Positions 1 to 33,322 of a stretch of 33,322 nt of DNA are shown one piece after another (within the stretch, counting starts at the first letter, position 1; the number at the start of each line of letters is the position of its first letter). The notes below the pieces were generated by a model. It worked only from the letters and a program-made list of their open reading frames with translations. It made no database searches and was not told the origin of the DNA. The DNA is from a virus. The stretch lies in IMG/VR virus record IMGVR_UViG_3300042731_002354, positions 1 to 33,322 of that record. One strand, 5' to 3'. The translations under genes and the position numbers were made by a program.

Positions 1-755
1 TCAGGTGGTTCCAACTTGGAGGACTCTGGAATTTTGTGGCGCTCCACGGAGCTTTCGCTCTAATCGGATTCATGTTGCGTCAGTTTGAAATTAGTCGTCT
101 AGTAGGTATCCGTCCGTACAATGCGATTGCTTTTTCAGGTCCTATTGCCGTATTCACTTCTGTATTTCTCATCTATCCACTTGGACAATCCTCTTGGTTC
201 TTTGCGCCGTCATTTGGTGTTGCAGCGATCTTCCGCTTCCTTTTATTCCTCCAGGGATTCCACAATTGGACGCTTAATCCATTCCACATGATGGGTGTTG
301 CGGGTATCCTAGGTGGTGCATTGCTTTCTGCAATTCATGGAGTGACTGTAGAGAATACTCTGTACGAAGATGGTGAGCAAGCAAATACTTTTAAGGCATT
401 CGATAGTACGCAAGAAGAGGAAACTTACTCGATGGTTACTGCTAACCGTTTTTGGTCTCAGATCTTCGGGATTGCTTTTTCTAATAAGCGTTGGCTTCAT
501 TTCTTTATGCTTTTCGTTCCCGTTATGGGTCTCTGGACTAGTAGCATTGGTATTATTGGTCTGGCGCTTAATCTTAGAGCATACGATTTCGTATCACAGG
601 AGATTCGTGCGGCGGAGGATCCAGAGTTCGAGACGTTCTACACAAAGAACATTCTATTGAATGAAGGTCTTCGTGCATGGATGGCACCAGTCGATCAACC
701 TCATGAACAGTTTGTATTTCCAGAAGAAGTCTTGCCAAGAGGCAACGCACTCTGA
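1..755 (+). CDS. psbD: Photosystem II D2 protein, 5' end outside window
   Basis: This is the photosystem II reaction centre subunit D2, a thylakoid membrane protein that with D1 binds P680, pheophytin, the non-haem iron and QA. The frame is open from base 3. By alignment to the 352-residue family it covers residues 103-352, so about 102 codons lie upstream. Conserved positions are visible: TyrD Y160 (IYPLGQ), H189 (GFHNW), chlorophyll ligand H197 (NPFHMMG), iron ligands H214 (SAIHG) and H268 (RWLHFF), the QA-side Trp in NRFWSQIFG, and the C-terminus EVLPRGNAL. It ends just before a strong terminator. Phage psbD is a known auxiliary gene thought to keep photosynthesis running during infection. 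The apparent GTG at 36 is an internal Val codon, not a start. Confidence 0.98.
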
Positions 756-763
756 TATAATAA

Positions 764-787
764 GAGGGTTAACAACCCTCTTTTTTT
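764..787 (+). terminator. Rho-independent terminator after psbD
   Basis: A perfect 7-bp stem, GAGGGTT (764-770) with AACCCTC (774-780), closes a 3-base AAC loop and is followed by seven T (781-787). It lies 9 bases after the psbD stop. The next gene appears to start at 788, directly after the T tract. A TTAACA at 769-774 inside the hairpin could also act as a -35 box, as at 30735. Confidence 0.85.
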
Positions 788-964
788 ATGCGTAAAATAC
801 GAGACCCTCTTAAAAATGGTTTCTATGGTATTGACTATGTTCTCTGGGGTAAAGACAGAGTTGCTGTTCACTTTGATATGGTTTCGGCGCAACAAGCAAT
901 GATGTCTATGATCAAACGTGGAGTAGAAGTGAAAGGGATGAGAGAGATTAAGATTGATGAGTAA
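788..964 (+). CDS. Small hypothetical protein (58 aa)
   Basis: ATG at 788 opens a 58-residue protein, basic at its N-terminus (MRKIRDPLKNG) with a Met-rich middle (AQQAMMSMIKRG) and no membrane segment or recognised motif. I do not recognise a function. It follows the psbD terminator directly, and its stop overlaps the start of the next gene (ATGAGTAA at 957-964), the tight packing usual in phage operons. The start codon abuts the terminator T run, so its transcript either reads through from psbD or begins within the hairpin. The coding case rests on the overlapping arrangement and the uninterrupted frame. Confidence 0.6.
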   Translation: MRKIRDPLKNGFYGIDYVLWGKDRVAVHFDMVSAQQAMMSMIKRGVEVKGMREIKIDE

Positions 965-1184
965 AAGAAAAAGTGCCTGGAGAATCTGGGCAAAAGCACT
1001 AGGAGAAAAAAGTGGAAAAACAGATAGAGAATCAGATATTATTGCTTGCATACGCACCTTTATTTTTGTTTCTTACTTGGTTACCAATGTGGCTATTGTT
1101 GCTAATGCAATACGACACTGGAATGATGTAGACTATCAGAATAATTCTTTACTACATAATACGAGCACTATTCAAAACTCATGA
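957..1184 (+). CDS. Small membrane protein, hypothetical (75 aa)
   Basis: ATG at 957 gives a 75-residue protein. A basic N-terminal half (MSKRKSAWRIWAKALGEKSG) is followed by one hydrophobic stretch at about residues 35-54 (TFIFVSYLVTNVAIVANAI), which predicts a single membrane helix, and then a polar tail. An in-frame TTG at 954 is a less likely start because ATG follows at once. The gene overlaps its upstream neighbour by 8 bases and talC by 4 (ATGA at 1181-1184), so it is probably translated with talC. The family is unknown to me; it looks like a conserved small cyanophage membrane protein. Confidence 0.65.
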   Translation: MSKRKSAWRIWAKALGEKSGKTDRESDIIACIRTFIFVSYLVTNVAIVANAIRHWNDVDYQNNSLLHNTSTIQNS

Positions 1185-1849
1185 AAATTTTTCTTGATAC
1201 TGCTGATGTTGAAATGATTCGTCCAGCATATGAGACTGGACTAATCGATGGAGTAACAACAAATCCGTCTCTTATTTTGAAGAGTGGAAGAACACTATCT
1301 GAAGTAGCAAAAGAACTTGTAGAATCATTTCCAAATTTGGAAAGTATTTCTACAGAAGTAGTAGCAGATACTGCTGAGGAAATGATCGCACAAGCAGAAG
1401 AGTTTATTCCTCTCGCACCAAAGGTGATTACTGTTAAAGTTCCTTGCACAGTTGAAGGATTGAAAGCATGTAAGTATCTTTCTGATCATGGTGCAAAAGT
1501 TAATGTTACGTTGGTATTTTCTGTTTCACAGGCAATTCTTTCTGCAAAGGCAGGAGCAACTTATATTTCTCCGTTCTTAGGGCGTTGGAGAGATAATTCT
1601 ATTGATGAGATTGAACTCATTAAGAACATTCGTAAAGTGTATGATAATGAGTGGACATTCAATAATCCAAATATTCTTGCAGCATCTATTCGTGATGTGA
1701 TGCAAGTAGAAAAGTCTGCTTTTTATGGTGCCGATGTTTGTACAATGCCTCCACTTGTTTTTTGGAAGATGTATAAAAATATTATGACCGATAAGGGACT
1801 TGAAATATTTCAGAAAGATTGGGACGAAGCGAATGGAAAAACCTCATAA
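1181..1849 (+). CDS. talC: Transaldolase-like protein TalC
   Basis: This is a 222-residue TIM-barrel enzyme of the short transaldolase/fructose-6-phosphate aldolase family, which moves dihydroxyacetone units in the pentose phosphate pathway through a Lys Schiff base. Visible motifs are FLDTAD (D6), the substrate loop GVTTNPSL (residues 24-31), VKVPCT with the likely Schiff-base lysine K86, and ISPFLGRWRD. Its length fits the family (about 215-220). It overlaps the preceding gene by 4 bases and the following one by 17. Cyanophage TalC is a known auxiliary metabolic enzyme thought to push host carbon toward NADPH and ribose for nucleotide synthesis. Its nearness to psbD is a recurring arrangement. 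Confidence 0.97.
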   Translation: MKIFLDTADVEMIRPAYETGLIDGVTTNPSLILKSGRTLSEVAKELVESFPNLESISTEVVADTAEEMIAQAEEFIPLAPKVITVKVPCTVEGLKACKYLSDHGAKVNVTLVFSVSQAILSAKAGATYISPFLGRWRDNSIDEIELIKNIRKVYDNEWTFNNPNILAASIRDVMQVEKSAFYGADVCTMPPLVFWKMYKNIMTDKGLEIFQKDWDEANGKTS

Positions 1850-2414
1850 GTTATACATTGGTGGAACTGGTAGGGCAGGCACAACATTTTTAGTCTTAAT
1901 ATTAAAGACTTTAGGTGTGGATGATAATAGTCCAGACTGGAAGTATGATTCTGATGCAGAACTACCGCGTATTCCAAAAGGAGAATCTGGTGGAGAGGTT
2001 GGTGAACATACTCCAGAAAAAGATATTCCTTATCTTGTAAAATGTCCAGGATATATTACAAAGATTGATGGTATCGTACAAAAACATCATGTTGATTATT
2101 TTATAATTCCAATTAGGAATTATAAAGATGCTGCAAAATCTAGAGAAAATATTGGTGGTGGTAAACCTGGTGGACTTTGGTCTGCAACAAATGCAAAAGA
2201 GCAAAGGGAATTTTATTATGAGATAATGGCGGAATACTTATATAAAATGACTGTTTATGATGTACCAACTATTTTCATAAACTTTGAAAGAATGATATCT
2301 GATGATAAGTATTTGTATGAAAAGATAAAACCAGTTTTGCGAGAAAGTATTACTTACGAAAATTATAAAGAAGTTTATGACCGAGCAACAGAACATCAAA
2401 CCTATGGAAAATGA
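1833..2414 (+). CDS. Sulfotransferase-like P-loop protein
   Basis: This 193-residue protein begins at ATG 1833, inside the talC end. The start places a P-loop-like PAPS-binding loop, GGTGRAGTT, at residues 10-18. A second sulfotransferase hallmark, the 3'-phosphate-binding pattern R-x7-S, is seen as R95 to S103 (IPIRNYKDAAKS). The protein is shorter than typical bacterial sulfotransferases (250-300 residues) but keeps both cofactor motifs. A role transferring sulfate from PAPS to a carbohydrate or small molecule is inferred; a nucleotide kinase-like P-loop enzyme is the main alternative. It probably shares a transcript with talC. The in-frame ATG at 1800 is less likely because it would lengthen the overlap. 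Confidence 0.75.
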   Translation: MEKPHKLYIGGTGRAGTTFLVLILKTLGVDDNSPDWKYDSDAELPRIPKGESGGEVGEHTPEKDIPYLVKCPGYITKIDGIVQKHHVDYFIIPIRNYKDAAKSRENIGGGKPGGLWSATNAKEQREFYYEIMAEYLYKMTVYDVPTIFINFERMISDDKYLYEKIKPVLRESITYENYKEVYDRATEHQTYGK

Positions 2415-2517
2415 TAAGTGTCCTTATTGTGGGGAAATCAATAAACCATGCTCGATAGTAAATAGTTTAGCAAGAGCATGGGCAAGAGCTGCCTGTGCAA
2501 AGAAGAACAATAAATAG
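2404..2517 (+). CDS. Tiny Cys-pair protein (37 aa)
   Basis: ATG at 2404 overlaps the end of the sulfotransferase-like gene and opens a 37-residue frame. It begins MENDKCPYCGE (a CxxC pair at C6 and C9) and has two further cysteines at 17 and 31, followed by a Lys/Asn tail. The CPYCG pattern suggests half of a zinc ribbon, but with so few residues this is only a resemblance. The frame ends inside a possible late promoter (2509-2516). It is supported by tight coupling to the upstream gene; no function can be assigned. Confidence 0.45.
   Translation: MENDKCPYCGEINKPCSIVNSLARAWARAACAKKNNK
2509..2516 (+). promoter_or_regulatory. Possible T4-type late promoter (AATAAATA)
   Basis: AATAAATA differs at one position from the T4 late promoter box TATAAATA. 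It lies 24 bases upstream of the first fibre gene (2541) and across the stop codon of the preceding small frame. It marks the switch from metabolic genes to the structural block. Confidence 0.5.
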
Positions 2518-2540
2518 AATTAAATTGTATAGACATATAA

Positions 2541-3560
2541 GTGGCACAACCATTTGAACTAGGGCAGTTAGCCAATTTAATTTCTGTAGATGATAGCAAT
2601 CAGTCATTAGCTATCAGTACATCAGTAACTGTTTCTGTTGATGCTACAGTATCAAGTAATTTATCTGTTATTGGAACATCTGATTTAGATCGGATTAATT
2701 GTGGGATTATATCTGCAACATCAGTAGGAATTGGATCTACATTTTCAACTAATGATTATGGTATTGAAATTGTTGGTATTGTAACCGCAACAACATTCAG
2801 TGGATCTGGATCATCACTAACAAATATTCCAAACTCATCTCTTGATAATTCTTCAGTATCTTATGGTGGAGTTCAATTATCTTTAGGAGAATCTGATTCT
2901 ACTCCAGCATTTGATTTAACTGATGCAACAGATCTTCCAGTTTCTACTGGTATTTCAGGTTTAGGTGCTAATGTTTCCACATTTTTAGCAACACCTTCAT
3001 CAAGTAATTTAACATCAGCAGTAACTGATGGTGGAACTGGATCTGGATCACTCGTATTGTCTGGTTCTCCTAGTTTAACTTCTCCAAGTATTGGAGAAGC
3101 AGAAGCAATTAGTGTTAATGCGACAGGGATAGTAACAGCATCTCAATTGGTTTCTACTTCTGGTGTAACCCTTGATGGTCTGTTAAAGGAAAATGTAAAT
3201 ATAGTTTCTGGTAAGGTAAGCGATTATAGTGATATTATAATAGAAGATGGAATGGTTCATCTATTTACAACTGAAGAGACAACTACATTTACTCCAAATT
3301 TTAGATATAGTGCATCAGAAACATTAGATTCTAAGATGAGTGTTGGGGAAAATATATCGGTAAGTATTATTTACCCTGCAGATGCTGTTGGATATGGAGC
3401 AACTGTGACAATTGATGGATCTAATAAAGGTATAAACTGGTTGGCAGGAGGTGTTCCTGAAGCTGGAGGAGATGCTGGATATGATTACTATTCATATAAT
3501 ATAATAAAAACTGCATCATCAACTTTTGTAGTTTTAGCTAATGTTGTTAATTTTGTTTGA
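2541..3560 (+). CDS. Phage fibre-type structural protein (339 aa)
   Basis: A GTG start gives a 339-residue protein of low complexity, rich in Ser, Thr, Gly and Val. This is typical of repetitive beta-structured tail fibres. GTG is chosen because the resulting N-terminus AQPFELGQLANLISV matches that of the next fibre (SKAHELGQLGHIVSV), which suggests a shared attachment end. Inside are fibre phrases such as GIVTATTFSGSGSSLTNIPN. The C-terminal quarter (from about residue 240, DGMVHLFTTEETTTFTPNF) looks like a compact beta domain. No enzyme motif is seen. Its position at the head of the fibre block, behind a late promoter motif, supports a virion role. The exact place on the tail is unknown. 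Confidence 0.75.
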   Translation: MAQPFELGQLANLISVDDSNQSLAISTSVTVSVDATVSSNLSVIGTSDLDRINCGIISATSVGIGSTFSTNDYGIEIVGIVTATTFSGSGSSLTNIPNSSLDNSSVSYGGVQLSLGESDSTPAFDLTDATDLPVSTGISGLGANVSTFLATPSSSNLTSAVTDGGTGSGSLVLSGSPSLTSPSIGEAEAISVNATGIVTASQLVSTSGVTLDGLLKENVNIVSGKVSDYSDIIIEDGMVHLFTTEETTTFTPNFRYSASETLDSKMSVGENISVSIIYPADAVGYGATVTIDGSNKGINWLAGGVPEAGGDAGYDYYSYNIIKTASSTFVVLANVVNFV

Positions 3561-3566
3561 TAAATA
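3559..3566 (+). promoter_or_regulatory. T4-type late promoter (GATAAATA)
   Basis: GATAAATA overlaps the last two bases of the upstream TGA stop and lies 33 bases before the next start (3599). It matches the late box at seven of eight positions. Confidence 0.6.
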
Positions 3567-3598
3567 ATTTTTAAGTTATAAAGATAGAAATATTTAAG

Positions 3599-5635
3599 AT
3601 GTCTAAAGCACATGAACTTGGTCAGTTAGGACATATTGTTAGTGTAAGTGATGGTATTTCTACTACAGTCTCTATTTCTGGAATAGTATCTGCTATTTCA
3701 TTTAGTGGAGATGGTGCTAATTTATCAAATACTGGTGCTATTGTATCTGCTGGAGCGACTGTTGGAACTCAAAGAGTAGCACTAACTGATATCACTTCTG
3801 GTATCATGACAAGTGCAGCAACTGATTCTGCACTTGTATATGAATCTTCTACTGGTACTTTAAGTGCTACTTCATTTAGTGGAGATGGTGCTAATTTATC
3901 AAATACTGGTGCTATTGTATCTGCTGGTGCTGGAACTCAAAGAGTAGCACTAACTGATATTACTTCTGGTATTATGACGAGTGCTGCTACAGATTCTGCA
4001 CTTACATATGATTCTTCTACTGGTACTTTAAGTGCTACTGCATTTAGTGGAGATGGTAGTAATATTACTAATGCTGGTGCAACTCTTTCAGCAACTTCTG
4101 GTACAGAGAGAGTTGTTCTAACAAATTTGACTAGTGGTGCAATGACTGCATCTTCCACTGATTCAAATTTAACTTTTGATGCTTCTACTGGTACTTTAAG
4201 TGCTACTGCATTTAGTGGAGATGGTGCCAATCTTTCTAATACTGGTGCAACATTGAGTGCTGCGAGTGGTCAACAGAAAGTTGTACTAACAAGTCTCACT
4301 AGTGGTGTAATGACCACTGCAGCAACTGACTCTGCACTTAATTACAATCAAAGTAATAATACTTTGGATGCGAATATAACTGGAATATCTTCTGTTACCG
4401 CAGAATGGACCATCGGTGCTGATGCTGGAAATACTTATTACACATTTTCGGGTCCTGGTCTTGATGGTACAGAACAAGATCCAAATATCTATCTAACACG
4501 AGGTCAGATATATAAGTTTACTAATAATATGGGTGCTCACCCATTTAGAATTCAGAGCACTGCAAATGGATCTCTTGGAACACAATATAATGATGGACTT
4601 TCAACAAATGATGTTGATAATGGGACAATAGAATGGGATGTTCAGATGGATTCCCCATCAACTCTTTATTATCAGTGTACCTCTCATACGTCAATGGGTG
4701 GTGCAATTTATATTGCAGATCCAAACTCAATATCAGTGGAAAGTTTAAGTTATAGTACTACTACTAATGTTGTTGAGACACATGGTAATAATCTTGCTAG
4801 AGTTAATGGTCAATGGACAGTTAACTCTAGTTCTGCATCAAATAATATGGCTTATAATCCAAGACTACTAGTAAAGAATAATTATGCAACTCAATATGGT
4901 GGGCAACGAAGCTCTCAAGGTGTTATGGTAATTAAGTCCGTGGGAGAAAGCAATTTTATTATTGGTGGTTATAGTAGTATGAATATTAACCATGATAAAT
5001 ATTGGGGAGCAGCACACAATACTTGTCTTGGTTATAACTCTGGACTTGCTGTTGATAGTAGTGATACTCATAATACTGCTATAGGATCAAATACAGCTAC
5101 TGCAACAGGAAACTCCTACTATAAAAATACTGCTATAGGATCTCAGGCAGGTAGTAACGGAACACCATCTGGTACTGGTAATTGTACGGCGATTGGATAT
5201 AATGCACAATGGGGTGCTAGCGCATTAAATAAAGTAGTCCTTGGTGATGCGAATATTGCAACACTAAGTTGTAATGTTCAAACAATTTCATCTCTGTCTG
5301 ATCGTAGAGATAAAACTAATATTGTAGATATACCCGTTGGATTAAATTATATTAATGCATTGAGACCAGTTAAATTTGATTGGCTAAGACGTGATGGAAG
5401 TAGTGAGGGAAGAAAAGCATTTGGATTTATTGCTCAAGAATTAAATGAAGTTCAAGAACAATTTGGATATAAAGAATATACCAATTTGGTGCTTGAACAA
5501 GATCCAGATAAACTTGAAGCTGCTCCAATGAATAGTTATCCAATTCTTGTTAAGGCAGTTCAAGAATTATCACAACAAAATCAAGATCTATTAAGAAGAA
5601 TTGAAGAACTGGAGAATAGATTGAACAATGAATAA
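3599..5635 (+). CDS. Tail fibre with cupredoxin-like and S74 chaperone domains
   Basis: This 678-residue fibre has clear modules. Residues 1-20 share the N-terminus of the preceding fibre. Residues 35-260 hold four repeats of 56-58 residues (SFSGDGANLSNTGA type). Residues 270-374 form a cupredoxin-like domain with H314 (AHPF) and C360-x2-H363-x2-M366 before GG. Residues about 490-560 carry AIGS-type repeats like trimeric adhesin heads. Residues 567-678 are an S74 intramolecular chaperone domain with S567-DRRD-K572, GFIAQEL and a final coiled coil (LLRRIEELENRL). In known S74 proteins this domain assembles the trimer and then cuts itself off before the Ser of SDxRxK, which would leave about 566 mature residues. 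The family assignment is firm; copper binding is inference. Confidence 0.9.
   Translation: MSKAHELGQLGHIVSVSDGISTTVSISGIVSAISFSGDGANLSNTGAIVSAGATVGTQRVALTDITSGIMTSAATDSALVYESSTGTLSATSFSGDGANLSNTGAIVSAGAGTQRVALTDITSGIMTSAATDSALTYDSSTGTLSATAFSGDGSNITNAGATLSATSGTERVVLTNLTSGAMTASSTDSNLTFDASTGTLSATAFSGDGANLSNTGATLSAASGQQKVVLTSLTSGVMTTAATDSALNYNQSNNTLDANITGISSVTAEWTIGADAGNTYYTFSGPGLDGTEQDPNIYLTRGQIYKFTNNMGAHPFRIQSTANGSLGTQYNDGLSTNDVDNGTIEWDVQMDSPSTLYYQCTSHTSMGGAIYIADPNSISVESLSYSTTTNVVETHGNNLARVNGQWTVNSSSASNNMAYNPRLLVKNNYATQYGGQRSSQGVMVIKSVGESNFIIGGYSSMNINHDKYWGAAHNTCLGYNSGLAVDSSDTHNTAIGSNTATATGNSYYKNTAIGSQAGSNGTPSGTGNCTAIGYNAQWGASALNKVVLGDANIATLSCNVQTISSLSDRRDKTNIVDIPVGLNYINALRPVKFDWLRRDGSSEGRKAFGFIAQELNEVQEQFGYKEYTNLVLEQDPDKLEAAPMNSYPILVKAVQELSQQNQDLLRRIEELENRLNNE
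3701..4378 (+). repeat. Four tandem fibre repeats of 168-174 bp
   Basis: Copies begin at about 3701, 3875, 4043 and 4211, each starting TTTAGTGGAGATGG, and encode units of 56-58 residues. The first two are nearly identical over long stretches, so they arose recently or are kept alike by recombination. The repeats keep frame throughout. Confidence 0.85.
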
Positions 5636-5638
5636 ATA
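5631..5638 (+). promoter_or_regulatory. Possible late promoter (AATAAATA)
   Basis: AATAAATA contains the TAA stop of the S74 fibre (5633-5635) and lies 22 bases before the HNH gene start at 5660. This could give the endonuclease gene its own late expression. Confidence 0.5.
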
Positions 5639-5659
5639 ATTTCAAATCGCAAGTTGCTT

Positions 5660-6031
5660 ATGACTCCTTTGCACTCTCCAAAAGAATACTTGTTCAATCT
5701 TTATACAACAAGTTCTGGGGAGGCAAAGCGATTGTGGAGAAAGCATATAAAAGAAAAATGGGATTATGCTTGTGCATATTGTGGATCTAATGACACTTTA
5801 ACAATTGATCATGTAGTTCCAAGATCTAAGGGTGGTAGCGACTTTACTAAAAACACGGTTTGTTGCTGTCACTCTTGTAATCAAGATAAGGGTCATACTC
5901 CTTGGGAAGAATGGTATTTCTCTCAGGAGTTTTTTAGTATTCAAAGGTATGAAAAAATTAAAGAGTGGATAAAACCAGAACCACCAAAAAATTTATTTAC
6001 TTATGGGAATAGACGTAATATTGTTTCTTAG
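5660..6031 (+). CDS. HNH endonuclease, free-standing
   Basis: ATG at 5660 gives 123 residues (an in-frame TTG at 5654 is weaker). An HNH nuclease core is clear: zinc pair C38-x2-C41 (CAYCG), the catalytic IDHVVPRSKGGS with D50-H51, an Asn in the FTKNTV segment, and the second zinc pair C70-x2-C73 (CHSCN) followed by K77. It would cut double-stranded DNA. A lone HNH gene between fibre genes, with late promoter motifs on both sides, fits a homing-type endonuclease that spreads by recombination in neighbouring homologous sequence. No intron or terminase neighbour is present. A packaging or host-DNA-degrading role cannot be excluded from sequence alone. Confidence 0.92.
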   Translation: MTPLHSPKEYLFNLYTTSSGEAKRLWRKHIKEKWDYACAYCGSNDTLTIDHVVPRSKGGSDFTKNTVCCCHSCNQDKGHTPWEEWYFSQEFFSIQRYEKIKEWIKPEPPKNLFTYGNRRNIVS

Positions 6032-6036
6032 TGCTT

Positions 6037-6044
6037 TATAAATA
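6037..6044 (+). promoter_or_regulatory. T4-type late promoter (TATAAATA)
   Basis: This is an exact TATAAATA late box, five bases after the HNH stop and 40 bases before the next start. It would drive the unit 6085-10645 (four closely spaced genes including the protease). Confidence 0.75.
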
Positions 6045-6084
6045 TTCAAAGCACAGTGTGTTCTGGTAAATACCATAATTATAA

Positions 6085-7953
6085 ATGGCAACTCCGATTA
6101 GGATAAAACGCTCAGCAGTACCTGGAAAGGTACCTGCAGATGGAGCACTACAATACGGCGAATTAGCTCTTAATGTTAGTGATGGAGAACTCTATGCAGT
6201 AAGAGATAGAGTTGGTGTTGGTTCTTATGTTGCTAAACTTGGTGCTGGTGCTACTGTTACTAACATAATATATGTAACTCCAGATGGAAAAGATACAAAT
6301 ACGGGAGAAAGACTCGGAGAAGCAAAAAGAACAATTAAAGCAGCAGTCGCAGACGCAGCAGAAGGAACAATTGTTAAGGTTGCTGCTGGATCTTATCTAG
6401 AAGATAATCCAATTGTTCTTCCAAAACAAATTAGTATCGTTGGTGATAGTTTGAGAGAAGTATCGATTACTCCTCAAAACCAAGGTGATTTATTTTATGT
6501 TACTAATGGAAATTATATTAGTGATTTATCATTTACGGGTGCATCTAATAGCGGCGCATTATTTTCATTCAATCCCAACAAACCAGAATATATAAATCAA
6601 TCTCCATATATTAGAAACTGTACTAATTTTATACCCGATAGTATTGGTATAAAAGTTGATGGTACATATGCAATTGGACCAACGAAAAGTATGGTTTCCG
6701 ATTCTTTCACACAATATAATTCAAATGGAATTGGTGCCTCAATGACTAATGAGGGATATGCCCAATTAGTTGCATTGTATACTATTTGTACAGATAAATC
6801 TGTCTTTGTTGGTAATGGTGGACAATGTGATTTGAATGCATCTAATAGTTCTTTTGGAAATTATGGTTTAGTTTCTGATGGTATAAGCACGGTAAAATAT
6901 ACCGGTCTTTTACAAGAAGCTACTGATGCTGGTGTTGACGAGTTTAAAGTCTTAATTGATCAACCATCATATAGAATAGGTAATATAGAATATGATAATG
7001 TAAGTGGATTAGCTACAGTTACTCTATCTCAACCTCACAATTACGTTGTTGGTGTATCATACACAATGGGAAATGCGTATTTTTCTGTTAATGAATCATC
7101 AGAATTAGTACCAATTCCAAATACAAATAATGGTGATAATGGAATATTTGAAGTTCATTCCATTCCTTCTAACAATCAATATACTTCATATCTTGGACCA
7201 TCTACTTTTAGTGGATACGTGTATGAACCAAACACGGGAGAAACTAAAAAATATGCTGTTAGACCGTACAATGGGCAGATAGTTTATTTTGATATACCAT
7301 ACTATTTTGTAAATAAAATAACTATAGATGATGGTGGATCTGGATATACTTCTGTTCCAAACGTAACAATAACTAATCCACCAACTGACTTTGGTATTCC
7401 TGCAGTTGCAAGTGCAGACATTGAAAATGGATCTGTAACTTCAATAACAATAGTAAATGCGGGTAGAGGATTTATTGGTGGGAATCCTCCAACGATAACT
7501 ATTGATCCTCCAGATTCGGGGACGACTGCAACAGCGTCGTTAGAACTAGCACCAATATTTTATACTGTTGGTAGTTCAACTCCTATTTCTGCTGGTATTT
7601 CTACAATCACACTCACTGAAAAAGTTCCTTATGAATTCTCTTTCGGACAAAATGTTGACTTCCATGTTCAAAGTAAAATACTTGCATCATCCCATGCTTT
7701 TGAATATGTAGGAACAGGAGTCACTATTAATCAAGCAGTACCAAACAGAGGTGGTGTTCCCATTCAAGAAAATGAAACTGATGAAATAGATGGTGGTATT
7801 GTTGTTTACACCAGTACTGATCAACTTGGTAGATTTAGAATTGGTGATGGAATTGTTATTGACCAATCAACGGGAACAATAGGTGGTGATGATTATACAC
7901 GGAGTTTATTTTCAACAATGACGCCACTTATCTTAGCACTAGGAGGAGACTAA
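6085..7953 (+). CDS. Beta-helix tail fibre protein (622 aa)
   Basis: This 622-residue structural protein starts with a phage fibre leader (IKRSAVPGKVPADGALQYGELALN, residues 7-30). Residues 62-275 resemble a right-handed beta-helix of the pectin-lyase fold (YVTPDGKDTN, then AKRTIKAAVADAAEGTIVKV and VLPKQISIVGDSL). The middle holds beta repeats such as ITIDDGGSGYTSVPNVTI. Near the C-terminus is DQLGRFRIGDGIVIDQSTG, a pattern repeated in the 1000-residue fibre, and the end is hydrophobic (PLILALGGD). Beta-helix fibres in phages bind or cut surface sugars, but no catalytic site can be picked out here. Its last codons (GGAGGAG, 7942-7948) double as a strong ribosome binding site for the next gene. 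Confidence 0.85.
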   Translation: MATPIRIKRSAVPGKVPADGALQYGELALNVSDGELYAVRDRVGVGSYVAKLGAGATVTNIIYVTPDGKDTNTGERLGEAKRTIKAAVADAAEGTIVKVAAGSYLEDNPIVLPKQISIVGDSLREVSITPQNQGDLFYVTNGNYISDLSFTGASNSGALFSFNPNKPEYINQSPYIRNCTNFIPDSIGIKVDGTYAIGPTKSMVSDSFTQYNSNGIGASMTNEGYAQLVALYTICTDKSVFVGNGGQCDLNASNSSFGNYGLVSDGISTVKYTGLLQEATDAGVDEFKVLIDQPSYRIGNIEYDNVSGLATVTLSQPHNYVVGVSYTMGNAYFSVNESSELVPIPNTNNGDNGIFEVHSIPSNNQYTSYLGPSTFSGYVYEPNTGETKKYAVRPYNGQIVYFDIPYYFVNKITIDDGGSGYTSVPNVTITNPPTDFGIPAVASADIENGSVTSITIVNAGRGFIGGNPPTITIDPPDSGTTATASLELAPIFYTVGSSTPISAGISTITLTEKVPYEFSFGQNVDFHVQSKILASSHAFEYVGTGVTINQAVPNRGGVPIQENETDEIDGGIVVYTSTDQLGRFRIGDGIVIDQSTGTIGGDDYTRSLFSTMTPLILALGGD

Positions 7954-7957
7954 TCTA

Positions 7958-8287
7958 ATGGCTTTATCTGCAAACATATTTAAAACAGTTACACAAGTTG
8001 CTTCATTAAGTGAAGTTGAAATTTATACAGCACCAACTGGATATACTGGTGTTGTTTTACTTGCTCAAGTTGCAAACATCGGTAGTTCTATGCATACTGT
8101 TTCTTTTTCACATAGAAGAAGTAGTACAACAACGGAAATTGTAAAAGATTTTGCAGTTGAGGGAAAAGATTCTGTAAGTTTAATACATGGAAAACTTACA
8201 CTACAGTCTGGAGATAAACTTGTTTTATCTGCTAGTGATGCAAGTAACATTAAATTTATTGGTAGTGTCTTAGAAACTCTAAACTAA
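7958..8287 (+). CDS. Small virion protein, paralogue of 13672-14001
   Basis: This 109-residue, all-beta-looking protein has no cysteine or membrane segment. A strong AGGAGGAG Shine-Dalgarno (7941-7948) sits nine bases before the ATG. It aligns end to end with the 109-residue product at 13672: TVTQVASLSEVEIYTAPTG matches SIGITTTDVYTVPGATTST, and both close with a GDK(L/I) segment and SVLE. The pair probably plays an equivalent role next to two different fibres, as a connector, cap or fibre-tip protein. No domain of known function is recognised. Confidence 0.8.
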   Translation: MALSANIFKTVTQVASLSEVEIYTAPTGYTGVVLLAQVANIGSSMHTVSFSHRRSSTTTEIVKDFAVEGKDSVSLIHGKLTLQSGDKLVLSASDASNIKFIGSVLETLN

Positions 8288-8288
8288 A

Positions 8289-8759
8289 ATGGCTAAATTT
8301 CTTTCCGGTAGACAAAGACAATTAAATGTTGGTATTACTTCATATACCGCAGATTCAACAGTCCTTCAGGTTACTGGAAGAGTTGGTATTGGAACAACAG
8401 TATCACAAACTCCCTTACAGATTGATACCTTTGGTTTAGAAACAAAGATAGGAACTTTTACTGCTAGTGCTGGAGTTACTCAAGATATTGATTCTTTTAC
8501 TATATCAGAAACTGATTTTAAAGTTGTAGAATATACGGTTCATTTACAAAATGCATCGAGGTTTCAAGTTCAGAAAGTTTTGTTGATGCAAAACGGAACT
8601 ACAGCATATTCTCAAGAATATGGAATTATGTATGATCCTGATTTGATTGTTTCTATTGGATCCACAATCTCTGGTGGTTTATGTAAACTTCAGGTAACCC
8701 CAGAGTTAGGTATAAGTGGATTGACCACATATAGATTCAGTAGGGGGTCAATATTCTAA
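8289..8759 (+). CDS. Small structural protein (156 aa)
   Basis: This 156-residue protein has a short basic N-terminus (MAKFLSGRQRQLNVG) and the fibre-type phrase VLQVTGRVGIGTTV, similar to the 1000-residue fibre, followed by a beta-rich domain (residues 48-156). It begins two bases after the upstream stop, and its own TAA shares one base with the ATG of the protease gene (8757-8761), so the two are probably translated together. Its function is not known. Tight coupling makes it a candidate partner, carrier or fibre anchor for the protease. Confidence 0.75.
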   Translation: MAKFLSGRQRQLNVGITSYTADSTVLQVTGRVGIGTTVSQTPLQIDTFGLETKIGTFTASAGVTQDIDSFTISETDFKVVEYTVHLQNASRFQVQKVLLMQNGTTAYSQEYGIMYDPDLIVSIGSTISGGLCKLQVTPELGISGLTTYRFSRGSIF

Positions 8760-10645
8760 TGAGAGCAAGATGGGTTGATGGAACACGGAGACTTGTTCTT
8801 GATCAAGATAGAAATGTTGTTGAACCATATACTGTTTGTGTTACTAATAGTTCAATCTATAACTGGTGGAATGTACATAATTTATTAATAAATGATGGTG
8901 GAGAAGAGTTCATACCAAATAGATCTGTAATTTGTCTTAGTGAGATGAACTTTTCTTCTAGGAGATCTGTTTATCTTTTATTTGAAAGTGAAGTGGAAGT
9001 ATTGCGTAATCATCCACTAATTGAGTGGGTTGAAAGGGCATCGATGTTTAATCGGATTAAATGGGAACAAAGGAGAAATGATGAGTTTTTTGATAGGCAT
9101 ATTGATACTAATAGGTATAAACAAGATATTGTAAATAAAAGATCTTCTGGTAATCCTGGATCTGAATTAAATTTTACTCAGTGGGGAGTATATAGGCATC
9201 AATCAAAACAAAATAATTTTGTTGGACTGGGAACAACTTCAACTAGTAGTGATGTTCAGTATTCTTTGACTGGTAAAAATGTTGATGTTGTTATAATGGA
9301 TACTGGTGTTCGATGGGATCATCCAGAATTTTTGAAGTTGGGGGTTACAAATTTTTTAGGTGAAGATAGTACTAGAGTTAAAGATATATTAATTCATGGT
9401 TCTAGTAACTATGGAATTGATTGGTCATCACATGGACTGGTTGATCCTGGAACGGGAATTTTATCTAACTATACAATAGCAAATGTTTTACAGTCATCAG
9501 AATTTAATGGATCCTGGCACGGTAGTCATGTTGCTGGAACTGCTGCTGGTAATCAATTCGGTGTCGCTTTTGATGCAAATATATGGTCAATAGCTTGTGT
9601 GGATAGAAGTGATGTTGGATTTACAGATCCTTCTGATGGATTTGATTACATTAGAATATGGCATAAGAATAAACCAATTAATCCACAAACTGGAAGAAGA
9701 AATCCAACTATTGTGAATTGTAGTTGGGGACTTAGACAATTTGTTTATTGGTCTGACGTTAATACCTATCCATATACTGTAAATTTTAGAGGTGATACTT
9801 ATAATTCTTCTGATGTTGAGGGATCATCTACATTTTTACCAGCAGTTTATTATATGGATATAAACGGTGGTTATTATGAATTCACTTCCACTCATACATC
9901 TTCACAAGCAACTGCTGATGAATTGTTTGATGATGAAGAATGTAAAGATATTATAGTTATTTGTTCTGCAGGCAACTCTGGAAATGGAAATGGAAAGCAA
10001 GATATTGAAGGTGGTGATGATTATGATAATAAATTTTTGACTGGATTATTTTATTATGGTGATGTTGCTGCAGAGACGAGAGGTTCTGTTTCTGAACATT
10101 TTAATCGTTCTGGTACACCAGCAATTACTCATCAGGGGCAGGATGATGCTCCCATTGTTGTTGGATCATTAGATTCTACAGTATCTGTTAGTGGAATAAC
10201 TTCAGAAAGAAAAGGATCTTACTCAAATAATGGTCCGGCAATTGATATTTGGTCGGCAGGATCAACAATATTAAGTCCATATGACGATGGATATCAAGAT
10301 CCTAGAAATAATTCTTTTTATAATGATTATCTAAATGGAACTAGTATGGCTGCACCAAATGTTACGGGTGTAGTTGCTTTACATTTAGAATCTAAACCAT
10401 TATCAACAAGAGTTGATGTTAGAAAATGGTTAGATAATCATGCATCATCCGATATAAGTGATAATTTTTTAGATGCAACTGGTAATCTTGATCCCGTTGG
10501 TGCTGGTACTTCTCAACTTTATTGGGATGATGCATATGGGTTGAGAGGATCTCTTAAAAAGGTTTTGTATAATCCATATTCTAATAATGAAGTTCCTTCA
10601 GTATCTGGAATAACACTAGATCAAATATCATTTACTCAATCATAA
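8759..10645 (+). CDS. Subtilisin-like serine protease (S8 family)
   Basis: This 628-residue protein has a complete subtilase active site: D181 (VVIMDTGV), H254 (SWHGSHVAGT), oxyanion Asn N406 (CSAGNSG) and nucleophile S529 (NGTSMAAP). The order and spacing fit family S8, with a long insert between H254 and N406. Residues about 68-95 (SVYLLFESEVEVLRNHPLIE) resemble the end of an I9-type pro-peptide that would fold and inhibit the enzyme until removed. No signal peptide is evident, which fits a virion-borne or cytoplasmic maturation protease rather than a secreted one. The start overlaps the upstream stop by one base. A role cutting host surface proteins or neighbouring fibres is inferred from its place in the fibre block. 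Confidence 0.95.
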   Translation: MRARWVDGTRRLVLDQDRNVVEPYTVCVTNSSIYNWWNVHNLLINDGGEEFIPNRSVICLSEMNFSSRRSVYLLFESEVEVLRNHPLIEWVERASMFNRIKWEQRRNDEFFDRHIDTNRYKQDIVNKRSSGNPGSELNFTQWGVYRHQSKQNNFVGLGTTSTSSDVQYSLTGKNVDVVIMDTGVRWDHPEFLKLGVTNFLGEDSTRVKDILIHGSSNYGIDWSSHGLVDPGTGILSNYTIANVLQSSEFNGSWHGSHVAGTAAGNQFGVAFDANIWSIACVDRSDVGFTDPSDGFDYIRIWHKNKPINPQTGRRNPTIVNCSWGLRQFVYWSDVNTYPYTVNFRGDTYNSSDVEGSSTFLPAVYYMDINGGYYEFTSTHTSSQATADELFDDEECKDIIVICSAGNSGNGNGKQDIEGGDDYDNKFLTGLFYYGDVAAETRGSVSEHFNRSGTPAITHQGQDDAPIVVGSLDSTVSVSGITSERKGSYSNNGPAIDIWSAGSTILSPYDDGYQDPRNNSFYNDYLNGTSMAAPNVTGVVALHLESKPLSTRVDVRKWLDNHASSDISDNFLDATGNLDPVGAGTSQLYWDDAYGLRGSLKKVLYNPYSNNEVPSVSGITLDQISFTQS

Positions 10646-10648
10646 ATA
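10641..10648 (+). promoter_or_regulatory. T4-type late promoter (CATAAATA)
   Basis: CATAAATA contains the TAA stop of the protease gene (10643-10645) and lies 14 bases before the next ATG, implying a very short leader. Confidence 0.65.
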
Positions 10649-10662
10649 CCTAAAAACCCGAA

Positions 10663-13600
10663 ATGGCTAATAAAGATTTTGGTGTAAAGAAAATTAATCT
10701 TACTGGGGCTTCTGGAACTCCAACCATTTCTAGTCCCAATAATTTAAATCTAAACGCCACAACTGTTGCTATTAGTACAGATGTTTCGGTTGGTGGTGAA
10801 GTAGTATCGGATGTTATAGTTTCTTCTCCATATAGTGTTGGTATAGGAAGTACAATTCCAACAACTAAATTAGATGTATCTGGTGATTCAAAATTTTCTG
10901 GTGTAATAACCGCTGATGGATTAGTTGTTACTGGAGTTTCTACATTTCAAACAAATATTGGTGGAACACTTAATCCAGATAGATTAGTTGTAAGTGGTGT
11001 TTCAACATTTCAAGATGATATCAATTTAGGAAATAACGATAAAATTAAACTTGGTGGATCAGATGATCTTCAAATTTATAACGACGGATTTGATTCATAT
11101 ATTGTAGATGCTGGCGTTGGCGATCTTCATATCAGAGGAACTTCAGCAATTAAATTTGAAAATGCTGTAGGATTAGAAACGTATGCTAAATTTAATGTTG
11201 ATGGAGCAACAGAATTATATTATGATAATGTAAAGAAATTTGAGACAACATCTGATGGTATAAAGATTGGTGAAATTGGAATCAGTACAGTTGGTGTAAT
11301 TACTGGTCCATCAGAACTTATTATTGATCCCGCTGGAGTTGGAGATAATACTGGATCAGTAAGAATTAAAGGCGACTTATTTGTTGATGGCGAGCAGTTT
11401 ATTGTTGACTCATCTAGGATTGAACTTGCGGACTTTAATGTTGGAATTGCTTCCACTGTTTCATCTAATTCTCTGCTTGATGGTGCTGGTATTGGTATTG
11501 GTGATACTTCAATAAGAAAAACATTAACCTTTAATGATAGTAGTGATAGTTTAAAATCAAGTGAAAACTTTGATATTGCTGATGGTAAATCATATAAAAT
11601 TAATGGAACAAATATATTAACGTCTGTTCAATTAACTATTCCAAATCTTAGTGTTTCTGGAATAGGAACAATTGAAACTCTTGATGTTGCAACTGGAACT
11701 ATTGATACATTAACTTCTACTTCATTAAATGCAACCAATTTGGTAGTATCTGGATTATCAACTTTTACAGGTATTGGAACTTTTGAAAATGATTTATATG
11801 TTGGTGGTCAATTACATGCACCTTCTCTAAATGTTCAGGGCGGAGTTTCTTTAGGACAAGATCTCTCAACTAGAAATTTAACAGCATCTGGATTTTCTGA
11901 GTTCACTGGTATTGCTACATTTAATGGTGGTATAGATGGTGATCTCAATGCACTTGGTAAGACTTACTATGTTGCAACAACTGGTAACAATTCAGATGCT
12001 GGTGATAATATAAATCAACCTTTCCTTACTGTTGCACAAGCACTGAGTGTTGCTACGAATGGTGATATTATCAATATTTCTGCTGGTACTTACGAAGAAA
12101 CTTGTCCTCTTACTATTCCTAGAGGTGTAACAGTTAAGGGTGCTGGACTTAGAGCAACAACAATTAGACCAACAACTGCAACACAGCAAGAAAATATCTT
12201 CTTATTAAATGATATTTCTACCATTGAGGATCTTACAATCAAAGGATCCTACTACGATTCTACTGCTGATACAGGTTATGCATTCTCATATGCAACTGGT
12301 ATTGCTATTACAACTAGATCGCCATATGTTCAGAGAATAACCGTACTCAACACTGGATCTTCTGTTACTGCAGATGACCCATATGGTTATGATACTGTAG
12401 ACTCACCCCCAACTAGTTACATTGCTGGTCGTGGTGCATTAATTGATGGATCTAAAGTTACTTCCGACTCTTTGGAAGCAGGAATGTTGTTCAATGAAGT
12501 AACATTCTTTACTCCAAACAATAGAGGTATTGTTCTTACTAATGGTGCTCGTGCAGAATATCTAAACTGTTTTCACTATTTTGCATCACAAGCTATTGTT
12601 GGTTTAGCAGGAACTGTTGGTATTGCTGGAACTGCGGACGCTAGACTTAAGTTTACTAATCCTGGTGTTACTCCATCAGTTAATGACGTTGTTAAATTAC
12701 GTGAGGGTGGAACTGTAGTTGCCGTTGGTACAATTACAGAATATAGTAATCCATATGCTAAGATTGACGGTCCTGGTTTTGGTAAGTTTGTTGTTGCTGG
12801 TGCAGGAACTACACAAGACTTAAACTTCTATCAGTCTGATGGGACGACACATACTGGTATAGCAAGTGCTATTGCCCTGGCTGACTATACTATGTTCGGT
12901 GCTGAGATGCGCTCTGTTGGTTGTGCTGTTGAATATGGATCTCAAGGTGTAGTTGCTGATGGTAATGGCGTTAAGTTGAGATTATTTGCGACAAACTTTA
13001 ATCATGTTGGGTCTGGTAAAGATATGACCAATGACGCAACTTTAACCATTCAGGCAAATGAAGTGGTTGAAACAAATGATGGTCAAGTATCATATGTAAG
13101 TATTGACCAGGCTGGTGATTTTAGGGTTGGTGATGCCTTTGTCGTAAGTCAAGAAACTGGTAATGTTTCTTTTGCAGCAACCACTTACAACTTAGAGACG
13201 ACTGGAGAACTAACAGTTACTGATGGTGGATCAAACGAATCTGTTATAACTCCAACAAGTTTGACGGTTGGGAATATTCAAATTGCTGCAAATACATTAT
13301 CCTCCACGTCTGGTGATATTAATATTGATCCTGCAGGTTCAAATGAAACAAATGTTACTGGAAACTTAAACGTTACTGGTATACTTACCGCATCAGTTCT
13401 TCAAGTTGCTGCAGTTCAAAAAGGTGACTCTTCAATTGCGATTGATGATACTGGATCTGATGGAACAATACGTTTGAATACTGATGGGACTGAGGGTGTT
13501 AGAGTTACAAATGATCAAAAGGTTGGTATTAATTCTTCCTCACCAGCGTATAGATTGGATGTTCAAGGAGATATAAATACCTCTACGGATGTAAAAATTA

Positions 13601-13665
13601 ATGGAACTAGCGTTCTTACAAGTGCAAGTGATGAAGCAATCGCCCTCGCAATCGCATTAGGATAG
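10663..13665 (+). CDS. Large beta-helix tail fibre (1000 aa)
   Basis: This fibre-type protein has exactly 1000 residues. Its N-terminal third is made of beta repeats with phrases such as VVSGVSTFQDDINLG and YNDGFDSYIVDAGVGDLHIR, widespread in marine phage fibres. Residues from about 435 (YYVATTGNNSDAGD) to about 720 look like a pectin-lyase-type right-handed beta-helix similar to that in the 622-residue fibre (TVAQAL, GDIINISAGTYEE, TIPRGVTVKGAG). DQAGDFRVGDAFVVSQETG follows, again shared. The C-terminus ends with a small hydrophobic tail (DEAIALAIALG). It is probably a trimeric receptor-binding or side fibre. No catalytic residues are identifiable. Confidence 0.88.
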   Translation: MANKDFGVKKINLTGASGTPTISSPNNLNLNATTVAISTDVSVGGEVVSDVIVSSPYSVGIGSTIPTTKLDVSGDSKFSGVITADGLVVTGVSTFQTNIGGTLNPDRLVVSGVSTFQDDINLGNNDKIKLGGSDDLQIYNDGFDSYIVDAGVGDLHIRGTSAIKFENAVGLETYAKFNVDGATELYYDNVKKFETTSDGIKIGEIGISTVGVITGPSELIIDPAGVGDNTGSVRIKGDLFVDGEQFIVDSSRIELADFNVGIASTVSSNSLLDGAGIGIGDTSIRKTLTFNDSSDSLKSSENFDIADGKSYKINGTNILTSVQLTIPNLSVSGIGTIETLDVATGTIDTLTSTSLNATNLVVSGLSTFTGIGTFENDLYVGGQLHAPSLNVQGGVSLGQDLSTRNLTASGFSEFTGIATFNGGIDGDLNALGKTYYVATTGNNSDAGDNINQPFLTVAQALSVATNGDIINISAGTYEETCPLTIPRGVTVKGAGLRATTIRPTTATQQENIFLLNDISTIEDLTIKGSYYDSTADTGYAFSYATGIAITTRSPYVQRITVLNTGSSVTADDPYGYDTVDSPPTSYIAGRGALIDGSKVTSDSLEAGMLFNEVTFFTPNNRGIVLTNGARAEYLNCFHYFASQAIVGLAGTVGIAGTADARLKFTNPGVTPSVNDVVKLREGGTVVAVGTITEYSNPYAKIDGPGFGKFVVAGAGTTQDLNFYQSDGTTHTGIASAIALADYTMFGAEMRSVGCAVEYGSQGVVADGNGVKLRLFATNFNHVGSGKDMTNDATLTIQANEVVETNDGQVSYVSIDQAGDFRVGDAFVVSQETGNVSFAATTYNLETTGELTVTDGGSNESVITPTSLTVGNIQIAANTLSSTSGDINIDPAGSNETNVTGNLNVTGILTASVLQVAAVQKGDSSIAIDDTGSDGTIRLNTDGTEGVRVTNDQKVGINSSSPAYRLDVQGDINTSTDVKINGTSVLTSASDEAIALAIALG

Positions 13666-13671
13666 TAAAAT

Positions 13672-14001
13672 ATGGCTAACGCATTTAAAAGTTATACAAA
13701 GGCATCAATTGGTATTACAACTACCGATGTTTATACTGTTCCTGGAGCAACAACTTCTACTGTGATTGGATTTGCATTAGCAAATAAAACAGGTAGCGGT
13801 ACAGTTTATGCTAACGTTCTTGTGGATAAAAGCACTGGGGACGATATTTATCTTATTAGAAATGCTGCATTATATGACGGTTCTGGATTTGAATTTAATG
13901 GTGGTAATAAAATATGCTTAGAAACTGGAGATAAAATACAAGCTTCTTCTGATACGGAAAGTAGCGTAGATATTATTGTTAGTGTACTAGAGCAAACCTG
14001 A
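13672..14001 (+). CDS. Small virion protein, paralogue of 7958-8287
   Basis: This 109-residue protein begins MANAFKSYTKASIG, is predicted to be all beta, and ends DIIVSVLEQT. It matches the product of 7958-8287 in length and arrangement (both have a TDVYTVP/VEIYTAP strand, a GDK segment and SVLE near the end). It follows the 1000-residue fibre by six bases and precedes the collagen-like fibre by 12, with an AGGA-type ribosome site over its stop serving the next gene. The repeated pairing of a 109-residue protein with a large fibre suggests an adaptor or tip role. This is inference. Confidence 0.8.
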   Translation: MANAFKSYTKASIGITTTDVYTVPGATTSTVIGFALANKTGSGTVYANVLVDKSTGDDIYLIRNAALYDGSGFEFNGGNKICLETGDKIQASSDTESSVDIIVSVLEQT

Positions 14002-14013
14002 GGATAAACTGAG

Positions 14014-17000
14014 ATGGGATATAACGGAAAAAAACCAGTAAGGTTAGAAGTTGAAGTATATGATTCTCGTGGTAATGCTGGTGCTGCTAGCTCTATATTA
14101 GTTTCCACTGGTGCTGGAGTTAGTTGGACAGCACCTTATGATGCTGGACTTCAGGGCATTCAGGGATTGCAAGGTCCTCAAGGTACTCAAGGCACACAAG
14201 GTCTTCAGGGTTTACAAGGTATACAAGGACTTCAAGGATCTCAGGGTACTCAGGGTTCTCAAGGAACAACTGGAACTCAGGGTTTTTATGGTACTCAAGG
14301 TCTTACTGGATTAACTGGTGCAGACTCGACAGTTGCTGGTCCTCAGGGAACAGTTGGTTTTCAAGGTGTTCAAGGTCCACAAGGAACTCAAGGCACTCAA
14401 GGTGCTCAAGGTACTCAGGGATCTCAAGGTACTCAAGGTACTCAAGGTACTCAGGGATCTCAGGGAATTATTGGATCTCAACCCATTGCACAGACATATA
14501 CTATAACTGTTGCAGGTGGAGTATTTTATATTGATGGTGTACAGCAAGATACTTTATATCTTTTAAGGGGTCAGAAATACGTTTTTGATCAGTCTGATTC
14601 CTCCAATTCATCTCATCCATTTTATTTCTCTACAACTAGTGATGGCACTCATAACAGTGGTACTCAGTATACAGATGGTTGGACTTACACTGGATCTGCT
14701 GGCACTGATGGTGAAGGTATACTTATAGTACCTTATGATGCTCCTGATACATTATATTATTATTGTGGAAATCACTCTGGAATGGGTGGTTCATCTGTAG
14801 TAAAAGATCTTAATGCTGACTCCCTTCAAGGAACTCAAGGCACTCAAGGTCTTCAGGGTGCTCAAGGTGCTCAAGGTCTTCAGGGATCTCAAGGAACTAC
14901 TGGTGCTCAGGGTCTTCAGGGTACTCAAGGCACTCAAGGAAGTCAAGGAACTCAAGGTGTTCAAGGTGAGACTGGTACTCAAGGTTTTATTGGATCTCAA
15001 GGAGTTCAGGGTATAGTTGGTAGTTTTGGTGGAGCTACATTTGACTATACATTTACAACATCAACTTCTGGAGATCCTGGACAAGGAAAACTTGGATTTA
15101 ATAACGCCAATGTTACTTTAGCAACCACTCTTTTAATAGATGACGTTGATGGAACTCCTGTAGATATACAGACATATCTTAGAACAATCGATGATTCTTC
15201 ATCAACAATAAAGGGTCATTTTAAGATATCAAATAAATTAGATGCATCTGATTTCGCTTTCTTTACAATTTCTTCTGTAACTGAACAAAGTGGATATTTT
15301 GAAGTTTCTTGTGCATATGTTAGTGGTCCATCAACATCATTCAGTAATAATGAAGAAATAATCATAACTTTTGCTAGAACTGGTGATAAGGGAGACACTG
15401 GACTACAAGGTACAGTTGGTACTCAAGGTGCTGATGGTATTCAAGGTTTCTACGGTACTCAAGGTACTGATGGTCTTCAGGGTACAATTGGTGAAACAGG
15501 TGCTGACTCTACTGTAGCTGGTCCTCAAGGTTTAGATGGTGTTCAAGGCACTACTGGTTCGGGACTTCAGGGTTCTACAGGAACTCAAGGTGCTGATGGA
15601 ACTCAAGGCACTGATGGTCTTCAGGGTACAACTGGTACTGGACTTCAGGGTACGACAGGCACTCAAGGTATTACAGGAACTCAAGGTACTAACGGTCTTC
15701 AGGGTACAATTGGTGAAACAGGTGCCGACTCGACCGTGGCTGGTCCTCAAGGTACTACAGGAACTCAAGGAACTGATGGTCTTCAGGGTACAACTGGTTC
15801 GGGACTTCAGGGTTCTACAGGAACTCAAGGTGCTACAGGAACTCAAGGTACTAACGGTCTTCAAGGAATTACTGGAGAAACAGGTGCCGACTCGACCGTG
15901 GCTGGTCCTCAAGGTACTACAGGAACTCAAGGCACTGATGGTCTTCAAGGCATTACCGGTTCTGATGGTGCTGACTCTACCGTACCTGGTCCTCAAGGCA
16001 CTACAGGAACTCAAGGCACTGATGGTCTTCAAGGAACTACTGGAGAAACAGGTGCTGATTCAACCGTAGCTGGTCCTCAAGGCACTGATGGTCTTCAGGG
16101 TACAACTGGTGCAAGTGTTCAAGGAACTACTGGTGCTGATTCTACCGTAGCTGGTCCTCAAGGTACTGATGGTGCTCAGGGAACTTCTGGTTCCGATGGA
16201 TCTGATGGAGGTGCAGGACCTCAAGGTACTGATGGTACTCAAGGTCCAGAAGGAACTGGAACAGCATTAACTGTTCAACAAATTCAGGGTGCTGGGGGAA
16301 CAGTTGACGTATCTGTTGCTAATGTAAATACAATTCAATTTGACCAACAAAGTGGATTTGCAGTTACTGACAATGGTGGTGGTGAAGTATTCATTAATTT
16401 TGGTAGTGCTTTTAACCCATGGTATTTGAAAGCAGAATCTGGTGGTTATGTCTCTGGAGGTACACTTGATGCAGAGGGTGAAGAAGAACTTCAGTTTGTT
16501 GCTGGTAATGGTATCCAATTAATTTCTAATACTACTAGTTCACCTAAAGAATTGAAGATTGCTTTAAATGGTTCTGTTGGTGGTAGTGGTAATCAAGGTG
16601 CTGATGGTGCTCAAGGTTCTGATGGTAGTTTTGGTGGAGCTACGTTTGATTACACTTTCGATTCTGCTACTGCAAATCAAAATCCTGGAAGTGGAAACCT
16701 AAGACTTAATAATTCAAATTTACCTAGTGCAACCATATTATACATTTCAAGTACTGATGATAGTTCAACAAATATTAGTAATTACTTAAATACGGTTGAT
16801 GATTCTACATCAACAATAAAGGGTCATTTAAAAATATCAAATAAAAGTGATCCAGATAATTTTGTTTTATATACCATTAGTGCTTTAAGTTTTTCTTCTT
16901 ACTATATTATTAGTGTTCAATTTGTTTCTGGTAGTGTAACAACTTTTAGTGATACTGATGTTTTAATAACCTTTGCTAGAACTGGTGATAAGGGTGATAT

Positions 17001-19281
17001 AGGTATTCAAGGTACTATTGGTCCTCAAGGTTTAGATGGTATTCAAGGTTCTCCTGGTACTGGAAGTCAGGGTTCTGATGGTGCATTTGCATCTCAAGGT
17101 ATTCAAGGAACTGTTGGTGACGCTTATCCTGGTCATTACACTTACATTCTTACAACTAGTGCTAATCCACAAACTAACAATGATAGAGTTAAAGTAACTT
17201 TTAGTTCTGGATCATCACCACAAAATGCAACTCAATTTGAATTTGGTGAGAATAGTCGATATCGAGATGATTTGAGTTATGAATTTAATACTTTAGATAC
17301 AGCTATTTCCAATGGTGATACAATTTACATTTATGTTCGTAATAGAGATTCTACTTATTCAGCGTCTTATCAAGAGACATTTGTTTATGAGGTTACTGGA
17401 AAGGGAACAGGAAACACTACTAGTGGAACATATGATACTTATACTTATGCCGTAAATCATTTATCTGGAAATCGTACATTTTTCTGGAGCAATTATAATA
17501 CTGAATTTTGGTTTGTCGTATCTGGACAGACTGGACCTCAAGGTATTCAAGGAAATGATGGTGCATATGCATCTCAAGGTATTCAAGGAAATGACGGTGT
17601 TCAGGGACCAGTTGGTGCGGGAAAAATTGGTATAACTTATGGATATGATGGTAGTAGTTATAGATTAGTCTTTGGTGGAGATTTTACCACAAGGAGTGCT
17701 AGTGTTCCAAGTCTTGGAAATTCAGTAACTTTAAATATTTCCAAATGGGATGTCGATAATAATGCAAATGTCCTTCCACAGTTTACACAGAATAATCGTG
17801 GATACATTACAATAACTCATGCTCAGGGACAAGATAGATTTTTTATTAGTAATACTACATATTACACTCAATCTAATATCAATAGTTCTACATCTCAGTC
17901 TAACGCCGAGATTGCTGTTTATGATGGATACTATCTTGGCGGATGGCATAATGATAATAGTCATCTCTCATGGCAATGGACCACTTCACCTCAGGAAGAA
18001 GTTGGAATCCATTTTGCTGGTTCAATTCAAGGTATTCAAGGTTCTGATGGTGCTCAAGGTACTTTTGGTATTCAAGGTACCGATGCTTCTGCTCTTGCTG
18101 CTCAAGGAACTGCTGGTACTCAAGGAACCACCGGTGCCGACTCGACCGTGGTTGGTCCTCAAGGAACTACTGGTTCTCAAGGAACCATCGGTGCTGACTC
18201 TACCGTACCTGGTCCTCAAGGAACTACAGGACCTCAAGGTACCACTGGAGAAACAGGTGCCGATTCTACTGTAGCTGGTCCTCAAGGTACTGATGGTGCT
18301 CAGGGAACTTTAGGTTTTCAAGGTATTCAAGGAGTACAAGGTCCTCAAGGTTTAGATGGTGCATATGCATCTCAAGGTGTCCAGGGTACTGAAGGGGTTG
18401 GTGCTCCAGGAGAACTGAAGTATTCGTGGGATTCTAGTTCTGCCAGCGTTGGGGAATTTACTGCTACGTTTAGTAGCGGTAGTACTGGAAATAATGCTAC
18501 AGTATTAAAATTCAACAAACGACAAAATGATGCATTTATCAGTGATGTGAGTGGGAGGTGGGAGCAATTGGATACTGCTCTCAGTAATGGACAAACATGT
18601 TACATTGGTTATAGACTATCATATCCTAATGGAAACGTAACAGATTCTATTGTTTGGGAAGTTACTGGAAAGAGCACTGGTAATACGCCAGGACCACCTT
18701 CATCCCCATCTGTATTTGTATATGCAGTATCTAAAGCATGGGGTAATGGTTCATCTTCCTTTGGTAACTATACTGGTAGACTTAATTTATTTTCCATCAT
18801 TCTTGAAGGTATTCAAGGTGTTCAGGGTGTAACTGGTGCTGGAATTCAAGGTATAACTGGTACTCAAGGTGCTGATGGTATTCAAGGTAATGATGGACTT
18901 GGTGTTCAAGGTGCAGATGGTGCGTATGCATCCATTGGTCTGCAAGGAATTACTGGTGCAGGACTTCAGGGTTCTGATGGAGCTCAAGGTATTCAAGGAA
19001 TAGTTGGTGCTGACTCTATCGTACCTGGTCCTCAAGGAACTACTGGTCTCCAGGGTGCAGATGGTCCTCAAGGAACTGCTGGAACTATTGGAATTGATGG
19101 AGATCCAGGATCTCAAGGTACTGATGGTATTCAGGGTATTATAGGAGTTCAGGGTAATCTAGGTACTCAAGGTTTAGATGGTGCATTTGCATCTCAGGGT
19201 GCTCAGGGAACTACTGGTGGTGCTGGTGCTGCTGGAGGAGTCAGTTTTGCATTAGCGGTTGCGCTCGCTGCTGCTTTATAA
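14014..19281 (+). CDS. Giant collagen-like tail fibre with cupredoxin-like domain
   Basis: This 1755-residue protein has many Gly-X-Y blocks (GTQ, GLQ, GIQ, GAQ triplets), which in known phage and bacterial proteins form collagen-like triple helices without hydroxyproline. Collagen blocks alternate with globular domains. Residues 160-266 are cupredoxin-like (H201, C251-x2-H254-x2-M257). Two copies of an FGGATFDYTF domain lie at about 15022-15393 and 16628-17000. A separate beta domain follows ALTVQQIQGAGG. Two copies of a domain ending EVTGK(G/S)TGNT lie at about 17116-17520 and 18406-18800. The unit GADSTVAGPQG recurs many times. The C-terminus is hydrophobic (VSFALAVALAAAL), like the ends of two other fibres here. 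It is probably a long flexible trimeric fibre. Confidence 0.92.
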   Translation: MGYNGKKPVRLEVEVYDSRGNAGAASSILVSTGAGVSWTAPYDAGLQGIQGLQGPQGTQGTQGLQGLQGIQGLQGSQGTQGSQGTTGTQGFYGTQGLTGLTGADSTVAGPQGTVGFQGVQGPQGTQGTQGAQGTQGSQGTQGTQGTQGSQGIIGSQPIAQTYTITVAGGVFYIDGVQQDTLYLLRGQKYVFDQSDSSNSSHPFYFSTTSDGTHNSGTQYTDGWTYTGSAGTDGEGILIVPYDAPDTLYYYCGNHSGMGGSSVVKDLNADSLQGTQGTQGLQGAQGAQGLQGSQGTTGAQGLQGTQGTQGSQGTQGVQGETGTQGFIGSQGVQGIVGSFGGATFDYTFTTSTSGDPGQGKLGFNNANVTLATTLLIDDVDGTPVDIQTYLRTIDDSSSTIKGHFKISNKLDASDFAFFTISSVTEQSGYFEVSCAYVSGPSTSFSNNEEIIITFARTGDKGDTGLQGTVGTQGADGIQGFYGTQGTDGLQGTIGETGADSTVAGPQGLDGVQGTTGSGLQGSTGTQGADGTQGTDGLQGTTGTGLQGTTGTQGITGTQGTNGLQGTIGETGADSTVAGPQGTTGTQGTDGLQGTTGSGLQGSTGTQGATGTQGTNGLQGITGETGADSTVAGPQGTTGTQGTDGLQGITGSDGADSTVPGPQGTTGTQGTDGLQGTTGETGADSTVAGPQGTDGLQGTTGASVQGTTGADSTVAGPQGTDGAQGTSGSDGSDGGAGPQGTDGTQGPEGTGTALTVQQIQGAGGTVDVSVANVNTIQFDQQSGFAVTDNGGGEVFINFGSAFNPWYLKAESGGYVSGGTLDAEGEEELQFVAGNGIQLISNTTSSPKELKIALNGSVGGSGNQGADGAQGSDGSFGGATFDYTFDSATANQNPGSGNLRLNNSNLPSATILYISSTDDSSTNISNYLNTVDDSTSTIKGHLKISNKSDPDNFVLYTISALSFSSYYIISVQFVSGSVTTFSDTDVLITFARTGDKGDIGIQGTIGPQGLDGIQGSPGTGSQGSDGAFASQGIQGTVGDAYPGHYTYILTTSANPQTNNDRVKVTFSSGSSPQNATQFEFGENSRYRDDLSYEFNTLDTAISNGDTIYIYVRNRDSTYSASYQETFVYEVTGKGTGNTTSGTYDTYTYAVNHLSGNRTFFWSNYNTEFWFVVSGQTGPQGIQGNDGAYASQGIQGNDGVQGPVGAGKIGITYGYDGSSYRLVFGGDFTTRSASVPSLGNSVTLNISKWDVDNNANVLPQFTQNNRGYITITHAQGQDRFFISNTTYYTQSNINSSTSQSNAEIAVYDGYYLGGWHNDNSHLSWQWTTSPQEEVGIHFAGSIQGIQGSDGAQGTFGIQGTDASALAAQGTAGTQGTTGADSTVVGPQGTTGSQGTIGADSTVPGPQGTTGPQGTTGETGADSTVAGPQGTDGAQGTLGFQGIQGVQGPQGLDGAYASQGVQGTEGVGAPGELKYSWDSSSASVGEFTATFSSGSTGNNATVLKFNKRQNDAFISDVSGRWEQLDTALSNGQTCYIGYRLSYPNGNVTDSIVWEVTGKSTGNTPGPPSSPSVFVYAVSKAWGNGSSSFGNYTGRLNLFSIILEGIQGVQGVTGAGIQGITGTQGADGIQGNDGLGVQGADGAYASIGLQGITGAGLQGSDGAQGIQGIVGADSIVPGPQGTTGLQGADGPQGTAGTIGIDGDPGSQGTDGIQGIIGVQGNLGTQGLDGAFASQGAQGTTGGAGAAGGVSFALAVALAAAL
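14146..19240 (+). repeat. 9-bp-periodic collagen-coding repeats
   Basis: Blocks of GGN-NNN-CAA/CAG codons run at about 14146-14480, 14824-15020, 15385-16260, 16588-16632, 16984-17120, 17524-17622, 18025-18415 and 18805-19240. Longer near-identical units also occur, for example about 51 bases shared by 15721-15771 and 15883-15933, 162 bases apart. Such DNA is prone to slippage and recombination in multiples of 9 bases, which changes fibre length without breaking frame. Confidence 0.9.
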
Positions 19282-19284
19282 ATA
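19277..19284 (+). promoter_or_regulatory. T4-type late promoter (TATAAATA)
   Basis: This exact TATAAATA contains the TAA stop of the collagen-like fibre (19279-19281) and lies 27 bases before the next start. Confidence 0.75.
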
Positions 19285-19311
19285 TAAAAAAAGAATCCAT
19301 TTGGTAATATA

Positions 19312-22300
19312 ATGGCAAAGAAATTAGTACATAATTATACTTTTGATGCCTCGGCACAAACAATAAAGATAAGGGGTAGATATTTAACCAGAGCTCTTAT
19401 TCTTATTACCAATGTTACCGATAACATAATTATCTACAACTTTGCTGATGCAACTGCTGGAGCAACCTCAGTTACTTATGATTCTGATGCAGATGAAACT
19501 ACAATAACTTTATCTTACAATACTACATCTATGAGCGATTCTGATGAACTTCAGATTCTCTTAGATGAACAAGAAACGACAATCGAACCTGGAGAATCTA
19601 TTGTAGATCCAGTTCATAAGATGAGGGTTTCTAACCCAGAGAACCTTATTGATACTGACTTTGAGTATGGTCTACAACCAACCAAGTGGGAAACAATTGA
19701 GTTAGTTAGTAATATTCCTTCAGTATATACAAGGGATAGTGGTGTCTCAATTGGGGGCATATTGTCTGTAGAATCGTTGAATAATTCTAGAACTGTAACT
19801 GTAACTACTTCTATTGACCATGATCTTTCTCTTGGAGACCCAATTGAAGTTCAAGGATTAAAGTCAAGAACAGCGCAAGGAAAGTATATTGTTACTGCTG
19901 TTGTAAGTACAACAGTATTTACATATGAAGCAAACGAAAATCAATCCAGTACTGGAGATATTTCTTCTGCATACACTACAATTATTCCGGGATCTTTCTT
20001 TTCGGGATCGACTCTTGGATATCAAATTGATGATGGAATTGCTACTGACAATGCATCTCCTTCAACATTAACTTTTACTGCTGATCATAGAACCTCAATT
20101 AGTAGTGGTACAAGTTTATACATAACGAATACTGTTGGTAAGCAAGAATTTGATATTGCAAATACAAGTGCTACAGCACCGGATGGAGCTAGTTATGTTT
20201 CTACTGGAACAACTGCTAGAGGTAGTTCTTTTTATCTTCCAGGAAACAATTTATATACAGGACAGCAAATCTTTATAGCTCCTGGAAGTGGTGGATCTCT
20301 TCCATCAACACTTTCTGGAGCACCAGAACCATCAGGAAATACCACGGTTACTAAAGCATATAATTCTGTTAAAACTGCATGTGATAGTATCATAAGCAAT
20401 ATGTCTAGACATGAAAAGATTTTGATGTATCATACTACAAATTCTTATGCATATTATTGTGATGGATCTAATAGATTTTATAGTAATGGAAACACAGGAT
20501 CTACTCGTCAAACACTATTATATGGTGATTACAATGTTCAAGTTGATTATGCCCGTATTATGACCACTGGTGGTTCTACTCTCGGTACTTTTTATGCACA
20601 AAATAATGGTAGACTCGGTGCTTCAATGTACACTGGTCTGCCATTTGATGAGGGATCAAATTTTGGATTAATAAGTGGAAGTTTGACTAGTGGGGCAAGT
20701 AGTCTGGGTGGTTATATTACTAGAATATGTACTCCATTTACACATAATTCATTTACTGATTATCTAATTAGCGTTACTGAAATTAAAGATTTTTCTGCTC
20801 TTGATTCTAATGCTGCTCGGATACAATACTATAAGGCTCCTTTTAATAAGCGTCCTAATTTTTCTACTTATAGAAGTTATGATCTTTATTATGAGGATCA
20901 ATCTCCAAACAATGCTGGTAGTGGGTGGTATTATGTTTGGGCAGCAACACATCATAGAGGTGGATGGAACAGTCAATATCAAGGGCATATTGGTTTGACT
21001 GTTAGATTATGGAACACTGGGTGGAATTTAAATCCTGGTACATCTGGTAATAACATAGGTTCTTACTTTGATACTAGTTACATATCTTTGTCTCACCGTA
21101 ACTTTAGTGCTCATGGTTCATTCTATGATGTTGAAACTGTATTTTCATATAATCCCACATCATTAAGCCAAGATTCCTATTATGGAAATACTGGAACTGA
21201 GATAACATTAGCTCAAATGGCTAGTACTATTGCATCTCAAATATCTGGTGATATTCAGTTTGCATCTTTTAGTGGTGGAACAAATACTGTAAAAGCTATT
21301 AATTTAGGATCAAACAGAATTCAAATTACTGATACTAGTGATAAACAATTCAGATTCAGTAATAATGGAACTGGACCATTAGAAATTGAAACAGGTCAAG
21401 TATCTGGAGCTCTTGATAATTATTATGATGTAAGTAGTATCTCTCATTCGGGAGGCAATAGCACTTTTACTATTAGTGCTGAATCTCAGATTGCGCCAAG
21501 GACACTTGAATTTACAAACTCTAATATTATTTTATATAATAGTGAGTATTATATAAAATATGATATTACATCAGATGGACATGGGATTGTTGATGGAACT
21601 AAACTTACATTTAATAACGTATCTGGAACAAATCCTGGAGGTATTTCTAATGGAACTGTATATTATGCTATAGTCGATGATAACCTTCATTTTAGATTAG
21701 CAACAAATGAATCTAATTGGTTATCTCGAACAAATGCAATCACTGGTACTGGAAGTGGATCCTTTAACGTTAAAATATTTTCTATAAGTGGAAGATCTGC
21801 AGCTGCAGGTACTATAAATTCAACATCTGATAGCAAAGTTATTGATGGTACTGGTACAAAATTCTTATCTACGTATAAAATTGGTGATACTTTCTCAATG
21901 GTTTCTAATGGTGAAACTGTTAATAATTATACAGAAAATGAAGTTGCTTCAATTGTAAGTGATACTAAGCTTGCTTTGCTTACTAATTCTGGAATTACCA
22001 CAACATCAGGAAATCATTATGTTGATACTAAAATAAATGTTAGAGCTGATGGTGAGTTCTTACACAGACCTTTTGATGGTGGTGTTGATATTACTGCTGG
22101 AAAATCTCCAGACTCACAAATTGTCCGACAAACTAGAAAGTATTTCCGATATCAGTCTGGTAAAGGCATTCAGTGTTCGATGGCAATCAATTTTAATCCT
22201 GCAAGACCTGCAAGACTACTTACTGGAAGCGGAACAAATGCTACTTTAACTACAGAATATCCTCATGGATTGTCTAATGGTAATTCTGTAAAGATTTCTG

Positions 22301-23961
22301 GTTCTACAGATTCTGCATATAATGGTACTTTTACAGTTGCAAACGCGACTGAAACGACATTTGGATATACAACAAGTAGTACAATTACGGATCAGACTTC
22401 CTCAGGATATCCAGAATATGCAATTCAAGGATATTCGAATGCTGGTATCCGTGCTGGACTATTTGATTTCCAAAATGGTTTCTTTTTTGAATATGATGGA
22501 TCTAATTTGTATGCAGTTAGAAGATCATCCGTTCAACAGATAGCAGGAACTGCCCGAGTAACAAAAAATACAAATAGAGTTTTTGGAACTAATTCTGTGT
22601 GGACAAAGCAATTGTCTGCCGGAGATATGATTGTTATCAGAGGACAATCATATAAAGTTAGTTATGTTTCATCTAATACTGAAATTCATATTGAACCAGC
22701 ATATCGCGGAACCAGTAATAATGGAGTTATTGTAACAAAAACTGTGGATACTAAAGTTGCACAATCTAACTGGAATATTGATGCTGCTGATGGTACTGGT
22801 CCATCTGGATTTAATTTAGATATCAATAAAATTCAGATGGTTTATCTGGACTACTCTTGGTATGGTGCTGGTAAAATCCGTTTTGGATTTAAAGACGGGC
22901 ATGGTAGAGTTAGATATATGCATGAGTTTATTCATAACAATAAACTGAATGAAGCATATATGAGATCTGGTAATATCCCAGCAAGGTATGAGGCATTTAA
23001 TACTTCAACACCTACTTATGTACCATCACTGTTCCATTGGGGTACTTCGGTTATCATGGACGGAGGATTTGACGATGACGATAGTTATCTATTTACAGCA
23101 TCTGGAAATACACTAACTTTTACTAACGGTGACTCCGATACTGCTGTAACAACTGCAGATTCGGAACTATATTCTGAAAGAGTTGGATTTTTTGGTAGAC
23201 TTAGAAATTATTATGTTAAGCTTCCTTTTGCAACTGCAGATGCTTCTAAATTTACAACTGGTATTCCACTTTATACATCTGGTGGAGAGTTAAATGGTGA
23301 TCTAGTTGATTTTACATCATATGGAGCCGCAACATTTGACGTTTATGTTTTTGTAAGTCAAGGTTATTCCGCTCCAGCATCCTATCCAGATGTTTCTTCT
23401 GGTACAACTGTAAATATCGGTGCTCCTTCTGCTGGTAGTGGTGATGTTGATCTTAATGCAACATTACCATTGATTAGTATTCGTTTAGCACCATCGGTTG
23501 ATAATAATTTGATTGGTGAATTGGGTGCTAGAGATATTATCAATCGAATGCAATTAAAACTTCAAGAACTTGGTGTATCGACATCTCACGATGCAGAAAT
23601 TTCAGTTATTCTGAATGGATCATTAAGTAATCTTGACTATGAAAATGTTGGAACACCATCACTTTCTCAGTATATTGCTCATGATCAGGGCGACACTGTA
23701 AATGGTGGAACAACAATCTATTCATTCCGTGCTTCTGGTGGAGCAACTGATATTACTGGTAAGCGATTAGTTTCTTCAAACGCATTTGATCTCAGTCAGT
23801 TGATCGACCTTGGAAACTCAATTCTTGGTGGAGATGGTGTTTTCCCTAACGGACCCGATATCATTACAATTACTGCAAATGTTATTAACACTGCAGAAAT
23901 TGACTCTGCTAACTCTTTCCAGATATCATCTAGACTTTCTTGGGCAGAATCTCAGGCATAA
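19312..23961 (+). CDS. Very large virion structural protein (1549 aa)
   Basis: This 1549-residue protein is rich in Ser, Thr, Gly and Asn and has no enzyme motif I can see. The N-terminus (AKKLVHNYTFDASAQTIKIRG) is a compact beta domain. A segment near residues 100-125 (PVHKMRVSNPENLIDTDFEYG) reads like the conserved core of a large cyanophage structural family. Later parts contain Ig-like or adhesion-like strands (HDLSLGDPIEVQG; PHGLSNGNSVKISG). The C-terminal part is less repetitive (LIGELGARDIINRMQLKLQELG) and may be the attachment region. It is the last gene of the fibre block and has its own late promoter motif. A baseplate or long fibre role is likely; I cannot say which. Confidence 0.82.
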   Translation: MAKKLVHNYTFDASAQTIKIRGRYLTRALILITNVTDNIIIYNFADATAGATSVTYDSDADETTITLSYNTTSMSDSDELQILLDEQETTIEPGESIVDPVHKMRVSNPENLIDTDFEYGLQPTKWETIELVSNIPSVYTRDSGVSIGGILSVESLNNSRTVTVTTSIDHDLSLGDPIEVQGLKSRTAQGKYIVTAVVSTTVFTYEANENQSSTGDISSAYTTIIPGSFFSGSTLGYQIDDGIATDNASPSTLTFTADHRTSISSGTSLYITNTVGKQEFDIANTSATAPDGASYVSTGTTARGSSFYLPGNNLYTGQQIFIAPGSGGSLPSTLSGAPEPSGNTTVTKAYNSVKTACDSIISNMSRHEKILMYHTTNSYAYYCDGSNRFYSNGNTGSTRQTLLYGDYNVQVDYARIMTTGGSTLGTFYAQNNGRLGASMYTGLPFDEGSNFGLISGSLTSGASSLGGYITRICTPFTHNSFTDYLISVTEIKDFSALDSNAARIQYYKAPFNKRPNFSTYRSYDLYYEDQSPNNAGSGWYYVWAATHHRGGWNSQYQGHIGLTVRLWNTGWNLNPGTSGNNIGSYFDTSYISLSHRNFSAHGSFYDVETVFSYNPTSLSQDSYYGNTGTEITLAQMASTIASQISGDIQFASFSGGTNTVKAINLGSNRIQITDTSDKQFRFSNNGTGPLEIETGQVSGALDNYYDVSSISHSGGNSTFTISAESQIAPRTLEFTNSNIILYNSEYYIKYDITSDGHGIVDGTKLTFNNVSGTNPGGISNGTVYYAIVDDNLHFRLATNESNWLSRTNAITGTGSGSFNVKIFSISGRSAAAGTINSTSDSKVIDGTGTKFLSTYKIGDTFSMVSNGETVNNYTENEVASIVSDTKLALLTNSGITTTSGNHYVDTKINVRADGEFLHRPFDGGVDITAGKSPDSQIVRQTRKYFRYQSGKGIQCSMAINFNPARPARLLTGSGTNATLTTEYPHGLSNGNSVKISGSTDSAYNGTFTVANATETTFGYTTSSTITDQTSSGYPEYAIQGYSNAGIRAGLFDFQNGFFFEYDGSNLYAVRRSSVQQIAGTARVTKNTNRVFGTNSVWTKQLSAGDMIVIRGQSYKVSYVSSNTEIHIEPAYRGTSNNGVIVTKTVDTKVAQSNWNIDAADGTGPSGFNLDINKIQMVYLDYSWYGAGKIRFGFKDGHGRVRYMHEFIHNNKLNEAYMRSGNIPARYEAFNTSTPTYVPSLFHWGTSVIMDGGFDDDDSYLFTASGNTLTFTNGDSDTAVTTADSELYSERVGFFGRLRNYYVKLPFATADASKFTTGIPLYTSGGELNGDLVDFTSYGAATFDVYVFVSQGYSAPASYPDVSSGTTVNIGAPSAGSGDVDLNATLPLISIRLAPSVDNNLIGELGARDIINRMQLKLQELGVSTSHDAEISVILNGSLSNLDYENVGTPSLSQYIAHDQGDTVNGGTTIYSFRASGGATDITGKRLVSSNAFDLSQLIDLGNSILGGDGVFPNGPDIITITANVINTAEIDSANSFQISSRLSWAESQA

Positions 23962-23981
23962 AAACTTGCTTTTAAAACCAA

Positions 23982-23994
23982 TATAAATTATAAT
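23982..23994 (+). promoter_or_regulatory. Possible promoter before the glycan block
   Basis: TATAAATT (23982-23989) is one base off the late box, and it overlaps a TATAAT (23989-23994) that could serve as a -10 element. It is 23 bases or more before the start at 24017. Which element is used cannot be told from sequence. Confidence 0.4.
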
Positions 23995-24016
23995 AGATTA
24001 TTGATATTATTTTTGA

Positions 24017-25039
24017 ATGAATAATTTTGTAAAGCATTGCTTAGACAATGGCGGTGTTATAAAACCACTTATTATTCCATCAGAATTAACAAACGGAACA
24101 GGACTTTTTAATCCTACTGTTTTTATTGATGATGACGGAAGAATTATTGCTAATATTAGACACTGCCAGTATACTTTATATCATTCAGAAAAGAGAGTTT
24201 ATGAGCATCAATGGGGACCTCTTTTATATTTGAATCCCGATAATGATTTAACTCTAACCACTACAAATTATTTTTGTGTCCTTGACGAAAACTTAGATAC
24301 AAAAAATATACTTAAGGTTGATACTTCAGAACTAGATAAAAAACCTTTGTGGGAATTTGTTGGTCTAGAAGATGCTAGACTAGTTAAGTGGGATGGAAAA
24401 TATTATATGACTGGTGTTAGGAGAGATCTTGATACCATTGGAACTGGGAGAATGGATCTTTCTGAAATTGAAATAACGGAGGACTCTGTAAGAGAAGTTG
24501 CTAGATATAGAATTCCTGTTCCAGCAAATGCTAAGAGTTATTGTGAAAAGAATTGGATGCCTGTAGTTGATCTTCCATTTCATTATGTTAAATGGACGAA
24601 TCCGACTCAAGTTGTGAAATGTGATATCAGCAATGCGGGACCAAATGAAGCATCTGGTCCTCATGGATCTCCAAATGTAACATGTGAATCTTTATTTGTT
24701 GGGGAAAAATCCGAAGATATAAATCATGATCTAAGAGGTGGATCTCAAGTAATTTCATATAAGGATGGATACCTTGCATTAAATCATGTAACTTATTTGT
24801 ATCGTAGTCCAGCTGGTAGAAAAGATGCAACCTATCGACATCAATTTACATATTGGGATAAGAATTGGAATGTGATTAAGAGATCTGCAGTATTTGATTT
24901 TATGGATGCAAAGATTGAATTTTCATGTGGTATGTGTAAGCATGGTGATGACTATTTAATTACATTTGGATTCCAAGATAATGCTGCTTATGTTTTAAAA
25001 CTTTCTGATAAAGTGCTGGAGGATTTTATCGATGCTTAA
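24017..25039 (+). CDS. Five-bladed beta-propeller glycosidase/phosphorylase-like protein
   Basis: This 340-residue protein has the signature of beta-propeller sugar enzymes related to GH130 mannoside phosphorylases: NPTVFIDDDGRIIANIRH (residues 32-49), GLEDARLVKWDGKYYMTG (116-133) and a closing FSCGMCKHGDDYLITFGFQDNAAY. The ED of GLEDARL sits where the family has its conserved EDPR motif, but here Pro is Ala. Activity and substrate are unproven. It may act on a surface glycan or on a sugar made by the two downstream genes. Its stop overlaps the next ATG by eight bases (25032-25039), so the glycan genes form an operon. Confidence 0.78.
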   Translation: MNNFVKHCLDNGGVIKPLIIPSELTNGTGLFNPTVFIDDDGRIIANIRHCQYTLYHSEKRVYEHQWGPLLYLNPDNDLTLTTTNYFCVLDENLDTKNILKVDTSELDKKPLWEFVGLEDARLVKWDGKYYMTGVRRDLDTIGTGRMDLSEIEITEDSVREVARYRIPVPANAKSYCEKNWMPVVDLPFHYVKWTNPTQVVKCDISNAGPNEASGPHGSPNVTCESLFVGEKSEDINHDLRGGSQVISYKDGYLALNHVTYLYRSPAGRKDATYRHQFTYWDKNWNVIKRSAVFDFMDAKIEFSCGMCKHGDDYLITFGFQDNAAYVLKLSDKVLEDFIDA

Positions 25040-26396
25040 TCAAAGACTAACTGAATACGTATATGATGTAGAGAATCCAGAGACAAATTATAATCTCGCT
25101 ATTGAATATAAAAATCTTGGACAAACTGCATCTGCAATATCTTTTTTCTTAAGATGTGCAGATCGTTGTGGTGAGAATTTGGATTTAGCATATGAATGTT
25201 TAATTCATATTGGTGAATGTTTTGATATGCAGGGAAATAGAACTGCACATTCTCTTGGTGCATTTAAACAAGCAATCAGTATTCTACCTAAAAGACCAGA
25301 AGCATACTATTATTTTTGTCGTTTAAGAAATTGGCATTCCGTATATGAAGATGGATATCAACATAGTTTAATCGCTTTAGATATTTGTGACTTTGATGGA
25401 TATGCACCATTGAGAAATCTTCCAAATTACAGAGGAAAGTTTTGTCTCTTATTTGAAAAGGCACTATCTTCTTGGTGGTGGGGAAAATATGATGATTGTA
25501 GGGATACCTTTATTGATCTGTGTGTAAATCATTGGGAGTCTATGAATGTTTATGAAAGAAATATCACCACACAATACTTAAAGGAAAAGTATCAAATTGA
25601 TGTAGATACAATCAAGAATAGAAGTAAGATACCTGTGATTGGTGTTCCGATTGTAAATGGTGTACACTGGTTAAAGAGGTTGATTGATAGTGTTGATTAT
25701 CCAGTTAAAAACTTTTTAATTATTAACAATAATGGTAGAGGAGAAATTGATTCTGAATTAGATCAAATACGGAATGCTGGTCACCCAATGATAGATAATA
25801 TCCATATCTGTCATATGCCTTCTAATTTTGGGGTGAGTGGTGCGTGGAACTTTATCATTAAATCATATATGATGGAACCATATTGGATCATTGCGAATAA
25901 TGATATTATGTTTACTCCAGGTATGTTGGCGAAGATGAGTCACTCTGCGGAGAATTCTGATTATGGAATGATACATGCTAAGTCATCAACTGGATATGAT
26001 AGTGGATGTTATGATCTCTTCCTAATAAAAGATTTTGTTGTACAAAAATGTGGTCTGTTTGATGAAAATCTGTATCCAGCTTATTGTGAGGATATTGATT
26101 ATTTGATAAGAGTAAAGAGAGAAAATATAAAATCTATATCTTTAAACATTGATTATCTTCATGGAGATAAAAACTATGAAACTAGTGGTTCTCAAACATG
26201 GAGAACGGAAACGGATCTAAAATCTAAGATGTTCTTCTCTAGGAGCACAAATGAAATTGAATATTTGCTCAAAAAATGGGGAGATATATATGATGTACAA
26301 AATTCATATTCAAGACCGTTCAATAATCAAGCATTAGATTCAAAACATACAACGTTTGATCTGGAATTTGTAAGAAAGAAAAATTTGGGGTTTTAA
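25032..26396 (+). CDS. TPR-glycosyltransferase (GT2-type)
   Basis: This 454-residue protein has two parts. Residues about 19-120 look like tetratricopeptide helices (NYNLAIEYKNLGQTASAISF; GAFKQAISILPKRPEAYYYF). Residues 198-380 are a GT2/GT-A type glycosyltransferase: IPVIGVPIVNG, FLIINNNG, NFGVSGAWNF, the metal-site-like IIANNDIMF (N289-N290-D291), and YCEDIDYLIR (351-360) with the ED expected near the catalytic base. The order matches TPR-GT2 proteins seen in phages and bacteria. It would move a sugar from a nucleotide sugar to a protein or glycan acceptor, and the TPR part may bind the acceptor. It is translationally coupled to the upstream gene and ends in tandem stops just before the next start. 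Confidence 0.85.
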   Translation: MLNQRLTEYVYDVENPETNYNLAIEYKNLGQTASAISFFLRCADRCGENLDLAYECLIHIGECFDMQGNRTAHSLGAFKQAISILPKRPEAYYYFCRLRNWHSVYEDGYQHSLIALDICDFDGYAPLRNLPNYRGKFCLLFEKALSSWWWGKYDDCRDTFIDLCVNHWESMNVYERNITTQYLKEKYQIDVDTIKNRSKIPVIGVPIVNGVHWLKRLIDSVDYPVKNFLIINNNGRGEIDSELDQIRNAGHPMIDNIHICHMPSNFGVSGAWNFIIKSYMMEPYWIIANNDIMFTPGMLAKMSHSAENSDYGMIHAKSSTGYDSGCYDLFLIKDFVVQKCGLFDENLYPAYCEDIDYLIRVKRENIKSISLNIDYLHGDKNYETSGSQTWRTETDLKSKMFFSRSTNEIEYLLKKWGDIYDVQNSYSRPFNNQALDSKHTTFDLEFVRKKNLGF

Positions 26397-26399
26397 TAA

Positions 26400-28562
26400 A
26401 TGTCTAAGATAGTTGATTTTTTTCCATACTTTGATCCGACAGGAAAAGAAATTCTAGAATTGAGATACAACATAATGAAAGATTATGTTGATGAATTTGT
26501 TATTTGCGAATCTAATAAAACTCAGAGTGGTAAACCAATTGAGTATGGTCTAAGAAAAACCCTTGAGGATCTACAAATTCCTCAGGATAAAATTAGAATC
26601 ATTGATTTGCAGATACCAAATGATGATTATTTGGTTGTTACTGATGTTGATAGAATCAATTGCTATGAAGGAAATGATCAAAATATCAATTCCTTAAATG
26701 CTAGAGTAAGAGAAAGAATGCAAAAAGATTCTCTTCTCAAAATTCTTAATGAATATGATGACGATACAATCTTTATTCATAGTGATATTGATGAAATTAT
26801 AAAACCCAAAGCGTTATCCTGGATTGTTCCTATTGTGAGGAATAGTCCAGACCATCTTATCAAGATACCTTTAGCACATCTTGAAGGTAGAGCAGATCTT
26901 AGAGTTTTTTATCGTGATAGTGGTTCTCCCAAACCATGGACTGGAATGTTCATTTGTACTAAACAACATTTGAAGAGAGCAACTCCAACTCAACTCAGAT
27001 CAAACGCTAAAAATCCATATCCAATTGGGTGGTTGAGACAAGGAAATGAACAAATTCAAGATCTTGGATGGCATTTTTCTTGGATGGGATCTGCTGAGAC
27101 AAGAGTAGTTAAATCACAAGCTTTTACTCATCATGATGATACATTTTCTTTCTTGGAGAATAAAAAATATACTAGTGATGGAACTAAAAAGTTTTTAGAA
27201 GATCTAGAATTAAAAGAAGGATCTATTTCTCCTTCTGGGGAGATGAATACTATTCTTAAAAACTATCCTCATAATGAATTACCTGAAGAAATTTTTAATC
27301 TTCCTAGAGTAAAAAACTTCTTACTTCCAGGAACTAAATCTGCTAGAGACAAAGTAGCAGATCTCTATCATAAGTTTGATGGTAAGTATGGTGATCAGTG
27401 GGGATGGTGTACTCTTGAAAAAGCATATCTAATAATGGATTGCTTAGAAGAACTTTCTAAAGACATTGATAATCCAGTTTGTGTTGAGATTGGTGTCTTT
27501 GCTGGTAAGAGTTTATTTCCTCTTGCTGCTTCACTAATGGAAATGGGTAAAGGTGTGGTTCATGGTATTGATCCATGGACAACTGAAGCATCTCTTGAAG
27601 GATATGAAGGTCCACATCACAACTATTGGAATAGCGTACCATTTGATGAGGTTTATTCAAGATTTTTGGAAGGAATTGGTGAGACTGGAACAAAGGATTA
27701 TATTAATATAATCAGAGAAAAAAGCGATAACGCTCCACTGATAGATGATATTTGTTTCCTCCACGTTGATGGTCAGCATACTGAACAGGCTAATCGCGAC
27801 ATTAAAAAGTATGGACCCAACGTAATTGATGGTGGATACTGTATTATGGATGATGTTGAATGGTCTGACGGCACAAGGAGTGCAGTTCAAACCATTGAAA
27901 CGATGGGATTTGAAAAGGTAAGATCAATTGAGGGTGGAATTCTCTTTAAAAAAGTTGGTAAAAAAGAACCAATGTTTACTTTTGCTTCTGCGAAAAAACC
28001 AACTGTCTGGATTGTTGATAACTTCTATGACGATCCACATGCTGTTAGAGAATTTGCTATGAAGCAAGACTATGTTGAAGGTGGATTTGGTAGGGGATTT
28101 ATTGGAAGAAGAACTGAAAAGCAGTTTCTTTGGCCAGGACTTAAGGAACAATTTGAAGAGATTATTGGACAAAAGATTACCGAATGGGAATCTCATCAGA
28201 TTAATGGTAGATTTCAAAACTGCCATTCTGGTGAACCATTAGTATGGCATTGTGATAGTCAAAAATGGGGAGGTATGCTATACTTAACTCCAGATGCACC
28301 GTACCAGTGTGGTACGAGTTTGTATGCAGTCAAACAAACCAGAGCTAGAAGTTACTATGATCCTGGATGGGACATCGCTTGGAATGGTGTTCCTGGAGGA
28401 TGCCACTTAGACGGTACATATTTTGAACCAGTCGATGTTTGTGGAAATGTCTTTAATAGATTGTTTCTTTTTGACGCTAGTTGCATTCATTCAGCATCAG
28501 AATATTTTGGAACAGTCATGGAAAATTCTAGGTTATGGCAGATGTTCTTTTTCGACACTTAA
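26400..28562 (+). CDS. GT17 / methyltransferase / 2OG-Fe(II) oxygenase fusion
   Basis: This 720-residue protein has three enzyme-like domains. Residues 1-270 resemble family GT17 glycosyltransferases (DFFPYFDPTGKEILELRYN, FVICESNKTQSGKP, HSDIDEI with D129 and D131, GWHFSWMG). Residues 340-518 resemble a class I SAM methyltransferase of the Methyltransf_24 type (CVEIGVFAGKSLFPLA, VVHGIDPW, FLHVDGQHTEQAN, YCIMDDVEW). Residues 531-720 resemble a small 2OG-Fe(II) dioxygenase: H617-x-D619 (VWHCDSQKW), GMLYLTPDAP, distal H697 (CIHSASEYFG) and R711 as a likely 2-oxoglutarate contact. It could build, methylate and oxidise one glycan or amino-acid target. The frame is continuous with no sign of an assembly join. 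Substrates are unknown. Confidence 0.85.
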   Translation: MSKIVDFFPYFDPTGKEILELRYNIMKDYVDEFVICESNKTQSGKPIEYGLRKTLEDLQIPQDKIRIIDLQIPNDDYLVVTDVDRINCYEGNDQNINSLNARVRERMQKDSLLKILNEYDDDTIFIHSDIDEIIKPKALSWIVPIVRNSPDHLIKIPLAHLEGRADLRVFYRDSGSPKPWTGMFICTKQHLKRATPTQLRSNAKNPYPIGWLRQGNEQIQDLGWHFSWMGSAETRVVKSQAFTHHDDTFSFLENKKYTSDGTKKFLEDLELKEGSISPSGEMNTILKNYPHNELPEEIFNLPRVKNFLLPGTKSARDKVADLYHKFDGKYGDQWGWCTLEKAYLIMDCLEELSKDIDNPVCVEIGVFAGKSLFPLAASLMEMGKGVVHGIDPWTTEASLEGYEGPHHNYWNSVPFDEVYSRFLEGIGETGTKDYINIIREKSDNAPLIDDICFLHVDGQHTEQANRDIKKYGPNVIDGGYCIMDDVEWSDGTRSAVQTIETMGFEKVRSIEGGILFKKVGKKEPMFTFASAKKPTVWIVDNFYDDPHAVREFAMKQDYVEGGFGRGFIGRRTEKQFLWPGLKEQFEEIIGQKITEWESHQINGRFQNCHSGEPLVWHCDSQKWGGMLYLTPDAPYQCGTSLYAVKQTRARSYYDPGWDIAWNGVPGGCHLDGTYFEPVDVCGNVFNRLFLFDASCIHSASEYFGTVMENSRLWQMFFFDT

Positions 28563-28568
28563 TCAGTT

Positions 28569-28808
28569 ATGAAATTTAAAGTTTATTCAAAAAATGATTG
28601 CCCTTATTGTTATAAGGTAAAACAAATTTTAGAGATGACTGGAAACAGTTTTGAGACATATACTCTAGATGAAGATTTTAATAAGGAGGAGTTCTATGAA
28701 AAGTTTGGGGAGAGTTCTACCTTTCCTCAAGTCATTTGTGATGATGAAGTAATTGGAGGTTCAGTTGCCACAATCAAATTTCTCAAACAACAGAGGATCG
28801 TCGAATAA
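28569..28808 (+). CDS. Glutaredoxin
   Basis: This 79-residue thioredoxin-fold protein has the dithiol site C11-PY-C14 (NDCPYCYK), the cis-proline segment TFPQV and the glutathione-site GG (VIGGSVATIKFL). The length is right for a minimal glutaredoxin. It reduces disulfides with glutathione, in T4-like phages typically as electron donor for ribonucleotide reductase, acting in the cytoplasm. It begins six bases after the triple-domain gene and is followed by a late promoter. Confidence 0.95.
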   Translation: MKFKVYSKNDCPYCYKVKQILEMTGNSFETYTLDEDFNKEEFYEKFGESSTFPQVICDDEVIGGSVATIKFLKQQRIVE

Positions 28809-28811
28809 TCC

Positions 28812-28819
28812 TATAAATA
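28812..28819 (+). promoter_or_regulatory. T4-type late promoter (TATAAATA)
   Basis: This exact TATAAATA lies three bases after the glutaredoxin stop. No convincing gene follows for about 190 bases, so it would produce an unusually long, structured leader before the gene at 29006. Confidence 0.7.
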
Positions 28820-28830
28820 AGTCAGAAGAT

Positions 28831-28925
28831 CACCATAATCGTGGTGTTGAATTTATTCTTAATGGAGGTAAGAGAAAGCAAACACAACCATTTCATATTA
28901 TATTTGAAAAGATGGTTTGCTTTCT
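28831..28925 (+). other. Structured leader region with inverted repeat
   Basis: An 11-base perfect inverted repeat, AGAAAGCAAAC (28873-28883) with GTTTGCTTTCT (28915-28925), flanks a 31-base loop. A smaller hairpin, CACCA/TGGTG, lies at 28831-28846. There is no T tract, so it is not a simple terminator. It sits between a late promoter and a membrane-protein gene, so it could shape mRNA stability or translation. Confidence 0.55.
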
Positions 28926-29005
28926 GAGACGGGAAGTAAACATCTATTTTGAATTTTCCTTAGACATAAGGAAGAGCAAAAGATTTAAACCCCGGAGAAA
29001 GAAAA

Positions 29006-29245
29006 ATGTTAGCAGTTAGTTTAGTTTTTGGTTCATTTTTAACCATTCTATTTCTTGTTTTGGGACTTGTGATTGGTTGGACTGCTAGAGAATACATGAT
29101 GAACTATCGGGAAGTACCGAGACCTCACCCCGAGATGTTTGATGAACAGGGAAATCTTATTCCTGATGAGGTAATTGCATTTAACTTTGAAAACTATCAT
29201 GACTACAACGAAGAAAACGACGAAGACGACGGAAGCGCAGACTAA
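29006..29245 (+). CDS. Single-helix membrane protein, acidic tail (79 aa)
   Basis: ATG at 29006 follows a GGAG ribosome site and gives a 79-residue protein. A hydrophobic helix spans about residues 3-25 (AVSLVFGSFLTILFLVLGLV), followed by a soluble, very acidic tail (NEENDEDDGSAD). The topology suggests an inner-membrane anchor with a cytoplasmic acidic tail. No enzymatic motif is seen. The end overlaps the next gene by 47 bases in another frame, a large but credible overlap for such a phage. Function unknown. Confidence 0.75.
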   Translation: MLAVSLVFGSFLTILFLVLGLVIGWTAREYMMNYREVPRPHPEMFDEQGNLIPDEVIAFNFENYHDYNEENDEDDGSAD

Positions 29246-29810
29246 AACGAAACCGAGGTCTATTAAAGTCACCAGTACAAATCTGCCCAGAAATCCATTT
29301 ATCTTTGAGATTCTTGATCTAGCTTCTAGACAAAGATCTAAAGCTAAAAAAGTTGAGATTCTCAAAAAATATTCAGAACCAGCACTAAAAGCAGTTCTTA
29401 TTTGGAACTTTGATGAGACTGTAATTAGTGTTCTTCCCGAAGGACCAGTTCCATATTCTGGGTATGAAGATCAAGCAACCTACAGTGGATCTCTAACAAC
29501 AAAAATTGATCAAGAGATTCGTAAAATGCACGAGACTGGATCTTTTTCACTCGGTGCAAGTGATAAAAACGGACACACAACAATTCGTAGAGAGTTCAAG
29601 CACTTCTATCATTTTCTTAAAGGTGGTAATGATGGAATGAATGGTATGCGTAGAGAGACTATGTTTATTAACATTCTTGAAGGACTTCATCCACTAGAGG
29701 CAGAAATTGTTTGTTTGATTAAAGATAAACAACTTGAATCTAAGTATAAAATTACAAAAGAAGTTGTTTCTGAAGCATATCCTGATATTAAATGGGGAGG
29801 ACGTTCTTGA
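29199..29810 (+). CDS. Conserved cyanophage protein (203 aa), probably DUF6433
   Basis: ATG at 29199 gives 203 residues. A Thr/Lys-rich N-terminus is followed by a conserved body: NPFIFEILDLASRQRSKAKK, PALKAVLIWNFDETVISVLP, FYHFLKGGNDGMNGMRRETM and LHPLEAEIVCLIKDKQLE, ending SEAYPDIKWGG. I recognise this as a protein family common in T4-like cyanophages (DUF6433 from memory). It is charged and soluble and has no known catalytic motif; a role in DNA transactions is only a guess. The in-frame ATG at 29175 is less likely because it deepens the overlap. Its TGA shares a base with the next ATG. Confidence 0.82.
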   Translation: MTTTKKTTKTTEAQTKTKPRSIKVTSTNLPRNPFIFEILDLASRQRSKAKKVEILKKYSEPALKAVLIWNFDETVISVLPEGPVPYSGYEDQATYSGSLTTKIDQEIRKMHETGSFSLGASDKNGHTTIRREFKHFYHFLKGGNDGMNGMRRETMFINILEGLHPLEAEIVCLIKDKQLESKYKITKEVVSEAYPDIKWGGRS

Positions 29811-30076
29811 TGGGAAAGGGTATTAAAGTATTGCATCAAGATTGTGACCCATCTCTATCAAATGATAAATCTTTACCGTACACCGCATATCTTGTGGAGT
29901 ATATCGAAGGAGAAACAACCAAGTTTGACCTGGTTACTGCTTCTAAAAAGGTAGATATCTTTGACCACTATTGGGACAAGTATAAAAAAGACTTCGTGAA
30001 CATGACTCAGAGTGAAGGGAGAGTCAATCCAAAACTCTATGGTTATGAAGGACCCAAAACCAAAAAGAAGAAGTGA
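29810..30076 (+). CDS. Small conserved cyanophage protein (88 aa)
   Basis: The start is placed at ATG 29810 (TGATG junction), with a GGGGAGG ribosome site at 29794-29800; an ATG at 29792 would add six residues and overlap the ribosome site. The protein begins MGKGIKVLHQDCDPSLSNDK, contains TAYLVEYIEGETTKFDLV and ends in a Lys-rich tail (GPKTKKKK). It is basic and soluble. It is translated with the preceding gene. No function is known; the basic tail could bind nucleic acid. Confidence 0.75.
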   Translation: MGKGIKVLHQDCDPSLSNDKSLPYTAYLVEYIEGETTKFDLVTASKKVDIFDHYWDKYKKDFVNMTQSEGRVNPKLYGYEGPKTKKKK

Positions 30077-30079
30077 TTT

Positions 30080-30114
30080 CCGGAATCGGGGGAAAAAATC
30101 CCGGCAAATTTTTT
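30080..30114 (+). terminator. Possible terminator
   Basis: A GC-rich imperfect hairpin (CGGG 30087-30090 with CCCG 30100-30103, or the flanking CCGG segments) is followed by a six-T run (30109-30114). It lies just after the last stop of the operon and just before a new promoter. Confidence 0.5.
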
Positions 30115-30139
30115 GGTCTGTAGGGTTTTTCGGAAATGA

Positions 30140-30168
30140 TTGACTAAATATAGTATAGGGTCTATAAT
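30140..30168 (+). promoter_or_regulatory. Strong sigma70-type promoter, overlapping late motif
   Basis: TTGACT (30140-30145), a 17-base spacer and a perfect TATAAT (30163-30168) make a near-consensus host sigma70 promoter, as used by early genes of T4-like cyanophages. An ACTAAATA late-type motif (30143-30150) overlaps the -35 end. It should drive the small genes from 30231 onward. Confidence 0.85.
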
Positions 30169-30193
30169 AGACCTACGTTCAACCTACTTTAGT

Positions 30194-30230
30194 GGGTCGC
30201 AAGTAAGTCGCGGAACGGAGCGTTCATCCC
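30194..30230 (+). promoter_or_regulatory. Hairpin leader at the ribosome site
   Basis: GAACG (30213-30217) pairs with CGTTC (30221-30225) around a GAG loop directly over the only Shine-Dalgarno-like bases (ACGGAG) before ATG 30231. GTCGC occurs twice just upstream, and GGG (30194-30196) could pair with CCC (30228-30230). The arrangement could control translation. Confidence 0.5.
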
Positions 30231-30392
30231 ATGTTTGAATTACTTTTGTATTCAACGATGGCATGTAAGGATGCTGAATCTTTAATGCTAAGGATCAGTA
30301 AGAACAAAGATCTACCTCCCGCAGTGTTGGTGGAACTTGTAGAAACCGTAAGGGAATCTGTGCCTCACTGTCGCTGGGACGCAAACGACTGA
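30231..30392 (+). CDS. Small conserved cyanophage protein (53 aa)
   Basis: ATG 30231 opens a 53-residue frame, starting MFELLLYSTMACKDAESLML and ending VRESVPHCRWDAND. The hydrophobic start could be a short signal-like or membrane-associated segment followed by a Cys. The rest looks helical and amphipathic. It resembles small proteins seen repeatedly in T4-like cyanophages (from memory, not checked). It is the first gene after the strong promoter, so it is expected to be made early. Function unknown. Confidence 0.65.
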   Translation: MFELLLYSTMACKDAESLMLRISKNKDLPPAVLVELVETVRESVPHCRWDAND

Positions 30393-30437
30393 AGGAACGG
30401 GAGATTAAATTCACCCTAGTATTTCAGGTAACGACAA

Positions 30438-30602
30438 ATGAACACACTCAATCTCATTCGTAATCAGATCAAGAAAGCAGCAGCCCTTCATGATGCTCAA
30501 ATCGCAGTAACATCCTATCGTGGTGTTCGCTATGAGTGCCAGCAAGGTTCTGATGAAGTACATGGTACTTTCTGCTATCGTGGCCACACTTATAATAAGT
30601 GA
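30438..30602 (+). CDS. DUF4278-like small protein (54 aa)
   Basis: This 54-residue protein has the repeated YRG motif of the cyanobacterial DUF4278 family: VTSYRGVRYEC at about residues 24-34 and FCYRGHTYNK at the C-terminus. Its N-terminal half is a basic helix (LNLIRNQIKKAAALHDA). DUF4278 proteins occur in cyanobacteria and their phages and have no known function, so this gene also supports a cyanobacterial host. It lies 45 bases after the preceding stop, with a possible GGAACGGGAG ribosome-site-like stretch farther upstream, and precedes another tiny gene by seven bases. Confidence 0.75.
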   Translation: MNTLNLIRNQIKKAAALHDAQIAVTSYRGVRYECQQGSDEVHGTFCYRGHTYNK

Positions 30603-30609
30603 GGTAATT

Positions 30610-30705
30610 ATGCAAGCATTACAAGTAGCGGGTTTTACTACCCTTTTTAGTGCAGCATTTATTGGTTTAATTTACGGTGAAATTTCACTTCTTTATAAGA
30701 AGTGA
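30610..30705 (+). CDS. Tiny membrane protein (31 aa)
   Basis: ATG 30610 is preceded by GAGG at good spacing. The 31-residue product (MQALQVAGFTTLFSAAFIGL, then IYGEISLLYKK) is a single predicted membrane helix with a basic end. A longer reading from 30520 would overlap the DUF4278-like gene and lacks a ribosome site. It is followed by the terminator at 30729. A host-membrane effector or small structural helper is possible but unsupported. Confidence 0.55.
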   Translation: MQALQVAGFTTLFSAAFIGLIYGEISLLYKK

Positions 30706-30728
30706 ACTGATCACAGAGACAAATCTAA

Positions 30729-30753
30729 GAGGGGTTAACACCCCTCTTTTTTT
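30729..30753 (+). terminator. Strong rho-independent terminator
   Basis: GAGGGGT (30729-30735) pairs with ACCCCTC (30740-30746) around a TAAC loop and is followed by seven T. It closes the small-gene cluster and is nearly the same design as the psbD terminator at 764-787. Confidence 0.88.
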
Positions 30754-30763
30754 ATGCTATAAT
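30735..30763 (+). promoter_or_regulatory. Sigma70 promoter nested in the terminator
   Basis: TTAACA (30735-30740) lies in the terminator loop and stem. A 17-base spacer containing the T tract leads to a perfect TATAAT (30758-30763). It is one base from the ideal -35 and would start transcription about 15 bases before the gene at 30785. Confidence 0.75.
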
Positions 30764-30784
30764 AGGATCAGTCAAATCTATCTT

Positions 30785-30964
30785 ATGGACAAGGAACGAC
30801 TAAAACTTATTGTTCGCAATCTTGAACTTTTGGTTGATAGTCTTAAAGCAGAAGTGTATTCTGATGTTTCGGCATATACAAAAGATTTGAATTATGAAGA
30901 TGTAGCACCACATCTTAATGATTATGACGAAATTTTTGATGACGACGACGGATACCCAGACTGA
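30785..30964 (+). CDS. Small acidic protein, hypothetical (59 aa)
   Basis: This 59-residue protein starts MDKERLKLIVRNLELLVDSL and ends with a very acidic stretch (EIFDDDDGYPD). The N-terminal half is an amphipathic helix; the phrase LKAEVYSD echoes LKAEVYKL in the next small protein. It is the first gene behind the nested promoter and overlaps the next ATG by one base (TGATG). The longer reading from 30677 would cross the terminator and is rejected. Function unknown. Confidence 0.7.
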   Translation: MDKERLKLIVRNLELLVDSLKAEVYSDVSAYTKDLNYEDVAPHLNDYDEIFDDDDGYPD

Positions 30965-31128
30965 TGACTAGTAAAGCAAAAAAACTTATCAAGTTGTTGG
31001 AACGACTAATTAAGCAAGATCATCTTTATTCTGAAGAAAGGATTATAGAGATGAAGAGGCAACTTAGATCTCTTAAAGCAGAGGTCTATAAACTAGAAGA
31101 AAAAGAAAGCAAAGGATTTGGTAAATGA
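30964..31128 (+). CDS. Small coiled-coil protein, hypothetical (54 aa)
   Basis: This 54-residue, highly charged, wholly helical-looking protein (MTSKAKKLIKLLERLIKQDH, then IIEMKRQLRSLKAEVYKLEE) has heptad-like leucine spacing, which suggests a short coiled coil. It shares one base with the upstream stop and four with the thyX start (ATGA), so it is embedded in the thyX operon. It resembles the preceding protein around LKAEVY, so the two may be related or bind each other. No function is known. Confidence 0.65.
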   Translation: MTSKAKKLIKLLERLIKQDHLYSEERIIEMKRQLRSLKAEVYKLEEKESKGFGK

Positions 31129-31760
31129 GTGTAAGACTAATTAGCGTGACTCCCGATGCGGAGAAAACGATGGCGTATGTTGCTAGAGTTTCTAATCCAA
31201 ATAATCAAGAAAACCCTAACTACGCTAAACTGTTAGGTTACTGTATTAAACATAATCACTGGTCTGTGTTTGAGCAGAGTTTTATGACTCTGGAGATCGA
31301 GACTACTCGTGGTCTAGCGGCTCAAGTGCTCCGGCATAGGAGTTTCACATATCAAGAATTTTCGCAACGCTACGCTGATAGTTCAATGCTTGCGGATCAG
31401 ATTCCTATGTTTGACCTTCGGCGTCAAGATACAAAGAATCGTCAGAACTCTATTGATGATATTGATCCCTTTGTAAAGCAGGAGTTTGAAATCAAGATTC
31501 GTCGTCACTTTGATGAGGCAATGGTCTTGTATCAATCTATGCTTGATGCTGGAATTGCAAAGGAATGTTCACGTTTTGTGCTTCCCCTCGCTACTCCAAC
31601 CAGACTCTATATGTCTGGTTCTTGTAGGTCATGGATTCATTATATTACTCTGAGGTCTGCTAACGGTACTCAGAAAGAACATATGGAGATTGCAGAGGCA
31701 TGTAAGAAGATCTTTGCAGAGCAGTTCCCTACAGTTGCAGAAGCACTGGAATGGGTCTAA
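31125..31760 (+). CDS. thyX: Flavin-dependent thymidylate synthase
   Basis: This 211-residue ThyX makes dTMP from dUMP with FAD and methylenetetrahydrofolate, supplying phage DNA synthesis in the cytoplasm. The defining RHR-x7-S motif is at R70-H71-R72 to S80 (LRHRSFTYQEFSQRY). Other family features are NHWSVFEQ near residue 44 and the C-terminal RSWIHYITLRSANGTQKEH segment with the dUMP/FAD-contacting arginines. The length is normal. The start overlaps the coiled-coil gene by four bases. ThyX is standard in T4-like cyanophages. Confidence 0.97.
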   Translation: MSVRLISVTPDAEKTMAYVARVSNPNNQENPNYAKLLGYCIKHNHWSVFEQSFMTLEIETTRGLAAQVLRHRSFTYQEFSQRYADSSMLADQIPMFDLRRQDTKNRQNSIDDIDPFVKQEFEIKIRRHFDEAMVLYQSMLDAGIAKECSRFVLPLATPTRLYMSGSCRSWIHYITLRSANGTQKEHMEIAEACKKIFAEQFPTVAEALEWV

Positions 31761-31763
31761 ATA
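31756..31763 (+). promoter_or_regulatory. Possible late promoter (TCTAAATA)
   Basis: TCTAAATA spans the thyX stop codon (31758-31760) and matches the CTAAATA form of the cyanophage late box. It is 21 bases before the next start. Confidence 0.5.
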
Positions 31764-31784
31764 AAATATCTTGAATTTATAACT

Positions 31785-32033
31785 ATGGCGACATATCCTG
31801 TTATTAATAAAGAGACTGGTGAACAAAAAGAAGTAAGACTAAGTGTTCACGAATGGTCTAAGTGGTGTGAAGAAAATCCAGACTGGACTAGAGACTGGTC
31901 AGATCCATCTACTTGCCCCTCTTCTGCTGAGGTTGGTGAGTGGAAGGATAAGCTGCGTAAGTCTCATCCTGGTTGGAATGATGTCCTTCACAAAGCAAAA
32001 CAAGCACCTGGTTCTAAAATACAGAAACTCTAA
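31785..32033 (+). CDS. Small conserved protein (82 aa)
   Basis: This 82-residue protein begins MATYPVINKETGEQKEVRLS, has a Trp-rich middle (VHEWSKWCEENPDWTRDWSD), then EVGEWKDKLRKSHPGWNDVL and a basic end. The TYPVINKETGEQ opening recalls short zinc-ribbon-like proteins, but the Cys pairs are missing. It is probably a soluble conserved cyanophage protein. Its TAA shares one base with the phoH ATG, so the two are expected to be translated together. Function unknown. Confidence 0.75.
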   Translation: MATYPVINKETGEQKEVRLSVHEWSKWCEENPDWTRDWSDPSTCPSSAEVGEWKDKLRKSHPGWNDVLHKAKQAPGSKIQKL

Positions 32034-32791
32034 TGGCAAGAAGAAAAAGAGCATCTGCAGAGCAACCTATTGGGGTTGGACTCACGGCAAAGCAGATGAA
32101 GAGAAAAAAACCACTCAGTCAGGAATACTTGGTTGAGATTGACCCGTTAACAGACAATCAAAAAAGATTATTTGATTCTTATGATGAAGGTAAACATCTC
32201 ATTGCTTATGGATGTGCTGGAACTGGTAAAACCTTCATCACTCTCTATAACGCTCTCAAAGATGTTTTGAGTGAGAACACACCTTATGAGCGTATTTACC
32301 TTGTACGCTCTCTGGTCGCCACTAGAGAGATTGGATTCCTTCCTGGTTCTCATGAAGATAAGGCAGACATCTACCAAATTCCTTATAAGAATATGGTGAA
32401 GTATATGTTCCAGATGCCTTCTGATGCAGACTTTGAGATGCTTTATGGTAATCTTAAAGCGCAAGAAACTATCAAGTTCTGGTCTACTTCATTCCTTCGT
32501 GGAACTACTCTCGATAACGCTATTGTTATTGTGGACGAATTCCAGAATCTCAACTTCCATGAACTAGATTCTATCATCACCCGTGTTGGTGAAAATACCA
32601 AGATTTGTTTCTGTGGTGATGCACGTCAATCTGACTTGCAAAAATCTAACGAAAGAAATGGTATTGTAGATTTTATGAATGTCTTGCGTAAAATGCCATC
32701 TTTTGATATAATTGAATTTGGTGTTGATGACATTGTTCGCTCTGGACTTGTTAAAGAATACATCATTGCAAAAATGGAAGCTGGTTTTTAA
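32033..32791 (+). CDS. phoH: PhoH-like ATPase
   Basis: This 252-residue P-loop ATPase of the PhoH family has Walker A GCAGTGKT at residues 60-67, Walker B VIVDEFQN at 165-172, and the helicase-like motif CFCGDARQSDL from about 193. Its N-terminus is short and basic. Phage PhoH is very common in marine phages, often in host phosphate-stress contexts, although its actual role (RNA- or DNA-linked ATPase) is not settled. It is coupled by one-base overlaps to genes on both sides, which puts it with DNA metabolism here. No pho-box was identified upstream. Confidence 0.96.
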   Translation: MARRKRASAEQPIGVGLTAKQMKRKKPLSQEYLVEIDPLTDNQKRLFDSYDEGKHLIAYGCAGTGKTFITLYNALKDVLSENTPYERIYLVRSLVATREIGFLPGSHEDKADIYQIPYKNMVKYMFQMPSDADFEMLYGNLKAQETIKFWSTSFLRGTTLDNAIVIVDEFQNLNFHELDSIITRVGENTKICFCGDARQSDLQKSNERNGIVDFMNVLRKMPSFDIIEFGVDDIVRSGLVKEYIIAKMEAGF

Positions 32792-33322
32792 TGTTTAATC
32801 ACGTTGATATTGATCTACCTAAACTAGATCGTGAAACCATTGATGGTGTAAGATACTACAAAGTTCCTGACGAAGAAGAACTCCTCCGACTGGTCTCCAT
32901 TACTTCGGTGACCAGTCATTTTAATAAGGAGATTTTTGTCAAGTGGCGCAAAAAAGTTGGTAATGAAGAAGCGGATCGTATCACGAAACGGGCAACTAGT
33001 CGTGGTACAGATATGCATACTCTTACAGAACACTTTCTTAAGAATGAAGAACTCCCTAAAGTTCAACCTATCTCTGATTTTCTTTTTAAAATTTCTAAAG
33101 AGAAATTAAATAATATAAATAATATTTACGCCCTTGAAGGGTCTCTGTATAGCAAACAACTAGGTGTAGCAGGGACCGTAGATTGTATCGCTGAATATGA
33201 CGGCGAGTTAGCTATAATCGACTTCAAAACATCAGCAAAACCGAAACCACGCGAGTGGATCGATCACTATTTTGTACAGTGCATGGCATATGGTTGTATG
33301 CTGTATGAACTGACTGGTATTT
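32791..33322 (+). CDS. PD-(D/E)XK exonuclease (MGME1/Cas4-like), 3' end outside window
   Basis: This frame starts at ATG 32791 (TAATG overlap with phoH) and is open to the window edge; about 177 residues are visible. It shows the nuclease core AGTVDCIAEYDGELAIIDFK with the D and D-x-K metal and catalytic residues, followed by the motif IV-like Q in DHYFVQCMAYG. The N-terminal region includes SITSVTSHF and a helix with RATSRGTDMH. The pattern fits RecB/Cas4-type exonucleases like mitochondrial MGME1, known in T4-like cyanophages. It would trim single-stranded DNA ends during replication or recombination. The C-terminus is not in the window. Confidence 0.88.
   Translation, partial: MFNHVDIDLPKLDRETIDGVRYYKVPDEEELLRLVSITSVTSHFNKEIFVKWRKKVGNEEADRITKRATSRGTDMHTLTEHFLKNEELPKVQPISDFLFKISKEKLNNINNIYALEGSLYSKQLGVAGTVDCIAEYDGELAIIDFKTSAKPKPREWIDHYFVQCMAYGCMLYELTGI

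Follow-up and report, generated by a model that had tools for sequence, protein, structure and literature searches.

A subtilisin-like peptidase gene paired with a gp9-like domain among the fibre genes of a presumed T4-like cyanophage

A subtilase gene between fibre genes

The DNA analysed here, the window, is the whole 33,322-base stretch at positions 1 to 33,322 of the virus record IMGVR_UViG_3300042731_002354. On the strength of its gene list, which includes psbA, transaldolase, fibre genes and phoH, we take it to be a T4-like cyanophage. P-SSM2 carries a similar gene block, and a megablast search returned no near-identical phage record. A first-pass annotation had placed a full subtilisin-like protease of 628 residues at 8759-10645 on the plus strand, inside a fibre operon, and we recovered this reading frame as described. 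The features of the locus are as follows.

6038..6044, plus strand: ATAAATA, late-promoter-like, ahead of the unit starting at 6085 (motif scan)
6085..7953, plus strand: tail-fibre gene heading the putative late unit (homology, promoter pattern)
7958..8287, plus strand: small gene of 109 aa, phrog_1276, probably in the same late unit as 6085 (P-SSM2 homologue 53% identical)
8289..8759, plus strand: partner gene of 156 aa, fibre-type N-terminus and gp9-like C-terminal domain (homology, model; stop overlaps subtilase start)
8289..8399, plus strand: fibre-type N-terminus of the partner protein, residues 1-37 (78% identity to the beginning of an S-SRM01 baseplate/fibre protein)
8421..8756, plus strand: beta-sandwich of the partner resembling the gp9 C-domain, about residues 45-156 (predicted structure)
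8759..10645, plus strand: subtilase gene (S8, proteinase-K-like), 628 aa, T4-GC292 / phrog_9158 (reading frame, profiles, alignment, model)
8822..9037, plus strand: predicted I9-like pro-segment, residues 22-93 (beta-alpha-beta-beta-alpha-beta in the model)
9167..10591, plus strand: catalytic domain, residues 137-611 (PF00082; model alignment to aqualysin I, proteinase K and relatives, Z 30-32)
9299..9301, plus strand: catalytic Asp codon, D181 (DTG motif, alignment)
9518..9520, plus strand: catalytic His codon, H254 (HGSHV motif, alignment)
9974..9976, plus strand: oxyanion-hole Asn codon, N406 (AGN motif, alignment)
10343..10345, plus strand: catalytic Ser codon, S529 (GTSMA motif, alignment)
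10642..10648, plus strand: ATAAATA, late-promoter-like, overlapping the subtilase stop and preceding the next fibre gene (motif scan)
10663..13665, plus strand: downstream fibre/baseplate-wedge gene (homology)

Tail-fibre and baseplate homologues flank the subtilase on both sides and the unit is headed by a late-promoter-like ATAAATA, in agreement with the proposed fibre operon. The coupling to a small structural gene that had been noted is also present, the upstream TAA and the subtilase ATG overlapping by one base (TAATG, base 8759). ATAAATA is close to the T4 late promoter, TATAAAT (PMC3037559). The copy ahead of gene 6085 lies 47 bp from it, start to start, and no plus-strand copy occurs between 6044 and 10642. 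Ten plus-strand copies are found in the window, six of them 10-55 bases 5' of gene starts (binomial tail 4e-7, from a gene list made by hand); the enrichment is in position only, not in copy number. Of the homologous loci, 34 of 63 have the motif 3' of the subtilase, and 1 of 64 has it directly 5'. A sigma-70 promoter scan of the window was uninformative, its sites being rarer than in shuffles. Because ATAAATA precedes gene 6085 and the next copy sits at the end of the subtilase, the genes at 6085, 7958, 8289 and 8759 probably constitute one late unit. The N-terminus of the gene at 10663..13665 has a homologue 3' of the subtilase in most loci examined.

Other genes of this region were recorded in passing. 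The 109-aa proteins encoded at 7958-8287 and 13672-14001 are related (~26% identical, phrog_1276), and each lies between fibre genes. An HNH endonuclease gene (5654-6031), also between fibre genes, has a 67% identical counterpart at the same place in P-SSM2. The fibre protein encoded at 3599-5635 carries a C-terminal S74 endosialidase-type chaperone domain, as well as a connector-type domain that resembles the phrog_9158 C-terminal part.

Active site, predicted fold and relatives of the subtilase

The 628-aa protein matches Peptidase_S8 (PF00082) over residues 172-563 with an E value of 6.2e-27 (95 bits against a cut-off of 21.8), and the phrog_9158 profile covers it at full length (E 6e-120, residues 22-624), an assignment that the fibre-gene context also fits. 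A chance reading frame was rejected on the basis of the profile match (E 6e-27), the 69 homologues and a dN/dS of 0.26. Matches to the NCBIfam mycosin and PrtP families lay far below those families' own cut-offs and were not accepted. PF08793 (2C_adapt) matched 27 of 51 family members, with a best E value of 0.0053, on a conserved HKxKPINPxTGRRNP stretch in the catalytic domain; this match is below cut-off in the window protein, and we took it as coincidental.

We aligned 69 distinct homologues, drawn from reference phages and 66 IMG/VR loci. All four active-site residues named in the first-pass annotation proved to be where it had put them, with D181 in DTG, H254 in HGSHV, N406 in AGN and S529 in GTSMA, giving an Asp-His-Ser triad in S8 order together with the Asn oxyanion residue. 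The Asp, His and Asn are kept in 69 of 69 homologues and the Ser in 68 of 68, the remaining sequence ending at a contig end before this position. Degraded active sites, which that annotation had listed as grounds for abandoning its reading, were thus found in none of the 69, and the catalytic residues are invariant down to ~25% identity. Across 68 close pairs the catalytic domain has a median dN/dS of 0.26, indicative of purifying selection. Together, the invariant catalytic set and this ratio indicate a protein under selection to keep its active site. This conservation bears on one alternative, in which the gene product would be a fibre-tip adhesin built on a subtilase scaffold, with catalysis secondary or vestigial. 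T4-type phages put tip proteins such as gp38 after a fibre gene, and the subtilase occupies a matching slot. A scaffold, however, would be expected to lose the four residues that every testable homologue retains, and we regard the adhesin reading as improbable.

An AlphaFold2 model built from 51 sequences (mean pLDDT 80.8, pTM 0.85) has the subtilisin fold of S8 peptidases, aligning to aqualysin I with Z 32.5 and an rmsd of 2.5 over 273 residues and to proteinase K with Z 31. By motifs and predicted fold, the window gene encodes a complete S8 peptidase. It has its fold, catalytic motifs and N-terminal pro-segment in common with the proteinase K-like subtilases (aqualysin I, 4dzt; keratinase, 5wsl; proteinase K) and differs from them in its long inter-motif insertions, its phage structural gene context and its lack of a signal peptide. 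On this last point the first-pass annotation was borne out, as the N terminus contains no hydrophobic stretch (over the first 40 aa, the highest Kyte-Doolittle mean of any 11-residue segment is 0.73).

That annotation had also described an I9-like pro-segment. The predicted structure agrees, in its beta-alpha-beta-beta-alpha-beta topology and in an alignment of pro-Tk-subtilisin (3afg) that starts at residue 20 of the model, whereas sequence profiles do not: Pfam Inhibitor_I9 matches 0 of 51 family members, and a profile of the segment searched against solved structures (PDB) retrieved no relative, only an irrelevant weak match. Residues 112-136 after the segment are modelled with low confidence, which is very low at residues 114-129, as expected for a linker between pro-segment and enzyme. 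In predicted structure the segment resembles an I9 pro-domain and probably works as one, while lying outside Pfam I9.

The subtilase is a minority cyanophage gene. A tblastn search (E 1e-5) of 50,697 phage records matched it in 47, all of them cyanophages, compared with ~460 cyanophage-named records that hold phoH, or about one in ten. T4-like coliphages are absent from the matches, consistent with the earlier remark that the gene is not a usual T4 component, and no S8 domain was found in S-PM2, Syn9 or S-ShM2. P-SSM2 PSSM2_297, S-SCSM1 ORF228 and S-SSM7 SSSM7_232 belong to the window subtilase's family, T4-GC292 / phrog_9158. The P-SSM2 and S-SCSM1 members are 50-51% identical to the window protein (50% for PSSM2_297) and have in common with it the position between fibre genes and the catalytic set. 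The S8 peptidases of the jumbo phages Agrobacterium phage Atu_ph07 and Sinorhizobium phage Phosso have the domain with weak similarity only (E about 1e-3 to 1e-4). The family had already been annotated as the PF00082-bearing T4-GC292 in P-SSM2 and S-SSM7, and as a "subtilisin-like protease" in some records; our literature search on cyanophage subtilases found no study of the T4-GC292/phrog_9158 family. The present analysis adds to those annotations the partner domain and its gp9-like fold, the swapping of shafts, and a connection to virion data. Separately, some relatives carry large insertions inside the catalytic domain (a 1078-aa protein in L098/L099, 4285-7521, and a 907-aa protein in L078-L081).

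Pairing with a gp9-like domain

The "small structural gene" of the first-pass annotation is a conserved, specific partner of the subtilase, which that annotation had missed. In its 156-aa product, a beta-sandwich predicted at residues 48-155, mostly with pLDDT >90, extends to the C terminus and superimposes on residues 169-283 of T4 gp9 (1qex) with Z 12.8 and an rmsd of 2.2 over 105 residues, at 12% identity. T4 gp9 is the long-tail-fibre connector, and its C-terminal part holds the long tail fibre. Outside this domain the partner departs from gp9. A short fibre N-terminus takes the place of the other two gp9 domains, N-terminal and middle, and the model shows no structure for residues 1-47, where its confidence is low. 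As modelled, the partner is gp9-like in one domain and is not a gp9. The sandwich also matches tailspike C-terminal domains (6e1r, Z 12.7) and a Klebsiella phage baseplate protein (9f4a, Z 10.6); because gp9-like folds also form tailspike C-terminal domains, a dock is not the sole reading of the domain.

The gene directly 5' of the subtilase ends in this domain in 64 of the 73 homologous loci that could be examined, some near-identical contigs included, and the fibre shafts vary. Junctions with the subtilase over all examined loci are -4 bp (31), +1 (19) or -1 (18), with five exceptions. Pairwise comparison of 26 divergent representatives gave an adaptor-domain match in 323 of 325 pairs, whereas matches covering at least half of the shaft were confined to 29. 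For the reverse search, single adaptor sequences served as queries, because no alignment stretch was conserved enough for a whole-alignment pattern to be usable. It found 43 distinct loci, 39 with the subtilase directly 3'; a 92-aa ORF intervenes in L168 and one locus is too short to tell, so that the subtilase is next or one gene away in 40 of 42 testable loci. The queries originated in subtilase loci, and loci closely related to these are therefore over-represented in the sample. Each of the 18 annotated phage records in which the adaptor domain matched in full also has the subtilase, and the domain was not found in four reference cyanophages outside the family (S-PM2, Syn9, P-HM1 and S-ShM2). 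Taken in both directions, the pairing across differing shafts suggests that domain and protease behave as one shaft-changing unit.

Some loci count against this picture. The adaptor domain occurs without the protease in L096 and L180, and it went undetected beside the divergent subtilases of S-RSM4, ACG-2014e and S-CREM1. Congruence between protease and adaptor trees is modest (Mantel r 0.26, reached in 13 of 2000 permutations), and we do not use it as strong evidence for pairing. At L096:1479-2387, the protease slot holds a 138-aa ORF without a Pfam match, followed by the usual downstream fibre start. From this arrangement, the slot 3' of the adaptor may take different tip proteins, a point in favour of the adhesin reading.

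The pairing suggests either a docking site or a substrate. The main rival to docking is a maturation protease that would cut the neighbouring fibre at assembly, for example by trimming or removing the upstream gp9-like domain, and might stay in the virion as a by-product, by analogy with prohead proteases and self-cleaving fibre chaperones. Gene overlap and near-strict pairing with the end domain of the upstream fibre would be expected, too, of a protease encoded beside its own substrate. Against it, the adaptor is a well-folded sandwich right at the C terminus. We judge maturation unlikely.

Virion evidence from a relative and a possible role at the host surface

The proposal of a virion-associated subtilase draws support through a relative, in the record label of the S-SCSM1 orthologue and in fusions to fibre-type domains. 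S-SCSM1 ORF228 is 51% identical to the window subtilase over 606 residues and continues into two ConA-like lectin domains (Laminin_G_3, 1.2e-25), a fusion that sets it apart from the window protein. At 156 aa, the upstream partner in the window is among the shortest seen. ORF228 is labelled "baseplate wedge subunit (virion protein)", a label that covers the whole 1411-aa chain. According to PMC9602691, mass spectrometry of CsCl-purified S-SCSM1 virions gave 45 proteins, including ORF91, ORF213 and ORF214. These three bear the virion label, which is absent from the predicted structural proteins ORF209, ORF211 and ORF215. We counted 48 such labels in the record, three above the 45 proteins stated in the paper, and the label is therefore a close but inexact proxy for mass spectrometry. 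Virion presence is also compatible with maturation, because the S-SCSM1 prohead protease bears the label too.

Fusions are seen in other phages. In the S-TIM54 orthologue (2140 aa; L005 6989-13411), an esterase-like region (BD-FAE, 7e-13) separates the pro-segment from the catalytic domain and is followed by Ig-type domains, and the ACG-2014e subtilase has a connector-type C-terminal domain (phrog_677). In P-HM1, an S8 domain lies within an 1832-aa protein that has an Ig-type domain and adjoins gp13. The P-HM1 S8 peptidase is named T4-GC518 in PMC3037559; the GenBank record, however, gives T4-GC518 as a protein of 111 aa and places the S8 domain in the following gene, PHM1_104 (T4-GC519, L119 6374-12315), possibly an off-by-one in paper or record. 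Repeated fusion to sugar-binding and structural domains points outward, toward the host surface. Lectin, esterase and Ig-type fusions would be unexpected for a maturation protease, and with the conserved gp9-like partner they favour a surface role over fibre maturation. A late protease working outside the virion, inside the host or at lysis and perhaps on host or phycobilisome proteins, would make the fibre neighbours incidental. The absence of a signal peptide allows such a cytoplasmic role; the gene nevertheless adjoins fibre genes in the loci examined, and with the structural-domain fusions in several phages and the S-SCSM1 virion label this makes a non-virion protease very improbable.

We consider it somewhat probable that the subtilase is a virion-borne zymogen, docked on the gp9-like fibre adaptor, that cleaves host surface proteins. 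A proteinase K-type zymogen would be expressed late together with the small adaptor encoded at 8289-8759 and would dock on the adaptor's gp9-like C-terminal domain. This would place the protease on a short fibre, at its tip or close to it, and in relatives on a long one. From what is known of the family, the I9-like pro-segment would hold the enzyme folded and blocked until self-cleavage. Once active, it might cut cyanobacterial surface proteins at adsorption, as glycan-cutting tailspikes cut capsules. Depolymerase tailspikes (6e1r, 5w5p) are likewise virion enzymes at fibre or spike positions, and some end in the sandwich fold of the partner; they cut glycans with beta-helix domains, whereas the window enzyme is a separate chain and predicted to cut protein. 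Counting against a surface-protein substrate, no protein S-layer is, to our knowledge, clearly established in Prochlorococcus hosts.

With slightly more doubt than belief, we also advance a broader proposal, that gp9-like socket and zymogen proteinase form a swappable fibre-tip cassette, moved whole among unrelated shafts, and that a class of T4-like viruses enters with help from proteolysis, not from glycan cutting. The phage-tail enzymes known to us nearly always cut glycans or peptidoglycan, and those described from tail fibres mostly act on sugars. A conserved protease that has a fibre partner of its own would suggest that its targets are surface proteins of marine picocyanobacteria, hosts for which phage receptors have been little characterised. 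The two genes are a unit open to direct expression and testing, which offers a testable role for T4-GC292, a family listed as hypothetical in the genomes of P-SSM2 and S-SSM7.

Farther along the window, a collagen-like fibre gene (14014-19281, 1755 aa) contains eight collagen-repeat stretches. Genes 3' of it encode glycosyltransferase (25032, 26400), methyltransferase (26400) and weak mannoside-phosphorylase-like (24017) domains, an arrangement that perhaps reflects fibre glycosylation.
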